In this document: piece by piece, positions 1 to 64,000 of the stretch
Layout: the number at the start of each line of letters is the position of its first letter
How positions within the stretch are numbered: the first letter of the stretch is position 1
From: Schlesneria sp. DSM 10557
GTDB lineage: Bacteria > Planctomycetota > Planctomycetia > Planctomycetales > Planctomycetaceae
DNA: 64,000 nt
Assembly: GCF_041860085.1 (NCBI RefSeq)
Contig: NZ_CP124747.1
Span: 6,037,001 to 6,101,000 of the forward strand
Reading direction: 5' to 3'
The notes under the pieces: model-generated
Told to the model about the DNA's origin: nothing
The model's input: the letters and a program-made list of their open reading frames with translations, nothing else
Database searches by the model: none
Program-made: the position numbers and the translations under genes

Positions 1-1830
1 GTAGAACTCATGGTTGGCGAGCGTGGCACTGTCCCCAAAAACGATCAGTTTGCGGCGGGCGCGGGTCAACGCCACATTCATCCGGCGGGTATCGTTCAGG
101 AAGCCGATTTCTCCCTTCAAATTCGAGCGGACCAGTGAGATCACGACGGCTTCTTTTTCCCGTCCCTGGAAACCATCGACGGTATCAACTTCGACGGCTT
201 CGCTGCTGAGCAGTTCGCGGATGAGTCGCGCCTGAGCGGCATAGGGCGTGATCACAGCGATATCGTCCGGATTCAGACCCGATGCGATCAGTTCCTGGAC
301 TTGACCGATCACGAAATTGGCTTCGCCCTGATTTTGGATACTGCTTCCTTCCGGATCAGCTTGTTCATCGCAGTCGGATCCTGCGGTGTCGTAGAACTGG
401 ATCGAAGTTTGGGTCAGCGGAAGTTCGGCGACCTTAGGCAGATCGCAGAGTCGATGCTCCCTGACTGAGGCGGCGGCGGTCAGTTCGCCATCATAGAACT
501 CGTTGGAAGAGAACTGCATGATTGCCGCGTTCATCCGGTATTGAGTTGTCAGTCTGCGCGAGATCGACGTTCCCCAACGCTTCACCAACCGCTCCATCAG
601 GCTGACGCCGAACCCTTGTCGCCTGGCTTCAGGACAGATAATCGTTGGCGGCAACTGGTAGTGGTCCCCGGTCAGGACGAGACGCCGGCTGCGGAGGAGT
701 GGGAGCCAGCAGGGGGGCTCGGTTGCCTGAGCCGCTTCGTCGATCACCACCAGATCGAATTGCCGGTCTTCCAGTAAATCCTCGTTAAGCCCGGTGAGGG
801 TACTGCAAACGATCTGCGCTGAATCGAGCAGGTAGGTGACGAGGCGGGACTCGAGTTGTCTGGCATCGTGAAGGAGCCGTTTGGCCTCATCCCGGGCCTC
901 ACGGCGCGCGCCGGGCTCGGGAGCCGACCGGGTGAACTTGCCTGCCTGACGTCGCAGGATCCACGCTTGCTTTGTCCATTCCCGGGCGAGTCGCAAATCC
1001 GGGTGGGATTCCACAAGCAGGTCCAATGTATGGTCGCGGAGCTGTGGCAAGACCCGTGCCGGGTGTCCGATCCGGATCACTCGTTCCCCGGCCGCAAGCA
1101 GTCGCTCAAAGAGATTGTCTACTGCCAGATTACTGGCGGCACAGGCCAGCACCCGTTCACCCCGCCGGACGGACTGCCGGATCAGTTCGACGACTGTGGT
1201 GGTCTTACCTGTTCCGGGTGGACCATGGATGATGGCCACATGCTCGGCGGACAGTGCGTGACTAACGGCAGCGTGCTGCGATGCGTCCAAGGGGGACAGG
1301 GGGATCCACTCGCGGCCGGGGTTGAACTCCGGTGCGTCTTCGCCCAGCAAGCGGCTTTTGAGCGCCGCCAGGCGACCTCGGTCGATTTCAGCAACTCGCT
1401 TAAGAGCGTTTCGTTGACGCTGTCGAGCGATTTCGTCTGACGAAAGATCGATCCGAAACGTCGGACGATCGGCCGTCGTCTCGGGGGAATCGCTGAGCAC
1501 CACCGTGATCGTTTCGCGGTTGCGATCAGTGACGACTCCTCTCCAGCCCTCCTGTTCACGTCCCTGTTCCTCCGATAGCAGGATCGGTGTTCCCGAGTGA
1601 AGTCGAGACCAGGGGAGCTGCTGCCTGCGGTCACGCTTGCCGAGTGTGAGGATGACGCGCCCTCCAAACCCGGCCGTCTCGTCGCGAATGGCGAGATCGA
1701 CGATTGTCGTACCGGTCCGCTCGGCCTGATCCCCTGATGCCTTGCGTGAAAGCCGCAGCGTCTCGGCCTTCACGGCGTCGGCTTCGAGATCAAGGTTGCG
1801 AATCAATTGTTGAAAGAAGTCGGCCGACAC
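1..1830 (-). CDS. SF1 DNA/RNA helicase (Upf1/Dna2/IGHMBP2-like), C-terminus beyond window
   Basis: ATP-dependent superfamily 1 helicase, presumably cytoplasmic and acting on DNA or RNA. Translating the minus strand from the GTG at 1830 gives 610 uninterrupted codons that run off the window start. Visible motifs are Walker A GPPGTGKTT at about residue 203, motif II VVIDEAAQATEP, motif III LTGDHYQLPPT, the QYRMNAAI motif, and near the edge VDGFQGREKEAVVISLVRSN (motif V) and ALTRARRKLIVFGD (motif VI). This order matches the Upf1/Dna2-type AAA_11/AAA_12 helicases. The N-terminal ~180 residues resemble the OB-like region that precedes the motor in IGHMBP2-type proteins. The GTG start is chosen because it gives a natural N-terminus; I see no strong ribosome binding site. 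It is divergent from the DUF1501 gene. Family is confident, substrate is unknown. Confidence 0.88.
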   Translation of the reverse strand, partial: MSADFFQQLIRNLDLEADAVKAETLRLSRKASGDQAERTGTTIVDLAIRDETAGFGGRVILTLGKRDRRQQLPWSRLHSGTPILLSEEQGREQEGWRGVVTDRNRETITVVLSDSPETTADRPTFRIDLSSDEIARQRQRNALKRVAEIDRGRLAALKSRLLGEDAPEFNPGREWIPLSPLDASQHAAVSHALSAEHVAIIHGPPGTGKTTTVVELIRQSVRRGERVLACAASNLAVDNLFERLLAAGERVIRIGHPARVLPQLRDHTLDLLVESHPDLRLAREWTKQAWILRRQAGKFTRSAPEPGARREARDEAKRLLHDARQLESRLVTYLLDSAQIVCSTLTGLNEDLLEDRQFDLVVIDEAAQATEPPCWLPLLRSRRLVLTGDHYQLPPTIICPEARRQGFGVSLMERLVKRWGTSISRRLTTQYRMNAAIMQFSSNEFYDGELTAAASVREHRLCDLPKVAELPLTQTSIQFYDTAGSDCDEQADPEGSSIQNQGEANFVIGQVQELIASGLNPDDIAVITPYAAQARLIRELLSSEAVEVDTVDGFQGREKEAVVISLVRSNLKGEIGFLNDTRRMNVALTRARRKLIVFGDSATLANHEFY

Positions 1831-2093
1831 AAAGTTCCCTTTTGAAGTTTTTCTCTACGGGAATGCTACATCCGATGCGATGCTCACTTCCAGCGGAGGT
1901 CCCTGACGGAGGTCACCTGGACGCTCGTTCGGAGGGTCGACCCGTCCGGGACTCACGTTTCTTCGCAAATTCCTGCGGTTACCCACAACTTCCAGATACC
2001 TCCAAATTGACAGCCGAAGGAGCTACGACTTGCGGTGGTAAATGTCGAGAGCATAAAATGATGTTGATTCGTCCACCTTACGAGGATGCCGGT

Positions 2094-3608
2094 ATGCTGC
2101 GACTACTCAGTTCCCCTAGACAGCTTTGTAATGGGTTAACCCGGCGGGAACTTCTGGAGGCGGGTGGAACGAGCCTGTTCGGTTTGTCGCTTCCTCACCT
2201 GCTGCAAGCCGACGCAGCCCGCGCGGCCGAAGCCACGAGCACCTCTGCGACGAAAATGCCTGATGGGTTCGGACAGGCCAAACGCTGCATCATCCTGTTT
2301 CTGTACGGCTCACCCAGCCAGATGGAAACCGTGGACATGAAGCCGGAAGCGCCGGTCGAGATCCGGGGAACGATGAAGCCGATTCCGTCGGTCGTGCCGG
2401 GCCTTGATGTCTGTGAGCACATGCCGAACATGGCCCGGATGATGGATCGTGTCGGGGTATTGAGATCGATTCACCATGAATATCCGATTCACGGCGTGGC
2501 CCATGCGATGACAGGGACGCCTGTGATCGACGTGAACATGGAACTTAGTCCGAACGATCCGAAACATCATCCCTATTTCGGCAGTGCGGTGGAGTACATC
2601 GACCGGCAGCGCCGTGGTGGGATGTCGCCGTTTCCTCAGAATGTGGCCCTGCCGTTCCCGTTCAGTTCGCAGCGGACAGGAGAGGTCCATCGCGCCGGGC
2701 CGTATGCCGCGTATCTGGGATCCGCCTACAATCCGGTCTGGACCGAGTTTGAAGGACGGGCAGACCGTTCTGTCTACAAGACCCTGGGTGCCCGGCGGGA
2801 AGAAATCTTTGATCCCTACGTTGGTTGTACATCCGATGCTTATTTCCGGATGGCGTCGACTTCACTTCCTGCCGAACTGACACTGGATCGACTCGATCGT
2901 CGTCGGTCGCTGCTTCAGCAGATCGACGTGGCCCGCCGAGATCTCGATCAGTCCCTGGGTGGTCGATCGCTGTCAACATTCCAGCAGATGGCGCACTCAC
3001 TCATTCAGTCCCCCGCAGTTGTGTCGGCACTCGATGTCCGACAGGAATCGCAGGAGACTCGCGAACTCTACGGCATGACGCTCTTCGGACAATCATGCCT
3101 TGCCGCTCGCCGGATGCTCGACGCCGGGACCCGGCTGGTCAGTGTGTTCTGGGACGAATACGGTCTGGCCGGGGATGCGTGGGATACGCACTGGAACCAC
3201 TTCCCCCGCATGGTCGACCAGCTGCTGCCGGGCCTCGACAAGGCATTCTCTGGCCTGGTCCTGGATCTGGACCGACGTGGGCAATTGGACGACACGCTGG
3301 TCGTCTGTATCAGCGAGCATGGTCGCACGCCCAAGATTGCGGGGGTCGAAGGAGGCGGGCGTGATCACTGGTCGCAAGCCTACTCTGCACTGTTTGCCGG
3401 GGGCGGAATCGCGCGCGGACGCGTCGTGGGGGCCACTGATAAGCACGCAGGCGAAGTTGTTTCAAACCCGGTCGGACCGAAAGACGTGCTGGCGACCATG
3501 TATCATCTGCTGGGAATTGAACCGCACATTTTTCTGCCGGACCGGACTGGCCGTCCGATTCCCCTGGTTCCCGAAACCAGTCGAGTCATCACCGAATTGC
3601 TTGCCTGA
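2094..3608 (+). CDS. DUF1501 domain-containing protein
   Basis: Member of DUF1501, a family related to the alkaline phosphatase/sulfatase fold and hugely expanded in planctomycetes. Biochemical function is not established. The protein is 504 residues from the ATG at 2094, which has a CGAGGA ribosome binding site 8 bases upstream. ATGs at 2058 and 2061 and a longer in-frame extension to 1704 are less likely. The N-terminus TRRELLEAGGTSLFGLSLP looks like a Tat signal. Later signatures are FLYGSPSQMETVDMKP, the SISEHGRTPKIAG-type segment (read here as CISEHGRTPKIAG), and GRDHWSQAYSALFAGGG, all typical of DUF1501 C-terminal halves. DUF1501 genes usually pair with a DUF1549/1553 gene; no such partner is adjacent here, unlike the second DUF1501 gene at 7502. 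A WD40 gene follows 261 bases downstream. Confidence 0.9.
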   Translation: MLRLLSSPRQLCNGLTRRELLEAGGTSLFGLSLPHLLQADAARAAEATSTSATKMPDGFGQAKRCIILFLYGSPSQMETVDMKPEAPVEIRGTMKPIPSVVPGLDVCEHMPNMARMMDRVGVLRSIHHEYPIHGVAHAMTGTPVIDVNMELSPNDPKHHPYFGSAVEYIDRQRRGGMSPFPQNVALPFPFSSQRTGEVHRAGPYAAYLGSAYNPVWTEFEGRADRSVYKTLGARREEIFDPYVGCTSDAYFRMASTSLPAELTLDRLDRRRSLLQQIDVARRDLDQSLGGRSLSTFQQMAHSLIQSPAVVSALDVRQESQETRELYGMTLFGQSCLAARRMLDAGTRLVSVFWDEYGLAGDAWDTHWNHFPRMVDQLLPGLDKAFSGLVLDLDRRGQLDDTLVVCISEHGRTPKIAGVEGGGRDHWSQAYSALFAGGGIARGRVVGATDKHAGEVVSNPVGPKDVLATMYHLLGIEPHIFLPDRTGRPIPLVPETSRVITELLA

Positions 3609-3869
3609 TCTGGCACGATCGAATTCGAAACGGGTTGCCTTTGAGACTTCGTTATAGACTTCGGTCCCGCTAACATTGAAGGGTGGTCCCGCCACTCAGC
3701 GGAGACTGATTGCGATTTGACCTGCTGACCGCTTCCCTGAATAACTGATCTTTCCGACTGTCCTACCCGCCTGAATTGTCCTCGCCTCAGCTTGCTTGAT
3801 TACCTGCTTACTTTGACGAGTCAACTTGAGCTGTGATGATCGTCCCCCCATTCAGTAGAAAAGCTCATT

Positions 3870-4862
3870 ATGTCCGCTGACCCCATGCAGACCCATATTG
3901 CCAAGACGCTGGCGCACACCAGTCCCCTCATCTCGTGTCGTATCGATCCGACAGGAAGATTTGTCTTTGCGGGAGCCGAAGATTCCAAGGTCGTCCGCTG
4001 GGAACTGGCGACAGGAAACAAGGTCGAATTCATCGGGCACGAAAGTTGGGTGCGCAGTTTGGCGTTCTCGGCGAACGGAGAGACCCTGATCACGGGCGGG
4101 CACGATGGAAAGCTGATCTGGTGGTCGGCCGCCGCGGACGCTCCTGTTCCACTGAGGACCGTGCAGGGACACGATGGCTGGATTCGTGACTTTGCCGTCA
4201 GTCCCGATGGTCAGTTTCTGGCGTCCTGCGGCAACGACCTGAAAGTCAAATTATGGTCACTCGCAGACGGGGGACTGGTACGTGAGTTACTCGGGCATGA
4301 ACGACACGTCTACGGCGTGGCATTTCATCCGGACGGTAAGCAACTTGTTTCGGGGGATTTAACCGCGAAGTTCGTGCATTGGGAAGTGGAGACGGGAAAA
4401 CAGGTACGCACTTTCGAAATTGCGAGTCTCTCGAAATACGACCCGGGCTTCATGGCGTATTACGGCGGTCCTTTCTGCCTTGAATTCCATGCAGACGGAA
4501 AGCGGCTGTTCGCCGGGGGAATCACCAACGTCTCAAATGCGTTTGCAGGAGTCGGGAATCCCATCATCGTGCAGATTGACTGGGAACAGGGAAAGGATGC
4601 AGTAACCCATCTCAGTAAAGGTGGTGTGCAGGGAACGGCATGGGGACTGACCTGTAAGCCGGAAGGGTTCCTGATCGGAGCGACGGGTGGGCAGGGGGGC
4701 GGTCACCTGTTCTTCTGGAAATACGACCAGAAGGATGAGTTTCATACGCTCAACCTTGGCAATGTCGCTCGTGACCTCAGCCTGCATCCCGATGGACTTC
4801 AGATCGCAACGGCCCACTACGACAAGAATCTTCGCATCAGTCTGATGGCTCCGAAGACCTGA
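3870..4862 (+). CDS. WD40 repeat protein
   Basis: A 330-residue protein made almost entirely of WD40 repeats, predicted to fold as a single seven-bladed propeller and act as a protein interaction scaffold. There is no signal peptide, so it is probably cytoplasmic. Repeats are visible as GH-x-WVRSLAFSANGETLITGG, GHDGWIRDFAVSPDGQFLASC and GHERHVYGVAFHPDGKQLVSG, each followed by a W-containing strand. The C-terminal blades are more divergent. The start is the ATG at 3870 (MSADPMQ). It follows the DUF1501 gene in the same direction, 261 bases away, so co-transcription is possible but not shown. Partner unknown. Confidence 0.85.
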   Translation: MSADPMQTHIAKTLAHTSPLISCRIDPTGRFVFAGAEDSKVVRWELATGNKVEFIGHESWVRSLAFSANGETLITGGHDGKLIWWSAAADAPVPLRTVQGHDGWIRDFAVSPDGQFLASCGNDLKVKLWSLADGGLVRELLGHERHVYGVAFHPDGKQLVSGDLTAKFVHWEVETGKQVRTFEIASLSKYDPGFMAYYGGPFCLEFHADGKRLFAGGITNVSNAFAGVGNPIIVQIDWEQGKDAVTHLSKGGVQGTAWGLTCKPEGFLIGATGGQGGGHLFFWKYDQKDEFHTLNLGNVARDLSLHPDGLQIATAHYDKNLRISLMAPKT

Positions 4863-4936
4863 TCGGTCGTGGAGGCTTTGGAATTTGAGCGGGCGTCGGT
4901 GCGAGAGACTGCAGCCTGTGTCCGTCATGCGCACCC

Positions 4937-6031
4937 TCAGTTGGAAGCGTTTCGCTGAAGCGCGCTCTTAATAGCTGCCAGCGCCTGGGGGGTGCCGTTG
5001 ATCGTCCCTTTCAGCGGAAGGAGACTTGTTCTGTAGTCGTCGACTCGACCCAGAAACTCAAGGAAGCGGCGCGCTGTGAACGATTCGACGGTCATCCAGT
5101 CTCCTGCCCCCATCTGTCGCAGAAAGTGAGCATTGATCTGCTGCTCGTGATGCATTTCTTCCGGGATCGCAAAGACAGGCTTTCCGTAAAACAGGGCCTC
5201 ACCCAGCAACTGATTTCCCGCAGCGCTGACGAGCGCCGTGCAGGAAGCAAGATCGGCGACGAAACGATGTTCGTCGATTGCGTGAAAAGTGACTTGCCCC
5301 ATGGCGGGGCGTTCCCCCAGGCCATAGACGCGTACAGGCCACCCCGATTGGGCCAGAATCTCGATCACGGCTGGGGGAGTATTGGTGCGGAGATAGGACA
5401 GCAGGAATCGATTCGTTGTAGGGATCGTTGCCACGACATCCGGCCTTAACATGGGGCCGATTTGCACGACGTGTTCAAAGCCCTTCTTCAAGGGAGGTGT
5501 GTAGAACGATGAGGCGACCGGAGTGTAGGGCCCCCAACCGTAGTACCAGCGAACCGCCCAGCTCATCCACCACGCGTAGCGTCGCAGCAGGAGTGGTAAA
5601 CTGCTGAGATCGTAGGCAAGCAGCACATGCTGGTGATCGATACTCATCCAGGGGAGCCCCGTCAGTCGACTTGCCCGGGGAAGCGCGGGTTCAAAGTCGG
5701 AGATGGCCAGGTCTGGCTTTTCGAGTTCGATCTGCTTTCGAAGCGTATCGACAAGTTGCGGCAGGACCCGCCAGCCAAATTTCATCGCTGCCGCAGTGGA
5801 CTTAAACAGATCCAGTTTGCCACCCGTATAACGAAAGTTCAGGCCTGGGATCTTCTGCAACCGGACATTCTCAGATTGTCGTTCCCCGTACGATTTCGAC
5901 AGAAATTCATACGCATCCCCCGAAGCGAACAAGACGATTTCATGTTCACTTTTCAGATGCTCCACCAGCGTCATCACCCGCACGGCATGCCCACGCCCTT
6001 CGCCGGCCATACTGTAGAAAATTCTGGACAT
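4937..6031 (-). CDS. Glycosyltransferase, GT-B fold, MJ1255-like
   Basis: A 364-residue putative glycosyltransferase. The N-terminus MSRIFYSMAGEGRGHAVRV contains the Gly-rich GEGRGHA loop of the GT-B UDP-sugar transferase group (MJ1255/VC2487-like, related to MurG and GT28). The C-terminal domain has the donor-site pattern ALVSAAGNQLLGEALFYGKPVFAIPEEMHHEQQINA, where E and Q residues are expected to contact the nucleotide sugar. There is no signal peptide, so cytoplasmic or membrane-peripheral action is likely. Acceptor and sugar cannot be told from sequence. The ATG at 6031 is a natural start just before the conserved loop. Downstream neighbours on the same strand are none; it stands alone between the WD40 gene (convergent) and the esterase gene upstream. 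Confidence 0.85.
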   Translation of the reverse strand: MSRIFYSMAGEGRGHAVRVMTLVEHLKSEHEIVLFASGDAYEFLSKSYGERQSENVRLQKIPGLNFRYTGGKLDLFKSTAAAMKFGWRVLPQLVDTLRKQIELEKPDLAISDFEPALPRASRLTGLPWMSIDHQHVLLAYDLSSLPLLLRRYAWWMSWAVRWYYGWGPYTPVASSFYTPPLKKGFEHVVQIGPMLRPDVVATIPTTNRFLLSYLRTNTPPAVIEILAQSGWPVRVYGLGERPAMGQVTFHAIDEHRFVADLASCTALVSAAGNQLLGEALFYGKPVFAIPEEMHHEQQINAHFLRQMGAGDWMTVESFTARRFLEFLGRVDDYRTSLLPLKGTINGTPQALAAIKSALQRNASN

Positions 6032-6248
6032 CCGATCTCCGGGACGCAGCGATGAACGAAACCTCAGCGGTCGTCAATCATAGGCTGTTCGCAAGCCAAT
6101 ACACTCTGGCTGGGGTGAAACGTACGGGAGATTGGCTGACTTTGCTATCGACAACGTCACAACAGCTCCGTTCAGACGCGCAGCGCAAACGATAGTGTGA
6201 CCGTGTCCAACGGGATTCTCTGCAAGTCGGCATTGATCGCGCCTGGAT

Positions 6249-7265
6249 TCACCGGGGCACGTTTTGTTTGAGAGGGTGCTTTTCAAAGAATTCCCAGATC
6301 AATTCGTTCGCAGAAATGTTGCGCGCACAGCGGCCCAGGAACGCAATGGGTACCTGACGACCGGGCCAGGTATGCCCACCGCCGTCGATGACAACCAGGA
6401 CCACGTCCGCTGCTGTCGCCTTCTGCGGGTAAGTACGACGGGTGACCGTTCGCTTGTCTCCTTCTCTGGAAAGCATGTCGACCTGACATTCTTCTTCGCA
6501 TCCATTGCGTTTAGCCCAATATGCGACCGTGTCTTCAGCACCAAGCAGTTGGAATACAGGTGGCGTTAGATTGATGGGGGAACCATAGGGGACGATCCCG
6601 TCACTCGTACCGTGAAAGTGCAGTACAGGGACAGCTCGAGGTGGTTCAGGGAGATCCATCGCCATCGTTCCCGAGACGGCCGCAATGGCGGCGATTCGGT
6701 CGGACATTTCTGAAGCCAGCCGATAGGACATCATTCCACCGTTACTCATCCCACAGGCATAGATCCGATTTCGATCGACGTTCGCGATTGATTCGAGTTC
6801 GTCCAGCAGATGTCCAATAAACGCGACATCGTCCGTTTTCTTTCCCTTCAGTCGGCTAATCAGGCCGCCAGCGTTCCACGTCCTCAGGGGACCGGGACCC
6901 GTACCGCTGGGATAGACGGCGATGAATCCTTTTGCGTCGGCGGTTTTATTCAGATTTGTGAACCAGACCATCATGGAACCATTCATGGCGGCACCATGCA
7001 GGGCCAGGACGACCGGCGTTGGTTTTTTAGGGTCATAGCCCGGAGGAACGTGCAGGATGTAGGATCGCTTCTCGGCACCGGAATTGAGATAACGTGAGTG
7101 GTCGCCGGGGGTCAGCGGTGTCGCGATGACGCTCTGGACCGTGGAAGCGGTCGGTGCTTCTTCTGTGCGGCCCAGCTCTGAGGTACTTCCCAGCACAACG
7201 ATGAACAGCAGAAACCTGCAGAGGCGACAGGTGTTTGATTCAAGGATTCCGAATGGACGATGCAA
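6249..7265 (-). CDS. Secreted PHB-depolymerase-like esterase (LpqC family)
   Basis: Exported alpha/beta hydrolase of the polyhydroxybutyrate depolymerase/feruloyl esterase group (LpqC-like), expected to hydrolyse ester bonds outside the cytoplasm. I place the start at the TTG at 7265 because a GGAGG sits 8 bases upstream and the next residues form a signal peptide (hydrophobic CRFLLFIVVLG). This gives 338 residues; an upstream in-frame extension to 7394 is possible but adds nothing family-like. The oxyanion region LALHGAAMNGS is followed by the nucleophile elbow GMSNGG (Ser174), the acid site HGTSDGIVPY (Asp222) and the His in GGGHTWPG. Substrate could be a polyester, acetyl or feruloyl ester; not decidable here. 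Confidence 0.85.
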   Translation of the reverse strand: MHRPFGILESNTCRLCRFLLFIVVLGSTSELGRTEEAPTASTVQSVIATPLTPGDHSRYLNSGAEKRSYILHVPPGYDPKKPTPVVLALHGAAMNGSMMVWFTNLNKTADAKGFIAVYPSGTGPGPLRTWNAGGLISRLKGKKTDDVAFIGHLLDELESIANVDRNRIYACGMSNGGMMSYRLASEMSDRIAAIAAVSGTMAMDLPEPPRAVPVLHFHGTSDGIVPYGSPINLTPPVFQLLGAEDTVAYWAKRNGCEEECQVDMLSREGDKRTVTRRTYPQKATAADVVLVVIDGGGHTWPGRQVPIAFLGRCARNISANELIWEFFEKHPLKQNVPR

Positions 7266-7501
7266 TTGAACTTCCTCCACTGACGACCAGTGAAAACGCC
7301 TGACGCAGGGCCTGGAGCTAATGAGTGATGCCTCGAACTTCTCGGGATTCAGTAAGCGACCTAATCTAATCACCGACAACCGCGACGCATTCACGGGTTG
7401 GAATCCGCAGCGAAACGGCGACGGGTCAGACCCACTTCGTCGTCGACGACCGATGCTCGATACAGGACAATGTCGAGCGTCGGTGGACGAGCTGAAACGA
7501 T

Positions 7502-8971
<1,470 letters not shown>

Positions 8972-9162
8972 TTCTCTATTTCCCTCTGCAAGAACTTCGA
9001 CTGTGGTCGGCGAGCTCGGATTACTCGTGGTTCCATCGCAAGGTGCAAGACAGTTCAAAAAATCGGAACGTCTCTTTTCCTTGTCACGCCGCGGCCCATC
9101 TCTGGAAATGCGATCACAATTTCGCCCGCGAACACCGGGAAGCGGGACTCCCACGGGAATTT

Positions 9163-12100
9163 TCAGTTTCGGTTTAAGGCCTCGTCAGTGTTCAGAACAA
9201 GGTTGGCGAGCATTGTCCAGGCTGCTGTTTCAACGTCAGATGCAACTCCTCGTGGCTTCGATTCGCCGACGTGAATTGCCTGATGGGCCGATTCCGGATT
9301 ACTGGCGAAGAGTTCCGTCTGTCGATTGAGCGAGGCGACAAGGAGCGTCAGCTCTTCTGGTGCTGGCTGGCGCGAAAGGACGGTCTTGTAGAGGTATCTC
9401 AGCCGACTTTCAGTCGATTCACCCCCTTCGACGAACACCCGCTCGGCGAGTGCCCGGGCGGCTTCAAAGTGCTGAACGTCGTTCATGAGCTGCAAAGCCT
9501 GAAGCGGCGTGTTGCTTCTCTCACGGACCGTGCAGACCTGTTCGCGGTTGGGGGCGTCAAAGTTCGACATGAATGGCGGCGGGGCTGTCCGTTTCAAAAA
9601 CACGTACAAACTGCGTCGATAGAGCGAAGATCCGTGATCCTGCATGTAGAACCGGGTATTGCTGTCGGAGTATCCGACAGGCTCCCAGATGTTTGCGGGC
9701 TGGTATGGTTTCACTCCCCGGCCCCCCATCGTTAGATCAATCAGGCCGCTGGTAAACAAGGCGTTGTCTCGCACCTGTTCTGCGTCCAGGCGAATCCGTG
9801 GGCCACGGGCATAGAGGCGGTTTTCGGGATCGGCAACTCGTGCTTCCGGCAGCAGCCGACTGTGTCGCCGGAACGCGTCAGAGGTGAGCAGCAGCTTCAT
9901 CAACTGTTTCGTATTCCAGCCGGATTCACGGAATTCGGCGGACAGCCAGTCGAGCAGTTCCGGGTGGCTGGGGACTTCTCCCTGCATTCCGAAGTCAAAA
10001 CTCGTTTTGACAATCCCTGTGCCGAACACTTGTTGCCAGAATCGGTTGACCGTCACTCGTGCTGGCAACGGGTTTTCAGGAGTCACCAACCAGCGAGCCA
10101 GATCGAGTCGATTCAGTCGTGTTTCCGGGCTGCTTTTCTTAATTGCTGGAAGCACCGCAGGAACAGCAGGCTCAACCGGGTCTCCCTTCGTGTCGTATTG
10201 TCCGCGCAACATGACAAACGACTCCCGAGGAGCGGGCGTGTCCCGGAAGATGAACGTCCCCGGGGGGGAATCGTCTGCGACGGTCCGTGCGATACGCGCC
10301 GTTAACCAGGTCGTTCGCGCGGCAGCCACTTCTTCGTTGACCGGTCGAGCCACGACTGCCAGATAGAATCGGCGCAGCTTTGAGGCTTCGTCCTCTGTCA
10401 GCACTTTGTCAGGTCCTGCCTGGATCAGTGGATGCAGTTCGCCGGGCAGTTCGGGAGGCACCGTTGTGCCGATGGCTTTTCGCCATGCTGTCATCGATTC
10501 CAGTGGATCTGTCGCAGGATCAGCTTGACCTTTCAGGAGAACTGCGTCCCAGTAGGCAATTCCACCGGTTTGCGACAGCTTGAGTCCATGGATCCGCTGT
10601 CCGGGGTTGAGGCCCAATTCTGCGGCGTTGATCGTCAGGCGATTCCACTGACCGGGACGGATCTCGGATTCCGTCGCCCCGTCGCGAACCAGCCCCCCGT
10701 CTGTTTTCTTCCAGTTAAGGGTCTTCGCGCCAGCGATGCCGAAACCGATCGACGCGGGAAGATCGACTTCGTCGACATAGACGGAAACCTCAAACTGCCC
10801 CTCCTGGGGGACAGCGAATGGATGCAGCTTGTATTCAAAGTCATCCGTGTATGTTGAAGCGAAGGCTTGTCGGATGATACGGCGACCCAGTGGGGCCGTG
10901 ATTTCGGGGTCGGTCATCCAGTCGATCGGATTGCGAGACGAACTGCGCGAGTAGGCCCCGAAAGGAGTGACATCGTCGAGCAGGACATCACGCACGGTTT
11001 TTCGGGCGATTTCCGTTTTGGCGTCCGCGGGATCAACGTAGTTCGTATGGGACAGAACAATATCGATCCACGCCCGGGCTTCTTCCTGAACCTTCGCTGC
11101 TGCTGCGGCGGTCGCTAGTTCTTTTTCACGTGGCAGTTTCATGAAGGGCGCGGTCACATTGGTGTTACCATCCATTGCAGGATCGGCCGCGCTGTTGAAG
11201 AACGCGTAGAGAGAATAGAACTCTTTGGCGGTCAGTGGATCGTACTTGTGATCGTGACAGACTGCACAACCCGCCGTCAGCCCCAGCCAGGCTTGTGAAA
11301 CGGCTGTCGTTCGTTCGACCGCGTACCGGTAAAGAAACTCTTCCGGGATCGCGCCCCCTTCACTTGTCGTCACATTGCAGCGGTTGAATCCGGTTGCGAT
11401 CAGCTGGTCACGCGAGGGATTGGGCAGCAGGTCTCCCGCCACTTGCCAGATGGTGAACTGATCATAGGGAAGGTTCTCATTGAATGCGCGCACGACCCAG
11501 TCTCGGTAGGCCCACATCTGCCGTTCATTGTCCAGATGCAGCCCATGGGTATCGGCGTAGCGCGCGACGTCGAGCCAGTGCTTGGCCATCTCTTCGCCGT
11601 AGCGGCTTGATGCCAGATACCGATCCACCATTTTTTCATAGGCGTCTGTGGAAGTATCGGCGAGATACTCATCGACTTCCTGAAGTGTTGGAGGGAGGCC
11701 AGTGAGTGTGATGGCGACGCGTCGAATCAGGGTTTCGCGATCCGCTTGCGGCTGAGCGGTCAGACCTGCTTTCTGCAGTCGTTTATCCAGGAATCGATCA
11801 ACGGGATGTGGCGACTGGATCGCGGGAGGAAGTTCAGGCCGCTGAATCGCTTCGAAGGCCCAATGCTGCTGATATTTGGCACCTTGCTCGACCCAGCGTC
11901 GCAGAATTTCTTTCTGTGCATCGCTGAGTGTCTTGGTCGATTCCGGCGGTGGCATCATCTCGGACTCATCCTTCGACAGGATTCGTTGGACGAGAGAACT
12001 TTCATCAACTTTTCCGGGGACGACCACGGGGGATTTTCCGTGGAACATGCCGTCGGCTGTATCGAGTCTCAGATCGGCTTTCCGTGTCGAGCCATCCGGG

Positions 12101-12303
12101 CCGTGACAATGAAAACATTTGTCGGCCAGAATCGGTCGAACGTCGCGGTTGTACGAGACTTCGGGTTCGGCTGCGAAAAGAGGTGCGACAGGACGCACAC
12201 TGACTGCCAGGCCCGTGACGAAAAAACACGCCCCAAGGAGGGCGATTGGCTTTGGCCGAGTGAATTGTTGCCGAGCGTATGAGAACAACTGCGTACCTCG
12301 CAT
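9163..12303 (-). CDS. PSCyt1/DUF1549/DUF1553 domain protein, probable c-type haem
   Basis: A 1046-residue exported protein with a planctomycete cytochrome-like module followed by DUF1549 and DUF1553. After a signal peptide (residues ~1-45, ending near LFAAEPEV) comes [25 protein letters not shown] at residues 63-67 is a haem c attachment motif. DUF1549 covers roughly residues 145-350 ([26 protein letters not shown]) and contains a second C-x-x-CH-like [14 protein letters not shown]. The middle carries a beta-rich insertion. DUF1553 occupies roughly 730-990 ([47 protein letters not shown]-like segment). It is upstream of the DUF1501 gene and probably transcribed with it. A role in extracytoplasmic polymer breakdown has been proposed for the family but is unproven. 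Confidence 0.92.
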
Positions 12304-12662
12304 TTCACATCGTCAATAGGACGTAGATAAACAATCTCAAGAGAAGGATCGCGGGAGTGGCGACCTTGTTGTCCCATTTTACGTTCCCGTCCCCCCCATT
12401 GTCGAACTCGACACTCGCTGTCTCGCCGTGCCGTGCGGTCCCAAAGCAGCCTAAATGACATTGTCGCGACCTTTTGCGGGTTTCTGGAAGATTCAGGAGT
12501 TCTGGTGAACTCCTGACCTGGAAGACGTGATTCGTTCAGGGATTTACTCGAAAGGCGGGTTGCGAACACAATCAGGGGGTGGAAATGACGGAGCATGCCT
12601 CGTATGTGGGATGCCGGTTGCCAGAACTGGAACGCGTTCGGGTTACTACTTGAGGAGAGATC
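12304..12662. other. Intergenic region between divergent genes
   Basis: Gap of 359 bases between the divergent DUF1549/1553 gene and the methyltransferase gene. It must hold promoters for both. I see no convincing gene, repeat or hairpin in it; a GAGGAGAGATC ribosome binding site for the methyltransferase sits at its right end. Confidence 0.5.
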
Positions 12663-13676
12663 ATGACAGGTCCGATGCCATCACCGGCTTTGTTTTTTGA
12701 GACCATTAACGCATTTCAGAAAACAGAGGCCCTTCGATCGGCGATTGAACTCGATTTATTCACGCTCTGCGCGGCAGGAGACCAGACAGCGGAGAGCCTC
12801 GCTGCAGCGACAAAGACCTCGCCCCGAGGTGTTCGTATTCTGGCCGATGCGCTCTCGATTTACGGATTCCTGACGAAGCGAGGGAATGTTTATGAATTGA
12901 CGCCGGATTCCCAGGTCTTCCTTGTTCGCTCGTCTCCCGCCTACCTGGGGGGAGTTGTCGAGTTTCTGCTGACGCCACAAATTCGTGAAAGTTATCACTA
13001 CCTGACGGCGGCAGTGCGTCGCGGGGGAACGGCTGTCTCGGAAGAGGGGACCGTTTCTTATGACAATCCCGTATGGGTGGCATTTGCCCGGGCGATGGGG
13101 CCAATGATGCATTTGCCCGCTCAGTTGCTCACGGGTCTGATTGGCGGAGAGACGCAGCAGCCACTGAGAATTCTGGATGTGGCGGCCGGTCACGGACTGT
13201 TTGGGATCGCGTTCGCCCAAAAGTATCCGCAATCCCAGGTAACGGCACTTGACTGGGCCAATGTTCTCAGCGTGGCGACTGAGAATGCCGAGCGTGCGGG
13301 AGTCGCGGACCGGCATAAGCTGTTGCCGGGCAGCGCGTTCGAGGTCCCCTGGGGCGGCCCGTACGATCTGGTGCTGTTAACCAACTTCCTGCATCACTTT
13401 GACCTGCCGACCTGTCAGCAGATCGCAGAAAAGGCTTATGCGAGCCTCGCGCCCGGGGGACGTTGCGTAACGTTGGAGTTTATTCCTGATGCGGACCGCA
13501 TCAATCCCCCTGCGACCGCCTCGTTTGCTCTGACCATGCTCGCCACAACGGCGCGTGGAGATGCCTACACGTACGCAGAACTGGAACAGGTGTTCCAGAA
13601 GGCCGGCTTTCAGAAGAACGAGTTCCGTCCCTTGCCGCCGACGATGCAGCAGGCGGTGATTTCCTATAAAGACTGA
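12663..13676 (+). CDS. SAM-dependent O-methyltransferase-like protein with winged-helix N-terminus
   Basis: A 337-residue class I methyltransferase of the O-methyltransferase family 2 type. The first ~90 residues form the winged-helix dimerisation domain (AIELDLFTLCAAGDQTAESLA, GVRILADALSIYGFLTK). The catalytic half has the SAM-binding motif I ILDVAAGHGLFGIAFA, motif II-like VTALDW, and YDLVLLTNFLHHFD, followed by LAPGGRCVTLEF. Family members methylate hydroxyls of small aromatic or isoprenoid compounds; the acceptor here is unknown and no biosynthetic cluster surrounds it. The ATG at 12663 has a good GAGGAGAG ribosome binding site. A strong terminator follows at 13731. Confidence 0.85.
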   Translation: MTGPMPSPALFFETINAFQKTEALRSAIELDLFTLCAAGDQTAESLAAATKTSPRGVRILADALSIYGFLTKRGNVYELTPDSQVFLVRSSPAYLGGVVEFLLTPQIRESYHYLTAAVRRGGTAVSEEGTVSYDNPVWVAFARAMGPMMHLPAQLLTGLIGGETQQPLRILDVAAGHGLFGIAFAQKYPQSQVTALDWANVLSVATENAERAGVADRHKLLPGSAFEVPWGGPYDLVLLTNFLHHFDLPTCQQIAEKAYASLAPGGRCVTLEFIPDADRINPPATASFALTMLATTARGDAYTYAELEQVFQKAGFQKNEFRPLPPTMQQAVISYKD

Positions 13677-13730
13677 GTCTCTGTCCCGGGCTCGCTGTAC
13701 CCCGGACGTCAGATGATTCAGCAAGCTCCG

Positions 13731-13765
13731 AGCCCTCCCCGGTGGATTTGCCGGGGAGGGCTTTT
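13731..13765 (+). terminator. Rho-independent terminator of the methyltransferase gene
   Basis: Perfect 12-bp stem AGCCCTCCCCGG (13731-13742) and CCGGGGAGGGCT (13751-13762) with an 8-base loop, followed by TTTT. It lies 55 bases after the methyltransferase stop and before the convergent uvrC end. The T-run is on the plus side only. Confidence 0.9.
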
Positions 13766-13811
13766 CGAGGATGCGAGATCAATCCGATTGTCGCTTCATT
13801 CCCGGTACAGA

Positions 13812-15158
13812 TCAGGGCTTCTTTCCTTCCTCGCCGAACGTCGATTTCTTGCGAAGCAGGTGATGATATTGCTGAGCGAACCGGTGCGATTCGTCGCGAA
13901 CGTACTGGAGCAGTCGCAAGGCAAACGAATGTTTGCTGAGGACACGGGGGTCGGACTGGCCTGGCAGGAAGATTTCTTCTTCGCGTTTCGCCAGCGAGCA
14001 GACGAAGGGGGGCGTGACGCCGATACTCTCAAGTGCTGCCATGGCAGCGCCAAGCTGCCCCTTTCCTCCATCGATCAGCAGCAGATCGGGGAATGGTTCC
14101 CCTTCCTGCTGGAGGCGTCGGAAATGGCGGCTCACGACTTCGCGCATCGAGGCAAAATCGTCGACTCCATCCACCGTGCGAATTTTGAACCGCTTGTATC
14201 CCTGCTTAAACGGAAGTCCGTCGATGAACTGAACGCAACTGGCAACGGTTTCTCCCCCCTGGAGATGGGCGATATCCATCCCTTCGATGCGGCGGGGAAG
14301 GGAGGGGAGATCAAAGACTTTCTTGAGCCCCAGAAGTCCTCGTTTGGGATCGACCTGAAAGACTTCGGGCTGGGCATGTTCGCGCAAGTCGCCTCGAAGG
14401 TTCAAATTCTCCAGAGAAGTAATCTGGTCCCGCAGCCGCGCAGCTTTCTCGAATTTGAGTTCCTTCGCCGCCAGTTGCATTTCCTGTCGGAGTTCTTTGA
14501 ACAGCTTTTCCTTCTTGCCATCCAGAAACATGCGCAATCGGCGGATGTCGCGGCGATAATCTTCGCTCGAGATGCGCTGGTTGCAGGGGGCCGTACATTG
14601 CCGGATGCTGGCGAGCAGACAGGGGCGGAACCACCGCCAGCGGTCGTCGGCTTCCTTAATGTCCAGGGTGCAGGTTCGAAACTGAAAGATCTGCTGTAGA
14701 ACGGCGATGGCTCCCCGCAGGCGTTTGGCGTTTGTGAACGGCCCGTAGAGCTTCGTCCCGCGTGGTCGCGGCTTGCGGGTGAACTCGACCCGGGGAAACT
14801 CTTCGCGGATGAAGATTTCCAGATACGGGAAGGTCTTGTCGTCTTTCAGTTCCTGATTGAACCGGGGCTGGACATCTTTCACCAGCCGGGCTTCGAGCAG
14901 CAGGGCATCGACTTCGCTGTCGGTCACGATATAGTCGAGATCTTTGATCTCGGGGACGAGATTCGCCGTGCGCAGGTCTTCTGCGGCCTGCTTGGTGAAG
15001 TAGCTTCCCGCCCGGTTCCGTAAATTGACGGCCTTACCAATGTAAATCACCCGGCCGCGCCCATCCTTCATCAGATAGACCCCGGACGTTGTCGGGAAGG
15101 TTTTCACCTTTTCTCGCGGATCACACGGTGGCTCGGGGGGAAGTGTGTTGTCACTCAT
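13812..15158 (-). CDS. uvrC: UvrC-like excinuclease subunit, short form without HhH domain
   Basis: Nucleotide excision repair nuclease subunit that would cut on both sides of a lesion loaded by UvrA/UvrB. At 448 residues it is about 160 shorter than E. coli UvrC (610). The GIY-YIG domain is at the N-terminus (TTSGVYLMKDGRGRVIYIGKA, residues ~22-45, with LLEARLVKDVQPRFN). The Cys-rich RPCLLASIRQCTAPC segment and the UVR motif (KELKFEKAARLRDQI, ~230-250) follow. The RNase H-like second nuclease is represented by RRIEGMDIAHLQGGETVAS, LLLIDGGKGQL and LLQYVRDESHRFAQQYH. The protein ends directly after this (KSTFGEEGKKP), so the C-terminal helix-hairpin-helix pair is absent, and the linker between UVR and RNase H regions is short. 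ATG at 15158; the end is clean with no sign of a frameshift. Confidence 0.87.
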   Translation of the reverse strand: MSDNTLPPEPPCDPREKVKTFPTTSGVYLMKDGRGRVIYIGKAVNLRNRAGSYFTKQAAEDLRTANLVPEIKDLDYIVTDSEVDALLLEARLVKDVQPRFNQELKDDKTFPYLEIFIREEFPRVEFTRKPRPRGTKLYGPFTNAKRLRGAIAVLQQIFQFRTCTLDIKEADDRWRWFRPCLLASIRQCTAPCNQRISSEDYRRDIRRLRMFLDGKKEKLFKELRQEMQLAAKELKFEKAARLRDQITSLENLNLRGDLREHAQPEVFQVDPKRGLLGLKKVFDLPSLPRRIEGMDIAHLQGGETVASCVQFIDGLPFKQGYKRFKIRTVDGVDDFASMREVVSRHFRRLQQEGEPFPDLLLIDGGKGQLGAAMAALESIGVTPPFVCSLAKREEEIFLPGQSDPRVLSKHSFALRLLQYVRDESHRFAQQYHHLLRKKSTFGEEGKKP

Positions 15159-15249
15159 GCAGAAAGGTTCTCGGCGGTCTCTTTGCTTGTCAACTTGTCG
15201 GCGAATGAAGTAAGTACGACAATGGATTGAAATTGCTCTGGCAAAATGT

Positions 15250-15267
15250 CCACCCCCCGTGGGGTGG
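15250..15267. other. Small GC-rich hairpin between divergent genes
   Basis: CCACCCC (15250-15256) and GGGGTGG (15261-15267) form a 7-bp stem with a CCGT loop in the 200-base gap between uvrC and the MoxR gene. There is no T-run, so it is not an obvious terminator. Function unknown. Confidence 0.4.
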
Positions 15268-15359
15268 CAATTGAATAATCAGTTCAGGCAGATGACTGGA
15301 TCATCGGTCTGGCTTTGGGCTTTGTGCGTAAAGTCATTCTAACGAAAGTTAACGTGTCC

Positions 15360-16328
15360 ATGATCGATTCGATCGAAATAGATGGGGTTCGTCTCTATCT
15401 CAGCCAGCCGGATTCTTCAGAAGGCGAGTGGATCGGTCAGCGGGAGATTCTTCAACAGTTACTGGCCTGCTGGCTGGTGGTTGACCAGAAGGATCTGCCA
15501 CTTTCTCCTCGATTGGTGGGTTCACCGGGAATCGGGAAGACCACACTGGCAATCTCTGCTGGACGCGCCCGGCAGCAACATCTGCACATCTATCAGTGCA
15601 CGGCAGATACTCGACCTGAGGACCTGCTCGTGACCCCCGTTCTCGCCGAGAACGGCAAGATCAAATACCACGCGTCGCCTTTGGTAACGGCGATGGTGCG
15701 CGGCGGCATCTGTATTCTCGACGAAGGGAATCGGATGAACGAGAAGTCATGGGCCAGTCTGGCACCGCTGCTCGACCATCGCCGCTATGTCGAATCGATT
15801 GTGGCGGGGGTTACGATTCATGCGCATCCTGATTTTCGCTGCGCCGTGACGATGAACGATGACGAATCGACGTTTGAGATTCCCGATTACATTCTCAGCC
15901 GTCTGCAGCCGACCCTGACCCTGGGGCACCCGAACCGCGAAGATGAAATGTCCATTTTAAGGTTCCATCTCCCCTTCGCAGAGACGGAGATGCTGAACCT
16001 GACGGTCAACTTCCTGCAGCAGTCGCACGAACTGAATCTCGATTTCTCCACCCGGGACGGCATCAACGTGCTGCGGTATGCGATGAAGCGGATGGCTCAG
16101 GATAAAGATCATCCTGTCAGCAAAGATGCGCTGTGGAAAGAAGCTCTGATGAACTGCCTCGGCGAAGGGGCCGAAGACCTGGAGTCGCTGGCACGGCGGC
16201 GTCAGCAGTCGCTAGGCGGGAATGCCATGCCGATGGGGTTGGGGGACTTTTTCTTCGACCCGGGGGATCCGATGCATCCAGACTACGATCTCGGTGACGA
16301 GGACGACGAGGATGTAGAGGACCGTTGA
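15360..16328 (+). CDS. MoxR-type AAA+ ATPase
   Basis: A 322-residue AAA+ ATPase of the MoxR/AAA_5 type, a chaperone-like class that often works with a von Willebrand A-domain partner. Walker A is GSPGIGKTT (residues 54-62) and Walker B is GICILDE (residues 116-122), followed by the sensor region [21 protein letters not shown] with its arginine. The tail (DEDDEDVED) is strongly acidic. I choose the ATG at 15360 (MIDSIEIDG); a TTG at 15315 would add 15 residues with no clear gain. No VWA gene is adjacent, so the client is unknown. It is divergent from uvrC. Confidence 0.85.
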
Positions 16329-16730
16329 TTTCTGGATGTCGTGACGGCCTTTTGGAGCCTATGACCACGCTCTCCATTCTATACCGAAAGGCCGAATTTG
16401 AAGGGGGTTTCAGGTTTCCTGTCATTTTGGCTGCAGGGTGTCAGACTGCGTTTTGAGGCCCAAACGAATTTCTGCCAAGTTGGCATTGTGGAGAGTTGCC
16501 TCGCCGTCGGATTCAAGATTTTTGTTTCGGCGTTTCGTGTTGCCAGTTGATGTAATGCTTTTTAAGAAAATAGGTTGCATTTTGGGGAATGTCTCTGTCA
16601 AGCCTGTGTTGACCCGAATGGTACATGACTTGCTTTTTGAGAGGGGCAGACCGGGCCCGGTCGATTCTCAAATCAATCGTGTCACAATCTCTCAGGGAGA
16701 GGTCCTCCCTGACGGAATGGAGGTCTCACT
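16329..16730. other. Gap upstream of hsp20, T-rich in the middle
   Basis: Gap of 402 bases. The stretch 16500-16650 is richer in T than the surroundings. It must contain the hsp20 promoter but I cannot place -35/-10 boxes with confidence. The inverted repeat at 16692-16712 is listed separately. A short open frame from 16438 has no family-like features. Confidence 0.4.
16692..16712 (+). promoter_or_regulatory. Inverted repeat in the 5' leader of hsp20
   Basis: Perfect 8-bp arms TCAGGGAG (16692-16699) and CTCCCTGA (16705-16712) with a 5-base spacer, ending 18 bases before the Hsp20 start codon and 7-10 bases before its GGAGG. It could be an operator for a repressor, or an RNA hairpin near the ribosome binding site acting in temperature control. 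It is not a CIRCE element. Inference only. Confidence 0.5.
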
Positions 16731-17171
16731 ATGCTTGTAAGAACTCGACGAATCGGTTTGCCCTCTGTTGACAGTCTGTCCACCGTTCATCGCGATATGG
16801 AAGAGTTGTTTGGGCGTCTGGTGAACGGCGCCGCCAACGGTGCCTCCGCTCATGGATGGCACGCTCCCGTCACCTTGTGGAACGATGCTGACAAAGTCTA
16901 CGTCGAAATCGAAGTTCCTGGGGTTAAGAAGGAAGACCTGGAAGTGACCGTCCATAATGGACTTCTCCGGATTGCAGGCCAGCGCAAGCCTGCGGAAGGG
17001 GAACGTCAGTATTGGACGAATGAACGACGCTTCGGGGCCTTCGAGCGGACCATGACGATTCCTGACGAAATCGACGCCGACAGCATCGATGCCGAACTGG
17101 TGGACGGCGTGTTGCATCTGACGCTGACCAAGAAACCAGAAGCTCAGCCGAAGCGAATTGCCGTCAAGTAA
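16731..17171 (+). CDS. Small heat-shock protein, Hsp20/alpha-crystallin family
   Basis: A 146-residue ATP-independent holdase that would keep unfolding proteins soluble in the cytoplasm under heat or other stress. The alpha-crystallin domain runs from about residue 43 to 135: VTLWNDADKVYVEIEVPGVKKEDLEVTV, then the RRFGAFERTMTIPDEID segment and the ELVDGVLHLTLTKK strand. The C-terminal I-x-V anchor is present as RIAVK. Length is typical. The ATG at 16731 follows a GGAGG at 8 bases. The upstream inverted repeat may regulate it. Confidence 0.95.
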   Translation: MLVRTRRIGLPSVDSLSTVHRDMEELFGRLVNGAANGASAHGWHAPVTLWNDADKVYVEIEVPGVKKEDLEVTVHNGLLRIAGQRKPAEGERQYWTNERRFGAFERTMTIPDEIDADSIDAELVDGVLHLTLTKKPEAQPKRIAVK

Positions 17172-17493
17172 CCTGCGTCGCATGACGAAGCCAGTCATTT
17201 ACGATCGTTGAGTGGTTTCACTATGCGACCGAAGGTGACTCAGGTTTGAGTCTTACTTGATAGAGCGAACGATTGAATGAGGGGTTCATCATGCAAGCAT
17301 GGTGGACTCCTTGTATTTTCGGAATGGGCGAACAAATCGTGTCGTCACATGGTATGAACCGACGGGGATTGTCTCTTCCTCTTCGTACCGTCACCTGATG
17401 CACTGTTCACATTTGGGCCGACGGTTGTGGCCGATGGGACTGAATAAACAGGCGGCTCATAACTTCCATGGCAGGTTGGCGTTGTCATCGGCG
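17172..17493. other. Intergenic gap, no gene seen
   Basis: Gap of 322 bases between the convergent hsp20 gene and the receiver-HATPase gene. I see no convincing reading frame, repeat or T-tailed hairpin. Confidence 0.4.
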
Positions 17494-18471
17494 TCAGGGC
17501 TTACCGACCTCTGGGGGTGATGAGCCGCCATTCGGATAGGACGAGGGGACCCGCCCTGCAGGGGACTCGGCTTCCGCTGGGCGAGGGTGACTTCGTTTCA
17601 CCAGCGTGATCGAGTTGCCACTCGTATTGTGGTAGGCCTCATCCATAAACGAGCGAATCAGCAGCAGTCCCCGTCCACTGGGTTTGAGAAAGTTTTGCGG
17701 GTCGCGCGGGTCGGGAACTGCTGCCAGATCAAAGCCCGGACCTTCGTCCGTGATCACGAACCTGACCTCGTCGGGCGTAAAACGTGCTTTGAGGTGAATT
17801 CGGCGATTGCAGTAGGGAAGTGTCTCCTGACGCGCCAGTATCAACTGTTCATAGGCGTCGTCTTCGCGGTCCCGCAGCTCCGAGCTGATTTCCAGATTGC
17901 CGTGGATCATGGCATTCAGCAGCGATTCTTCCAGTGACACGCCGATGCGTGTCAGTTGGTGCTCCTCGAACGTGCCACTCGATTGTCCGATTTCCTGCAG
18001 TTCTGCCACCGCGGCAGACAGTAATCTCCGGTCATTGATGAGCGAGAATTCGAGTTCATGCGCGACGATGTGCCGGGTGAGTCGTTTCCGGATCTGACGT
18101 CGCGTCGCGGCGGTGAGCACAGTCTTCACGACATCGGACAGACGGCCCCGAATCGACTGCTTAGGGACGTAGCTGGCTGCTCCCTCCTGGATGGCCTGGA
18201 CGGCAATATCTTCGTTCCCAAATGCGGTCAGGATGACAAACGGCGTGCAGCGAAATCGGTCCCGGACGACCGCGAGTAACCCCAGCCCATCCAGTCGCGG
18301 CATTTGCAGGTCACTGAGAATCAGGTCGAAGGGGCCCTGTTCCTCAAGACTCTGCACCGCATCTAATCCGTCCGTGGCCTCGACCACTTCGCATTCGAAT
18401 GATTTCTTCAATAAATCTCTGATGATTTGCCGCGCCAGCAGCGAATCGTCAACGATTAAGAAGCGAGTCAT
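17494..18471 (-). CDS. Response regulator with C-terminal HATPase (anti-sigma kinase-like) domain
   Basis: A 325-residue signalling protein. Residues 1-125 are a receiver: acidic pair Asp8/Asp9, phospho-acceptor Asp54 (LILSDLQMPRLDG), switch Thr82 and Lys104 (VPKQS). Residues ~145-292 are a GHKL ATPase of the RsbW/SpoIIAB type: N box EESLLNAMIHGNLE (181-194), G1 box DEGPGFD (242-248) and G2 box GRGLLLIRSF (267-276). Phosphorylation of the receiver probably controls an output that binds or phosphorylates an anti-sigma antagonist or similar partner. No STAS or sigma gene is adjacent. The start ATG at 18471 has a GGAG ribosome binding site; a 77-residue in-frame extension upstream looks non-coding. 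The tail (295-325) is Pro/Ser-rich. Confidence 0.9.
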   Translation of the reverse strand: MTRFLIVDDSLLARQIIRDLLKKSFECEVVEATDGLDAVQSLEEQGPFDLILSDLQMPRLDGLGLLAVVRDRFRCTPFVILTAFGNEDIAVQAIQEGAASYVPKQSIRGRLSDVVKTVLTAATRRQIRKRLTRHIVAHELEFSLINDRRLLSAAVAELQEIGQSSGTFEEHQLTRIGVSLEESLLNAMIHGNLEISSELRDREDDAYEQLILARQETLPYCNRRIHLKARFTPDEVRFVITDEGPGFDLAAVPDPRDPQNFLKPSGRGLLLIRSFMDEAYHNTSGNSITLVKRSHPRPAEAESPAGRVPSSYPNGGSSPPEVGKP

Positions 18472-18876
18472 ACCGTCTCCTCCGAATCGGGTCGACTTGC
18501 GGGCCCGCGTCTGAAATGTCACGGTCCTTCCGGTAACGGAGGAACCGCAGAGTTGTCTAATCGGCCGCTTCATTTTGGGCAGATGGACTCCAGCCCTCTG
18601 GAGATTTCCCAGTGCCCCACTCTGAGGATTTTCGCGAGTTTGCTCGGTTGCTTCAATCTTGTGATGACGCAGCACGGAAAATGTGCATAGAAACGTCCTC
18701 ATCCCGTAGAATGTCTTCGCCTTCAGGACAATGACAGGGCTTCAGGGACTGCCGCAATTCTGCTCTGACTGGATGATCTGAAGATCGCCTGATTCAGATT
18801 ATCCCCTCGGAGCGGTGACAGAACGAACTGTTTTCAGAACTAATTGACCCTTCACGGAGAGGTGTTCAGGACGACC
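18472..18876. other. Divergent promoter region
   Basis: Gap of 405 bases between the divergent receiver-HATPase gene and the Rrf2 gene. It should hold promoters for both, and possibly the Rrf2 operator. I see no gene and no clear palindrome. Confidence 0.4.
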
Positions 18877-19326
18877 ATGGCTGCCACCAGTGTCCAATTT
18901 TCCGTTGCGATCCACATGATGGCTGCCTTGGCCGAGCACTATGGGGAAGCAGTCCGTTCTGATCAGCTGGCAGCAAGTGTCAAAGCGGATTCCAGTTTTA
19001 TTCGGCGGTCGCTCTCGAAACTCGCAAAAGCAGGCCTGGTGGAGACGACGCGAGGCCGAAATGGCGCCTGTTCTCTCGCTCGCCCTCCCGAAGAAATCAC
19101 ACTTCTGGATATCTACCGAGCCAGTGGCGCGCCACCGCCGTTCTCGATTCATCATTATGATGTCCAGGAAAAGTGCTCCGTCAGCGTTCACATTAAGTTC
19201 TGTCTGGGTGACGTCCTCGACAAGGTCCGGTTGAGTTTCGAAGAGACACTCTCGAAGACCACGCTCGCCGACATTATTTCAGATCTTCGAAAAAGATCGT
19301 GTAAGGATCGCTCGGGCCCCCTGTAA
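18877..19326 (+). CDS. Rrf2-family transcriptional regulator (YwnA-like)
   Basis: A 149-residue winged-helix DNA-binding regulator. The N-terminus MAATSVQFSVAIHMMAALAEHYGEAVRSDQLAASV and the recognition-helix region SFIRRSLSKLAKAGLVETTRGRNGACSLAR are typical Rrf2. The C-terminal segment EKCSVSVHIKFCLGDVLDKV matches the YwnA-like subgroup. Its cysteines are spaced C-x8-C, not the three-cysteine pattern of Fe-S Rrf2 proteins such as IscR, so cluster binding is unlikely and thiol or ligand sensing is more plausible. The start is the ATG at 18877; an 11-residue extension is possible. It is followed by the SDR gene after 55 bases, which it probably regulates. Confidence 0.9.
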   Translation: MAATSVQFSVAIHMMAALAEHYGEAVRSDQLAASVKADSSFIRRSLSKLAKAGLVETTRGRNGACSLARPPEEITLLDIYRASGAPPPFSIHHYDVQEKCSVSVHIKFCLGDVLDKVRLSFEETLSKTTLADIISDLRKRSCKDRSGPL

Positions 19327-19381
19327 TCCCCTTCAGATGAGTTTGTTACTTTTAATAGCACAAAATCGCAGGGAAAGAAAA

Positions 19382-20125
19382 ATGAGCAAGCTGACAGGTA
19401 AAGTCGCGGTCGTGACAGGGGCTTCCAAGGGGATTGGTGCTGGCATCGCCAAGGCTCTCGCGGCCGCAGGTGCTTCTGTGGTTGTCAATTACGCGAAAAG
19501 CAAGAGCGGTGCAGATGACGTCGTCAAATCGATCGAAGCTGCCGGGGGAAAAGCAGTGGCGGTCGGCGCCGATGTTTCGAAGAAAAGTGATGCTGAATCG
19601 CTGATCGACGCAGCCATCCGGAACTACGGTCGGCTGGATATCCTTGTAAACAATTCGGGCGTGTATGAGTTTGGAGCGATCGAAGAGATCACCGAAGAGC
19701 ATTTTCACAAGCAGTTTAACGTGAATGTGCTGGGCCTTTTGCTGACGACACAGGCTGCCGTTAAGCACTTGGGTGTGGGTGGTCGCATTATCAATATCGG
19801 CTCGGTGGTTTCGCGCCTGCGTCCCGCCAACACGGTCGTCTACACGGCGACCAAAGGGGCTGTCGACATGGTGACGTCAGTTCTGGCGAAAGAGCTCGGG
19901 CCACGCCAGATCCGCGTTAACTCGATTAACCCCGGCCTGGTCGAGACAGAAGGAACGCACGCCGCCGGCATTGTCGGGTCTGACATGGAACGTCAGAACG
20001 TGGCGATGACTCCATTGGGCCGCGCCGGGCAGCCAAAGGATATCGCGTCGGTTGCCGTGTTTCTCGCATCGGATGAGTCGGACTGGATGACAGGGGAACT
20101 GCTGGTCGCGAGCGGTGGACTTTAA
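19382..20125 (+). CDS. SDR-family oxidoreductase (3-oxoacyl-ACP reductase-like)
   Basis: A 247-residue classical short-chain dehydrogenase/reductase using NAD(P)H in the cytoplasm. The cofactor motif TGASKGIG is at residues 12-19, NNSG (usual form NNAG) at 90-93, the catalytic Ser is at 141, and Tyr154-x3-Lys158 reads YTATK. The C-terminal PLGRAGQPKDIASVAVFLASDESDWMTGE is typical of FabG/glucose-dehydrogenase-like SDRs. Substrate is not decidable. The ATG at 19382 follows CAGGGAAAG. Its position directly after an Rrf2 regulator and before RND efflux genes suggests a stress-inducible cluster. Confidence 0.92.
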   Translation: MSKLTGKVAVVTGASKGIGAGIAKALAAAGASVVVNYAKSKSGADDVVKSIEAAGGKAVAVGADVSKKSDAESLIDAAIRNYGRLDILVNNSGVYEFGAIEEITEEHFHKQFNVNVLGLLLTTQAAVKHLGVGGRIINIGSVVSRLRPANTVVYTATKGAVDMVTSVLAKELGPRQIRVNSINPGLVETEGTHAAGIVGSDMERQNVAMTPLGRAGQPKDIASVAVFLASDESDWMTGELLVASGGL

Positions 20126-20185
20126 ACCGCACCAAACCGCACTGCTGGCTCAGCGACCTGTCTCTTTCTCTTTAAGGTCAGAATT

Positions 20186-21583
20186 ATGTCAACGTTCATT
20201 GGCCGTGAGGCGCTGCGCGCATGGTCTGGAGGAACTTTGCTGATCACGCTCGTCTTGAGCGGTTGCTCCTCAAAAATCGACACGGCGCCCCCCGCCATTG
20301 TGAAGGTTGTCTCAACTCGGCCACTGCCAATGCAGATCATTGAGTGGGATGAGTATGTCGGCCGCATCGATCCGATCGAAGAAGTTGAGGTTCGCGCAAG
20401 AGTCGGTGGTCACCTTGAGTCGACTCATTTTAAGGAGGGGCAGATTGTCCAGAAAGGAGATCTGCTCTTCGTTCTGGACCAGCGACCCTATCAGATTGTG
20501 GTCGAACAGGCGGCAGCGGATCTGGCCGGGGCAGAAGCTCGCGTGGAAGAAGCCCAGGCACAACTGAAGCAAGCTGAAGCAGATCTGGCAGCCGTGGAAT
20601 CTCAACGCGATCTGGCTGCATCGATGCTGGAACGTTCAAAACGCTTAATTGCGAAGAATGCTTCGACACAGGAAGAACTCGACACGCGGGAATCGAATTT
20701 GAAGCAGACAATCGCGGCGCTGGAGGTGAGAGTCGCACGAATCGCTCTTGCCAAGTCAGCAATCGTGACGGCGCTTTCGGAGACAAACGCGGCCCGATCG
20801 CGGTTCAAGTCCGCCAAACTGAATTTGGAATACACAGAAGTCAAGGCACCGGTCACGGGGCGGGTCAGCAATCGAGTTGTGACTGACGGAAATTTGATCA
20901 GTGGCGGGACGGATCAGTCGTCACTACTGACGACGATTGTCTCACTCGACCCGATTCATTGTTACTTCGATGCGGATGAGCAATCATTTCTGAAGTACGT
21001 GAGGCTCGTTGAAGCGGGCAAGCTGTCTGACTTACGGAGCATGCAGGTTCCCGTTCTGGTCGCACTGGCTGATGAGCCTGGGCAGTATCTCCATCAGGGG
21101 CACCTGGACTTTCTCGACAATCGGCTCGATCGTCGTACGGCTACGATGCGAGGGCGGGCGGTGCTAAAGAATCCGGATCTCATACTGACTCCCGGGCTTT
21201 TTGCAAAGGTTCGCGTACCAGGGAGCGGAAAGTACGAGGCTGTCCTTGTTCCTGATACGGCGATTGGCACCGATCAGGCGGAAAAGTTCGTGTTCGTGGT
21301 GGATGCCACGAAAACGATCCAACGACAGAAGGTCGTAATCGGTCCCAAAATCCATGGACTGCGGGTGGTCAGAGATGGATTAAAGGGAGGCGAGCAGATC
21401 GTCTTGCGGGGACTACAGCGAGTTCGAACTGGTACCGTAGTCGAAGCCGATTTTGAGCAGACCGTCGCCTTGGATGATGGTCTGCCTGACGAAGCCCCTC
21501 CGATACCCGAGCAGGATCGGATTCCTTCTTACGTCAGTGGCGAATCGACACGTTCTCGAGAATTCGCGTCTTCCGCCCATTAG
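20186..21583 (+). CDS. RND efflux periplasmic adaptor (MFP) lipoprotein
   Basis: A 465-residue membrane fusion protein that would link the RND pump at 21856 to an outer-membrane channel. It has a lipoprotein signal with lipobox LSGC (Cys27). The barrel-sandwich half-motif RVGGHLESTHFKEGQIVQKGDLLFVLDQRPY is followed by a long coiled-coil hairpin (~residues 95-205, rich in Ala, Glu, Gln), then the second lipoyl half LEYTEVKAPVTGRVSNR and beta-barrel and membrane-proximal domains. Its acidic C-terminal tail from ~435 is unusual. It starts 60 bases after the SDR stop. No outer-membrane TolC-type gene is present in the window. Confidence 0.94.
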   Translation: MSTFIGREALRAWSGGTLLITLVLSGCSSKIDTAPPAIVKVVSTRPLPMQIIEWDEYVGRIDPIEEVEVRARVGGHLESTHFKEGQIVQKGDLLFVLDQRPYQIVVEQAAADLAGAEARVEEAQAQLKQAEADLAAVESQRDLAASMLERSKRLIAKNASTQEELDTRESNLKQTIAALEVRVARIALAKSAIVTALSETNAARSRFKSAKLNLEYTEVKAPVTGRVSNRVVTDGNLISGGTDQSSLLTTIVSLDPIHCYFDADEQSFLKYVRLVEAGKLSDLRSMQVPVLVALADEPGQYLHQGHLDFLDNRLDRRTATMRGRAVLKNPDLILTPGLFAKVRVPGSGKYEAVLVPDTAIGTDQAEKFVFVVDATKTIQRQKVVIGPKIHGLRVVRDGLKGGEQIVLRGLQRVRTGTVVEADFEQTVALDDGLPDEAPPIPEQDRIPSYVSGESTRSREFASSAH

Positions 21584-21855
21584 TGCTAAGGGAACGGCAC
21601 AGTTCCCCCAGCATCCGCGTATCCATGTGACTGGCTGGTGAGTGCGTCGAACATTCACCGGTCACGTCAGGGCATTCGTTTCGCCATCGTCGATCTTCGC
21701 TCCTCGTCGCCTGTGGACTCGAGCGCAGATCAATCGACGAATCCTACGCGTTCTCACCTTGTAACTCAGCCCGTTTCCAACTGACGTCAAATGACGTCGA
21801 CTGGATAGCTGATGTCAAACGTACTCCAGCATGTTCGAAAGGACAAAGTGATGAG

Positions 21856-24800
21856 ATGAGGATTGCTCATTTTTTTATCGACCGGCCGATTTTCGCTGCG
21901 GTGATCTCTGTTGTTGTCACAATCTTCGGTGTGATTTCGTACCTGGCACTTCCCGCAGCCCAGTACCCCGACATTGTTCCTCCCACGATTGTCGTCCGCG
22001 CCAGTTACCCAGGTGCGTCTCCGGAAGTCATTGCCGATACGGTCGCCACTCCCATTGAACAGGAAGTCAATGGTGTCGAGCACATGCTCTACATGTCGTC
22101 GCAATGCACTGTGGATGGCCAGATGGAACTCACAGTGACATTCAAGTTGGGGACCGACCTTGATACGGCTCAGGTGCTGGTACAGAACCGCGTGGCGACC
22201 GCAATTCCGAGACTACCGGAGGAGGTCCGCCGGCAGGGGGTTACAACCACCAAATCGACGCCCGACATTCTGCTGGTGATCCATCTGGTTTCACCGGACA
22301 ACCGCTATGACCAGTTGTATCTGAGTAATTACGCATTGATTCAGGTTCGCGACGTTCTGGCTCGTGTCGATGGAGTGGGGGGGATCACGACGCCGGGGCT
22401 GCGCGAATACAGCATGCGGGTCTGGCTCGATCCTGAGAGGCTCTCGCACTTGTCATTGACTCCCGGCGAAGTCGTAAGTGCCATTCAGTCACAGAATCTT
22501 CAGGTCGCGTCAGGAGTCATCGGTCAGCCTCCCCAATCAAGCAAGGGCGATTTTCAGCTCACCGTAAAAACACTCGGTCGACTGATGGAACCGCAGCAGT
22601 TTGAAGACATGGTTGTGAGAACGGGTGACGATGGCCGTCTCGTTCGCCTGAGCGACATCGCGAGGATTGAACTGGGGGCTCGGGACTACACAATCAACAG
22701 CTACGTCGATGGAGAAACCGGTGTTGGGATGGCGATTTCGCAGCGGCCTGGCTCGAATGCTCTCGCCACTGCGGATGCATTGCAAAAGGCGATTGAGGAA
22801 CTCTCTAAGGATTTTCCGGAAGGACTGACGTACCGAATCGCCTACAACCCGACGGTTTTTGTGCGCGAATCGATCGACTCGGTGATTCATACACTCTACG
22901 AGGCTGCCCTCCTGGTGGTGATTGTAGTCCTGGTCTTTCTCCAGAACTGGCGTGCAACACTGATCCCGCTGCTCGCCATTCCTGTATCGCTGGTCGGTAC
23001 CTTTGCGGCAATGTACGCACTGGGATTTTCGCTGAACATGCTATCGCTATTCGGTCTGGTTCTGGCAATTGGAATTGTGGTCGACGATGCAATCGTGGTT
23101 GTCGAGAACGTCGAACGCCACATTCGCGCCGGTCTTTCTCCGCGCGAAGCGGCACACAAGGCGATGGACGAAGTCACGGCAGCTGTCATAGCGATTGCGG
23201 TGGGGTTGTCTGCTGTGTTTGTTCCCACCGCATTTATCACGGGCATCAGCGGGCAATTTTATCGACAGTTCGCTCTGACGATTGCTGTGTCCACATTGCT
23301 GTCGGCATTTGTTTCGTTGACCCTCAGTCCCGCGCTGTGCGCAATCCTCTTGCAATCGCATGATGAAAAGAAGGATTGGTTCGGTCGCGGTTGGGATTTT
23401 GTTTTCGGCTGGTTCTTTCGATCGTTCAACCAGATGTTTGACGGCCTCAGCAATGGCTACGCCCGGACTGTGGGATGGTTGTTACGTCGGTTAGCGTTGC
23501 CTCTATTCGCCTACGTGATCTTGATCGGACTAACCGGTTTCGGATTCAAATCGGTGCCGACGGGATTCATTCCGCGCCAGGATAAAGGCTACCTGATCAC
23601 AGTGATCCAACTTCCCGACGGCGCATCGCTAGCCCGAACCGACGAAATTGTTCGACGTGCCGGAGAAATTATTCGAAGCAACCCTGTTGTCGGCCATACG
23701 GTCGAGTTTGTTGGGTTCTCGGGAGCCGCCCGCTCTAACAATCCGAGTGCCGCGGTGATCTTTTTTGGCCCGTTGTTGCCGCATGAACGACACCACAAAC
23801 ATGATCACCCCAATATTCTGAATGAACTTTCCGATATCCAGCGAAAGCTTTCAGAGATTCCGGACGCGAATATTTTCGTCGTTCCGGCTCCCCCTGTTCA
23901 GGGTCTGGGGAACTCGGGAGGCTATAAGTTTCTGGTGCAGGACCGAGCCGGACACGGGGCGCGCGCTCTTCAGGAGGCAACTCAGGAACTCATTGCAGCG
24001 GCTCAGAAGGAACCCGCACTTTCAGGTGTCTTTACGATTTACGGTTCATCGACGCCCCAGGTTTTCGCCGATGTCGATCGGGTAAAAGCCTATATGCTGG
24101 ATATTCCCCTGACCAACGTTTTCGATACGCTGCAGGTCAATCTGGGCTCGGCGTACGCAAATGACTTCAATCTTTACGGACGCACATTTCAGGTTCGAGT
24201 TCAGGGCGAAGAAGAATTTCGTGATTCGATTGAAGACATCAATCAGCTGAAAACACGGAACTCGAATGGAGAAATGGTACCATTGGGCTCTGTGGTCGAT
24301 GTTCGCTGGGAAACGGGACCGGACCGGGTTGTGCGTTATAATATGTTCCCATCGGCCGAGGTACAGGGGGATACTGCGCCAGGGTTCAGTTCCGGGCAGG
24401 CTATCGCCACGATCGAACAGCTGGCCGGAAAGATCCTTCCTCAGGGGATGTCGATCGAATGGACTGATATCACGTATCAGGAACAGCTTGCAGGTAACAC
24501 GGCGCTGTTCATTTTTCCGTTGTGCGTCCTGTTTGTGTTCCTCGTGCATTCGGCGGAGTACGAGAGTTGGTCACTACCGCTCGCCATCATTCTGATCGCC
24601 CCCGTTTGTCTGCCGTTCGCGCTGGGTGGCGTCTGGTTGCGAGGGATGGACAACAACCTGATAACCCAAATCAGCTTTGTTGTACTGATCGGTCTCGCAG
24701 CCAAGAATGCTGTCTTGATTGTTGAGTTTGCCAAGCAACATGAAGAAGAAGGTCATAGCCCGATCGAGTCGGCGACAGAGGCGTGTCGACTTCGGCTGAG

Positions 24801-25062
24801 GCCGATCATCATGACATCGTTCGCGTTCATCCTGGGGGTTGTCCCCCTCGCCCGAGCGGTGGGGCCGGGATTCGAAATGCGACAGGTCTTGGGGACCGCG
24901 GTTCTCGCGGGAATGCTCGGCGTGACACTGTTCGGTCTTTTCCTGACGCCAGCATTCTATGTCACGCTGCGGAACGTTTCGAGCCGATTTTGGGGACGAG
25001 CCGAGCATCACTTAGGGAGACCTGTCGTGCGCTCGCACGTTCAACCAGAAACAGTGAGCTAG
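21856..25062 (+). CDS. RND multidrug efflux permease (HAE1/AcrB type)
   Basis: A 1068-residue inner-membrane proton-driven pump. The N-terminus MRIAHFFIDRPIFAAVISVV is the standard first membrane helix. Two periplasmic porter regions are separated by helices 2-6 and followed by helices 7-12. Proton relay residues are visible as the Asp pair in TM4 (AIGIVVDDAIVVVENVERH) and the Lys in TM10 (GLAAKNAVLIVEFAKQ). The Gly-rich GAASPEVI-type docking region reads here as PGASPEVIADTVATPIEQEVNGV. Hydrophobe or amphiphile efflux is expected. It follows the adaptor after 272 bases with no terminator seen, so it is probably in the same operon. Confidence 0.96.
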   Translation: MRIAHFFIDRPIFAAVISVVVTIFGVISYLALPAAQYPDIVPPTIVVRASYPGASPEVIADTVATPIEQEVNGVEHMLYMSSQCTVDGQMELTVTFKLGTDLDTAQVLVQNRVATAIPRLPEEVRRQGVTTTKSTPDILLVIHLVSPDNRYDQLYLSNYALIQVRDVLARVDGVGGITTPGLREYSMRVWLDPERLSHLSLTPGEVVSAIQSQNLQVASGVIGQPPQSSKGDFQLTVKTLGRLMEPQQFEDMVVRTGDDGRLVRLSDIARIELGARDYTINSYVDGETGVGMAISQRPGSNALATADALQKAIEELSKDFPEGLTYRIAYNPTVFVRESIDSVIHTLYEAALLVVIVVLVFLQNWRATLIPLLAIPVSLVGTFAAMYALGFSLNMLSLFGLVLAIGIVVDDAIVVVENVERHIRAGLSPREAAHKAMDEVTAAVIAIAVGLSAVFVPTAFITGISGQFYRQFALTIAVSTLLSAFVSLTLSPALCAILLQSHDEKKDWFGRGWDFVFGWFFRSFNQMFDGLSNGYARTVGWLLRRLALPLFAYVILIGLTGFGFKSVPTGFIPRQDKGYLITVIQLPDGASLARTDEIVRRAGEIIRSNPVVGHTVEFVGFSGAARSNNPSAAVIFFGPLLPHERHHKHDHPNILNELSDIQRKLSEIPDANIFVVPAPPVQGLGNSGGYKFLVQDRAGHGARALQEATQELIAAAQKEPALSGVFTIYGSSTPQVFADVDRVKAYMLDIPLTNVFDTLQVNLGSAYANDFNLYGRTFQVRVQGEEEFRDSIEDINQLKTRNSNGEMVPLGSVVDVRWETGPDRVVRYNMFPSAEVQGDTAPGFSSGQAIATIEQLAGKILPQGMSIEWTDITYQEQLAGNTALFIFPLCVLFVFLVHSAEYESWSLPLAIILIAPVCLPFALGGVWLRGMDNNLITQISFVVLIGLAAKNAVLIVEFAKQHEEEGHSPIESATEACRLRLRPIIMTSFAFILGVVPLARAVGPGFEMRQVLGTAVLAGMLGVTLFGLFLTPAFYVTLRNVSSRFWGRAEHHLGRPVVRSHVQPETVS

Positions 25063-25382
25063 TTTTAACTAACCCACGGGATGCAGGCTGGCTGAACTCC
25101 CACCGACGATTTGCCGCATGGCTTGATTCGGTAGTAACGCTGGTTTCGGAAACCGAAGGTGCACGGATCGGAACAATGCTTGATGGCAGCAGGAATCGGG
25201 CAGAACAGCGGCGACGACGGGCCTTTTTTCCCGATCTGTTCGCAATTCCGCCGGGGCCAATATAGTGTATTCCCCAGTGACGGTTGAGAAGCCTTTGCAT
25301 CAGTTTCCTGCTCAAAACGATGTGCATTTTCTCAGACCGTCTCCACTCGGCATTTTGATTTCCTACCTGCATGGTTCTCTTC
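25063..25382. other. Gap after the RND pump gene
   Basis: Gap of 320 bases. It holds a 13-base interrupted palindrome GGTTTC-G-GAAACC at 25142-25154 and should hold the promoter of the lactonase gene. I see no gene or T-tailed terminator. Confidence 0.4.
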
Positions 25383-26651
25383 ATGAAACAGTCTGACACG
25401 ACCCGCCGAAACTTTCTTAAAACGTCAATTGCGCTCGCGGGAGCGGTTCGATTGATGTCCAGTCTCGCCTCCGCTCAGACCGCAGATTCGGACCGCCCAC
25501 TGTTTGCTTATGTGGGAACGTTCAGTTCACCTTTGACGGATGTGCTGCCCACTCAGGTGGACCTTCCCCCCGGGAATGGTCGCGGGATTCATATTTTCAA
25601 AGTGAATCGATCCACGGGGGTGCTCGATCCTGCGGGTGAATTTCCGATGGGGACCAGTCCCAGTTGTCTCGCGCTGAACGCTACCGGGACCCGACTGTAT
25701 TCCGCGAACGAGACGGATCGGATTGGTACAACGAAAGAAGGGACCGTCAGTGCCTTTGCGGTCAACCAGCAGACGGGACAACTCGAACTGCTCAACACGA
25801 TTCGTTCCGGTGGTGCCGGTCCGACCTACGTGAGTGTCCATCCGAATGGCAAATTCCTGCTCGTCGCCAACTACTTCGGTGGTTCTGTCGCCGTTCTGCC
25901 GATCCTGGCCGATGGCAAGTTGGGTGAGCCGACCGACGTCAAGAATGACGCGGGCAAGATCGGTCCGACGAAGGCCGTCAATGCTCCCCCGGGCAGCTTC
26001 GCCATCAGCGGGCATGACCGAACGCATGCGCATATGATTCAGGCAGATCCTTCCGGTCGATTTGTGCTGCATATCGATCTTGGTCTTGATCAGATCCTCA
26101 TCTGGAAATTCGACGAAAAGAAAGGGACTCTGACCCCCGCTGCAACACCCTACGTGTCACTGCCCCCCGGTGATGGGCCTCGACACTTCCACTTCCATCC
26201 GAATGGCAAATGGTTCTATTCCATTCAGGAGGAAGGGTCGACGGTTGTGCTGTTTGACTATGACGGTGAAACAGGGCGCCTGACCGAACGCCAGACCATT
26301 TCAACACTTCCCAAAGGCTTCGCGGGCAGCAATTTCTGCTCAGAGATTCTCGTGAGTGCGGATGGCAAATTCCTCTACGCGGGGAACCGCCTGCACGACA
26401 GCATTGGGATCTTCTCTATTGGTGCTCAGGGTGAGCTGAGGTATCTCGGTGAAGAATGGACGCGGGGTGATTACCCGCGGAGTTTCAACGTCGATCCGTC
26501 GGGAAAATTCCTGTATAGCTGCAACCAGCGTGGCGACAACGTCGCACTTTTTGAAGTCAATCAGCAGACCGGCGGATTGCAGTTCACGGGTCACTACACG
26601 GCCGTCGGAAATCCCTCGATCATTATCTTCCTCGAACCGAATCAAAAGTGA
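25383..26651 (+). CDS. Tat-exported seven-bladed propeller lactonase (6-phosphogluconolactonase-type)
   Basis: A 422-residue protein of the lactonase family (PF10282 type, related to YbhE/Pgl of E. coli). The N-terminus MKQSDTTRRNFLKTSIALAGAVRL is a clear twin-arginine signal, so it acts outside the cytoplasm. Propeller repeats are visible as FAYVGTF, PSCLALNATGTRLYSANE, GPTYVSVHPNGKFLLVANYFGGSVAVLPI, DGPRHFHFHPNGKWFYSIQEEGSTV and YPRSFNVDPSGKFLYSCNQRGDNVALF. Its export argues against a housekeeping role in the pentose phosphate pathway; other sugar lactones are more likely substrates. The ATG at 25383 is preferred over an upstream start at 25371. A strong terminator follows. Confidence 0.92.
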   Translation: MKQSDTTRRNFLKTSIALAGAVRLMSSLASAQTADSDRPLFAYVGTFSSPLTDVLPTQVDLPPGNGRGIHIFKVNRSTGVLDPAGEFPMGTSPSCLALNATGTRLYSANETDRIGTTKEGTVSAFAVNQQTGQLELLNTIRSGGAGPTYVSVHPNGKFLLVANYFGGSVAVLPILADGKLGEPTDVKNDAGKIGPTKAVNAPPGSFAISGHDRTHAHMIQADPSGRFVLHIDLGLDQILIWKFDEKKGTLTPAATPYVSLPPGDGPRHFHFHPNGKWFYSIQEEGSTVVLFDYDGETGRLTERQTISTLPKGFAGSNFCSEILVSADGKFLYAGNRLHDSIGIFSIGAQGELRYLGEEWTRGDYPRSFNVDPSGKFLYSCNQRGDNVALFEVNQQTGGLQFTGHYTAVGNPSIIIFLEPNQK

Positions 26652-26671
26652 TCGATGAGGAATTGAAGATC

Positions 26672-26699
26672 CCCCACCTCTCATTCGTCAGAGGTGGGG
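26672..26699 (+). terminator. Hairpin after the lactonase gene, no T-run
   Basis: Perfect 10-bp stem CCCCACCTCT (26672-26681) and AGAGGTGGGG (26690-26699) with an 8-base loop, 20 bases after the lactonase stop. No T-run follows, so it may be an mRNA-end structure working with the stronger terminator at 26716. Confidence 0.5.
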
Positions 26700-26715
26700 A
26701 GGGAATGGATCAGAT

Positions 26716-26765
26716 GCGGTCTCTCGAATCGTCGCCCGGGACGAGTATCGAGAGACCGCTTTTTT
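26716..26765 (+). terminator. Rho-independent terminator of the lactonase gene
   Basis: Stem GCGGTCTCTCGA (26716-26727) with TCGAGAGACCGC (26748-26759), perfect over 12 bp, followed by six T residues. The 20-base loop itself can pair (CGTC with GACG). It separates the lactonase gene from the convergent CsrA-receiver gene. Confidence 0.92.
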
Positions 26766-26829
26766 GCGTCGCAGGAATCGGAAACTCACTCGGCCACAGA
26801 CTGCATCTCCCATGTGTGCAGTTGCCGAA

Positions 26830-27600
26830 TCAGACTTGGGATGGCTTCGAGCTCTGATCTTTAGAGACGGCGCGGATCAAGGCATCGATTCGGACCGGTT
26901 TTGAAATCCAGCCGTCGAGTTGCAGCGGCTCTGAATCAAACTCGTTGCGCGATGAACCACTGACAGCGAATACCCGCAAGTCGTGCAGTCTCAGATCACT
27001 TCGGACCGACTTAAGAAAAGTCGGGCCGTCGACATCGGGCATTCGCATATCGAGTAGAACAATATCCGGCAGTTCATGTTCGTGAAGGTAATCGAAGGCT
27101 TCGCGTCCGTTGCCCGCGGTGGCGACTTCGAACCCGCCGAGTCGAAGGCACGTTGCGAGTAGTTCACGTTCGTTTGCCTGATCTTCGACGATGAGAACCT
27201 TGGGTGTTGTCGACTTGGCCTCGACAACGGCGTCGTGAGTGGCCCGCTCTAAATCAGAAAATTCGCGTAAAACTTCGCTGAGGTTGGCTTCGAGATCGAC
27301 CGTTTCACCGATTTCAATTTTCCGTTGAAGCAACTGAAGCTTCAGCATTCCCAGGTTAAGTTTATTTCTCCAGGCGTGGCTCAGTTCTCGCACTTCCTTC
27401 GTCATTTTCGAAGTCGGAGCAGGGGAACGAGAAGCAGAGTCGGAGCTGTTATCCAGCACTTCTTCCCGGAGCACTTTGACGTCGTTGGGGGCCTCGATTC
27501 CGAGTCGAACGACAGAACCTGCGGAACGAAGGACATCGATCGTGATGCCCAGTCCGGGAAAGACCACTCTCTGTCCCGGGCGTCGAGATAGTACGAGCAT
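26830..27600 (-). CDS. CsrA-like domain fused to H-box-like helix and receiver domain
   Basis: A 256-residue fusion. Residues 1-48 are a CsrA-like RNA-binding domain: MLVLSRRPGQRVVF, GITIDVL, VVRLGIEAPNDVKVLREEV. The RNA-contact residues Leu4, Arg6 and Arg45 (equivalent of CsrA Arg44) are kept. Residues 66-125 are helical and contain LSHAWRNKLNLG, which resembles a HisKA H-box with His75, but no HATPase domain follows. Residues 133-250 are a receiver: Glu139/Asp140, phospho-acceptor Asp184 (IVLLDMRMPDVDG), switch Ser214, Lys234 (ISKPVR). CsrA normally is a ~60-residue dimer that blocks or activates translation at GGA sites; here phosphorylation could gate RNA binding. The start ATG at 27600 begins the CsrA domain exactly; a 7-residue extension is spurious. 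No CsrA antagonist such as FliW is nearby. Confidence 0.88.
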   Translation of the reverse strand: MLVLSRRPGQRVVFPGLGITIDVLRSAGSVVRLGIEAPNDVKVLREEVLDNSSDSASRSPAPTSKMTKEVRELSHAWRNKLNLGMLKLQLLQRKIEIGETVDLEANLSEVLREFSDLERATHDAVVEAKSTTPKVLIVEDQANERELLATCLRLGGFEVATAGNGREAFDYLHEHELPDIVLLDMRMPDVDGPTFLKSVRSDLRLHDLRVFAVSGSSRNEFDSEPLQLDGWISKPVRIDALIRAVSKDQSSKPSQV

Positions 27601-28605
27601 TAGATAACCCTTCCATGGCAAGTAACCAGGCGCATGACCAATGGTATGTGGCAGGTCGCTGCGATTATCAGGGTAAGAGCCTCTTGCCCACGTCTACACA
27701 TCCGTGCGGACCCCGACAATCCTTCTTGCTGCAGATTCTATACGACGCAGTACGAAGTTCAATAGCGATCCCGATTTAGGGAGAACCGACCACCAAAACT
27801 TCGCTCTATGGGGGCAAGTGTCGCCTGCAAACATTCTCCAGCGACTCGCCCGCAGTTCATCGAGTAACACGCTGAGAACGACGTTCCCGGGTCGTGCCAT
27901 CGAAGACTAAAAAACGCTGCATTTCGATTGTTAAGTCCACATCGTTTTACAGGGGATAGAGGCGGGTTACGTTGAGAGGTGTGCTATGTAAAGACGGCAT
28001 TTGCGTTCGTGGGCAGTCGTAGGAGAAGGAATCTTGACGTCAGAGTGAATCGCCCAATCAGCCGCTTTTGAGGTTTGATTACGGCCCTCACGTGTCGCCG
28101 TCCACCATCGCCAATTCGGTCTCTGAACGAAGTCGAATTCGCGTTGAACCGCTGAGGGGGCCGAAGGCGTTCGTCGATGAATCGCCAACTCGGATCTGTG
28201 GCATCCGACCCGATCGCTACGACGGATCTCTTGATTCTTCCGGGCGCTTTTCGGTGACAGTTCGAAACCTTGAAGGAGCACGCCGAGACTGGCCCGGTGG
28301 TCGGGACTTGGTGTGTACTCTCTACTTGGAGGTGCATGTCAGAGGCGGCGTCGGAGATTTCTCGAATGAGGGTCCATCGTAGGTGGGCTTTCCATTTTGG
28401 TCGGAACCGGTTCCGTTCAATTGGTCAAATGAACAGTTGTCGGCCTTGATCCGAAAGCCGACCGGCGAGCAAGACATATTGCCGATTCTGCCGAAATGAA
28501 ATAGAAGCCTCGTCCCGTCATTTTGGATTGCACATCGCGACTGACCCGTGACATTCTGTTGCGTCCCCGTCAGTCTCGCCGAGGGTTTCATCGAGGCGTC
28601 GTTCA
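27601..28605. other. 1-kb intergenic region upstream of the CsrA-receiver gene
   Basis: About 1 kb with no convincing gene on either strand. Several short open frames exist (for example 28068-28382 plus) but lack domain-like sequence or ribosome binding sites. It must contain the promoter of the CsrA-receiver gene (minus) and of the lipoprotein gene (plus). I looked for a dense series of GGA hairpin loops as in CsrB-type RNAs and did not find one. Confidence 0.4.
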
Positions 28606-29061
28606 ATGGATCTGGTCTCACGCCGTCGTTTCGTCGCATGGACGGTTGCTCAAGGATGTCTTTGTCTCGGTGCCGGTTGTGGTACGATTCTGCATCCTGA
28701 GCGGCGCGGTCAACCGGCTGGTCCACTGGATTGGAAGATTGTAGCGCTGGATGCTGTGGGGCTGATGTTTTTCTTCGTGCCGGGAGTGATTGCCTTTGCC
28801 GTCGACTTCAACAATGGAACGATCTACCTGCCGCATGAGCACCATGGACGTAAGCCACAGTACTATGCGGACCAGGAATTTGCGCAAGTGACTGTTCCCC
28901 GCGATGAGATCTCGGCGGAACGCATCGAACAGGTGGTGGCTCAGCACACCACGCGCAAGATCTCTCTAAAACCCGGAACTTATCAGACAGAAGAACTGAA
29001 AAGCATCGACGATTTCTGGAAGGTCAAGGAACGTTGCCGAACGCCGGTGAACCCGGGCTGA
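28606..29061 (+). CDS. YceK-like lipoprotein of unknown function
   Basis: A 151-residue small lipoprotein. The N-terminus MDLVSRRRFVAWTVAQGCLCLGAGCGTIL has a basic n-region and lipobox LGAGC, so it is probably anchored in a membrane. GCGTILHPERRG and LDAVGLMFFFVPGVIAFAVDFNNGTIYLP resemble the YceK/DUF1375-type pattern of a Cys near the start and a hydrophobic segment ending in a D-F-x-N-G-T-I-Y-L motif. The C-terminal half is soluble and polar. Function is unknown. A GAGGCG precedes the ATG. The next gene is convergent. Confidence 0.7.
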   Translation: MDLVSRRRFVAWTVAQGCLCLGAGCGTILHPERRGQPAGPLDWKIVALDAVGLMFFFVPGVIAFAVDFNNGTIYLPHEHHGRKPQYYADQEFAQVTVPRDEISAERIEQVVAQHTTRKISLKPGTYQTEELKSIDDFWKVKERCRTPVNPG

Positions 29062-29238
29062 GTCGAGCCCCCCTCACTCGTTTGAATCGTGCTTTGCTGT
29101 TGCAAGGGACGATAGAAATCGCTTCAGTTTCGCCTATGGAATACACCTCCTCGCCATCACTTCAATTTTGGGTGACGAGGGCCGGGGCGGTCGTGCGATT
29201 GGCTGACAACGGGAGGGTACGATGCCCGGATAAGACCC

Positions 29239-30357
29239 TTATGGGTTCCCTTTATGGATCTCATTCCAAACCGCGACATACCATAGCAGGGCAGCGCGGC
29301 GTTGTCCGATGCCGGAAAAATGACGGCGAGAATTGACGTCGCCCCGATTTTCCCCTGCCAACTGGTCCGTATCGGGGCCCGGCCCGAAGTGAGGCCGCTT
29401 CCATAGTTGATGTATGGCCGACCGAATCCGCTCTTCTGCTACGGGATCATTGTAGACGGTGGGATGAAGAGTGGATTTCGCAAGCAGCCAGGGTGGCTCG
29501 AATCGCCATGCCCGCGCGGCGGCTTCCCGGATCTTGATCATGTTCCTGATATAGGTCTCTGTCGGGGTGTGTTCGATGACATCGGATTCTCCCTGCTGCC
29601 ACAAGACGGCTCGGAACGAACCGATTTCGCGTCCCGCCTTCACCAGACGGTTGTGTAGTTCTTCGTCGGGCATCCATTGGCGTGACGCAGTGCCTCCCAC
29701 AGCGACATTCACAAACGCGACAGGGACGCGCAGCGTCGGGACGAGAAGGTCTCCCAGATGCGGCCAGATGGTTCCTCCATCTCCAACATGGGGTTGGGGA
29801 TCGTTGGCAACGGACCAGGTTTTCGCCACCCAGTCATAGGCAGAGACACGACCTTCGGGATCGGTGACTTTCAGCAGTTCGTCATTTGCACCCGCAGCGT
29901 ACGACTGTCCTGCGACAAGAAAGACTTCTCCGACACCAACAGGTTCGACGGCCCCTTCGGCAACCGTCTTGCCGTCAAGGATGCAGCGTACTTCCAGTCG
30001 GTACCATCCCCCCGCCACCATTTCGGCCGGACCACGAAACGTCTGTCCCTCTGATTCCGTCACCAGCGGCGCCCAGTTGGAATCCGTTCCAAAGGCTCCC
30101 TTGAGCGCGACGACGCGGAACTCAAGCTCTCCGTTGACGTCGGCAGGAAGAGTTCCCTGTACTTCGATGTCCGCGTAGCCCAGTTCGGGGCCTCCAAGAT
30201 TGTGATCGTGCGAACGAGAGGACTGGAAGCCTTCCCGCTGTACGACCTGATGGGGAAGGGGACTTGATAAATCAAGTCTGGCCGTTTCCGCTGCGATCAA
30301 CGGACAGGCTCCCGAGAGGAGAACGATCAGGCTCCACGCGACGCAGATGCGATTCAT
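29239..30357 (-). CDS. Secreted sialate O-acetylesterase-like (SASA) protein
   Basis: A 372-residue exported carbohydrate esterase of the SASA/SGNH type. A signal peptide is clear (MNRICVAWSLIVLLSGACPLIAAE). The SGNH blocks are VFLVAGQSYAAGAND (nucleophile Ser in GQS), VNVAVGGTASRQWMP, and LWQQGESDV; the catalytic His is probably in SRRHFSGIGQ. An N-terminal beta domain of ~90 residues precedes the hydrolase. It would remove O-acetyl groups from sugars such as sialic acid or plant polysaccharides. The ATG at 30357 has a GGAG site; a 60-residue extension to 30537 is unlikely. It lies 198 bases downstream of pgl on the same strand. Confidence 0.87.
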   Translation of the reverse strand: MNRICVAWSLIVLLSGACPLIAAETARLDLSSPLPHQVVQREGFQSSRSHDHNLGGPELGYADIEVQGTLPADVNGELEFRVVALKGAFGTDSNWAPLVTESEGQTFRGPAEMVAGGWYRLEVRCILDGKTVAEGAVEPVGVGEVFLVAGQSYAAGANDELLKVTDPEGRVSAYDWVAKTWSVANDPQPHVGDGGTIWPHLGDLLVPTLRVPVAFVNVAVGGTASRQWMPDEELHNRLVKAGREIGSFRAVLWQQGESDVIEHTPTETYIRNMIKIREAAARAWRFEPPWLLAKSTLHPTVYNDPVAEERIRSAIHQLWKRPHFGPGPDTDQLAGENRGDVNSRRHFSGIGQRRAALLWYVAVWNEIHKGNP

Positions 30358-30555
30358 GAGTTTTCTCCGATGTCTAATGTTGTTCGTTCTGATCAGACTC
30401 ATCGTGGTGGGAGCCGGTCTTCGGTCCTGTCCGCATGGTAGGTTTGGTGCCATGGGTACAGAGAAGTTGTCGCCTGAAACGCGCTTCTGAAACACACCTG
30501 AATCAGGGTGATGCGAACGCTGCCGCGCGCGCTTCACCCTGATCTGTTGCCGTCT

Positions 30556-31242
30556 TCAGGTTGTTCCCGCCGCGGCTTGATCCGCAAGGATGATCGCGTC
30601 GTCGCGACGAATTCGACCCGCGGGAATCGTCTGGTCACCACTTTGCAACCGCGACAACATCTCTCGCTTCTCTGCACCGGTGACGACCCAGAGAATTTTC
30701 CGGCTGCGGTTGAGGACCGGGAAGGTCAGCGTCATGCGCTGGCGACCCTGATAAACGTCCGTGATGGCAACGTCACTCCCTTCAATCGACAGGGCGGCGT
30801 CATTGGGAACGAGCGACGCTGTATGCCCATCAGTTCCGAGACCGAGATGAACGAGGTCCAGCACGGGGGGGACACCTGCATAAGTTCGGAGAAGTTCACA
30901 GTACTGGTCTGCGGAAGCTTGCAGGTCCTGCGCCGCTGTATTCATCGCGTGTATCTGGCTCTCGGGGATCGGAGCACCGGCGAGGCTGGCCCTGAGATGT
31001 GTCAGGTTTCTGTCGGAATGGCCATCGGGTGCGGCGCGTTCATCAACTTGAAAAATGTGGACATTCCCCCAGGGGATTTCTTCTTCGGTCAGAGCCTTGA
31101 GCATCACCCAGGGGGTTCTGCCGCCACTGACCGCCAGCAAAAACTGGCCACGTTCAGCGACGGCGCTGCGCGCGAAGCAGGCGATCTCACTCGCCGCTTG
31201 GCGAGCGACGGTGTCTGCGTCGGTCAGTACTTCCAGATTCAT
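30556..31242 (-). CDS. pgl: 6-phosphogluconolactonase (DevB/Pgl family)
   Basis: A 228-residue cytosolic enzyme that hydrolyses 6-phosphogluconolactone to 6-phosphogluconate in the oxidative pentose phosphate pathway. Signatures: FLLAVSGGRTPWVML, the phosphate/substrate loop FQVDERAAPDGHSDRN, and the active site HLGLGTDGHTASLVPND. Length is normal for the family. The neighbouring upstream gene is a GntP-type gluconate permease, which fits handling of gluconate and its phosphate. No zwf or gnd gene is present in the window. Confidence 0.95.
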   Translation of the reverse strand: MNLEVLTDADTVARQAASEIACFARSAVAERGQFLLAVSGGRTPWVMLKALTEEEIPWGNVHIFQVDERAAPDGHSDRNLTHLRASLAGAPIPESQIHAMNTAAQDLQASADQYCELLRTYAGVPPVLDLVHLGLGTDGHTASLVPNDAALSIEGSDVAITDVYQGRQRMTLTFPVLNRSRKILWVVTGAEKREMLSRLQSGDQTIPAGRIRRDDAIILADQAAAGTT

Positions 31243-31377
31243 CCAACACTTCCTTCAATTCAAAATTCTTGCTGCAACACTTCGTCGCCTGGTCAGGGTG
31301 ATGACTGGCGCGGTGTGGTAACTCAATTGATCAAACCGTGATCCAACAACGGGAATCGGCAATGGAATCGCTCGGGT

Positions 31378-32823
31378 CTAGAATGACCCGAATACCGAGC
31401 CCAGTACGAGGACGACGAACAGGCCGATCACACAGCTCACAATCACCGTCATCACCATGTCGAGATAGCTCTCACGATGAGACAACCCGCTGATGTGAAG
31501 TAGTAGCAGCACCGTACCATTGTGGGGAAGTGCATCGAGGGTTCCCGCACTGATTGTGGTCAGCCGATGCATCAGCCCGGGATGAATCCCCTGTTCTTCC
31601 GCAATCTTCAAATAAGTGTCACCTAATGCGTTGAGGGCGATCGCCATCCCACCCGATGCAGTTCCGGTCAGGCCAGCCAGAGCATTCATCGCGATGGTCA
31701 GGGAGATCAATGGGCCTCCCTGAATGGACAGGACCGCGTCTCGAACGAGACCAAAGGCCGGAAGTGAGGCGATGACGACACCGAAGCCGACCAGGCTGGC
31801 GATGGTGAGCATTGGCAGAACCGACGAGTTGGCCCCGGCGTCGAGTGTCTCGCGCAGTGACGGCAGACGCTGAACGTTCACGAGGATGACAGTGAGACTC
31901 CCCGTTGCGAGAGCCGTCACCACTGACCAGACACCAGCGACGGCACCAATGTGAGTCTGACCCCATTCCGCTTTCGCAAGATAGGAAAAATCAATCGCCG
32001 GGAGGATTACTTGCGACATCAGGAAATTCACGACGATGACCACAGCCAGTGGCAGAATTGCCATCGCGAAGGACGGTTCGAACGTCGATCTTTCACCGTG
32101 GTTGAATTCGGCAGGATCGAAGTCGCCCACCGCCGTCGCGTGCTCGCGGAGTTTTTCGTCAATGATCGGGGGATCCTGTGAAACATCACCGTAGCCCTCC
32201 TCGGCCTTTCGAGCGATCGCTTCCGCGCGCGAGAGCCACCACAGGCCGAATGCGGCGATGACCACGGAAGCGATGATCCCCAACCCGGGGGCAGCATACG
32301 TTGTGGTCCCGAAGTAAGGCATCGGAATCGCGTTGTTGATGGAGGGGGACCCGGGTAAGGCTGACATTGTGAACGTGAACGCGCCGAGTCCAATTGCTGC
32401 CGGCATCAGTCTGCGGGGAATGTTCGCAGCCCGAAACATTTCTTTCGCCATCGGAACCAGCACAAAAAAGGCCACAAACACGCTGACGCCGCCGTACGTG
32501 ACAACTGTGGATGCAAGGACCACCGACAGCATCGTCCGACGCGTTCCCAGTTGTTCTGTGAGAAATCGGGCAATCGAGGTGATCGATCCACTGTCGTCCA
32601 TCAGTTTTCCGAACAATCCTCCCAGCAGAAACATCGGAAACCACTGGGCGAGAAACTCAGACGCTCCTCTCATGAAGGTGAGCGTCCAATGGGCGAGCAG
32701 CGGTTCGCCCGAGATTGCGGCTGCAAGCAAGGCCGCGGCGGGTGCGACGAGCAGAATCGTCCAGCCTCGGTAAGACAGCCACATCAGCAATGACAACGAG
32801 AGCAAGATTCCGACTAATCCCAT
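31378..32823 (-). CDS. GntP-family gluconate/organic acid permease
   Basis: A 481-residue integral membrane protein with about 12 hydrophobic segments, of the GntP gluconate:H+ symporter family. Characteristic stretches are FMRGASEFLAQWFPMFLLGGLFGKLMDDSGS, the internal TMSALPGSPSINNAIP, and the Gly-rich TIAMNALAGLTGTASGGMAIALNALG near the C-terminus, followed by DALPHNGTVLLLLHISGLSHRESY. Uptake of gluconate or a related hydroxy acid is expected; the exact substrate is inferred. The start ATG at 32823 directly precedes the first helix. It is the first gene of a minus-strand group with pgl (135 bases) and the SASA esterase. Confidence 0.9.
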   Translation of the reverse strand: MGLVGILLSLSLLMWLSYRGWTILLVAPAAALLAAAISGEPLLAHWTLTFMRGASEFLAQWFPMFLLGGLFGKLMDDSGSITSIARFLTEQLGTRRTMLSVVLASTVVTYGGVSVFVAFFVLVPMAKEMFRAANIPRRLMPAAIGLGAFTFTMSALPGSPSINNAIPMPYFGTTTYAAPGLGIIASVVIAAFGLWWLSRAEAIARKAEEGYGDVSQDPPIIDEKLREHATAVGDFDPAEFNHGERSTFEPSFAMAILPLAVVIVVNFLMSQVILPAIDFSYLAKAEWGQTHIGAVAGVWSVVTALATGSLTVILVNVQRLPSLRETLDAGANSSVLPMLTIASLVGFGVVIASLPAFGLVRDAVLSIQGGPLISLTIAMNALAGLTGTASGGMAIALNALGDTYLKIAEEQGIHPGLMHRLTTISAGTLDALPHNGTVLLLLHISGLSHRESYLDMVMTVIVSCVIGLFVVLVLGSVFGSF

Positions 32824-34135
32824 ACTGAATCCTCTCTCGCGAGATCATTTGGGCTGGCTGTGGGGTGATCAGTCACACATTCCCGTGAAAGATTTCCTGG
32901 AATAACACAATTGCATATCTGACAGTCCGCTGGCAACACGAAGATCACTCTTGGGTTTCGATAAAGAGGGTGATGCGATTCTCAAGCTGCGTCCGAGCGA
33001 AGGGGGGTTCTCGATCTTGGGAACGCAGGGGTCAACCGCATCCAAAATCGGAGCAAGTTGAGCTAAATGGACTCAAGCAGACATTTCGAATCCCCGTCGG
33101 GGAGGTTGCAAACGAAGATCCGAGAGGAAGGTGAACTGCGATCGGTGGAGAGACGATGGCGCCCGTTGCTCGTACGCCTCATTTCATCAGAGAGGGGAGC
33201 CTAATCGCTGCCTCGCGTGGCAAGCTTGCATTTTCTCGTTCATCTCTGCCGTTTAACTGTATGCAAACGATACAAAGTGCACTCGCAATTGAAAACGCCC
33301 GCTGGATTGGATGTCAGTAATGACCTACTGATCATCCAAAAGTAACCGCCAAGGCGGATGATGGGTTTAGTGCATCTTTCTGAATGTGTGTTGTTTTGGT
33401 TCTTTTTTGATCGTTAAATGATGATGAGTGGTTCTTTTTGGTTCGGTCTTCCGGTGGGTTGGTTTAAAGTTGTAGGGTTTTGATGGTTCATGTTTCCGAA
33501 TTGTGTCTTTTTTTGAGTTCTCAGTCTTCCCAAAACTTGTCGAAAAATGTTATCTTGGCGAATGTCCGACCTAAAGAATGAACCATTTACGATGCGTTGC
33601 AAAAAAGTCCGTCTGGGTGATGCAAAATGATCTGAGTGGTTGTGGTCGACGAATTTTCAGGCTAAGCCATTTACGGATGTCGGCCTGGTTAGAGGTGTGG
33701 GCGGAACACGGACGGTGCTGGGAATCTGGCAGATGGATTCGGAGAGGGCGAGGAGCTGTCGGTCAGTCCGGCTGGTGCGTGGATTCGGCAGTTTGGCACT
33801 TGCGGCACTGAAATAAGTGAGAAGGGGTGACATAGCTTCCTTCACGTTCTCGTGGAGCAGGTTGGTGACGGCGGCGAAGGCGAATATGAACTGGGGGTGG
33901 GTGCGGGGCTGGCCTCAACCTCAGTGATTTCCGCAACTTCTCAAGATTCTGTTGCAAGACTCCGAATCAGGGTGAAACCCCCAGGCCACCAGCGTGTGGC
34001 ACTCGGGGAAATGAGTAGTGCGCGTCTTGCGCTGTGGGAGCGTGAGTCTGTCTTTTGTGAACTGTTCTGACGATGAGCACATCTTAAGAGTGATCCGAAA
34101 GCTGCAGGGTTCTCTGAAACAGAGTGGAAACTGTT
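32824..34135. other. 1.3-kb gap with a strongly G+T-rich tract
   Basis: No convincing gene over 1312 bases. The stretch 33361-33560 is markedly G+T-rich on the plus strand with very few C residues and several T-runs, unlike its surroundings. On the minus strand this makes an Asn/Gln/Pro-rich frame (33602-33414) that I take as a composition artefact. The left part should hold the GntP promoter, the right part the promoter of the 34136 gene. Confidence 0.45.
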
Positions 34136-35341
34136 ATGTTTGGTACAGTCTCTATGTGTCGCAGTTCATTAACGGCTGTTGCCTTTTGTGTCGGTGTATT
34201 CTTTTCCGATTGCCTCGCCCCGATCGCTTTCTCACGTCTTGGTAGCTCCTCTGTCGCCTGGGGCGCCTGTCTGGATGCGGATGAGGTGCGTGCCTGGTAT
34301 GCGGCCGCGATGCGAAAGTTGACGTCCATCGCGGTGACGTACACAGGGGTGGAAGACCTTCCTTCGGAATTCCCCTTAAACTTCAATCCCAACACGGGTG
34401 CCCACATGCCTGATCCGGAAGCGATCAAACGTCGCTATCCGGGCGGAGGGGATTGGTTCTCGCGCTCGGAAGGGTTGCGTAAGTCGCGTCGTCCAACGCG
34501 CTACTGGGATGGGCACCGTTACGTTCCGATTGTCAAATCAGCAGAATCCACCGGCGGCGATCTGGTGCGACTCGTTGGAACCGTCGACCCCTGTTTCGCT
34601 GACACGGTTGGCCCGAGCATTCTCGGGGGCTTTCGACTTTCCCAGTGCCTGTCAAATTTCGAACAAGGTCAATCCGGACCTAACTCCACTGTCATACGCA
34701 GAATCATCGAGGACGGCCAGTCCAACTGGCGGGATGTGATGGGGCCAGTCTCCACCCGCCATGGATTCGATACGCAGTTTGTCGCAGAGATTGACGTCGC
34801 CGGTGCGGAACTGGCCCGTCGCGGCCCCATTCAACACTGGGTGGCAACGCGACTGTCGTCAGGCTACGCCGTCTGGAATCAAAGCTCCGGTCTCGAAGTC
34901 GTCGATGAACTGCTCGAGCTGACAATGGATGCATTTCGAAGGGTGCCAGTCCAGGTTGATCTGTTCAATGGAGCCGCCATCAAACAACTCGCCACTGCGG
35001 TGGATTTCGCCTTCTTGAGCCCCCGTTCCTCCCGTCGATCAAATCCCTATCGGAAGATATTGATCAAAGCTCATCCGATGGACAACGTCAGTGAGGATCA
35101 GCACGCGGACTTGGCCGGGCAGCCTCAGGCCATCGAGTCTCAGGAGATGTTACGGACTTATTCGGGGGATCGGGGATATGATACCCGAGCGATATTGCGC
35201 TATGCCTGCGTGATTGTTTTGATCGTGAACGCGCTCATGGTTCCTCGATTGGTTGCGCGTTTCGGTTCGAAGCGCCATCGCAAGTCTCGTCGACGATCTC
35301 GCCATTCAACACGCAGTCTGCTCCAGCGTTGGATGGCATAG
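34136..35341 (+). CDS. Exported or membrane-anchored protein of unknown family
   Basis: I do not recognise the family. The 401-residue product has an N-terminal hydrophobic segment (SSLTAVAFCVGVFFSDCLAPIAF, signal peptide or anchor), a ~300-residue soluble region, one C-terminal membrane helix (ILRYACVIVLIVNALMVPRLV) and a very basic tail (KRHRKSRRRSRHSTRS). Recognisable fragments such as YWDGHRYV and PVSTRHGFDTQFVAEID do not identify a function. The topology suggests an extracytoplasmic domain between two anchors with a cytoplasmic basic tail. The ATG at 34136 is used; a GTG 12 bases upstream is possible. Confidence 0.7.
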   Translation: MFGTVSMCRSSLTAVAFCVGVFFSDCLAPIAFSRLGSSSVAWGACLDADEVRAWYAAAMRKLTSIAVTYTGVEDLPSEFPLNFNPNTGAHMPDPEAIKRRYPGGGDWFSRSEGLRKSRRPTRYWDGHRYVPIVKSAESTGGDLVRLVGTVDPCFADTVGPSILGGFRLSQCLSNFEQGQSGPNSTVIRRIIEDGQSNWRDVMGPVSTRHGFDTQFVAEIDVAGAELARRGPIQHWVATRLSSGYAVWNQSSGLEVVDELLELTMDAFRRVPVQVDLFNGAAIKQLATAVDFAFLSPRSSRRSNPYRKILIKAHPMDNVSEDQHADLAGQPQAIESQEMLRTYSGDRGYDTRAILRYACVIVLIVNALMVPRLVARFGSKRHRKSRRRSRHSTRSLLQRWMA

Positions 35342-36078
35342 ACCGTCTGGGCGCAACCCGACCTCTCTCTAATGCTGCAATCGTCTTGCAGGTATGGTCC
35401 CTTTGCTAAAGGTTCACCAACGTCGCCAACGGTCTACCAACGTTTGGCAAACCGTTGAAATGCATACCGACGCTCCTCTAGCACACGCTTGACCTTGAGA
35501 GCTCAATCTTCGGGGCCGATGCCGAATGGCCTCACTCGTCGGGGCACTACCAGTACGCCCAGTGTGCATACGAATTCCTCCATTAATAGAGGATCCCCCC
35601 TGGTTGTCCCCGAGGAAGACGATCCGTCTCCAATCCCTTTCCGAATTGAGAATCCGCAACGGGTTCAGAAGGGGCGACGCTGTATCGAATCACCGGCCCA
35701 TGTTCCAGCGTTGGGGCTGTTCGATCGGCTCTCAAAATGGAAGTCTGAACGATCCGCTGAGCACGCTCACCACTTGCCCGTCGATGCAAGACTCAGGCTC
35801 ATTCTTGATCCAGGGGACATCTCGCACTTTGAGTCGCCGGCGATTCACGCGTCTTCTGTTGAAGTAGGGCCAATCGTGCGCAGTTGGCGTCACGGGCAGG
35901 CGTTTCACGCGGGTTGCAATCCGCTCTTCGGCGATCCGATGAACCGATAGATGCAGCGATGTTGATGACTTCAACTTCTGCGAGGACGTGGATACTGTAA
36001 TGTGCTGCCACTTCCGGTTTGCCTGCTACGTCTCACGAACAGTGCAAACCCCTGCCAAATCTGAAAGGGACGACATTA
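35342..36078. other. Gap upstream of the PVC dehydrogenase gene
   Basis: Gap of 737 bases. The largest open frame (35489-35950 plus) has no family-like pattern, no membrane segment and no ribosome binding site, and the minus strand is equally ambiguous. It may contain a decayed gene. Promoter for the downstream gene expected near the right end. Confidence 0.4.
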
Positions 36079-39000
36079 ATGGTCGGATTCTCGCGGAACT
36101 TGCTGGTTGACTGCTGCGGTATGTGGACGAGCAAACCCCACATGGAAATCAGTCGGCCTCTGGCCACGCTTGCGGGAATCGTTGCGGCTGTTTTCCTGGC
36201 GTCGTCCGGCCTGTTGGCTGAGGAAAAAAGTCTCGCAGAACTGATGCCCCGAATTGCCCCGAAGACACCCGAAGAAGCGGTCAAGTCCTTTAAACTGGAA
36301 CGCGGATTCTCACTGGAACTCGTCGCCGCAGAACCTGCCGTGACCGATCCGATTGATGCAGCATTCGATGAGCAGGGGCGTATGTTTGTGGTGGAGATGA
36401 ACGACTATCCGTTCCTTCCCGAGCAGCGCGTCAAGAAGTACATCGAGCAGCGGGCCCGGACGGAGGGACGTATCCGCCTTCTGACGGATACTGATGGGGA
36501 CGGTCGGATGGACAAGAGTGTCGTCTTTGCCGATGGATTGCGGTGGCCCCAGTCCGTTTGCTGTGCAAAGGGAGGCATCTATGTCATCGCACCACCCAGT
36601 CTTTATTTCATGAAGGATACCGACGGTGACAACGTTGCGGACTTCAAGGAAATCATCTGCACCGGTTTCAATTCGTCCAACGTACAGGCGCTTTCGAATG
36701 GGCTGGAATGGGGGCGCGACAATGCTATCTACTTCTCCTCTGGAATCTCCGGTGGTGAGCTGACAGTTCCGGCCCGTGGTGGAAAGCCCGAGTATAAATT
36801 CACGCCCGGCCGACGTGACCTGCGGCTCGATCCTGCGACGAATGAGCTCACCATGGTCGGTGGCGGGATGCAGTACGGACATACCATCGATGACTGGGGT
36901 GATCGCTTTATCTGCTCCAACAGCAACCACATCGTTCATGTTACCTGGCCTCTGAATTATCTGGAGCGAAATCCGCTGCTGGTGATTCCCGAGATGAATC
37001 GATCCATCGCGAAAGAAGGTGCTGCCGCGCTCGTGTTTCGTACCAGCTCGGCAGAACCGTGGCGGCTTGTCCGAACAGCGCGTCGCGCCGCTGACCCGGT
37101 GATGCGTAAAAACCTTCCTCCATCGGAGCTGGTACCGATTGGTTACTTCACATCCGCGACCGGGATCACTGTCTATCGTGGCGGAGCCTATCCTGAAGAG
37201 TTTCACGGCGATGTTTTCATTGGAGACGTCGGCGGGAATCTGATTCACAGAAAGAAGATCAATCCGGCAGGAATCAGCCATCTTGCAGAGCGCGCGGATA
37301 AAGATATCGAGTTCATGACGTCCACTGACAACTGGTTCCGTCCGGCCAACTTCGTCAATGCGCCGGACGGCACCTTATACGTGCTGGATATGTATCGCGA
37401 GACGATTGAGCACCCGATTTCGATCCCCGACGACATCAAGGAATTTGTCGATTTGGAGAGTGGTTACGACAAGGGGAGAATCTGGCGACTGGTTCCACCT
37501 GGGTTTCGCCGCACCAGTCCGCCTGACCTGAGTCGAGCGTCAACCGCCGAACTGGTTGAGGCACTGACCTCACCCCATGGCTGGGTGCGCGACACGGCTC
37601 AACGGCTGCTGGTCGAACGACAGGATTCGTCGTCCAATGCCAGGCTCCACGAGATGGTGGCGGCAGGCCAGAACCCGGGCCAGCGAACGTACTCAGCGCA
37701 GACGCGGCTCCATGCCCTGTGGTCGCTCTCGGGGCTTCACGATGTCCAGGTCGGTGATGTCAAAAATGCTTTGAAAGACTCGGATCCGCACTTGCGGGAA
37801 CATGGTCTGCGTATCGCACCCCAACTTGTACAGCAGTCGCCAGATCTGGCCCCAGATGTGATTGCCCTGGCCAACGACGATTCTCCGCGTGTCCGCTGGC
37901 AGCTTGCTTTCACCCTGGGAGATCTGCCACCGGAGCTGGCCGTTTCCGGGCTGAAGTCAATCGCCGCCTATGCGGCCAACGATGCCGACCTGCGAACGGC
38001 GTGGTTGTCTTCGATTTATTCGCAGATGGGGACCGTGGCGGTGGAGTTGCTTTCCGGGCCGACAGAGCCTGTCGTTCCCGTACTGGTTCAACTCGGCCGC
38101 CTGATCGGATCGGCACCCGATCAGGCCGACAGCGTGCGACTGTTGCAGTCGATTGTCCCCGACCGTATTCCGGATTCGACGCGGATTCCGGTACTGCTGG
38201 CATTGGGCGAGGGGCTTCGTCGTCGTGGTACGACCATCACGAAAACGCTTGCAGATTCCCCGTCAACAAATGAGTCGGCAGATGCGATCCGTGCGGCGCT
38301 CGATCATGTCTTCGAACGCGCGGCTGCGACGGTGCTGGATCGCAATGCCGCCGAAGCCGACCGCATTTCGGCTGCAACGCTACTCGCTCTCGGAGATTCT
38401 GGACTGGCGGAACGCACACTTCCTGAACTCTTCACGCCTCAAACGTCGCCGACACTGCAACAGGCGGCGGTCAAGTCGCTGGTGATGCAGGGGACCGAGG
38501 CGGGATTCAACGGCGTGCTGGAGCCGTGGAAAAGCTTCGGACCTGCCACGCGGCGAGAAGTCGTCGATAATCTGGTTCAATCGGCGAAAGGAGGAGAAGT
38601 TCTCGTGAAAGCGGTTGAGTCGGGCATGATCAAGCCGAGTGAAATCGAGCGGGACAAGCGACAACTGTTACTCAATCATCCTCAGCCGGCAGTTCGTGAT
38701 GCCGCAAGACAACTGCTCGCCGAGCCGTCGAGCAACCGGAAACAGGTTGTGCTTACTTATCAGCCCGCTCTTGAACTGAAAGGAGATCCGGAACGGGGCC
38801 GAATGGTTTACACAAAAACCTGTATTCAGTGCCATCGGGACGGGACGTCCGGTCATCAGGTGGGACCCGACTTCGCGAGCGTCAAGAACAAGTCGCCCGA
38901 CGACCTGCTGATCGCAATCCTTGACCCGAATCGCGAGGCACAGCCCAATTTCCAGACGTACACCGCGATCACTCAGCAGGGAAAGATTTACACGGGAATC

Positions 39001-39186
39001 ATCTCGGCAGAAACCGAGGCGAGTATCACGCTGAAGCGGGCTGAAGCAAAAGAGGATGTGGTCTTGCGAGACACACTCGACGAGCTGGTCTCGTCTGGGT
39101 TGTCACTCATGCCCGAAGGACTGGAAAAGGATCTGGACCCCCAGCAGATCGCTGATCTCATCGCGTGGATCAAGGGTGAGAGGTAA
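36079..39186 (+). CDS. PVC-type membrane-bound dehydrogenase with HEAT repeats and haem c motif
   Basis: A 1035-residue exported protein of the planctomycete 'putative membrane-bound dehydrogenase' type. After a signal region (MEISRPLATLAGIVAAVFLASSG) comes a sugar-dehydrogenase-like propeller: RGFSLELVAAEPAVTDPIDAAFDEQGRMFVVEMNDYP, GRIRLLTDTDGDGRMDKSVVFADGLRWPQSV, DGTLYVLDMYRETIEHP. A HEAT-repeat region follows (~500-830). The C-terminal domain has the haem c motif CIQCH (residues 915-919) with GPDFASVKNKSPDDLLIAILDPNREAQPNF. It probably oxidises a sugar-type substrate and passes electrons to haem, but the substrate is unknown. I use the ATG at 36079, which has AAAGGGA upstream; ATGs at 36121 and 36142 would give a more compact signal peptide. 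Confidence 0.9.
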   Translation: MVGFSRNLLVDCCGMWTSKPHMEISRPLATLAGIVAAVFLASSGLLAEEKSLAELMPRIAPKTPEEAVKSFKLERGFSLELVAAEPAVTDPIDAAFDEQGRMFVVEMNDYPFLPEQRVKKYIEQRARTEGRIRLLTDTDGDGRMDKSVVFADGLRWPQSVCCAKGGIYVIAPPSLYFMKDTDGDNVADFKEIICTGFNSSNVQALSNGLEWGRDNAIYFSSGISGGELTVPARGGKPEYKFTPGRRDLRLDPATNELTMVGGGMQYGHTIDDWGDRFICSNSNHIVHVTWPLNYLERNPLLVIPEMNRSIAKEGAAALVFRTSSAEPWRLVRTARRAADPVMRKNLPPSELVPIGYFTSATGITVYRGGAYPEEFHGDVFIGDVGGNLIHRKKINPAGISHLAERADKDIEFMTSTDNWFRPANFVNAPDGTLYVLDMYRETIEHPISIPDDIKEFVDLESGYDKGRIWRLVPPGFRRTSPPDLSRASTAELVEALTSPHGWVRDTAQRLLVERQDSSSNARLHEMVAAGQNPGQRTYSAQTRLHALWSLSGLHDVQVGDVKNALKDSDPHLREHGLRIAPQLVQQSPDLAPDVIALANDDSPRVRWQLAFTLGDLPPELAVSGLKSIAAYAANDADLRTAWLSSIYSQMGTVAVELLSGPTEPVVPVLVQLGRLIGSAPDQADSVRLLQSIVPDRIPDSTRIPVLLALGEGLRRRGTTITKTLADSPSTNESADAIRAALDHVFERAAATVLDRNAAEADRISAATLLALGDSGLAERTLPELFTPQTSPTLQQAAVKSLVMQGTEAGFNGVLEPWKSFGPATRREVVDNLVQSAKGGEVLVKAVESGMIKPSEIERDKRQLLLNHPQPAVRDAARQLLAEPSSNRKQVVLTYQPALELKGDPERGRMVYTKTCIQCHRDGTSGHQVGPDFASVKNKSPDDLLIAILDPNREAQPNFQTYTAITQQGKIYTGIISAETEASITLKRAEAKEDVVLRDTLDELVSSGLSLMPEGLEKDLDPQQIADLIAWIKGER

Positions 39187-39200
39187 CTGGTCAAAATAGC

Positions 39201-39257
39201 AAAAGCTGACCATATCGCAGACGTTGGCAGGGGCAATTTGCCTGCGACATGGTCAGC
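39201..39257 (-). terminator. Probable terminator of the SDR gene
   Basis: Long imperfect hairpin between convergent genes: GCTGACCAT (39205-39213) pairs with ATGGTCAGC (39249-39257), and CGCAG (39216-39220) with CTGCG (39242-39246). On the minus strand the stem is followed by TTTTGCTATTTT, so it would terminate the SDR gene at 39278. Confidence 0.7.
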
Positions 39258-39277
39258 ACCGAAAGACACTGCATTCG

Positions 39278-40003
39278 CTAGACCTGCACGAGGCCCGCGT
39301 CGACAAAGAGATCGATCCCCGCGAGGAATCGTGACTCATTCTGTGCGAGGTAAACTGCGGCGTCGGCGATTTCCTCGGGATCGCTGATTCGATCGAAAGT
39401 GATTCCTTCGGCGAATGCACCTTGCGTCCTGTTGCCGAACAACGGAGGAACGATCGGGGCAGGGTTGATAACGTTGACCCTGATATTTTTCAGTTTCAGG
39501 CTGCTTGTCCACGTTTTTGCGAACGCGCTGACGGCAGCCTTCGTGGCGTTGTAGGCACCGATGTTGTCGAAGCCCGTCACACCGGCAACAGAACTGGTCA
39601 GAATGATGGAAGCACCGTCATTGAGAAGCGGCAGCGCCTTCTGAACGGAAATCAACAGGCGGCGCACGTTGATTCCGAACAGCTTGTGGAAATGAACTTC
39701 CGTTGCGGACCCATAGTTATCACGCTCGCTATACCCCGCGTTGGCGAACAGGATATCGATGCGGCCTTTCTTTGACCGGACGGTTTCATACAGGCGACCA
39801 AGATCAGCAAACTTGTCGATGTCCCCCTGGACAGGGGCAGCGTGTCGGCCAATTTGCATCACGGGCGTGTCGAATTCAGCATGGCTGCGTCCCGTGATAA
39901 ATACGTCCGCGCCTTCTGACACAAACTTGCGCGCGGCAGCGACCCCAAGTTCGGTGCATCCACCCGTGATGACGGCTACTTTGCCTTCCAGCTTCTTTGA
40001 CAT
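39278..40003 (-). CDS. SDR-family oxidoreductase
   Basis: A 241-residue short-chain dehydrogenase/reductase. The cofactor loop TGGCTELG near residues 13-20 is a variant of TGxxxGxG; other blocks are ILFANAGYSE, SIILTSSVAGVTG (catalytic Ser region) and YNATKAAVSAFAKTW (Tyr-x3-Lys). The C-terminus DRISDPEEIADAAVYLAQNESRFLAGIDLFVDAGLVQV is standard for the fold. Closest in pattern to oxidoreductases often placed beside TetR-type regulators, but none is here. Single-gene unit; the terminator follows at 39205-39257. Substrate unknown. Confidence 0.92.
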   Translation of the reverse strand: MSKKLEGKVAVITGGCTELGVAAARKFVSEGADVFITGRSHAEFDTPVMQIGRHAAPVQGDIDKFADLGRLYETVRSKKGRIDILFANAGYSERDNYGSATEVHFHKLFGINVRRLLISVQKALPLLNDGASIILTSSVAGVTGFDNIGAYNATKAAVSAFAKTWTSSLKLKNIRVNVINPAPIVPPLFGNRTQGAFAEGITFDRISDPEEIADAAVYLAQNESRFLAGIDLFVDAGLVQV

Positions 40004-40314
40004 GGTTTGGCTTCAAACTCCTCATCAGATGTCAAGAACCACTGACGGTCAAATATCGCTCAGACCGCTGTCGAGAACGCGACCCTGACAGACTGAATTA
40101 CCGTCCGTTGATGCGAGTCTTACATCCTCAGGCCGCTTTTTTGAGAAAAATCAGAAAATGGCGACGTCTTTGAGGTGATTGGACAGGTTCCCAGTGCGTG
40201 CGAGGCTGAGTCAGAAGAGCAGTAGAGAAATCCTGTAAGAAAGTTTGCGGGAAACGGTATTTCCTACAAGAGGGGTGAGTTGGCCGTTTGACTGTTCACG
40301 CAAGCGAGGTTCGC
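40004..40314. other. Intergenic gap, promoter region
   Basis: Gap of 311 bases between the divergent SDR gene and the small gene at 40315. A GAGG ribosome binding site for the latter sits at its right end. I see no gene or strong repeat. Confidence 0.4.
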
Positions 40315-40512
40315 ATGACGACACCGGTGATTGAACGAATTCGCAAGTACTTCCAGATTCCCGATGCCTCGATATTCATGGAGTTCCACAAGCCACACGC
40401 GAAAGAGATTGCGCATCGGAAAACCATGATCTGGGGGCTCGACGAGAGCATTCTGAGAAGTCTGCGCAAACAGCAAGCTGACGGCGGAGATATGTCATGT
40501 CCGACTGCCTGA
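40315..40512 (+). CDS. Small hypothetical protein
   Basis: A 65-residue protein that I do not recognise. The ATG at 40315 has GAGG 6 bases upstream, which supports translation. The sequence MTTPVIERIRKYFQIPDAS is predicted helical, and the rest contains an aromatic-rich and charged stretch (IFMEFHKPHAKEIAHRKTMIW) with no signal peptide or membrane segment. A pair of His residues (HKPHAKEIAHR) is the only notable feature. It is 126 bases upstream of the sigma factor in the same direction; a regulatory link is possible but not shown. Confidence 0.5.
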   Translation: MTTPVIERIRKYFQIPDASIFMEFHKPHAKEIAHRKTMIWGLDESILRSLRKQQADGGDMSCPTA

Positions 40513-40638
40513 GTCGTCTTTGGAACGGCCCTTTCCCTAGTCCACGCTACCCCCGGCGCGTATCATACGACGTAATGTCGTTGAAGAAGATCCCTCAGTC
40601 AGGATCCACGACAGCAACTGGTTTACTCAGGTGCTCAT

Positions 40639-41247
40639 TTGGCTGTCAACGACTCACCACTGACTCGAGCAAGTCTCCTGGTTCAGATTCGTGATGGCAC
40701 GAACCAGCGAGCGTGGCGAGAGTTTGTGAGTCTATATGGGCCGGTCGTGTATGGGTTTGCCCGGAAGCGGGGATTACAGGATGCAGACGCCGCTGACTTG
40801 ATGCAGGAGGTCATGCGTTCGGTTGCTGCGGCGATTGGTCAACTGGAGTATGACCGCAAGCGTGGATCGTTCGCCGGTTGGCTGTTTACGATCACTCGCA
40901 ATAAGGTTTTCAACTTCCTTTCGGCTCGGCGAAGTCGTCCGCAGGGAGCAGGGGATACCGACACTCACCGTCTGCTCAATGCCCAACCCGATAACGACGA
41001 AGGCTCCGACGCCTGGGAACTGGAATACCAAAGACAAATTGCTGCGATCGCGATGCAGCGAATCCAGCCAGAATTTCAGGAAAGTACGTGGCGGGCCTTC
41101 CAGTTGACGGCCGTTGATGGACTGCCGGCACCTGTGGTTGCCGAACGGACGGGGCTTTCCACAGGAGCCGTCTACGTGGCGAAAAGCCGTGTTCTCGCCC
41201 GATTGAAAAGCGAAGTCGAAGCGGTGCGGAAGCAGGAAGAGAATTAG
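40639..41247 (+). CDS. ECF-type RNA polymerase sigma factor
   Basis: A 202-residue group IV sigma-70 factor. Region 2 is visible in WREFVSLYGPVVYGFARKRGLQDADAADLMQEVMRSV and FAGWLFTITRNKVFNFL. Region 4 is WRAFQLTAVDGLPAPVVAERTGLSTGAVYVAKSRVLARLKSEV, a helix-turn-helix for the -35 element. The two are joined by a variable linker rich in polar residues. The pattern is that of planctomycete sigma factors encoded beside Ser/Thr kinases. The start is a TTG at 40639 (ribosome binding site weak). The next gene begins 2 bases after this stop, so the two are translated from one message. Confidence 0.92.
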   Translation: MAVNDSPLTRASLLVQIRDGTNQRAWREFVSLYGPVVYGFARKRGLQDADAADLMQEVMRSVAAAIGQLEYDRKRGSFAGWLFTITRNKVFNFLSARRSRPQGAGDTDTHRLLNAQPDNDEGSDAWELEYQRQIAAIAMQRIQPEFQESTWRAFQLTAVDGLPAPVVAERTGLSTGAVYVAKSRVLARLKSEVEAVRKQEEN

Positions 41248-41249
41248 TT

Positions 41250-43445
41250 ATGCATACAGATCAGACCTGCCCGCGTGCGGAAGAGCTTCGGCAGCTTCTC
41301 AATGGAACCCTCTCGGGCGAACGTCAACAGTCCTGCACTGAGCACATGGACGTGTGCAAGGGCTGCCAGACAACGCTCGAAGTCCTGGCTACCGAGGGGA
41401 CTGATCTGTCGAGCGTGGTGGGGAGCTTGCGCGAGTCCGCCCCTCCTGCCAATTCGGGCTACTGGAAAGCGGTCGAACAAGTTGAGGCGGTGCTTGAAGA
41501 GACGCTCGTTCCCAAAGTGAGCGTCCTGAAACGCGATGTCTCGCTCGACTTTCTCGAACCCCCCGTTGACGCCGCATACCTGGGACGAATTTCTCACTTT
41601 GATGTGATGCGTGTTCTGGGGCGGGGGGGGATGGGCGTCGTTCTCGAGGCGTTTGACTCTCATTTGCAGCGGAATGTTGCTCTGAAGGTGTTGGACCCTG
41701 ATCTGGCAGAAGATGACATTGCCCGTCAGCGTTTCTGCCGAGAGGCCCGCGCAGCCGCGTCGATCACACACGAAAACGTTGTGGCGGTGCACCAGGTGGA
41801 AAGATCGGGCGCCAATGGGCTTCCCTACCTTGTGATGCAGTTGATCACGGGAGAATCGCTGGAACAGCGATTGACCCGAGAAAAAAGCATGTCGATGCGC
41901 GAAGTCGTACGCATCGGGATGCAAGTTGCAAACGGGCTGGCAGCCGCTTATGCCCAGGGGCTGATTCACAGGGATATCAAGCCCGGAAATATTCTGCTTG
42001 AGCAATCGAATGACCGCGTGAAGCTGACGGACTTTGGTCTGGCTCGTGCTACGGAAGATGTGAAGCTGACACGTTCTGGTTTTGTCTCTGGCACGCCCCT
42101 GTATATGGCTCCCGAGCAGGCGATGGGGGAAGAACCGGACCACCGGTCGGACCTCTTCAGCCTCGGGGCTGTGATGTACGAGATGGTTGCCGGGCAGCCC
42201 CCTTTTACAGGCAATTCTGCACTCGCGATTCTGAAGCGTATCAGTGATACGAAGCATCAGTCGCTTCGTGAACTGAACCCTGAAGTCCCCGGATGGCTGG
42301 CCGATACGATCGATCAACTGCTTGCCAAGAAGCCGTCCGATCGAATCCAGTCAGCCACGCACCTTGCTGAACTGCTTGAGTTTCAACTTGCCCTGATGAA
42401 AACGTCGGAAGATGTACCTACGGTTTGCCGGATTGAGGCCAGTAAAGAAGCGGCGCGTCAACGCTGGATTTCGGCGGCGATTGGTGTGGGATTCTTGAGT
42501 CTCGGTTTGCTGGGTGGGATGTTGATCGCAAACCGCCCTTCTTCTGTCAGCACTGCCCCCGGTTCAGCAACCAAACCATTGGCGGTTCTCAGCGCTAATT
42601 CGGGTACCGTCTGGTCCGTAGCCTTCAGTCCGTCCAGTGACTTGCTCGCCATGGGTGTGGAGGATGGTTCCGTACGGATCTGGGACGTTCAATCCCGTAG
42701 CGTGAAATCGACCCTCAATGCCCACCGAGCGGCCGTCTGGTCAGCTCAGTTCACGCGCAAAGGAGACTTGCTGGCGACTGCAGGTGACGATGGTCTGATC
42801 AAGCTGTGGGATCTGTCCTTCTCGGAACCCAGGTTCACCTTCGAAAACCCCCACGCGGTGAGAAGCATCGTTTTCTCACACGATGATCAGGTGCTTTATG
42901 CAGGGAATAAAGACGGGGGAATTAAAGCCTGGTCACTGGAAACGAATCAATCCGTGGCCCAGGCTCACCAACCCAGTGCCATCTATGCTTTGGCAATTTC
43001 GCCCGACAACGAGACCCTTGCCAGTTCGGGAAGTGATAAGGTTGTTCGACTCTGGAATGCTCGCAATCTGACGCAGAAATTGCTGCTGGAGGGACATTCT
43101 GGCCCGGTCTATGGTCTCGCCTTCAACCACGACGGTCACCAGTTGGCGTCGGTGGGGTGGGATAAGATGATCCGCATCTGGGATGCTGATAGTGGGCTTC
43201 TGCTGCGATCCTGGGATGGCAAAGGGGACGACATCTGGGGCGTGGCATACTCTCCAGATGGAAAACGCCTCGCCACGGGGGGGCACGAGGGAGTAGTGAA
43301 ACTCTGGAATCCGGAAACAGGACAACTGCTCGATGAATTTCTGGGCCACAAGATTGCGGTGCACAACCTGAAGTTCAACCAGGACGGACATCTCCTGGCA
43401 TCCGGAGGCCGAGACGGGACCGTCCGGATCTGGAAGATCGAGTAA
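41250..43445 (+). CDS. Ser/Thr protein kinase with zinc-binding N-terminus, one TM helix and WD40 repeats
   Basis: A 731-residue transmembrane Hanks-type kinase. The N-terminus has a ZAS-like zinc motif His32-x3-Cys36-x2-Cys39 as in zinc-binding anti-sigma factors. The kinase domain starts near residue 112: VLGRGGMGVVLEAFD, VALKVLDP, HRDIKPGNILL, DFGLARA, GTPLYMAPEQ. A membrane helix (AAIGVGFLSLGLLGGMLIA) lies near 410-430. The C-terminal part is a WD40 propeller of about seven repeats (SPSSDLLAMGVEDGSVRIWDV to SGGRDGTVRIWKIE), placed outside the cytoplasm by this topology. The gene overlaps functionally with the sigma factor 2 bases upstream; binding of the sigma factor by the N-terminal zinc motif is a reasonable inference. 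Confidence 0.93.
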   Translation: MHTDQTCPRAEELRQLLNGTLSGERQQSCTEHMDVCKGCQTTLEVLATEGTDLSSVVGSLRESAPPANSGYWKAVEQVEAVLEETLVPKVSVLKRDVSLDFLEPPVDAAYLGRISHFDVMRVLGRGGMGVVLEAFDSHLQRNVALKVLDPDLAEDDIARQRFCREARAAASITHENVVAVHQVERSGANGLPYLVMQLITGESLEQRLTREKSMSMREVVRIGMQVANGLAAAYAQGLIHRDIKPGNILLEQSNDRVKLTDFGLARATEDVKLTRSGFVSGTPLYMAPEQAMGEEPDHRSDLFSLGAVMYEMVAGQPPFTGNSALAILKRISDTKHQSLRELNPEVPGWLADTIDQLLAKKPSDRIQSATHLAELLEFQLALMKTSEDVPTVCRIEASKEAARQRWISAAIGVGFLSLGLLGGMLIANRPSSVSTAPGSATKPLAVLSANSGTVWSVAFSPSSDLLAMGVEDGSVRIWDVQSRSVKSTLNAHRAAVWSAQFTRKGDLLATAGDDGLIKLWDLSFSEPRFTFENPHAVRSIVFSHDDQVLYAGNKDGGIKAWSLETNQSVAQAHQPSAIYALAISPDNETLASSGSDKVVRLWNARNLTQKLLLEGHSGPVYGLAFNHDGHQLASVGWDKMIRIWDADSGLLLRSWDGKGDDIWGVAYSPDGKRLATGGHEGVVKLWNPETGQLLDEFLGHKIAVHNLKFNQDGHLLASGGRDGTVRIWKIE

Positions 43446-43467
43446 TCGTTACCTTGCGTGTGTGGTT

Positions 43468-45291
43468 TCAGGGTGAGCGGAGGGCGCGGTGCATTAGCTC
43501 GGCGCCCTCTTGCGCGGCACGATTCCCGGGATTAATTCTCAGCACGGTCGTGTAATAGTGCAGGGCGGTCCGGGCGTCCCCCCTTCGCTGGTAGACTTCC
43601 CCGAGAAACAGATTTCCCGTTTCCGAATCTGGCCGAAGCTTCAGCAGTTCCTGGAAATGCAGCTCGGCGAGGTCGAGTTTCTGGAGCTTCAGGTAAGTAA
43701 AGCCGAGCATGTCGTGAGCCCGGTCGGAATGAGGGTCAATTTCGAGGCTCAGCTTGAACCACTTTTCGGCTTCTTCGTAGTTCTGCTGAATCATCCGACA
43801 GAGTCCCAGGTTTAATCGGGCTCGAATGAAGTTCGGGACAGTCGACGCGATGGGCTCGAGAATGACTGCCGCAGCGTCGAATTTCTTCTGTTCGATCAAG
43901 TGGATTGCCTCGTCGACCCCGTTGAGGTGTACGAGCATGTCCTTGATGTCTGGAAGCTCCTTCTGACCTTTAAGATCGAGTGCAGCACGGGCGGGGCCGC
44001 CTGTGTATCCAAGACTCTCCAACGCCCGACGATCTTGAGCGGAAAGTTCGACGTTCTCTCCTGAACGGAGGCGAAGCTTCTCTTCAAAGATCGCGAGTTC
44101 GTTTTCCAGATCGTTCAGAACGTCTGAATTTGTCATGGCGAGGTTCACGAGTTCCGACGGATCCGCAGTCAGATCATACAGTTCCGGGCGTGTTGATCGG
44201 ACATACCGCCACCGCTCGGTCGTCAGCCCCCGCAGAGGGGACCAGAACGCTTGCAGGTAAGGTTCATCTGTCAGCGAGTAGCAGGTACGTGGTTCAAGGG
44301 GTTGACCCGAGAGGGCAGGTTGCAGACTGCGCCCACTGATCTCAGGTGGGACAGGCGCACCTGCCGCGTTCAGCAGAGTCGGGAAGAGATCGACTAAAGG
44401 AACCGGTTGAGTCACCCGTCGGCCAGGGGACTGAATTCGAGGATCCACCACAATCAAGGGGACCCGCAAGGTCGATTCGTGAAGCGTAAATCCGTGAGTC
44501 AGCTCTCCGTGCTCGCCCAGGCTCTCTCCATGGTCACCGACGACCAGAATGTAAGTCTTGTCCCTGATCCCCAACTCGTCCAGTGTTTTCAACAGCCTCC
44601 CCACGAGCAGGTCGGTATAGGCGAGTTCCCCGTCATACGGCTGATTGTCAAATCGATTGCCGAATTCATCCGGATGAAGAAGGTACGGCTCGTGCGGATC
44701 GTAGAGGTGGACCCAGCAGAGAAAGGGGGATGGGGACGGACTGGAAGCAGATTTCTTCAGCCAGCGGCTTGCGGAATCAATCACGAACTTGCCGTCGCGG
44801 TAGCGGTGGAGTTCGTCACTCTCCGGGCTTGCAGTCGAGAGGTCATCATCGTAGCGCTCGAACCCGCGGCTCAGACCGAAGCGCGACTGGAGAACGAACG
44901 CGCTGACGAACGCCGCACTGTTATATCCGACCTGTTTAACGAGCTCGGCAAGTATGGGGATTCCGGGTAGCAGGCTCGTCTGCCCATTCGTGACCACTCC
45001 ATGTTCAGGAGGCCACAACCCTGTGAACATCGACGTGTGGGAAGGGGCCGTCATGGGAGCCGGTGCGTAGGCGCGCTCGAACAGAATTCCCCTTTGAGCC
45101 AGGGAATCCAGATGAGGTGTCTCCGCTCCTGAGTATCCATAACATCCCAGGCGGTCTGCGCGTGTCGTATCAAGAGTGATAACAAGGATATTCAGCCGAG
45201 GCTGCTGTCCTCGCATCAGGATTATGCACGTGATCAGAACGGCGGCAGCGACACACAGGCCACCCCAAACCATTTTGGACCTGACTTGCAT
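43468..45291 (-). CDS. Sulfatase-fold (alkaline phosphatase superfamily) protein with TPR domain, Thr in place of Cys
   Basis: A 607-residue membrane-anchored protein: N-terminal helix (VWGGLCVAAAVLITCIILM), a sulfatase-fold domain (~32-430), then TPR repeats (~470-600: LNLGLCRMIQQNYEEAEKWFKLSLEIDPHSD, AHDMLGFTYLKLQKLDLAELHFQ). Fold landmarks are ILVITLDTTRADRLGCYG (metal Asp41) and DHGESLGEHGELTHGFTLHE. At the position of the formylglycine Cys (C-x-P-S-R) it has Thr81 in MTAPSHTSM, and the Arg is His. A true sulfatase would need Cys or Ser there, so a Thr nucleophile phosphotransfer or phosphodiester activity is more likely. The ATG at 45291 has a GGAG site; a GTG at 45327 is possible. Convergent with the kinase gene, 22 bases apart. 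Confidence 0.88.
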   Translation of the reverse strand: MQVRSKMVWGGLCVAAAVLITCIILMRGQQPRLNILVITLDTTRADRLGCYGYSGAETPHLDSLAQRGILFERAYAPAPMTAPSHTSMFTGLWPPEHGVVTNGQTSLLPGIPILAELVKQVGYNSAAFVSAFVLQSRFGLSRGFERYDDDLSTASPESDELHRYRDGKFVIDSASRWLKKSASSPSPSPFLCWVHLYDPHEPYLLHPDEFGNRFDNQPYDGELAYTDLLVGRLLKTLDELGIRDKTYILVVGDHGESLGEHGELTHGFTLHESTLRVPLIVVDPRIQSPGRRVTQPVPLVDLFPTLLNAAGAPVPPEISGRSLQPALSGQPLEPRTCYSLTDEPYLQAFWSPLRGLTTERWRYVRSTRPELYDLTADPSELVNLAMTNSDVLNDLENELAIFEEKLRLRSGENVELSAQDRRALESLGYTGGPARAALDLKGQKELPDIKDMLVHLNGVDEAIHLIEQKKFDAAAVILEPIASTVPNFIRARLNLGLCRMIQQNYEEAEKWFKLSLEIDPHSDRAHDMLGFTYLKLQKLDLAELHFQELLKLRPDSETGNLFLGEVYQRRGDARTALHYYTTVLRINPGNRAAQEGAELMHRALRSP

Positions 45292-45318
45292 CGAATCTCC
45301 TGGGGGCGAAAGGAGGTA

Positions 45319-45441
45319 GTTGTTCACAGACGCAGAAAGAGACGTGAGGGGAACCGGGTGACTACGATAATGAAGTCATCCCGGTTTTTCCTCTCGAACC
45401 TTTCTGGCTGTTCACACAATGGGTGTTGGACTGTGAACAAC
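45319..45441. promoter_or_regulatory. Three TGTTCACA-type boxes upstream of the sulfatase-fold gene
   Basis: TGTTCACA occurs at 45321-45328 and 45409-45416, and its reverse complement TGTGAACA at 45432-45439. The last two form an inverted pair with a 15-base spacer (centres 23 bases apart, about two helical turns). The outer copies are longer: GTTGTTCACAG (45319-45329) is the exact reverse complement of CTGTGAACAAC (45431-45441). This looks like an operator array with possible looping, but the regulator is unknown. Confidence 0.45.
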
Positions 45442-45498
45442 CACGCCCACAACGGCCCTCAGCGAGGGGGAACAATATTCAGGTTGATCAACTTGAGC

Positions 45499-45972
45499 TT
45501 ATTTTTTCCTTTTCTCCAGTTTGAAATCGTAGGGGGATTTGCCGCTTGCCACGTCTGCCACCAGCTTCGATTCCACGGCATACTGTCGTGGAAGCTCCTC
45601 CTTTGCACCAAAATTCATCGGGCCTCCGGGATTTTTGGGGTCTGGCTTCCAGACGGATCCATCGGCTTTCACCATTCGACTGACTGAAACGCGGTATTTG
45701 CCGGGAATTGCTCCTGGTTTCGGCTTGCCGTCCGGGCCGAGCGACTTGAGTTCATACTTTCCGGATTCATCCGTGGTTCCGACGGCCCCTTTGCCTTGAG
45801 TCTGTTCGAGTGGTGTGAACGAAACGGTTGCATCGACCAGCGGCTTACCGTCAAACGTAATCGTGCCGGATGCGGGAACTGGATCAGGCCACTTGGGGAG
45901 TTTCGGGCCGCCTCCACAACCCAGGACCGCAGTTAAGCTAAGAAGAATGAGTGCTCTCAAACCAAATTTCAT
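45499..45972 (-). CDS. Lipoprotein with carboxypeptidase-regulatory-like/transthyretin-like domain
   Basis: A 157-residue lipoprotein. The signal peptide MKFGLRALILLSLTAVLGCGG has lipobox VLGC. The rest forms a beta-sandwich-like domain: GTITFDGKPLVDATVSFTPLEQ, GKGAVGTTDESGKYELKSL and GAIPGKYRVSVSRMVK, the pattern of carboxypeptidase regulatory-like proteins that are very common in planctomycetes and usually follow a DUF1559 gene. That is the case here (DUF1559 gene at 46090 upstream). The ATG at 45972 is used because a TAAGGA lies 8 bases upstream; in-frame ATG at 45990 is possible. Function unknown; probably surface-attached. Confidence 0.88.
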   Translation of the reverse strand: MKFGLRALILLSLTAVLGCGGGPKLPKWPDPVPASGTITFDGKPLVDATVSFTPLEQTQGKGAVGTTDESGKYELKSLGPDGKPKPGAIPGKYRVSVSRMVKADGSVWKPDPKNPGGPMNFGAKEELPRQYAVESKLVADVASGKSPYDFKLEKRKK

Positions 45973-46020
45973 ACGGGGAATCCTTACCATAATGCGAGCC
46001 AAATGAGGGAATAGCGCGAA

Positions 46021-46047
46021 CGCTGCCAGATGAAGGGTCTGGCAGCG
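46021..46047 (-). terminator. Hairpin between DUF1559 and lipoprotein genes
   Basis: Perfect 10-bp stem CGCTGCCAGA (46021-46030) and TCTGGCAGCG (46038-46047) with a 7-base loop. It lies in the 117-base gap between the DUF1559 stop and the lipoprotein start. Only a weak T-rich stretch follows on the minus strand, so it may be a partial terminator or an mRNA stability element. Confidence 0.65.
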
Positions 46048-46089
46048 CTTCAAATGAACATGCGCAGGAAATTCGAATCCGCAGAGGGA

Positions 46090-47112
46090 TTAGAATTCGC
46101 TGGGATTGACGCCGTCTGAGACGTAGCCAAGAGCCGCCTGTGCCTGTCCGGCGATATTTTCGCTGATAAAGCGAACTGCCCCATCGCCCATCAGCGCGTG
46201 ACATCCCCCAACATGGAGGCTACCGGGGGAACTCCATTGTCCCAGTCGGCCGTAGAGATAAGTTGATGGGTCGTTGTTGTAGATCCACTGATTGATTGGC
46301 GTCCATGGCCAACTCTGTCCGGGCCCCACATAAGGTCCGACGAAGTCGATTCCCAGGTTCACATGGCAGACGTAAGTCCACCCCCCAAGAGTTCCGTTGT
46401 ACTTCTCGCGGGTTTGCTCAGCCATGACGACGCAATTACTGGTGCCATCAACCCAGTCTCGCATTTGAGTCCCTTTGTCAGAGCCAAAAGCGCGGCGGTT
46501 TTTCAGGTCTTGTGCTGACCAGTAGTGGGCGTAGTAATACTCAAGGTAGGTTGCACACATGGCGTAGCTCGTACGGTATCCCCCTGCCTGTGTCGAGCTG
46601 ATGCTGTAGTACTTGTTGACGCCAGTGTAGTAGTCACTCCCCGGATCGGATGGGCATTTAAAGAGGGCAACTTTCGTTTTTGACAGCTCGGCATTCACGT
46701 TTGGATCACCTGTCACCGCACTTGGCTGGTACATGTCATAGACGTGCGACCAACTCGCGGCGTGTTGGAAATTCCAGGCGTTATAGAGGGGGGCCTGATC
46801 GATGTAAGGTGCCAGCAAAAGCAAACCCGAAACGTTCATGTAGCGTGGAATCGCAGGTACGGTCCCTCCCCCAGCAAAAGAGTCTACACCCCCGATACCT
46901 GGTGCGATTGACAACGGTGGGAAGCAGGAGTGAGTATCGTGGTAGTTGTGGAGAGCCAATCCCAGATTCTTCAGATTGTTCTTGCATTGTGTCCGACGGG
47001 CTGATTCCCGAGCCTGCTGCACCGCCGGAAGGAGCAGTGCGATCAGAACTGCGATGATCGCGATGACCACCAGCAGCTCAATTAACGTAAAGCCAACGCG
47101 ACGCGATTTCAT
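46090..47112 (-). CDS. DUF1559 prepilin-like protein
   Basis: A 340-residue protein of the DUF1559 family, abundant in planctomycetes. The N-terminus MKSRRVGFTLIELLVVIAII is a type III prepilin/type II pseudopilin leader with cleavage expected after Gly8 and Glu at +5, followed by a long hydrophobic helix (AVLIALLLPAVQQARESARR). The body is the globular DUF1559 domain with NNLKNLGLALHNYHDTHSCFPP and the C-terminal motif HVGGCHALMGDGAVRFISENI. Role unknown; thought to be extracellular fibre-like or surface subunits. The ATG at 47112 has an AAGGAG at 7 bases. The lipoprotein gene follows downstream, a common pairing. Confidence 0.95.
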   Translation of the reverse strand: MKSRRVGFTLIELLVVIAIIAVLIALLLPAVQQARESARRTQCKNNLKNLGLALHNYHDTHSCFPPLSIAPGIGGVDSFAGGGTVPAIPRYMNVSGLLLLAPYIDQAPLYNAWNFQHAASWSHVYDMYQPSAVTGDPNVNAELSKTKVALFKCPSDPGSDYYTGVNKYYSISSTQAGGYRTSYAMCATYLEYYYAHYWSAQDLKNRRAFGSDKGTQMRDWVDGTSNCVVMAEQTREKYNGTLGGWTYVCHVNLGIDFVGPYVGPGQSWPWTPINQWIYNNDPSTYLYGRLGQWSSPGSLHVGGCHALMGDGAVRFISENIAGQAQAALGYVSDGVNPSEF

Positions 47113-47672
47113 CAGATGCTCCTTGTCGTCTAGAAAAGCAAGGATAAAAACAACCGCAAGTGCGGTATCAACGCAGATGAACGCAGAAGCTGAAGCGAAG
47201 TCGAAATAAAAACATCCAGGCACGAAGGTGCCCGGCGATGGAATTTCAGTTCGAGGCGTCGGCCGAAGTTGGCGATGGGATCCTGAAGCGAATCAAATCA
47301 GAAACTAAAACAATACCAATCAGAAGTTCAGTGAAGAACGTAAAGTACTGCTGAGAAAGGAGTGTTTCTGGATGGTCACCCAACGAAACGAAGTTTCACC
47401 TATGGTGTGCACTGAGAGTGCCGAATGACTGAATTTAGGTATACTGCTGCGGCAAGCCGAAGTAGTCAAGCGAAAAATCCGAATCGTGATCCTTCTTTTC
47501 GGATAATTCTTAGGCATTTTTGATCGTAAATTATGCACATGCTAACATCATGGCGGATTTCATGCGGACGTATCGATCAGCGTCACAATAAGCTCGCATC
47601 CTGAGTAGCATGCGAGAAACTGCGAGTTAAGCTTCATAGCATGTTCTCTCTGAATACCCGGTGAAATCACGA
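47113..47672. other. AT-richer gap upstream of DUF1559
   Basis: Gap of 560 bases between the DUF1559 gene and the left end of the ISL3 element. It is noticeably richer in A+T than the rest of the window (47290-47560) and should contain the DUF1559 promoter. I see no gene. Confidence 0.4.
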
Positions 47673-48993
47673 GAAATATTTGCTCCATCCGGGATTATTG
47701 TGGGTCGAGCTTGAGTCCTCCGCAGTAGAAGAAGATTGCGGTTTTGAAGTTTTGTCGGTTACGGAATCCGCCGACGCGTCTTTTGATGGACATGATCTTG
47801 CTGTTCATGCCTTCGGCAACACCATTGGTGATGCGGTGAGTGCAGTAGCTGACGACATTGGCCAGTCTCTCCTTAATTGAACGAGCGACGGCTTTCATTG
47901 GCGCCAGTCGAGTGCGGATCACTCGCTTGTACCAGTCGTTGAAATACGTGGTTGCGGTAGCGGCGGAGTCCTGGCTCCACAGATCCCGCAACATTTCTTT
48001 GAAGGCCCAGGCTTTCCCCGTTCTGAGTTGTAAGGTAAAGGCTTCGTCGAATCGGGATCGCTGTTTTTCACTGAGATTCTCCTGGCTCGTGATCCAGACG
48101 TACTTCGTCTGACTCAGGCGATCATCACCTTCCTTGAGAAGTTTGCGATGCTCAGCGCGTCGGACTTTGTCGACCGCCTTCGTCGCCATCTGCATGATGT
48201 GGAATCGGTCGTGAACGATCTTCGTTTCTGCCAGGGGAATGGCTTGTTTTGCCGCTTTGACATAGGCGGCGCTCATGTCCATGGCGATCGCTTCGATCGA
48301 CTGAAGTTGCGTCTGGGAAAGGGTTGAAAGTGCTGCGAATCCCGCGTCGGCGTCATTTCCATCACTGATGGCCTCGACCGTGCTGTGATCCAGATCATAA
48401 ACCAGCGTGATGTAATTCTGGCCTTTGAGGAAGGCCTTCTCGTCAATTCCCACGCGAGGAATAGCCACGTCTTGTTTGCGCGCACGACCTCGTGCAACAG
48501 CCCTCTCCAGGATGGACCACGTCTGATCCCATTTCGTTCGCAGGATGCTCATGGCCCCTTTGACATTCTGGGTGGCCAAAAGTACCTGAATGGCGAACCG
48601 CTCAAACATCACAGTGAAACGGCTACCCTTCTCGGACCACGGGACGCGGACTTGTTTCACGCCGTGAACGGGACATTCAACGCGAGGAATCCGGGCGAAT
48701 AAAATCGTCTTGAACTGACAACTATCCAGATGTCGCCACTGACGCTCTTCGGTATGGTCATAGCAGCTTAGTTCTTGCTGACAGTCCGGACAGCAAAACA
48801 GAGTCCCCGCTGAATGTTCGACACGGACTTCAACCCGTAACTGCTCAACATTCAAGGTGACGCCAGACACCGTCCAGGGACTCTTCAACCCCAAGATCTG
48901 CTGGTACAGTTCCCGATCCTGCATCATTCCACCTGCTCGGAAATTGAAAAATCATACCAGACCCACACCAATCCCGGATGGACCAAATATTTG
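47673..48993 (-). mobile_element. ISL3-family insertion sequence
   Basis: A 1.3-kb element holding one transposase gene. Terminal inverted repeats are visible: left 47673-47706 (begins GAAATATTTGCTCCATCCGG) and right 48960-48993. They share AAATATTTG, TCCATCCGGGATT and TGTGGGTC, with a few mismatches over 34 bases. The transposase stop codon lies inside the left repeat. I could not find flanking direct repeats of 8 bases, so the exact ends are uncertain or the insertion is old or rearranged. Confidence 0.85.
47695..48927 (-). CDS. ISL3-family transposase
   Basis: A 410-residue DDE transposase that looks complete. The N-terminal zinc-ribbon motif CCPDCQQELSCYD is followed by the second ribbon CPVHGVKQVRVPW. 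The helix-turn-helix region (VLLATQNVKGAMSILRTKWDQTWSIL) precedes the catalytic core: VGIDEKAFLKG (first Asp), IEAIAMDMSAAYVKAA (second Asp), KIVHDRFHIMQMATKAVDKVRR, and the C-terminal Glu region ITNGVAEGMNSKIMSIKRRVGGFRN. The start MMQDRELYQ is natural. No internal stop or frameshift is seen. Confidence 0.95.
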   Translation of the reverse strand: MMQDRELYQQILGLKSPWTVSGVTLNVEQLRVEVRVEHSAGTLFCCPDCQQELSCYDHTEERQWRHLDSCQFKTILFARIPRVECPVHGVKQVRVPWSEKGSRFTVMFERFAIQVLLATQNVKGAMSILRTKWDQTWSILERAVARGRARKQDVAIPRVGIDEKAFLKGQNYITLVYDLDHSTVEAISDGNDADAGFAALSTLSQTQLQSIEAIAMDMSAAYVKAAKQAIPLAETKIVHDRFHIMQMATKAVDKVRRAEHRKLLKEGDDRLSQTKYVWITSQENLSEKQRSRFDEAFTLQLRTGKAWAFKEMLRDLWSQDSAATATTYFNDWYKRVIRTRLAPMKAVARSIKERLANVVSYCTHRITNGVAEGMNSKIMSIKRRVGGFRNRQNFKTAIFFYCGGLKLDPQ

Positions 48994-49957
48994 CCTCTAC
49001 TTTTGCCCTGAAAGCGGCAACGGAATCCAAACACCGTCTATGCTTCGGCGTCTGGATGTTTCAGCGGCAGACCTGGAAAATTCCTGGGACTCCTACCGAA
49101 TCCTGTTCGCTAGTCCGCAAACGACGATTCCCGCTAGGCGTCCTCGAAGGCCACGGTGGCTCTCTTCCGGTGCTTTGGAGCTCACGTCAGATGGAGAGGC
49201 AATCAGCCTCCCCGTCTGCGGAAAGCCTGGGCCAGAGATCGGCAAGGCACACTGGCCTTCAATGCCTGACTACCTCTGTGTCCTGAGCGGAGGATCCCGG
49301 TTGCGGGGCTGCAATGGAGCGGAGGTGAGTCACGGGACCGGATAAGTCGGTCGTCGTTTCCGTTGGTGTCCCGCTCCGTGGCCCCTCTGCTGATGCCGTT
49401 TCCGGGGGGACATCAGATCCTTCGGAACACCATCTCGCGCCGTTGGAAATTTCTGACGGTTTAACTCGACCTGAGTTGAAACGTTGTGGTCCGTTAGAAG
49501 GGCGTCAATTCCCAAGACATTTCAGGCGGAAGTCTGGATGCGAGCCTTCCACAACAACTGGACTGTTTTCCTGGACGCTACAGCCGAACTGACAGTCCGC
49601 GACTCGCATGCGATCTGAAGTCCATCTCGAAGGTGAGCACTGGCGGCCTCTCTGATGTAACACGGGCCGAGATTTTGAGTGCAAGGGGAAGTTTCGTCCC
49701 GAGTCGCGTATTGTTTCTGCCGGGAATGACACTCTTTGCGACCCGCTTGCTGGTCAATTGCGCGACGCCCTCGGCGGCGTCAGCTGGACCGCCCGGGAAT
49801 TTCGCGGTGCGATGCTGGTTTGCAGGCTGTGACTGGCCAAGCCATCTTGACCCTCATTTGAGGGAGACATATACAGTCGCTTCAGGTCGTATTGAGCGAA
49901 TTGCCGTGGGCAACACTTCCGTTTCCGAATTCTTCGGTATCAGATTGAGAGGCACCT
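48994..49957. other. Gene-poor region to the right of the ISL3 element
   Basis: About 960 bases with only short frames that show no family-like sequence. I suspect decayed sequence of a former gene or mobile element, but nothing can be named. The promoter of the methyltransferase gene is expected near the right end. Confidence 0.4.
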
Positions 49958-50680
49958 GTGGTTGGCAAAGTTCACCTCTCGCACAATCACCGTTTTTCCA
50001 CCGCACTCGAACTTCCTGTCCGGATGTTGAAGCAGATCCTGGTCAGTCGCAATGTTCCGTTTGGGGGCCGGGTGCTCGTGGCGGGCTGCGGACATGGCGA
50101 ACTGGTTGCATTTCTGGACGGGATTGCGTACCAGGTGGATGCCGTGACGGACTCGCCCGAAGAAATTGAACAATTGCGGAAACGGTGTCCTCAGTACGAC
50201 TTCCATTATGCGCGGCTTGACGAAGCCGTGGGAGCTCCCCCAGACGTCTTTGATTTGATTCTTGTGCAGGATCTGTGCGTCTATCGGAACAATCTGCTTG
50301 ACCTGGGAACACGTTCGGCCACGGCCAATCTCCTGGCTTGCTTGAAGCCCGGGGGAGATCTGGTGTTCGTCCGGAAGCAGGACGGTCCCATGGGCTGTGG
50401 CACCGGACACGAAGCGGGGTGCTGGAAGCGGCATCTTGCCTGCTTTCCCGGGCAGATTACGATTAATCAGTACCCGGAAAGTTTCTTCGGGCGATCAACG
50501 TGGGATTGGTTTTGTGGAAATCGGGATCATGGCGACTACTTTACCGTGACGATGCAGTCCCCCCCTGAAAAACTCAATCGTAACTTCTGGCGAGATTTTG
50601 CGCGTCGCGGGCTGATGACGGGCCAGGGAAAATGTTGCGCAGGGCAGGCCGCAGGCGTTCCCGCCCTCCGAGCGGCGTGA
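49958..50680 (+). CDS. Class I SAM-dependent methyltransferase
   Basis: A 240-residue methyltransferase-like protein. The SAM motif I is RVLVAGCGHGELVAFLDG (residues ~38-55), with VDAVTDSPEEIEQLRKRCP after it, FDLILVQDLCVYRNNLLDL (motif IV region) and LLACLKPGGDLVFVRK. The C-terminal half is Cys/Gly/Trp-rich (GCGTGHEAGCWKRHLACFPG), not typical of a known subfamily. The start is a GTG at 49958 with GAGAGG upstream. Acceptor unknown. It sits alone between the ISL3 gap and a convergent small gene. Confidence 0.75.
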   Translation: MVGKVHLSHNHRFSTALELPVRMLKQILVSRNVPFGGRVLVAGCGHGELVAFLDGIAYQVDAVTDSPEEIEQLRKRCPQYDFHYARLDEAVGAPPDVFDLILVQDLCVYRNNLLDLGTRSATANLLACLKPGGDLVFVRKQDGPMGCGTGHEAGCWKRHLACFPGQITINQYPESFFGRSTWDWFCGNRDHGDYFTVTMQSPPEKLNRNFWRDFARRGLMTGQGKCCAGQAAGVPALRAA

Positions 50681-50953
50681 CTCGACATCGGCGTTCAGCC
50701 CGACTGACTTTGAAGTTCCCTCAGCGGGGGAATGATGATTTGTCTGCTGGAACCAGCCATTCAACCCATCCCCAAGAGGTCCCTTCCCGGCTTGTGGAGG
50801 AACCTCGCCTCGGGGCTGGAGCGGGCTCGCTTTACCCAGCAACGCGCCTTTGTCTGAGCAACGAGACAATCCGTCCGCTTGCGCTCACTTCCCTGTAGCG
50901 GTGGGGACGTTCGGGCTGAAGTGGGACTTTCGAAGCTTCGATTTCTTCCGTGG

Positions 50954-51271
50954 TCAATTCTCGTGCCGCTTCGGTTCGTCACCCTGATGAATCATGGGAA
51001 ATCGCTTCCGAAAGATCAGCTTTTCCCACCACCGGGCAGGACGGAGTCGGGGATCGCTGATCGCGAGGTCATGAAATTTGCCTCTGCGGGTAATGACTCG
51101 CACTTTTTCGGGCGACTGAATCTCGGCGACGGTCCAGTACTTGGGGACTTCATACGAATATCCGTCTCCCGAGGGGACGGCATAGACATGCTGAGCACGA
51201 CGGCCTGGCTGCAGGCCGAACTTGCTCACGAAACACACGACAGGATCACCTACCCGAAATCGATTTTGCAT
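50954..51271 (-). CDS. Conserved-looking hypothetical protein
   Basis: A 105-residue protein that I cannot assign. It begins MQNRFRVGDPVVCFVSKFGLQPGRRA with a beta-rich, SH3-like or KOW-like character (VGDPVVCF, EVPKYWTVAEIQSPEKVRVITRRGKFHDLAISDPRLRPARWW). It is basic at the C-terminus. No signal peptide. The ATG at 51271 has a GAGGGTGG site, supporting a real gene; a 15-residue extension is less likely. It might bind RNA or another ligand but no function can be stated. Confidence 0.65.
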   Translation of the reverse strand: MQNRFRVGDPVVCFVSKFGLQPGRRAQHVYAVPSGDGYSYEVPKYWTVAEIQSPEKVRVITRRGKFHDLAISDPRLRPARWWEKLIFRKRFPMIHQGDEPKRHEN

Positions 51272-51545
51272 GTCGACCACCCTCGTCCGCTGCTTGTGGT
51301 GAAATTTGAGTCGCAAAAATCAGATTGATATCGAAATCCCGCAGCTATTTTCCCGATCCCCGCCGACTTTACCGACGGAGCGAATTTTGTTCCAAACGCT
51401 GAAGTTGGCTTTACTCCCCAGCCCCAGCGGCGCCTCATGCCGATAATTTTGCGGTCCAACTGCTCATCTGCACTCTCTTTTCTGACGATTCTCCACTCTT
51501 TGTCGACGACGAGACCGATTGTGTCAATCTTAACGGTTTTCGGGG

Positions 51546-51554
51546 GCTAGGGCG
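51546..51554 (+). repeat. Left 9-bp target site duplication of the ISKra4-like element
   Basis: GCTAGGGCG, repeated exactly at 53326-53334 on the other side of the element. Confidence 0.92.
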
Positions 51555-51698
51555 GGGTGCATGCCAGCTTTTGTTATGCCTCTATCGTGTGCGCGAAATC
51601 GCCCGAGAACGTCAATTCCAAGATTTTGTGGTTTTTTGTTAAGCTGAGATGGGTTTGGAGGATTGGGGCTTGATGGGACTTAGCCTGGAGGCGTTGCC

Positions 51699-52061
51699 AT
51701 GGATGGCGATCAAAGTGCGTTGCGAACGGAATTCGAATTGGCCTTTAAGCGGGTCACGGAACTGAAAGTGGCGTTAGATCAAGCGGAGGGCCGTCTTCCG
51801 AGGACGGAAATTCCTCATTACTCCGTGATCGAAAATGCCGCCCATGAAGTCGGGCAAATGTTGAGCCGTATGGTCCAGGAGAGGATGCTCAACGAACTGG
51901 TGGCCGCCCAGCCATCTGCGGGGAAGTGTCCCACCTGCGGGACGCGGTGTTCATTGAAGCCGCGTCGCCGCAAAGTGCTTTCCGGCGATGGACGAGTGGA
52001 ACTTCAAGAGTTGGTCGGTTCTTGTCCTGCCTGTCGGCGGGACTTTTTCCCCCTTACGTGA
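51699..52061 (+). CDS. ISKra4-like transposase, 5' part (frame 1)
   Basis: N-terminal 120 residues of an ISKra4-type transposase. After a coiled-coil-like start (LKVALDQAEGRLPRTEI) comes the zinc-finger pattern CPTCGTRCSLKPRRRKVL and CPACRRDFFP. The reading frame stops at TGA 52059-52061, directly after a TTTTTCCCCC run (52044-52053), while homologous sequence continues in the +1 frame. The normal protein would read CPACRRDFFPLRERLGF across the junction. So either a +1 programmed frameshift or a single-base insertion in the run is involved. Confidence 0.85.
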   Translation: MDGDQSALRTEFELAFKRVTELKVALDQAEGRLPRTEIPHYSVIENAAHEVGQMLSRMVQERMLNELVAAQPSAGKCPTCGTRCSLKPRRRKVLSGDGRVELQELVGSCPACRRDFFPLT

Positions 52062-53316
52062 GCGATTGGGATTTCATGCACGCGAGTTGACTCCGATCGT
52101 CGTGCGGAAAATCGCCGTTCTTGCAGGGGAGGCACGTTCCTACAAACGAGGGGTCATCGCCCTGAAGGAAGCGGACGTTGCTGTCTCGACCAAGACGGTG
52201 GAACGGGTTGTTCACGACATCGGTGGCGAGTTGGCCGCACGCCGAGATTCTGATCCGAAAACGGATGATGCATTGGCATTGAAGAGTGACCGCCCTCCTG
52301 AATTGGCGATCATCGAGTGCGACGGTGGTCGGATTCGCTGTCGTCATCCGGACCGAGGACCCGGCGTGCATCCCGTTGGGGAGGGCTGGCGAGAGACGAA
52401 GGTCGCTTGCCTGATTCGAGCTCAGCACCAGACGTTTGAAGAGGATCCCCAACCCGAACCACCTGAGTGCTTCTGTGATCCACATCACGTCGCAAAACTG
52501 GCGGAAACCGAGGCCTTACCGGTGGCCGCGCCCGTTCCCCAAGATCCCCCAGCGAGTCCCGACGCCACCGACAAGACACTCGAAGAGGCCCTGACGAAAC
52601 AACCCATTGACTGGCGTCCGAAGCGTCTGGTCCGCACCGTTCTGGCCAGCATGGCCGAGGCCAAAGAGTTTGGCAAACAGATGCAGCGAGAGGCAAAGCG
52701 ACGCCTGTTTTTCGACTCGCAGGATAAAGCCTTTTTGGGAGATGGCCTCCCCTGGAACTGGTCTCTCTGGAAAGAACGGTTCTCCGAATTCACGCCGATC
52801 CTCGACTTTATCCATGCGCTCAGTTACGTCTTCCTGGCGGCAAAAGCCGTCTTTCCTGATAGCCCCGCGAACGCTTGGAGCCAATATCTGGTTTGGATGC
52901 GTGGCTGCTGGCAGGGCGAAGTGAATCAGGTGCTGGAGGAACTTCGAACATGGCAACAGAAATTCGGACAACCGCCAGCCGATGCCGCCGATCAAGACCC
53001 ACGAAAGATTCTAGCGCGGACGATCACTTATCTTGAGAACAATCATGCCCGGATGAAGTATGACGAGTACCGCCGACAAGGCCTGCCGGTGACGACAGCT
53101 TGGATGGAATCGCTCGTTAAGGAAATGAACTATCGCGTCAAAGGAACCGAGATGTGGTGGAATGATCCCGAAGGAGCTGAAGCGATTCTTCAAATCCGCG
53201 CCGCCGGACTCTCCGAAGATGAACGACTCGCTCGACACCTTGATACGCGACCCGGATCGCCGTTCACCAGGCCGCCTAAAACTCCGAGAGTCGCAGACAA
53301 AAAAATCAAAAGCTGA
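51988..53316 (+). CDS. ISKra4-like transposase, 3' catalytic part (frame 2)
   Basis: Catalytic part of the same transposase in the +1 frame; the true coding segment starts near 52054 where it joins the first frame (LRERLGFHARELTPIVVRKIAVLAGEARSYKRG). Other landmarks are ELAIIECDGGRIRC (first catalytic Asp in this fold), PILDFIHALSYVFLAAKAVF and the C-terminal ARMKYDEYRRQGLPVTTAWMESLVKEMNYRVKGTEMWW (catalytic Glu region), which is typical of ISKra4 transposases. No stops interrupt the frame. The nominal ATG at 51988 lies within the first frame and is probably not used. Confidence 0.85.
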   Translation: MDEWNFKSWSVLVLPVGGTFSPLRERLGFHARELTPIVVRKIAVLAGEARSYKRGVIALKEADVAVSTKTVERVVHDIGGELAARRDSDPKTDDALALKSDRPPELAIIECDGGRIRCRHPDRGPGVHPVGEGWRETKVACLIRAQHQTFEEDPQPEPPECFCDPHHVAKLAETEALPVAAPVPQDPPASPDATDKTLEEALTKQPIDWRPKRLVRTVLASMAEAKEFGKQMQREAKRRLFFDSQDKAFLGDGLPWNWSLWKERFSEFTPILDFIHALSYVFLAAKAVFPDSPANAWSQYLVWMRGCWQGEVNQVLEELRTWQQKFGQPPADAADQDPRKILARTITYLENNHARMKYDEYRRQGLPVTTAWMESLVKEMNYRVKGTEMWWNDPEGAEAILQIRAAGLSEDERLARHLDTRPGSPFTRPPKTPRVADKKIKS

Positions 53317-53325
53317 CATGCACCC

Positions 53326-53334
53326 GCTAGGGCG
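53326..53334 (+). repeat. Right 9-bp target site duplication of the ISKra4-like element
   Basis: GCTAGGGCG, identical to 51546-51554. Confidence 0.92.
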
Positions 53335-54013
53335 GCCTGCACAAGATTTACACTCTGATCGCCTGCCGTTTTCGCAACTCATGAGTCTGCCAATTGATCG
53401 GACGCACCCGTTGTCCTGAGGAGGCGACAGGGCGCGAGTACCCAAACCAGGACAGGGGGAGAGGGCTGCTTCTCTTGAGGCAACGATCGCCCCTGCGGAG
53501 TCTCTCTCACGCCGCTGACTCACCCTTGAGACTCAGCAGAATTCGATTGTTCGGCCCCCAATGTTTCGAGCAGGCCTGAAGAACGGCTCCCCGGACCGGC
53601 GTGTCAACGTGTCAACACGTCGACGCACAGGTGTCGTCAAACTGTTGAGTTCCGTTCGACTGACGGTTTTCCCCGGGAAACGGAGAGGGAGCGCGCCTTG
53701 CCCGAAGAGTCGACCTTGCGCAAAACGCAGGTGATTCCGATTTCGTCAACTATGGCCCGCGAGTGGATTGACCGGTCGGCACGAAATGCCGCCATCTTCC
53801 GGGGATCTTCCTGACGATCTAACACCAGTTCCCGTTAAAGACTGCAAGCGATGTCTCGGATCTGCCTAGATTGCCCAGATTGGAACACTCTTTGCTTCCT
53901 CAATGGCTTCATCATGTGGTGACAGTTTCATTCGCCGGCAGGATTGCAAAGGGCCCTGAAGTCCCGAATCCGACAACAAAGAATCCGAAAAGAAGAGCCT
54001 GGAGTAATCCCAG
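53335..54013. other. Gap to the right of the ISKra4-like element
   Basis: Gap of 679 bases with no convincing gene. It holds a small tandem GTGTCAAC-GTGTCAAC (53601-53616) overlapping the palindrome CGTGT-CA-ACACG (53608-53619), a possible protein binding site. Promoter for the gene at 54014 expected at the right end. Confidence 0.4.
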
Positions 54014-54739
54014 ATGAGCCGATTAAGCACTTCACATGATTTGCTGCAATCCCGACTGTCGATTTCCACTGCCGATTTTCCACAAACGCAGACAGCGGAC
54101 TGGGGTTCATCGATCCCGGGGATTTCTCGCGTCATCAGGAAGCTGGGGGTATCCGAGTTTCGGCGACGGCTTTTCCACATGACGCCTGCGCTGCTTCCCG
54201 CCGTTCTGCCCTTCCTCGATCATCCCGATCCCTGGGGCATGCTGTTAATGGGGGCCGTGGCGACAATTGCTGTTGTGGTGATTGTGCTCTCGATCGTGCT
54301 CGCCCCGTACATCAAACGGAATGGCGAAACAGACTGGCGATATGCCGTCTGGGGATACATGATCCCGGTGATTGCGCCGATCCTGTTGTTCCCTGACCGA
54401 GCAGAATGGGGGCTGATGACGCTGCAGATTCTCGCCCTGGGAGACGGTTCCGCCACTCTCGGCGGGCTGATGTTTGGTGGACGACGCCTTCCCTGGAACC
54501 CTCGTAAAACTGTTGCCGGCCTGGTCTGCTTCACCATGATGGGTGCGATGGGGGCAACGTTAAGTTTCTGGGCGGAAGCTCTTCCCGGCGTTCCCTTCGG
54601 AATTGCCTTTGCGATCTGCGGGACCGCTTCGCTCTGTGCGGGGTTGGTGGAGTCGCTTCCGATTCGCTCAAACGACAATTTCCGCGTCGGTATGTCAGCT
54701 CTCCTCTCGGGAATTTTCATGACGATGCTGCTGACCTGA
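54014..54739 (+). CDS. CTP-dependent polyprenol/phytol/dolichol kinase-like membrane protein
   Basis: A 241-residue integral membrane protein with about six hydrophobic segments. It carries the signature of the dolichol kinase/phytol kinase/CDP-diglyceride synthetase group: FRRRLFHMTPALLP (E/R-x2-x-H-type motif near residue 50-60), LGDGSATLGGLMFGGRRLPWNPRKTVAG (residues 142-169) with Asp144 and Lys166 as likely CTP-site residues. It would phosphorylate or cytidylylate an isoprenoid or lipid alcohol in the membrane; the substrate is not known. The first ~45 residues are polar and probably cytoplasmic. The ATG at 54014 is the only natural start. The ABC genes follow 323 bases downstream. Confidence 0.82.
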   Translation: MSRLSTSHDLLQSRLSISTADFPQTQTADWGSSIPGISRVIRKLGVSEFRRRLFHMTPALLPAVLPFLDHPDPWGMLLMGAVATIAVVVIVLSIVLAPYIKRNGETDWRYAVWGYMIPVIAPILLFPDRAEWGLMTLQILALGDGSATLGGLMFGGRRLPWNPRKTVAGLVCFTMMGAMGATLSFWAEALPGVPFGIAFAICGTASLCAGLVESLPIRSNDNFRVGMSALLSGIFMTMLLT

Positions 54740-55062
54740 TTCTGATCCAAGCGCGTTCAACATTTCCAGTCGTGCCGACGCCAGGGGAATACTCTCGGTT
54801 TTCCGAGAGTTCCCGGAAAATTCGTCGTAAGTGGCCGGGGTCGCCGGTCGATGGAAAGATTGAAAATGACGGAGCTTCGCACAGACAACTTGAATCTGCC
54901 GGTCCTCTGGGGGCCGGTGAACGGTGGGACATACGACCAGGGAGAAAGCTGAAAACAGAGAACAGGGAGCACAATTTTTGCTGTTCGAAATGGAATCGTG
55001 AAGCAGAAACAATGTGAAGTTCAATTGAGAACTGAGCAGGAACGTTCAGGAAGTTTTTCAGT
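54740..55062. other. Gap between lipid-kinase-like and ABC genes, one hairpin
   Basis: Gap of 323 bases. ACTCTCGG (54791-54798) and CCGAGAGT (54803-54810) form an 8-bp stem with a TTTT loop, a possible terminator without a clear T-run. No gene seen. Confidence 0.45.
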
Positions 55063-56205
55063 ATGGCATCAGGATTCGCCTCTACAGCATCGGCGGGCCG
55101 ATCGAGTTGGTTGTCTGAACGACCTGCTCGTGCCGCCCAGCGTCCACAGACACGCGAGCACGTTCAGAGCACCGTGGTGGCAGAGTCGGGAATCAACCTG
55201 GCTGCCGTCGTTCATCTGCGTAAGAGCTACGGTGATCATGTCGCCGTGCACGATGTCAGCTTTTCGCTGCACAGTGGAGAAGTGTTGGGGCTTCTCGGAC
55301 CCAACGGTGCTGGAAAAAGTACGACCATGATGATGCTGGCCGGGCTGTTGACGCCGACGAGTGGAGAAGTGCTGCTGGATGGACAGCGGTTTGATGGGCG
55401 GAACCATGAACTGCGACGGATGCTGGGGGTTGTGCCGCAAGAGTACGCGATCTACCAGGAACTGAACGCCGTCGACAATCTGATGTTCTTTGGCAAGCTT
55501 TACGGGCTCAGTGGACCTGCTCTCAAGTCCCGCTGCGACGAGGTGCTCGAACAGGTCGGCCTGACGGAAAGTGCCCTGCGTCCCTCCCGCACATACTCTG
55601 GCGGAATGAAGCGGCGTCTGAATTTCGGCGTCGCCCTGATCCACCGGCCCTCGGTCCTGATTCTCGATGAACCCACCGTGGGTGTGGATCCGCAGTCGCG
55701 GTCTCACTTGCTGGACTGTGTCCGACAGCAGGCCGCGGACGGGGTCGGGATCATCTACGCCAGCCATTACATGGAAGAGGTTCAGTCGATTTGCAGCCGT
55801 GTTGCCATCATTGACCATGGACGCGTCCTGGCCAATGATACGATTCCGAATCTGCTGGGGGGGACTGCATCTGATCTGCATCTATACGTTGATCGTACCC
55901 AGGGGATTACCTGTGAACTCGGTGGCCTGGCTGAACTGGGGACAGGAAGCGACGGAAATCCGGCTGTCATCATTCCAGGCGAGTCGACATTGATGACGAA
56001 TCCCTCAGACGCATGTTCATTAAGATACGGACTGAACCTGACCGCGAAGGAACCGACTCGCGTTCCCGTCGAACTGTCATGGAGACTGCAGATGGTTCTT
56101 CACAAGCTGGGCAATCTGGGGGTTCGAGTGCTGCGTGTAGAAACGCAGCAATCCAATCTGGAGCGACTGTTCCTTCAACTGACGGGCAACCGATTGCGCG
56201 ACTGA
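55063..56205 (+). CDS. ABC-2 type exporter ATP-binding protein
   Basis: A 380-residue ATPase that drives the permease encoded next. Walker A GLLGPNGAGKST and Q-loop VVPQEYAIYQE are followed by the signature SGGMKRRLNFGVAL, Walker B VLILDEPTVGVDP and the switch His in IIYASHYMEEV. An N-terminal extension of about 48 residues, Ala/Ser/Arg-rich, precedes the domain and is not usual. After the ATPase (to ~290) a C-terminal domain of ~90 residues is present. This subtype (CcmA/NatA-like, DrrA-type) often exports lipids, polysaccharides or antibiotics. ATG at 55063 with AGGAAG upstream. The permease gene begins 86 bases after the stop. Confidence 0.93.
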   Translation: MASGFASTASAGRSSWLSERPARAAQRPQTREHVQSTVVAESGINLAAVVHLRKSYGDHVAVHDVSFSLHSGEVLGLLGPNGAGKSTTMMMLAGLLTPTSGEVLLDGQRFDGRNHELRRMLGVVPQEYAIYQELNAVDNLMFFGKLYGLSGPALKSRCDEVLEQVGLTESALRPSRTYSGGMKRRLNFGVALIHRPSVLILDEPTVGVDPQSRSHLLDCVRQQAADGVGIIYASHYMEEVQSICSRVAIIDHGRVLANDTIPNLLGGTASDLHLYVDRTQGITCELGGLAELGTGSDGNPAVIIPGESTLMTNPSDACSLRYGLNLTAKEPTRVPVELSWRLQMVLHKLGNLGVRVLRVETQQSNLERLFLQLTGNRLRD

Positions 56206-56291
56206 CAATGTGCTTGGAATCGCGTCTGCTTGTTTGGACTCAAGACAGTCTGCTTCGTCATCGACTTTTTGAAAATGGATGAGTTTCAACG

Positions 56292-57515
56292 ATGTCTGCC
56301 TGGCACATCACTTCAAAAGATCTTCTGCTGCTATTTCAAGACAGACGAGCACTCGTGCTGTTGCTCATCTTACCCCTGATGTTCATTTCGATTGTCGGGA
56401 TGTCGACCGGACAGTTGCTGACGCGCGACGAATCGACCGAACGTTTCAAAATTGCCGTCGTTGACCTGGACGCAACCGAGACCTCGCACGATCTGGTCGC
56501 TGACCTGTCCAGGAAGCCTGAGTTACTGATTACCACCGTTGCCTCTGAATCCCTTGGAAAAGAACTGATGGCGCGCGGGGACGCGTCGCTGGTTCTGGTG
56601 ATCGGAGATCAATTTGAAGAGCGGGTGGAAGAATTGAGTCTGAGTGACATATTCAATCCGAAAGAGGCATTGGCGGTTTCGGGACTGAGTGCCATTGATC
56701 TCAATGTTCACATGAAGCCTAACTCTGCCGGATTGGGACGGCTGCTGGAAGGTGTTCTCCGCGCGCAGGTAATTGGCTTTGTCGCTCCGATTACGGCACG
56801 AAAAAACCCGGTGACCCGTGCCTGGGTGACACCCCGGGAAGAGACGGAAGACGAAGCGGGTATGGTTGGGCTGGTCGAGTCGGAATCGCCGAAGTCCTCG
56901 TCTAAAGTGAATGGAGTCTATCTCTGGGTAGTTCCCGGATTCACCGTCATGTTTGCGTTCTTCGTGATCAGCATCATGGCACGGTCATTCATCATCGAAC
57001 GAGATCAGGGGACGTTGCGCCGGCTGATGATGGCACCCATCAACACCGTTTCCGTTCTGTTAGGTAAGACCGTTCCGTTCTTCCTGACTTCCGTACTCCA
57101 GTGCTCGTTGCTGTTTCTATGCGGACGAATTCTGTTTGGCATGCCTTGGGGAAACCAGCCGTTCTATCTGATTCCCGTGATCCTCAGCACGTCCGCCGCC
57201 GCGACGGCACTCGGGCTTTTGCTGTCAACTCTTGTTCACACAGATCAGCAGGTTTCCTCATACGGAACGACGTTGATTCTGATGTTCAGCAGCATCAGTG
57301 GTTGTTTCTTTCCGCGTGAACTGTTTCCCAAAGCGATGCGCCAGATCAGTCTGGTCACTCCTCACGCGTGGTCCCTCAAGGCGTTCGATGCGGTGCTGAC
57401 ACAGCCGGTGGTTGATCCGCAGGCGGTCCTGATGTGCTGCGGTATGCTGCTGGTCTTTGCGGCCGTGTTTTTCACGACCGGCTGGTGGCGATTCCGGCTG
57501 AGCGCACAGGGATGA
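56292..57515 (+). CDS. ABC-2 type exporter permease
   Basis: A 407-residue membrane protein. An N-terminal helix (RALVLLLILPLMFISIVGMSTGQLL) is followed by a ~190-residue extracytoplasmic loop and five helices near the C-terminus: VPGFTVMFAFFVISIMARSF, LLGKTVPFFLTSVLQCSLLFLCGRILF, FYLIPVILSTSAAATALGLLLSTL and others. The motif ERDQGTLRRLMMAP is typical of the NatB/DrrB-like permeases (ABC2_membrane_3). It pairs with the ATPase 86 bases upstream to form an exporter of unknown cargo. The proximity of a membrane lipid-kinase gene hints at lipid or surface-related export, an inference only. Confidence 0.92.
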   Translation: MSAWHITSKDLLLLFQDRRALVLLLILPLMFISIVGMSTGQLLTRDESTERFKIAVVDLDATETSHDLVADLSRKPELLITTVASESLGKELMARGDASLVLVIGDQFEERVEELSLSDIFNPKEALAVSGLSAIDLNVHMKPNSAGLGRLLEGVLRAQVIGFVAPITARKNPVTRAWVTPREETEDEAGMVGLVESESPKSSSKVNGVYLWVVPGFTVMFAFFVISIMARSFIIERDQGTLRRLMMAPINTVSVLLGKTVPFFLTSVLQCSLLFLCGRILFGMPWGNQPFYLIPVILSTSAAATALGLLLSTLVHTDQQVSSYGTTLILMFSSISGCFFPRELFPKAMRQISLVTPHAWSLKAFDAVLTQPVVDPQAVLMCCGMLLVFAAVFFTTGWWRFRLSAQG

Positions 57516-57769
57516 TCGGCAGTGGCTGATCGGCAGTGCGGCTCAGGGGCGCCGCACGCTGGGCGATTCCCGGGAATTCGCACTCTCTTTGTCTCTCGCT
57601 TTCTGCGGTACAGATCGAGGCCCGACTTTGGGGGCGTCCCGGGTCGAGAGAGGCTCCTTCCAATCCACGTCGCGCTTTGACTTCGATTCTTCCCCCTGCT
57701 GTAATTCAGGCAGGAAATCCTCTTTTACTGCACATCGGCTGGATAACGCCCCAAAAACGGAGTGGTGGG

Positions 57770-59566
57770 ATGCATCGAATTTGGCGAGTTGCTCCCCATG
57801 ACCGGGGGTATGTGAAGAATCTCAGCGCGACTCTGAAGATTACTCCACTCGTCGCACAAGTCCTGGTTGCACGCGGGCATCATCTGCCGGAATCTGCAGA
57901 GGCGTATCTGGCAAAAAAACTGACGACGCTGCATGACCCTGAAACCCTGCCAGGTGTCAGCCAGGCCGCCGATCGGATTGTTGCCGCCATCCAGTCTGGT
58001 CGTCGGATTACCATCTACGGTGACTATGATGTCGACGGGGTGACGTCAACCAGTCTCTTGTGGCACTGTCTGCAACTGAACGGTGCCAAGGTCGATTACT
58101 ACATTCCCAGTCGACTGGAAGAAGGGTACGGGCTGAACTGTGAAGCGATTCGTCAGCTTTCGGCGGAAGATCCGTCCCGTCTGCTGGTGACGGTCGACTG
58201 CGGAATTTCCAGTACGGCGGAAGCCGAGCTGGCGCGAGAGCTTGGTCTGGAGCTGATTATCACCGACCATCACACGATCGGTGCGAAGTTGCCATGTGCC
58301 GACATACTGGTGCACCCACGTCTTCCGGGTGATCATCCCCCCTACGCTTTCGGTGAGCTATGCGGGGTGGGCGTGGCCTTCAAGCTGGCATGGGCAATCT
58401 GTGCACGGCTGGGCGACGGGAAAAAAGCGACCCCACGAATGCGGGAATTCCTGTTGAGCGCTGTCGGGCTGGCAGCCATTGGAACGATTGCGGACGTCGT
58501 TCCCCTGGTCGATGAAAATCGTGTCATTGTCCACTTCGGTCTGGCGAGTCTCCTGGAACGGTCGAATCCGGGGTTGAAGGAACTCCTGCGGATCGCGCGC
58601 GTCTCGGACAAGGACTCTCTACAGGCAGAAGATATTGCCTTCGCCGTCGGTCCTCGCATCAACGCTGCAGGTCGATTGGGGCAGGCACGCCTCGCTGTGG
58701 AACTTTTGACGACGCCTGACAAAGAACGCGCTGTTGCTCTGGCGGCTTATCTGGATGGTTTGAACAAAGACCGTCAGGCAGTCGAGCGAAAGATCCTCAA
58801 ACAGGCCAAGCAACTGGTTGAGGAAAATGCTGAGTGGGCGGAGCATCGTGCGCTGGTGCTCGCTCACGCGGAATGGCACCCGGGCGTCATCGGAATCGTT
58901 GCCACGCGAGTTGCCGAACATTTCCAGCGACCAACGATCATGATTGCGCTGGATAAAGCCAATGGTGCTGCTCAGGGGTCAGGTCGCAGTTTCGCTGGTT
59001 TCAATTTGCACGCAGGGCTGACGGCCTGTCAGACGCTGCTGGAAACTTATGGAGGGCATCAGGCCGCTGCGGGTCTGAAGATTCGTCCGACAGAGATCGA
59101 AGCGTTTCGTGTCGCCTTCGTTGAATTTGTCGCCGCGAACCATACGGTGATGCCAGGGTCGGCAGAGCTGGCCATCGATGCGGAAGTCTTGCTCAGCGAC
59201 ATTACCCTGCGATCTGTTCTCGACATCCAAAAGCTGGGGCCATTCGGCGCGGCGAATCCTCGACCGATTTTTGTCGCTTCCAATGTGGAACTGGTCAGTC
59301 CCCCGAAAAAAATGGGGGAAGGAGAACGACACTTGTCGATCTTTGTCCGCCAGTTCGGGCAGCGGATGAGGGGAGTGGCGTTTGGAAAAGCAGACTGGGC
59401 CGATGAGATGGCGTCGCATGACGGCCCGATCGCGATTTGCTTCCAACCTGTCATCAACCGATTCCAGGGTCGAGAAAGCGTAGAGTTTCATCTGATCGAC
59501 TGGCATCCTGAAGAGCCGCTTTCCGGCACGCCATCGTCTCAGTTGGCGAGCAGTGCTCTTCAGTGA
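57770..59566 (+). CDS. recJ: Single-stranded-DNA-specific exonuclease RecJ
   Basis: A 598-residue 5'-3' ssDNA exonuclease used in recombination and repair. The DHH motifs are TIYGDYDVDGVTSTSLLWH (DYDVDG at residues 85-90), VTVDCGISS, IITDHHT (DHH at 166-168), and GPRINAAGRLGQARLAVELL. The DHHA1 domain has WHPGVIGIVATRVAEHFQRPTIMIA, SGRSFAGFNLHAGL and YGGHQAAAGLKI. The OB-fold C-terminus ends LIDWHPEEPL. Length and order match the family. The ATG at 57770 (GGAG, 8 bases upstream) is chosen; an in-frame extension to 57536 is spurious. It lies 254 bases after the permease. Confidence 0.95.
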   Translation: MHRIWRVAPHDRGYVKNLSATLKITPLVAQVLVARGHHLPESAEAYLAKKLTTLHDPETLPGVSQAADRIVAAIQSGRRITIYGDYDVDGVTSTSLLWHCLQLNGAKVDYYIPSRLEEGYGLNCEAIRQLSAEDPSRLLVTVDCGISSTAEAELARELGLELIITDHHTIGAKLPCADILVHPRLPGDHPPYAFGELCGVGVAFKLAWAICARLGDGKKATPRMREFLLSAVGLAAIGTIADVVPLVDENRVIVHFGLASLLERSNPGLKELLRIARVSDKDSLQAEDIAFAVGPRINAAGRLGQARLAVELLTTPDKERAVALAAYLDGLNKDRQAVERKILKQAKQLVEENAEWAEHRALVLAHAEWHPGVIGIVATRVAEHFQRPTIMIALDKANGAAQGSGRSFAGFNLHAGLTACQTLLETYGGHQAAAGLKIRPTEIEAFRVAFVEFVAANHTVMPGSAELAIDAEVLLSDITLRSVLDIQKLGPFGAANPRPIFVASNVELVSPPKKMGEGERHLSIFVRQFGQRMRGVAFGKADWADEMASHDGPIAICFQPVINRFQGRESVEFHLIDWHPEEPLSGTPSSQLASSALQ

Positions 59567-59840
59567 GCTTCGCAGCGATTGGCCAGTAGACCTGACATTC
59601 GCGTGGATGGAGCAGTTGCGTAGACTGTGCCATTCGAGCTCAGCTCGACCATTCTTTGAAGCAGGAAAACCCAAGTCAGGAGTGTGTAAATGTTTCTTGC
59701 TTCTGAGAAATTATGACACACCTGTGAACAGTTAGTTGTCAGCAGGATGGGATGTTGACAGAATCCACACTGCAATGCCTCATGGAGTCGAGGCACCTGT
59801 CCTTTCTGTCCCTGTTTAACTCGTTCTGGGTCTAAGCACC

Positions 59841-60968
59841 ATGGAAGAGAAAAAGCCTTCCACTGCCGATATTCTGGCCAAGATCCGCGCTCAAAAGGCT
59901 GCGGCGGAAGCGAAACCCGGCGAGGCGCCTGCTGCAGTTCCCGAAACAACACCCCCTGCCGAGCCAGCGGCAACAGTTGAAACTCCCGCAGCAAAAGAGG
60001 CTCCCTCCGTTGCCAAGCCTGCAGCGGCTGCGGGCCCTAAGCCAACTTCCACAAAAGATATTCTGGCGGCAATTCGTGCCGGCGGTGCAAAGCCCGGGGC
60101 GGCACCTGCCACTGCGGCTCCTGACGCGCTGGTCGCAGCGACGCCACCTGCTGCTGCTGCTGCTGCTGCACCGAAGGTCGCTGCTGCTGCGGGGCCCAAG
60201 TTAAGCACGCAGGAGATGCTGCAAAAAATTCGGGAAGCGAAAGGGGCCGGGAGTGCTGCTCCTGCGGCCACCGCAGCGACGGTCAAGCCGACGACACCGG
60301 TTGCTGCTCCACCGATGCCGGCAAAGCCAACGCCAGCAGGAAAGTCAGGCAAGCCCACCGCCACGCAACGTGGAATGGCGGGGTTGTCGGTTGTTGCCAC
60401 GCTCTGTGCTGTCTTTCTGGTGCTTGGTTTTCTGACGGGAAGTTCCCTCCTGATTGGTGCGGGCATTCTCGTCTGGGGATTGTTACTCAGTCCCTTCGCT
60501 GCCGCCTGGGCTGCAGTCACGGGAGTCGGAGGAATCCTCACGCTGGGGACGGCCCGATTCATGTTTCCCAACGTGCTTGTTGAACCTCCTTCCAAATTCA
60601 AGGTTGGTCCGCTGTCGGACTATCCGCTGAATACTGTTTCGAACAAGTGGAAAGATCAGTTCGGTATCTGGATCGTGCACACCGATCAGTACGAGGGCCG
60701 CAATCTGATTTTCGCCCTTGCGTCGGTCTGTACCCACTTGGGATGCACGCCGAACTGGCTCGACGGAGAGCAGAAATTCAAGTGCCCCTGTCACGGATCG
60801 GGCTTCTATATGACGGGGATCAACTTTGAAGGACCTGCTCCTCGTCCGCTGGAACGGATGGGGTTGCGAGTCGCTGAAGACGGGATGCTCGAAGTGAACA
60901 AGAGTGTCAAGTTTCAGGAGGAAATGGGCCAGTGGGCCGACTCGACCTCTTTCGTTGAAGTTGTCTGA
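59841..60968 (+). CDS. Rieske [2Fe-2S] protein with repeat-bearing Ala/Pro-rich N-terminus
   Basis: A 375-residue Rieske subunit of a bc-type quinol oxidising complex. Cluster ligands are C297-T-H299-L-G-C302 and C315-P-C317-H318-G-S; the two Cys-His pairs bind the cluster, C302 and C317 probably form the disulfide. Residues 1-176 are Ala/Pro-rich and unstructured-looking, with three copies of a short motif: STADILAKIRAQ (7-18), STKDILAAIRAG (70-81) and STQEMLQKIREA (122-133). Two of them follow a GPK segment. Residues ~180-240 hold hydrophobic segments (LSVVATLCAVFLVLGFLTG and on), probably two or three membrane helices. Usual Rieske proteins are ~180 residues with one helix. A GCT-repeat run near 60150 encodes poly-Ala. 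It leads the bc cluster. Confidence 0.93.
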   Translation: MEEKKPSTADILAKIRAQKAAAEAKPGEAPAAVPETTPPAEPAATVETPAAKEAPSVAKPAAAAGPKPTSTKDILAAIRAGGAKPGAAPATAAPDALVAATPPAAAAAAAPKVAAAAGPKLSTQEMLQKIREAKGAGSAAPAATAATVKPTTPVAAPPMPAKPTPAGKSGKPTATQRGMAGLSVVATLCAVFLVLGFLTGSSLLIGAGILVWGLLLSPFAAAWAAVTGVGGILTLGTARFMFPNVLVEPPSKFKVGPLSDYPLNTVSNKWKDQFGIWIVHTDQYEGRNLIFALASVCTHLGCTPNWLDGEQKFKCPCHGSGFYMTGINFEGPAPRPLERMGLRVAEDGMLEVNKSVKFQEEMGQWADSTSFVEVV

Positions 60969-61051
60969 GAATGTGAAACCGCAAGCTCTCGGGCCTGGTT
61001 TGAAAAGTCTGTGGTGGTTTCGATTTCAGGGATTCAGTCGGGGATCGTTTG

Positions 61052-61825
61052 ATGTCAGTTGGTGACTATATTCGCGGTTCGCAGATCTGGAAGAGTATCT
61101 TTCGGCACCCTGCCCCGGTTGATCGCCGCAATCGAATCGTGGTGATGCTGACCAACTTCTTCCTGCATCTGCATCCGGTTTCGATTAAGCAGCAGGGAAT
61201 CGCCCTCTCATATACCTGGTGTATGGGAGGGATTACGTTTTTCCTGTTCCTGGTGGAAGCGATCACCGGTGTTCTGCTGATGTTCTATTACCGTCCCACG
61301 CTGGAACACGCTTTCAACGATATCCTGGCCCTCCGGGACGTCACGACGCTGGGGATCATGCGAGAAGTCCACCGCTGGGCTGCACACTCGATGGTGATCA
61401 CCGTCTGGTTGCACATGTACCGTGTTTTCCTGACCGGGAGTTATAAGCCACCGCGGGAATTCAACTGGGTGATTGGCGTGCTGCTGCTGGTGCTGACCCT
61501 GCTGCTGTCATTCACGGGGTATCTGCTGCCCTGGGATCAGCTTGCGATCTGGGCAATCACCGTCGGTTCGAATATGGCGCGTGCGACTCCTTTCCTGGGG
61601 TATGAAGGTCCTGGGGCGCAATTGCTCAACATTGGCGGGTATGACCTGATCACCAACGGCAGCGACGCCCGCTTCCTGTTGCTGGGAAGTCGATTCGTGG
61701 GGGAAGCAACGCTGAACCGGTTCTACATTCTGCATTGTGTGGCCATTCCTTTGGTGGTCTCACTGTTGATTGCGATTCACTTCTGGCGAGTTCGAAAAGA
61801 CGGTGGGATCAGTCAACCTCTTTGA
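61052..61825 (+). CDS. Cytochrome b N-terminal subunit (cytochrome b6-like)
   Basis: A 257-residue membrane subunit with four helices that carries the two b haems of the complex. Histidine ligand pairs are in helix B (REVHRWAAHSMVITVWLHMYRVFLTGSY region) and helix D (NRFYILHCVAIPLVVSLLIAIHFWRVRKDGG). Other b6-type stretches are GITFFLFLVEAITGVLLMFYYRPT and LLSFTGYLLPWDQLAIWAITVGSNMARATPFLG. The C-terminus ends after helix D as in split cytochrome b6. The ATG at 61052 is used; a TTG three bases earlier is possible. It is 83 bases after the Rieske gene. Confidence 0.95.
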   Translation: MSVGDYIRGSQIWKSIFRHPAPVDRRNRIVVMLTNFFLHLHPVSIKQQGIALSYTWCMGGITFFLFLVEAITGVLLMFYYRPTLEHAFNDILALRDVTTLGIMREVHRWAAHSMVITVWLHMYRVFLTGSYKPPREFNWVIGVLLLVLTLLLSFTGYLLPWDQLAIWAITVGSNMARATPFLGYEGPGAQLLNIGGYDLITNGSDARFLLLGSRFVGEATLNRFYILHCVAIPLVVSLLIAIHFWRVRKDGGISQPL

Positions 61826-61947
61826 TCAGTCACTAAGGCGATTGAATTCTGGTGACTGGTTTGTGTGGATGAGGCTCGAACGAGGCGCGTTTTTCCAGAG
61901 AACGTTGAATCACTCACTTCAGTGGGTGGCAGACGACAATCACAATT

Positions 61948-63333
61948 ATGCAAAACATAACCCACAACCCTAATCTCACCGCCTCCGTCATCTACGGCCT
62001 GGGATGGGTCTACCTGCTGCTGTTTTTCATGAATGCCTACTGGACTCGACGGAGCTTCGCCGTAGACGGCAACTGTCGAGTCACTCTGGGGGGGCTTCTG
62101 GGAAAGGGGCAGCAAATTCCGGTTGCCACGTTCTGGGCCGTCTATTCTGCTTTGTTGCTGATGGTGGCTGTGACTCACCTTACCGGCGCCAATCAACCGC
62201 AGCAGTTCAGTCTGCAAATGCCTGAGATTCTGAAAGAGCCGATCAATCGAGCGTCGAACCCCGTCGCCTTTTTCGTGGGTTCGACGTTGCTGTACGTGCT
62301 GATGATCGTGCTGCGACGGTGGTGGACTAAAGATACACCCGCATGGATCCTGCTGAACCTGTCGATGCTGTTCCTGGCGATGAGCATTACAGACTACGAT
62401 TTCCGCCAGATTGTCGGTAAGCCGGACAACGTGCCGATCGTGGCGATGCTTTACATCGTGGCGTTCTTCACCTGGATCTACTTTCGCAAGTCCGTTGAAA
62501 ACGACGATCGTCGAGCGGCCGGTCGACCACTGATTGAACAGGAAAAAAACGAAAAAGTACTCACTTGGCCCGATCTGGTTTACACGGAACTCATCTGTAT
62601 GGTTCTCGTGACTGCGGTGCTGATTGCCTGGGGGATTGTACTGCAGGCCCCGCTGGAAGAACCCGCTTCCGCCGCCAAGACACCGAACCCCTCAAAAGCA
62701 CCGTGGTACTTCCTCGGACTGCAGGAGATGCTGGTCTACTTTGATCCCTGGATGGCGGGGGTTGTTCTGCCGAGCTTGATTCTGGTCGGACTGATGGCGG
62801 TTCCGTATATCGACTTCAATAAGCTCGGGAACGGCTACTACACATTCAATGAGCGCAAATTTGCGGTCTCGACATTCCTCTTCGGATTCCTTCCGCTGTG
62901 GGTCGCCATGATCGTGTTGGGGACGTTCCTGCGGGGACCGAACTGGAACTTCTTCAGTCCCTATGAGTACTGGGACACTCACAAGCTGGAATTGCTGAAC
63001 AACATCAATCTTTCAGAACTTTTCTGGATCAAGTGGCTGAAGCAACCGTTGCCCGCGGTGCCAACCAATGCGACGTTCGGGGTTCAGGCGTGGTATATCC
63101 TGTTGCGGGAATGGCTGGGGCTGGTGGCCGTAGCGGTCTACCTGCTGGTGTTGCCGAATCTGATGGCGGCCACCGTCTTCAGAAAGTTTTATATCAGGAT
63201 GGGTTTCCTGCGTTATATGGTGCTTGCCAACCTGATGCTGATGATGATGTCATTGCCAATCAAGATGGTTTTGCGGTGGGCGGCTAACTTGAAGTACATC
63301 GTCGCCATTCCAGAGTGGTTTTTTAATATTTAG
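61948..63333 (+). CDS. Cytochrome b C-terminal subunit, extended (subunit IV-like)
   Basis: A 461-residue membrane protein. Residues ~195-290 correspond to the subunit IV/cytochrome b C-terminal domain: EKVLTWPDLVYTELICMVLVTAVLIAWGIVLQAPLEEPA, then TPNPSKAPWYFLGLQEMLVYFDPWMAGVVLP. The Qo motif is APWY in place of the PEWY/PDWY of canonical cytochromes b. It is far longer than plant subunit IV (~160 residues): about 190 N-terminal residues hold four or five extra helices, and ~150 C-terminal residues add FRGPNWN-type elements (here LRGPNWNFFSPYEYW) and further helices. The start ATG at 61948 has a weak ribosome binding site. Part of the bc cluster, 122 bases after the b6-like gene. Confidence 0.9.
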   Translation: MQNITHNPNLTASVIYGLGWVYLLLFFMNAYWTRRSFAVDGNCRVTLGGLLGKGQQIPVATFWAVYSALLLMVAVTHLTGANQPQQFSLQMPEILKEPINRASNPVAFFVGSTLLYVLMIVLRRWWTKDTPAWILLNLSMLFLAMSITDYDFRQIVGKPDNVPIVAMLYIVAFFTWIYFRKSVENDDRRAAGRPLIEQEKNEKVLTWPDLVYTELICMVLVTAVLIAWGIVLQAPLEEPASAAKTPNPSKAPWYFLGLQEMLVYFDPWMAGVVLPSLILVGLMAVPYIDFNKLGNGYYTFNERKFAVSTFLFGFLPLWVAMIVLGTFLRGPNWNFFSPYEYWDTHKLELLNNINLSELFWIKWLKQPLPAVPTNATFGVQAWYILLREWLGLVAVAVYLLVLPNLMAATVFRKFYIRMGFLRYMVLANLMLMMMSLPIKMVLRWAANLKYIVAIPEWFFNI

Positions 63334-63484
63334 GTCTGCAGTTTCGGTGATCGGGAATAATCCCGGAAGGTAGGTTCAATTCGTCAACGCGTGTTGAACA
63401 GATCAGCTGCGGGATTGGTGTGTGACACGAGTTACGTGCTTGACGTTATCCGTTCAAGTCGACCTATAAGGATGGTTCGGTATC

Positions 63485-64000
63485 ATGCCGGCAACCGAAG
63501 ATTATCTCCGCAGTCCGAAAACAATGCACAAGGTGTTTTTCGCAAGCGCCGCGGCTCTCTTTGCCGTCACCTTGTGGATGATGTGGGCGGACTATAACGA
63601 CGAATGGCGTACGTTCCAGCGCAAGGCGTTTTCCCTGCAGGCGGAGCGGGAAAAATCCCGTTTGCAGAAGATCAAAAACGATCCTGCGTTTGAGGAGAAT
63701 GTCAAGTCGTTGTCGGAACGTGTGACCGCAGCAGAGGAATCCATCAAGGGGCACGAGCAGGAACTCAAGCCTCTCGAGAAACAGGCGAAGGATGCCAAGG
63801 AAAAACTTGACGTTCATATGCGCGACCTCAAGGTCCGCCGTGCCGAGCGAGACGTGGCCCGCGCCAATTACAACCTCGGTGTTCGCGACAACGTCCCTGA
63901 TTTAAAGAAGCTCGAAGAGAAGTTCGCTGAAATCGAAGCCGATGTGCAGAAACGAGAAGCGGAATTCGTCCAGCTCTCGTACGAAGCGAACGAAGCCAAA
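63485..64000 (+). CDS. Membrane-anchored coiled-coil protein of the bc cluster, C-terminus beyond window
   Basis: The frame is open from ATG 63485 to the window end (172 codons). After MPATEDYLRSPKTMH comes a membrane helix (KVFFASAAALFAVTLWMMWADY), then a long coiled coil (residues ~45-172) dense in Glu, Lys, Ala and Arg with heptad-like spacing. No haem motif is seen in the visible part. Its position after Rieske and both cytochrome b genes suggests it encodes the c-type cytochrome or another electron-transfer subunit of the complex, with haem sites downstream of the window. An AAGGAT precedes the start. The Rieske/cyt b/this order resembles a complete bc operon. Confidence 0.7.
   Translation, partial: MPATEDYLRSPKTMHKVFFASAAALFAVTLWMMWADYNDEWRTFQRKAFSLQAEREKSRLQKIKNDPAFEENVKSLSERVTAAEESIKGHEQELKPLEKQAKDAKEKLDVHMRDLKVRRAERDVARANYNLGVRDNVPDLKKLEEKFAEIEADVQKREAEFVQLSYEANEAK

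Follow-up and report, generated by a model that had tools for sequence, protein, structure and literature searches.

The window is the whole stretch of 64,000 nt of DNA that was analysed, and it comes from the genome that we designate G000; other genomes carry G numbers and individual loci L numbers. On its minus strand lies a gene whose product joins a CsrA RNA-binding domain, a helical hairpin and a receiver domain in a single polypeptide, with the following features.

26830..27600, minus strand: CsrA-DHp-REC fusion gene, 256 aa plus stop (translation, Pfam, homologues)
27448..27600, minus strand: CsrA RNA-binding domain, residues 1-51, with Leu4, Arg6 and Arg45 (PF02599, E 1.4e-15)
27223..27399, minus strand: hairpin of two helices, residues 68-126, resembling a HisKA DHp domain but lacking the ATPase (AlphaFold2, hhalign)
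27376..27378, minus strand: codon of His75, the proposed phosphotransfer histidine (conservation, and alignment to the HisKA phosphoacceptor His)
27364..27366, minus strand: codon of Asn79, the His+4 position (present in 89/99 members, and in 87/90 of those with His75)
26866..27198, minus strand: receiver domain, residues 135-245 (Pfam Response_reg, E 6e-19)
27049..27051, minus strand: codon of Asp184, the receiver phosphoacceptor (98/99 members)
26899..26901, minus strand: codon of Lys234 (96/99 members)
27609..27618, minus strand: leader CC-ATGGAA-GG, an ANGGAN hexaloop over the Shine-Dalgarno sequence, with a stem of only 2 bp in the window copy

An earlier note on this DNA, made from the letters alone, had read a CsrA domain, a helical segment with His75 and a receiver in one 256-residue chain; translation and Pfam searches confirm this architecture, and Leu4, Arg6, Arg45, His75, Asp184 and Lys234, the residues that it named, are all present in the translation. 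The CsrA domain scores 57.4 bits against a Pfam cut-off of 27 (PF02599), and the protein misses the NCBIfam CsrA equivalog cut-offs of 73 and 70.1 with scores of 43 and 38.6; its Arg45 we take to be the equivalent of Arg44 in Escherichia coli CsrA. His75 sits in the motif LSHAWRNKLN, within the first of two helices that AlphaFold2 places at residues 68-96 and 103-126, and the receiver is complete by Pfam and translation, with the acidic pair E139 and D140 followed by D184, S214 and K234. The protein has no Pfam match to HATPase and none to Hpt (PF01627) at E<=1, and none of the seven places found in a genome-wide Hpt search is the fusion gene. The neighbouring genes at 21856-25062 and 25371-26651 appear from their translations to encode an RND-type transporter and a lactonase-like beta-propeller protein, and we see no link between either of them and the fusion gene.

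The fusion protein is a real, conserved family. Among 59 related genomes there are 21 matches at E<=1e-15, the window gene included, of which 19 cover the whole protein in the same domain order and two the receiver only; the shared span and order of these 19 place the fusion beyond chance. At E<=1e-22, at least 74 of 297 genomes of the class have a match, which in G578 is confined to the receiver; this is a lower bound because nine candidates were scored per genome. In an even draw of 392 genomes across the phylum, in which the scoring of ten candidates per genome may undercount, at least 16 match a profile of CsrA plus hairpin, all within the window's own family or class. A contig scan gave, among the matches listed, 80 loci, of which 16 (L030-L045) span CsrA to receiver or nearly so, with L044 cut by a contig end and L041 matched to residue 223; among the matches listed, 15 of these 16 are from planctomycetes, and the other 64 loci, from many phyla, match in the receiver or little more. 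Full-length members occur in strain-level records of Lacipirellula limnantheis and Bythopirellula polymerisocia, and of the 492 plasmid records that match, none covers more than 80% of the query.

The members share a conserved ATG start, with the exceptions of L123 (GTG), L126 and the truncated L044, and in most of them a Shine-Dalgarno GGA precedes it, from which we conclude that the CsrA domain is part of the expressed protein; the late start that the earlier note had named among its possible refutations, which would leave the CsrA domain untranslated, is not seen across the family. The start of L126 appears to be ATT, which is unusual for a coding start. A chance fusion, a frame error and a late start were each considered as explanations of the window gene and are ruled out by the recurrence of the three-part protein, with its conserved start, across many genomes.

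Residue conservation was counted in 99 non-duplicate members (102 loci minus three duplicates). In the CsrA domain, L4 is present in 81, R6 in 97 and R45 in 97; H75 is found in 90 and N79 in 89, and in the receiver D184 is kept in 98 and K234 in 96. An FP motif occupies an early CsrA loop (F14 in 26/30 and P15 in 30/30 members). Trp231 (26908-26910), three residues before the receiver lysine, is kept in 98/99 members, at the position where receivers usually carry their aromatic switch residue.

The hairpin between the two recognisable domains resembles the DHp domains of HisKA kinases, though it comes without an ATPase. Searched with a profile built from 14 middle segments, genome G000 yields the fusion gene first (E 1.3e-21) and then two HisKA kinases (E 1.6e-4 and 0.091), both found independently in a HisKA domain search of the genome, followed by two matches at 0.3-0.4. 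(The segment sets, A1 with 16 of the 19 first relatives and A2 with these 14, omit the degenerate, His-less L027 and near-copies.) When 28 middle segments (30 minus two that lack His75) are compared by hhalign with 30 of the 38 HisKA domains of the genome, the probability is 96.9 with E 1.6e-10, for a single comparison, and the 35 aligned columns, mainly in the first helix, place His75 on the HisKA phosphoacceptor histidine; reversing either side of this comparison as a control gives probabilities of 2.2 and 5.3, and with all 30 segments the values are 96.5 and 7.2e-10. Single sequences are less telling: at E<=10, Pfam finds HisKA in four of the 14 segments (best 0.0023), SPOB_a in two (best 0.034) and ten other families in one segment each, the window segment alone has no Pfam match at that threshold, and a structure search with the hairpin alone is unspecific.

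His75 and Asn79 are the sole invariant columns in the 14 middle segments. HisKA kinases have an acid at His+1, which is needed for autokinase activity, and an asparagine at His+4, which assists dephosphorylation. The +1 residue of the 90 His75-positive members is variable (D21, A20, E19, Q8, K7, R4, G4, L4, S3), and because this position is free the conservation of His75 is of the phosphotransfer or phosphatase type, and not that of a kinase. A conserved His75/Asn79 pair with a free +1 position suggests phosphotransfer without autokinase activity. The hairpin region itself is retained even in members without His75.

An all-against-all comparison of the genes around 15 relatives and the window copy gives one recurrent partner, at nine loci, a long protein with the order CheB-CheR-PAS-HisKA-HATPase-REC (by Pfam of one copy), and in an enlarged set this CheB-CheR kinase is found at 25 of 45 loci. 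It occurs on either side of the fusion gene and in either orientation, so a single inherited layout does not account for the pairing. Among the first 46 loci, the nearest kinase is a hybrid, within 1.5 kb, in 35/42 of those with both His75 and Asn79 and in 0/4 of those without. In the full set of 99 loci a histidine kinase lies within 1 kb of the fusion in 73, and 51 of these 73 are CheB-CheR fusions. The nearest kinase within 1 kb carries a REC domain at 64 of the 90 His75-positive loci, lacks one at four and is absent at 22; the corresponding numbers for the nine His75-negative loci are 0, 5 and 4. For loci that have a kinase the comparison is 64/68 against 0/5 (Fisher 8e-6 over 73 loci, a value that ignores relatedness).

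The prediction that a hybrid kinase accompanies the histidine motif was set down before 56 further regions were analysed by profile search. With three duplicates removed, the 53 fresh loci include 47 His75-positive ones (REC 30, kinase without REC 4, no kinase 13) and six His75-negative ones (0, 4 and 2). A limit of 1.5 kb gives the same trend, with 65 REC-bearing kinases, one with a receiver that is not behind the ATPase, five without REC and 19 loci without kinase for His75-positive members, and 0, 0, 5 and 4 for the negative ones. At two of the negative loci without a kinase, L246 and L251, a flank is shorter than 1 kb, and Pfam confirms the missing receiver in the kinases of L192, L241, L244, L247 and L250. 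Four genomes (G383, G467, G660 and G563) hold both kinds of fusion, and in each the His75-positive copy is nearest a REC-bearing CheB-CheR kinase and the His75-negative copy nearest a REC-less one. If the count takes in every hybrid kinase within 1 kb and not just the nearest kinase, the figures are 64/90 for His75-positive loci and 2/9 for His75-negative ones (L192 at 787 bp and L247 at 771 bp).

There are four His75-positive loci whose nearest kinase lacks REC. At L212 the REC of the kinase is in a shifted frame, and at L238, L239 and L242 a separate receiver ORF lies between kinase and fusion; in a post hoc reading all four are accounted for in this way. The L212 kinase, a CheB-CheR protein at L212:3083-7375 with the frame-shifted receiver at 6315-7136, reflects either an assembly error or a real frameshift. 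Of the 22 His75-positive loci without a kinase within 1 kb, the window among them, 14 have at least 5 kb of flank on both sides. In some genomes two or three paralogues of the fusion lie close to several CheB-CheR genes (L192, L193, L231, L232, L241, L244, L247, L252), some of which have kinase and receiver, some no receiver and some no kinase.

In a tree of 91 rows, which leaves out 11 rows (duplicates, near-copies, L044 and L246), the loss of His75 takes four changes. One clade holds four of the five informative negatives, and the fifth, L250, adjoins a HAMP kinase and a regulator that appear to be an ordinary pair, so the independent matched events number at most two. Taken together, the neighbourhoods provide good but not conclusive evidence that His75 would take its phosphate from the receiver of the partner kinase.

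The known CsrA target, according to the accessible part of PMC10729762, is a hairpin that presents A(N)GGA over the ribosome site. The leaders of the relatives hold hairpins of this type: the Shine-Dalgarno GGA lies in a loop closed by a stem of 3 bp or more in 25/40 leaders against 7/67 other ORFs, and 11/40 against 0/67 have such a stem under an exact ANGGAN hexaloop, the controls being mechanical ORFs with script-chosen starts from the window and 15 loci and the 40 leaders coming from more loci. With the register fixed at (-4,+5), 30 of 39 leaders pair, by G-C, C-G and A-T types, against 17 expected after a shuffle that leaves relatedness in place. RNAalifold, given 33 hand-picked leaders aligned with MAFFT, predicts no pairs, and the pairing in the 39 appeared once the register was fixed on the Shine-Dalgarno GGA.

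The signal is weaker in 45 fresh leaders (the 53 fresh loci minus six without a GGA core, one duplicate and one without a recognisable start), with (-3,+4) pairing in 19/45 (p 0.004), (-4,+5) in 32/45 (p 0.049) and (-5,+6) in 34/45 (p 0.024), and a slid register of (-4,+6) scores too (36/45, p 0.0035). When both strands of 46 loci are scanned for a hairpin of this type ahead of a start and an ORF of 80 or more codons, 27 places are found, and a hand count that includes near-copies assigns 14 of them to fusion gene starts. Because these hairpins match the known type of CsrA target, it is likely that CsrA exerts autoregulation or cross-regulation in the relatives. The leader hairpin of the window copy is weak, consisting of CC-ATGGAA-GG alone.

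We think it fairly probable that the fusion combines the second half of a four-step phosphorelay with its output. In this scheme the neighbouring hybrid kinase of the relatives, mostly of the CheB-CheR-PAS-HisKA-HATPase-REC type, would phosphorylate its own histidine and then its own receiver aspartate; the phosphate would pass from the kinase receiver to His75 on a DHp-like four-helix bundle, in a step like that of Spo0B though without an ATPase, and from His75 to Asp184 of the fusion's own receiver. The DHp bundle would dimerise beside the CsrA dimer, and the receiver, by docking or being released, would alter the access of mRNA to the CsrA surface. The RNA targets of CsrA would be ANGGA hairpins that cover Shine-Dalgarno sites, among them, in many relatives, the site of the fusion gene itself. 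We infer the phosphotransfer steps, the dimer geometry, the RNA binding and the sign of phosphate's effect on repression. A sensor kinase would thereby probably control translation directly through the fusion. The suggestion in the earlier note that a phosphorelay feeds into CsrA, with His75 taking up or handing on phosphate, gains comparative support from the DHp likeness, from the conservation of His75 and Asn79 and from the way His75 tracks the receiver of the nearest kinase.

The same observations can be set against other schemes. The fusion could be an ordinary response regulator with an RNA-binding output, in which the kinase phosphorylates Asp184 directly, the hairpin is a dimerisation spacer and the kinase receiver is autoinhibitory. 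Six of the nine His75-negative members retain both Asp184 and Lys234, the hairpin outlasts the loss of His75, the 22/90 His75-positive loci described above have no kinase within 1 kb, and an inhibitory receiver has been proposed for RsbK (in the portion of PMC4574943 available), all of which speak for such a regulator. Against it stand the conservation of His75 and Asn79, which far exceeds that of the other hairpin positions, and the way His75 tracks the receiver of the nearest kinase. A spacer requires neither, and we consider direct phosphorylation rather unlikely. The asparagine at His+4 in 87/90 His75-positive members, with the +1 residue free, would also fit a phosphatase site of the HxxxN type, acting on Asp184~P or on the receiver of the partner kinase and setting the lifetime of the signal, but this by itself leaves the loss of the histidine beside receiver-less nearest kinases unaccounted for, and we regard it as improbable.

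The window copy raises a separate issue. No kinase is found in 25 kb around it (flanks of 11.8 kb and 12.4 kb), whereas its four nearest relatives (L030, L031, L165, L197) adjoin a hybrid kinase. It shares no gene order with these four, and the ORFs of their loci, besides the fusion, have weak matches of 24-36% identity elsewhere in the window; a search of 20 kb beside the gene for a remnant of the CheB-CheR kinase gives nothing beyond the similarity of the fusion's own receiver. CheR is found at three places only in the genome, and because all three are in short frames (288, 341 and 297 aa) there is no sign of a CheB-CheR kinase fusion in G000. The genome has 12 CsrA-domain places, 11 of them above the Pfam cut-off and several with C-terminal extensions, and no match to FliW. 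The window gene may be read as a constitutive CsrA paralogue, one among a dozen, and the missing kinase, the short CheR frames, the lack of shared gene order and the weak leader stem would all suit such an orphan; yet every key residue of the copy is intact, the 38 HisKA matches in the genome could supply phosphate, and we find this reading unlikely. With no kinase neighbour and no CheB-CheR kinase fusion in the genome, the phosphate donor would be another hybrid kinase, and the window copy is best called an orphaned member that would need one.

Returning to the four-step relay, we lean slightly towards a broader proposal, that planctomycetes have made CsrA part of multistep phosphorelays through its fusion to the entire His-Asp second half: a CheB-CheR hybrid kinase tuned by methylation would set translation without a transcription factor or sponge sRNA, His75 would be kept or lost with the intermediate receiver of the partner, and the fusion would repress itself through the ANGGAN hairpin. 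As far as the available text of PMC7652899 goes, CsrA is controlled by sRNAs, FliW or CesT, its activity being set by sponge RNAs and by the protein antagonists FliW and CesT, and two-component systems reach it one step removed, through sRNA transcription. The earlier note had left it undecided whether the fusion is a well-known and common planctomycete protein: it is common in the class (the at least 74/297 genomes above), and no description of CsrA fused to a receiver was found in the literature searched, in which subscription journals are thinly covered and an earlier mention, for example in a domain census, is possible. The modules are known; the combination and its wiring are new as far as the literature searched. 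If the proposal is true, a CsrA with its own phosphotransfer histidine and receiver would represent direct phosphorylation control of a translation regulator. A kinase partner, residues for mutation and, as a candidate RNA target, the gene's own leader in relatives can now be named.

Each part of this arrangement has a counterpart in a known system. CsrA is a small free-standing dimer; the fusion shares with CsrA/RsmA (PF02599) the CsrA domain, the RNA-contact residues Leu4, Arg6 and Arg45 and, in its relatives, leaders with ANGGA hairpins, and differs in that CsrA is one domain of a 256-residue protein and has the FP motif in its early loop. The histidine of Spo0B, in the Spo0F-Spo0B-Spo0A relay, takes phosphate from one receiver and hands it to another, and lies in the motif HDWMNKLQ. 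The fusion likewise has a DHp-type hairpin with a histidine, but unlike Spo0B it has no pseudo-ATPase (Pfam finds no degenerate ATPase, and the gap between the hairpin, which extends to 126, and the receiver, which starts at 134, is too short for one), and its histidine and the final receiver are in one chain with CsrA. With the HisKA kinases (PF00512) it shares a DHp hairpin with H-x-x-x-N, whereas it lacks HATPase and does not conserve the acid at His+1. The ANTAR response regulators of the AmiR/NasT type consist of a receiver and an RNA-binding antitermination domain, and so couple a receiver to an RNA-binding output as the fusion does, but with antitermination in place of CsrA and no built-in phosphotransfer histidine. 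On the kinase side, a logic resembling that of the CheB-CheR kinases beside many relatives is found in RsbK/RsbM of Bacillus cereus, a methylation-controlled hybrid kinase whose output, in contrast, is a PP2C phosphatase and whose receiver is proposed, in what is accessible of PMC4574943, to be inhibitory rather than a relay step.
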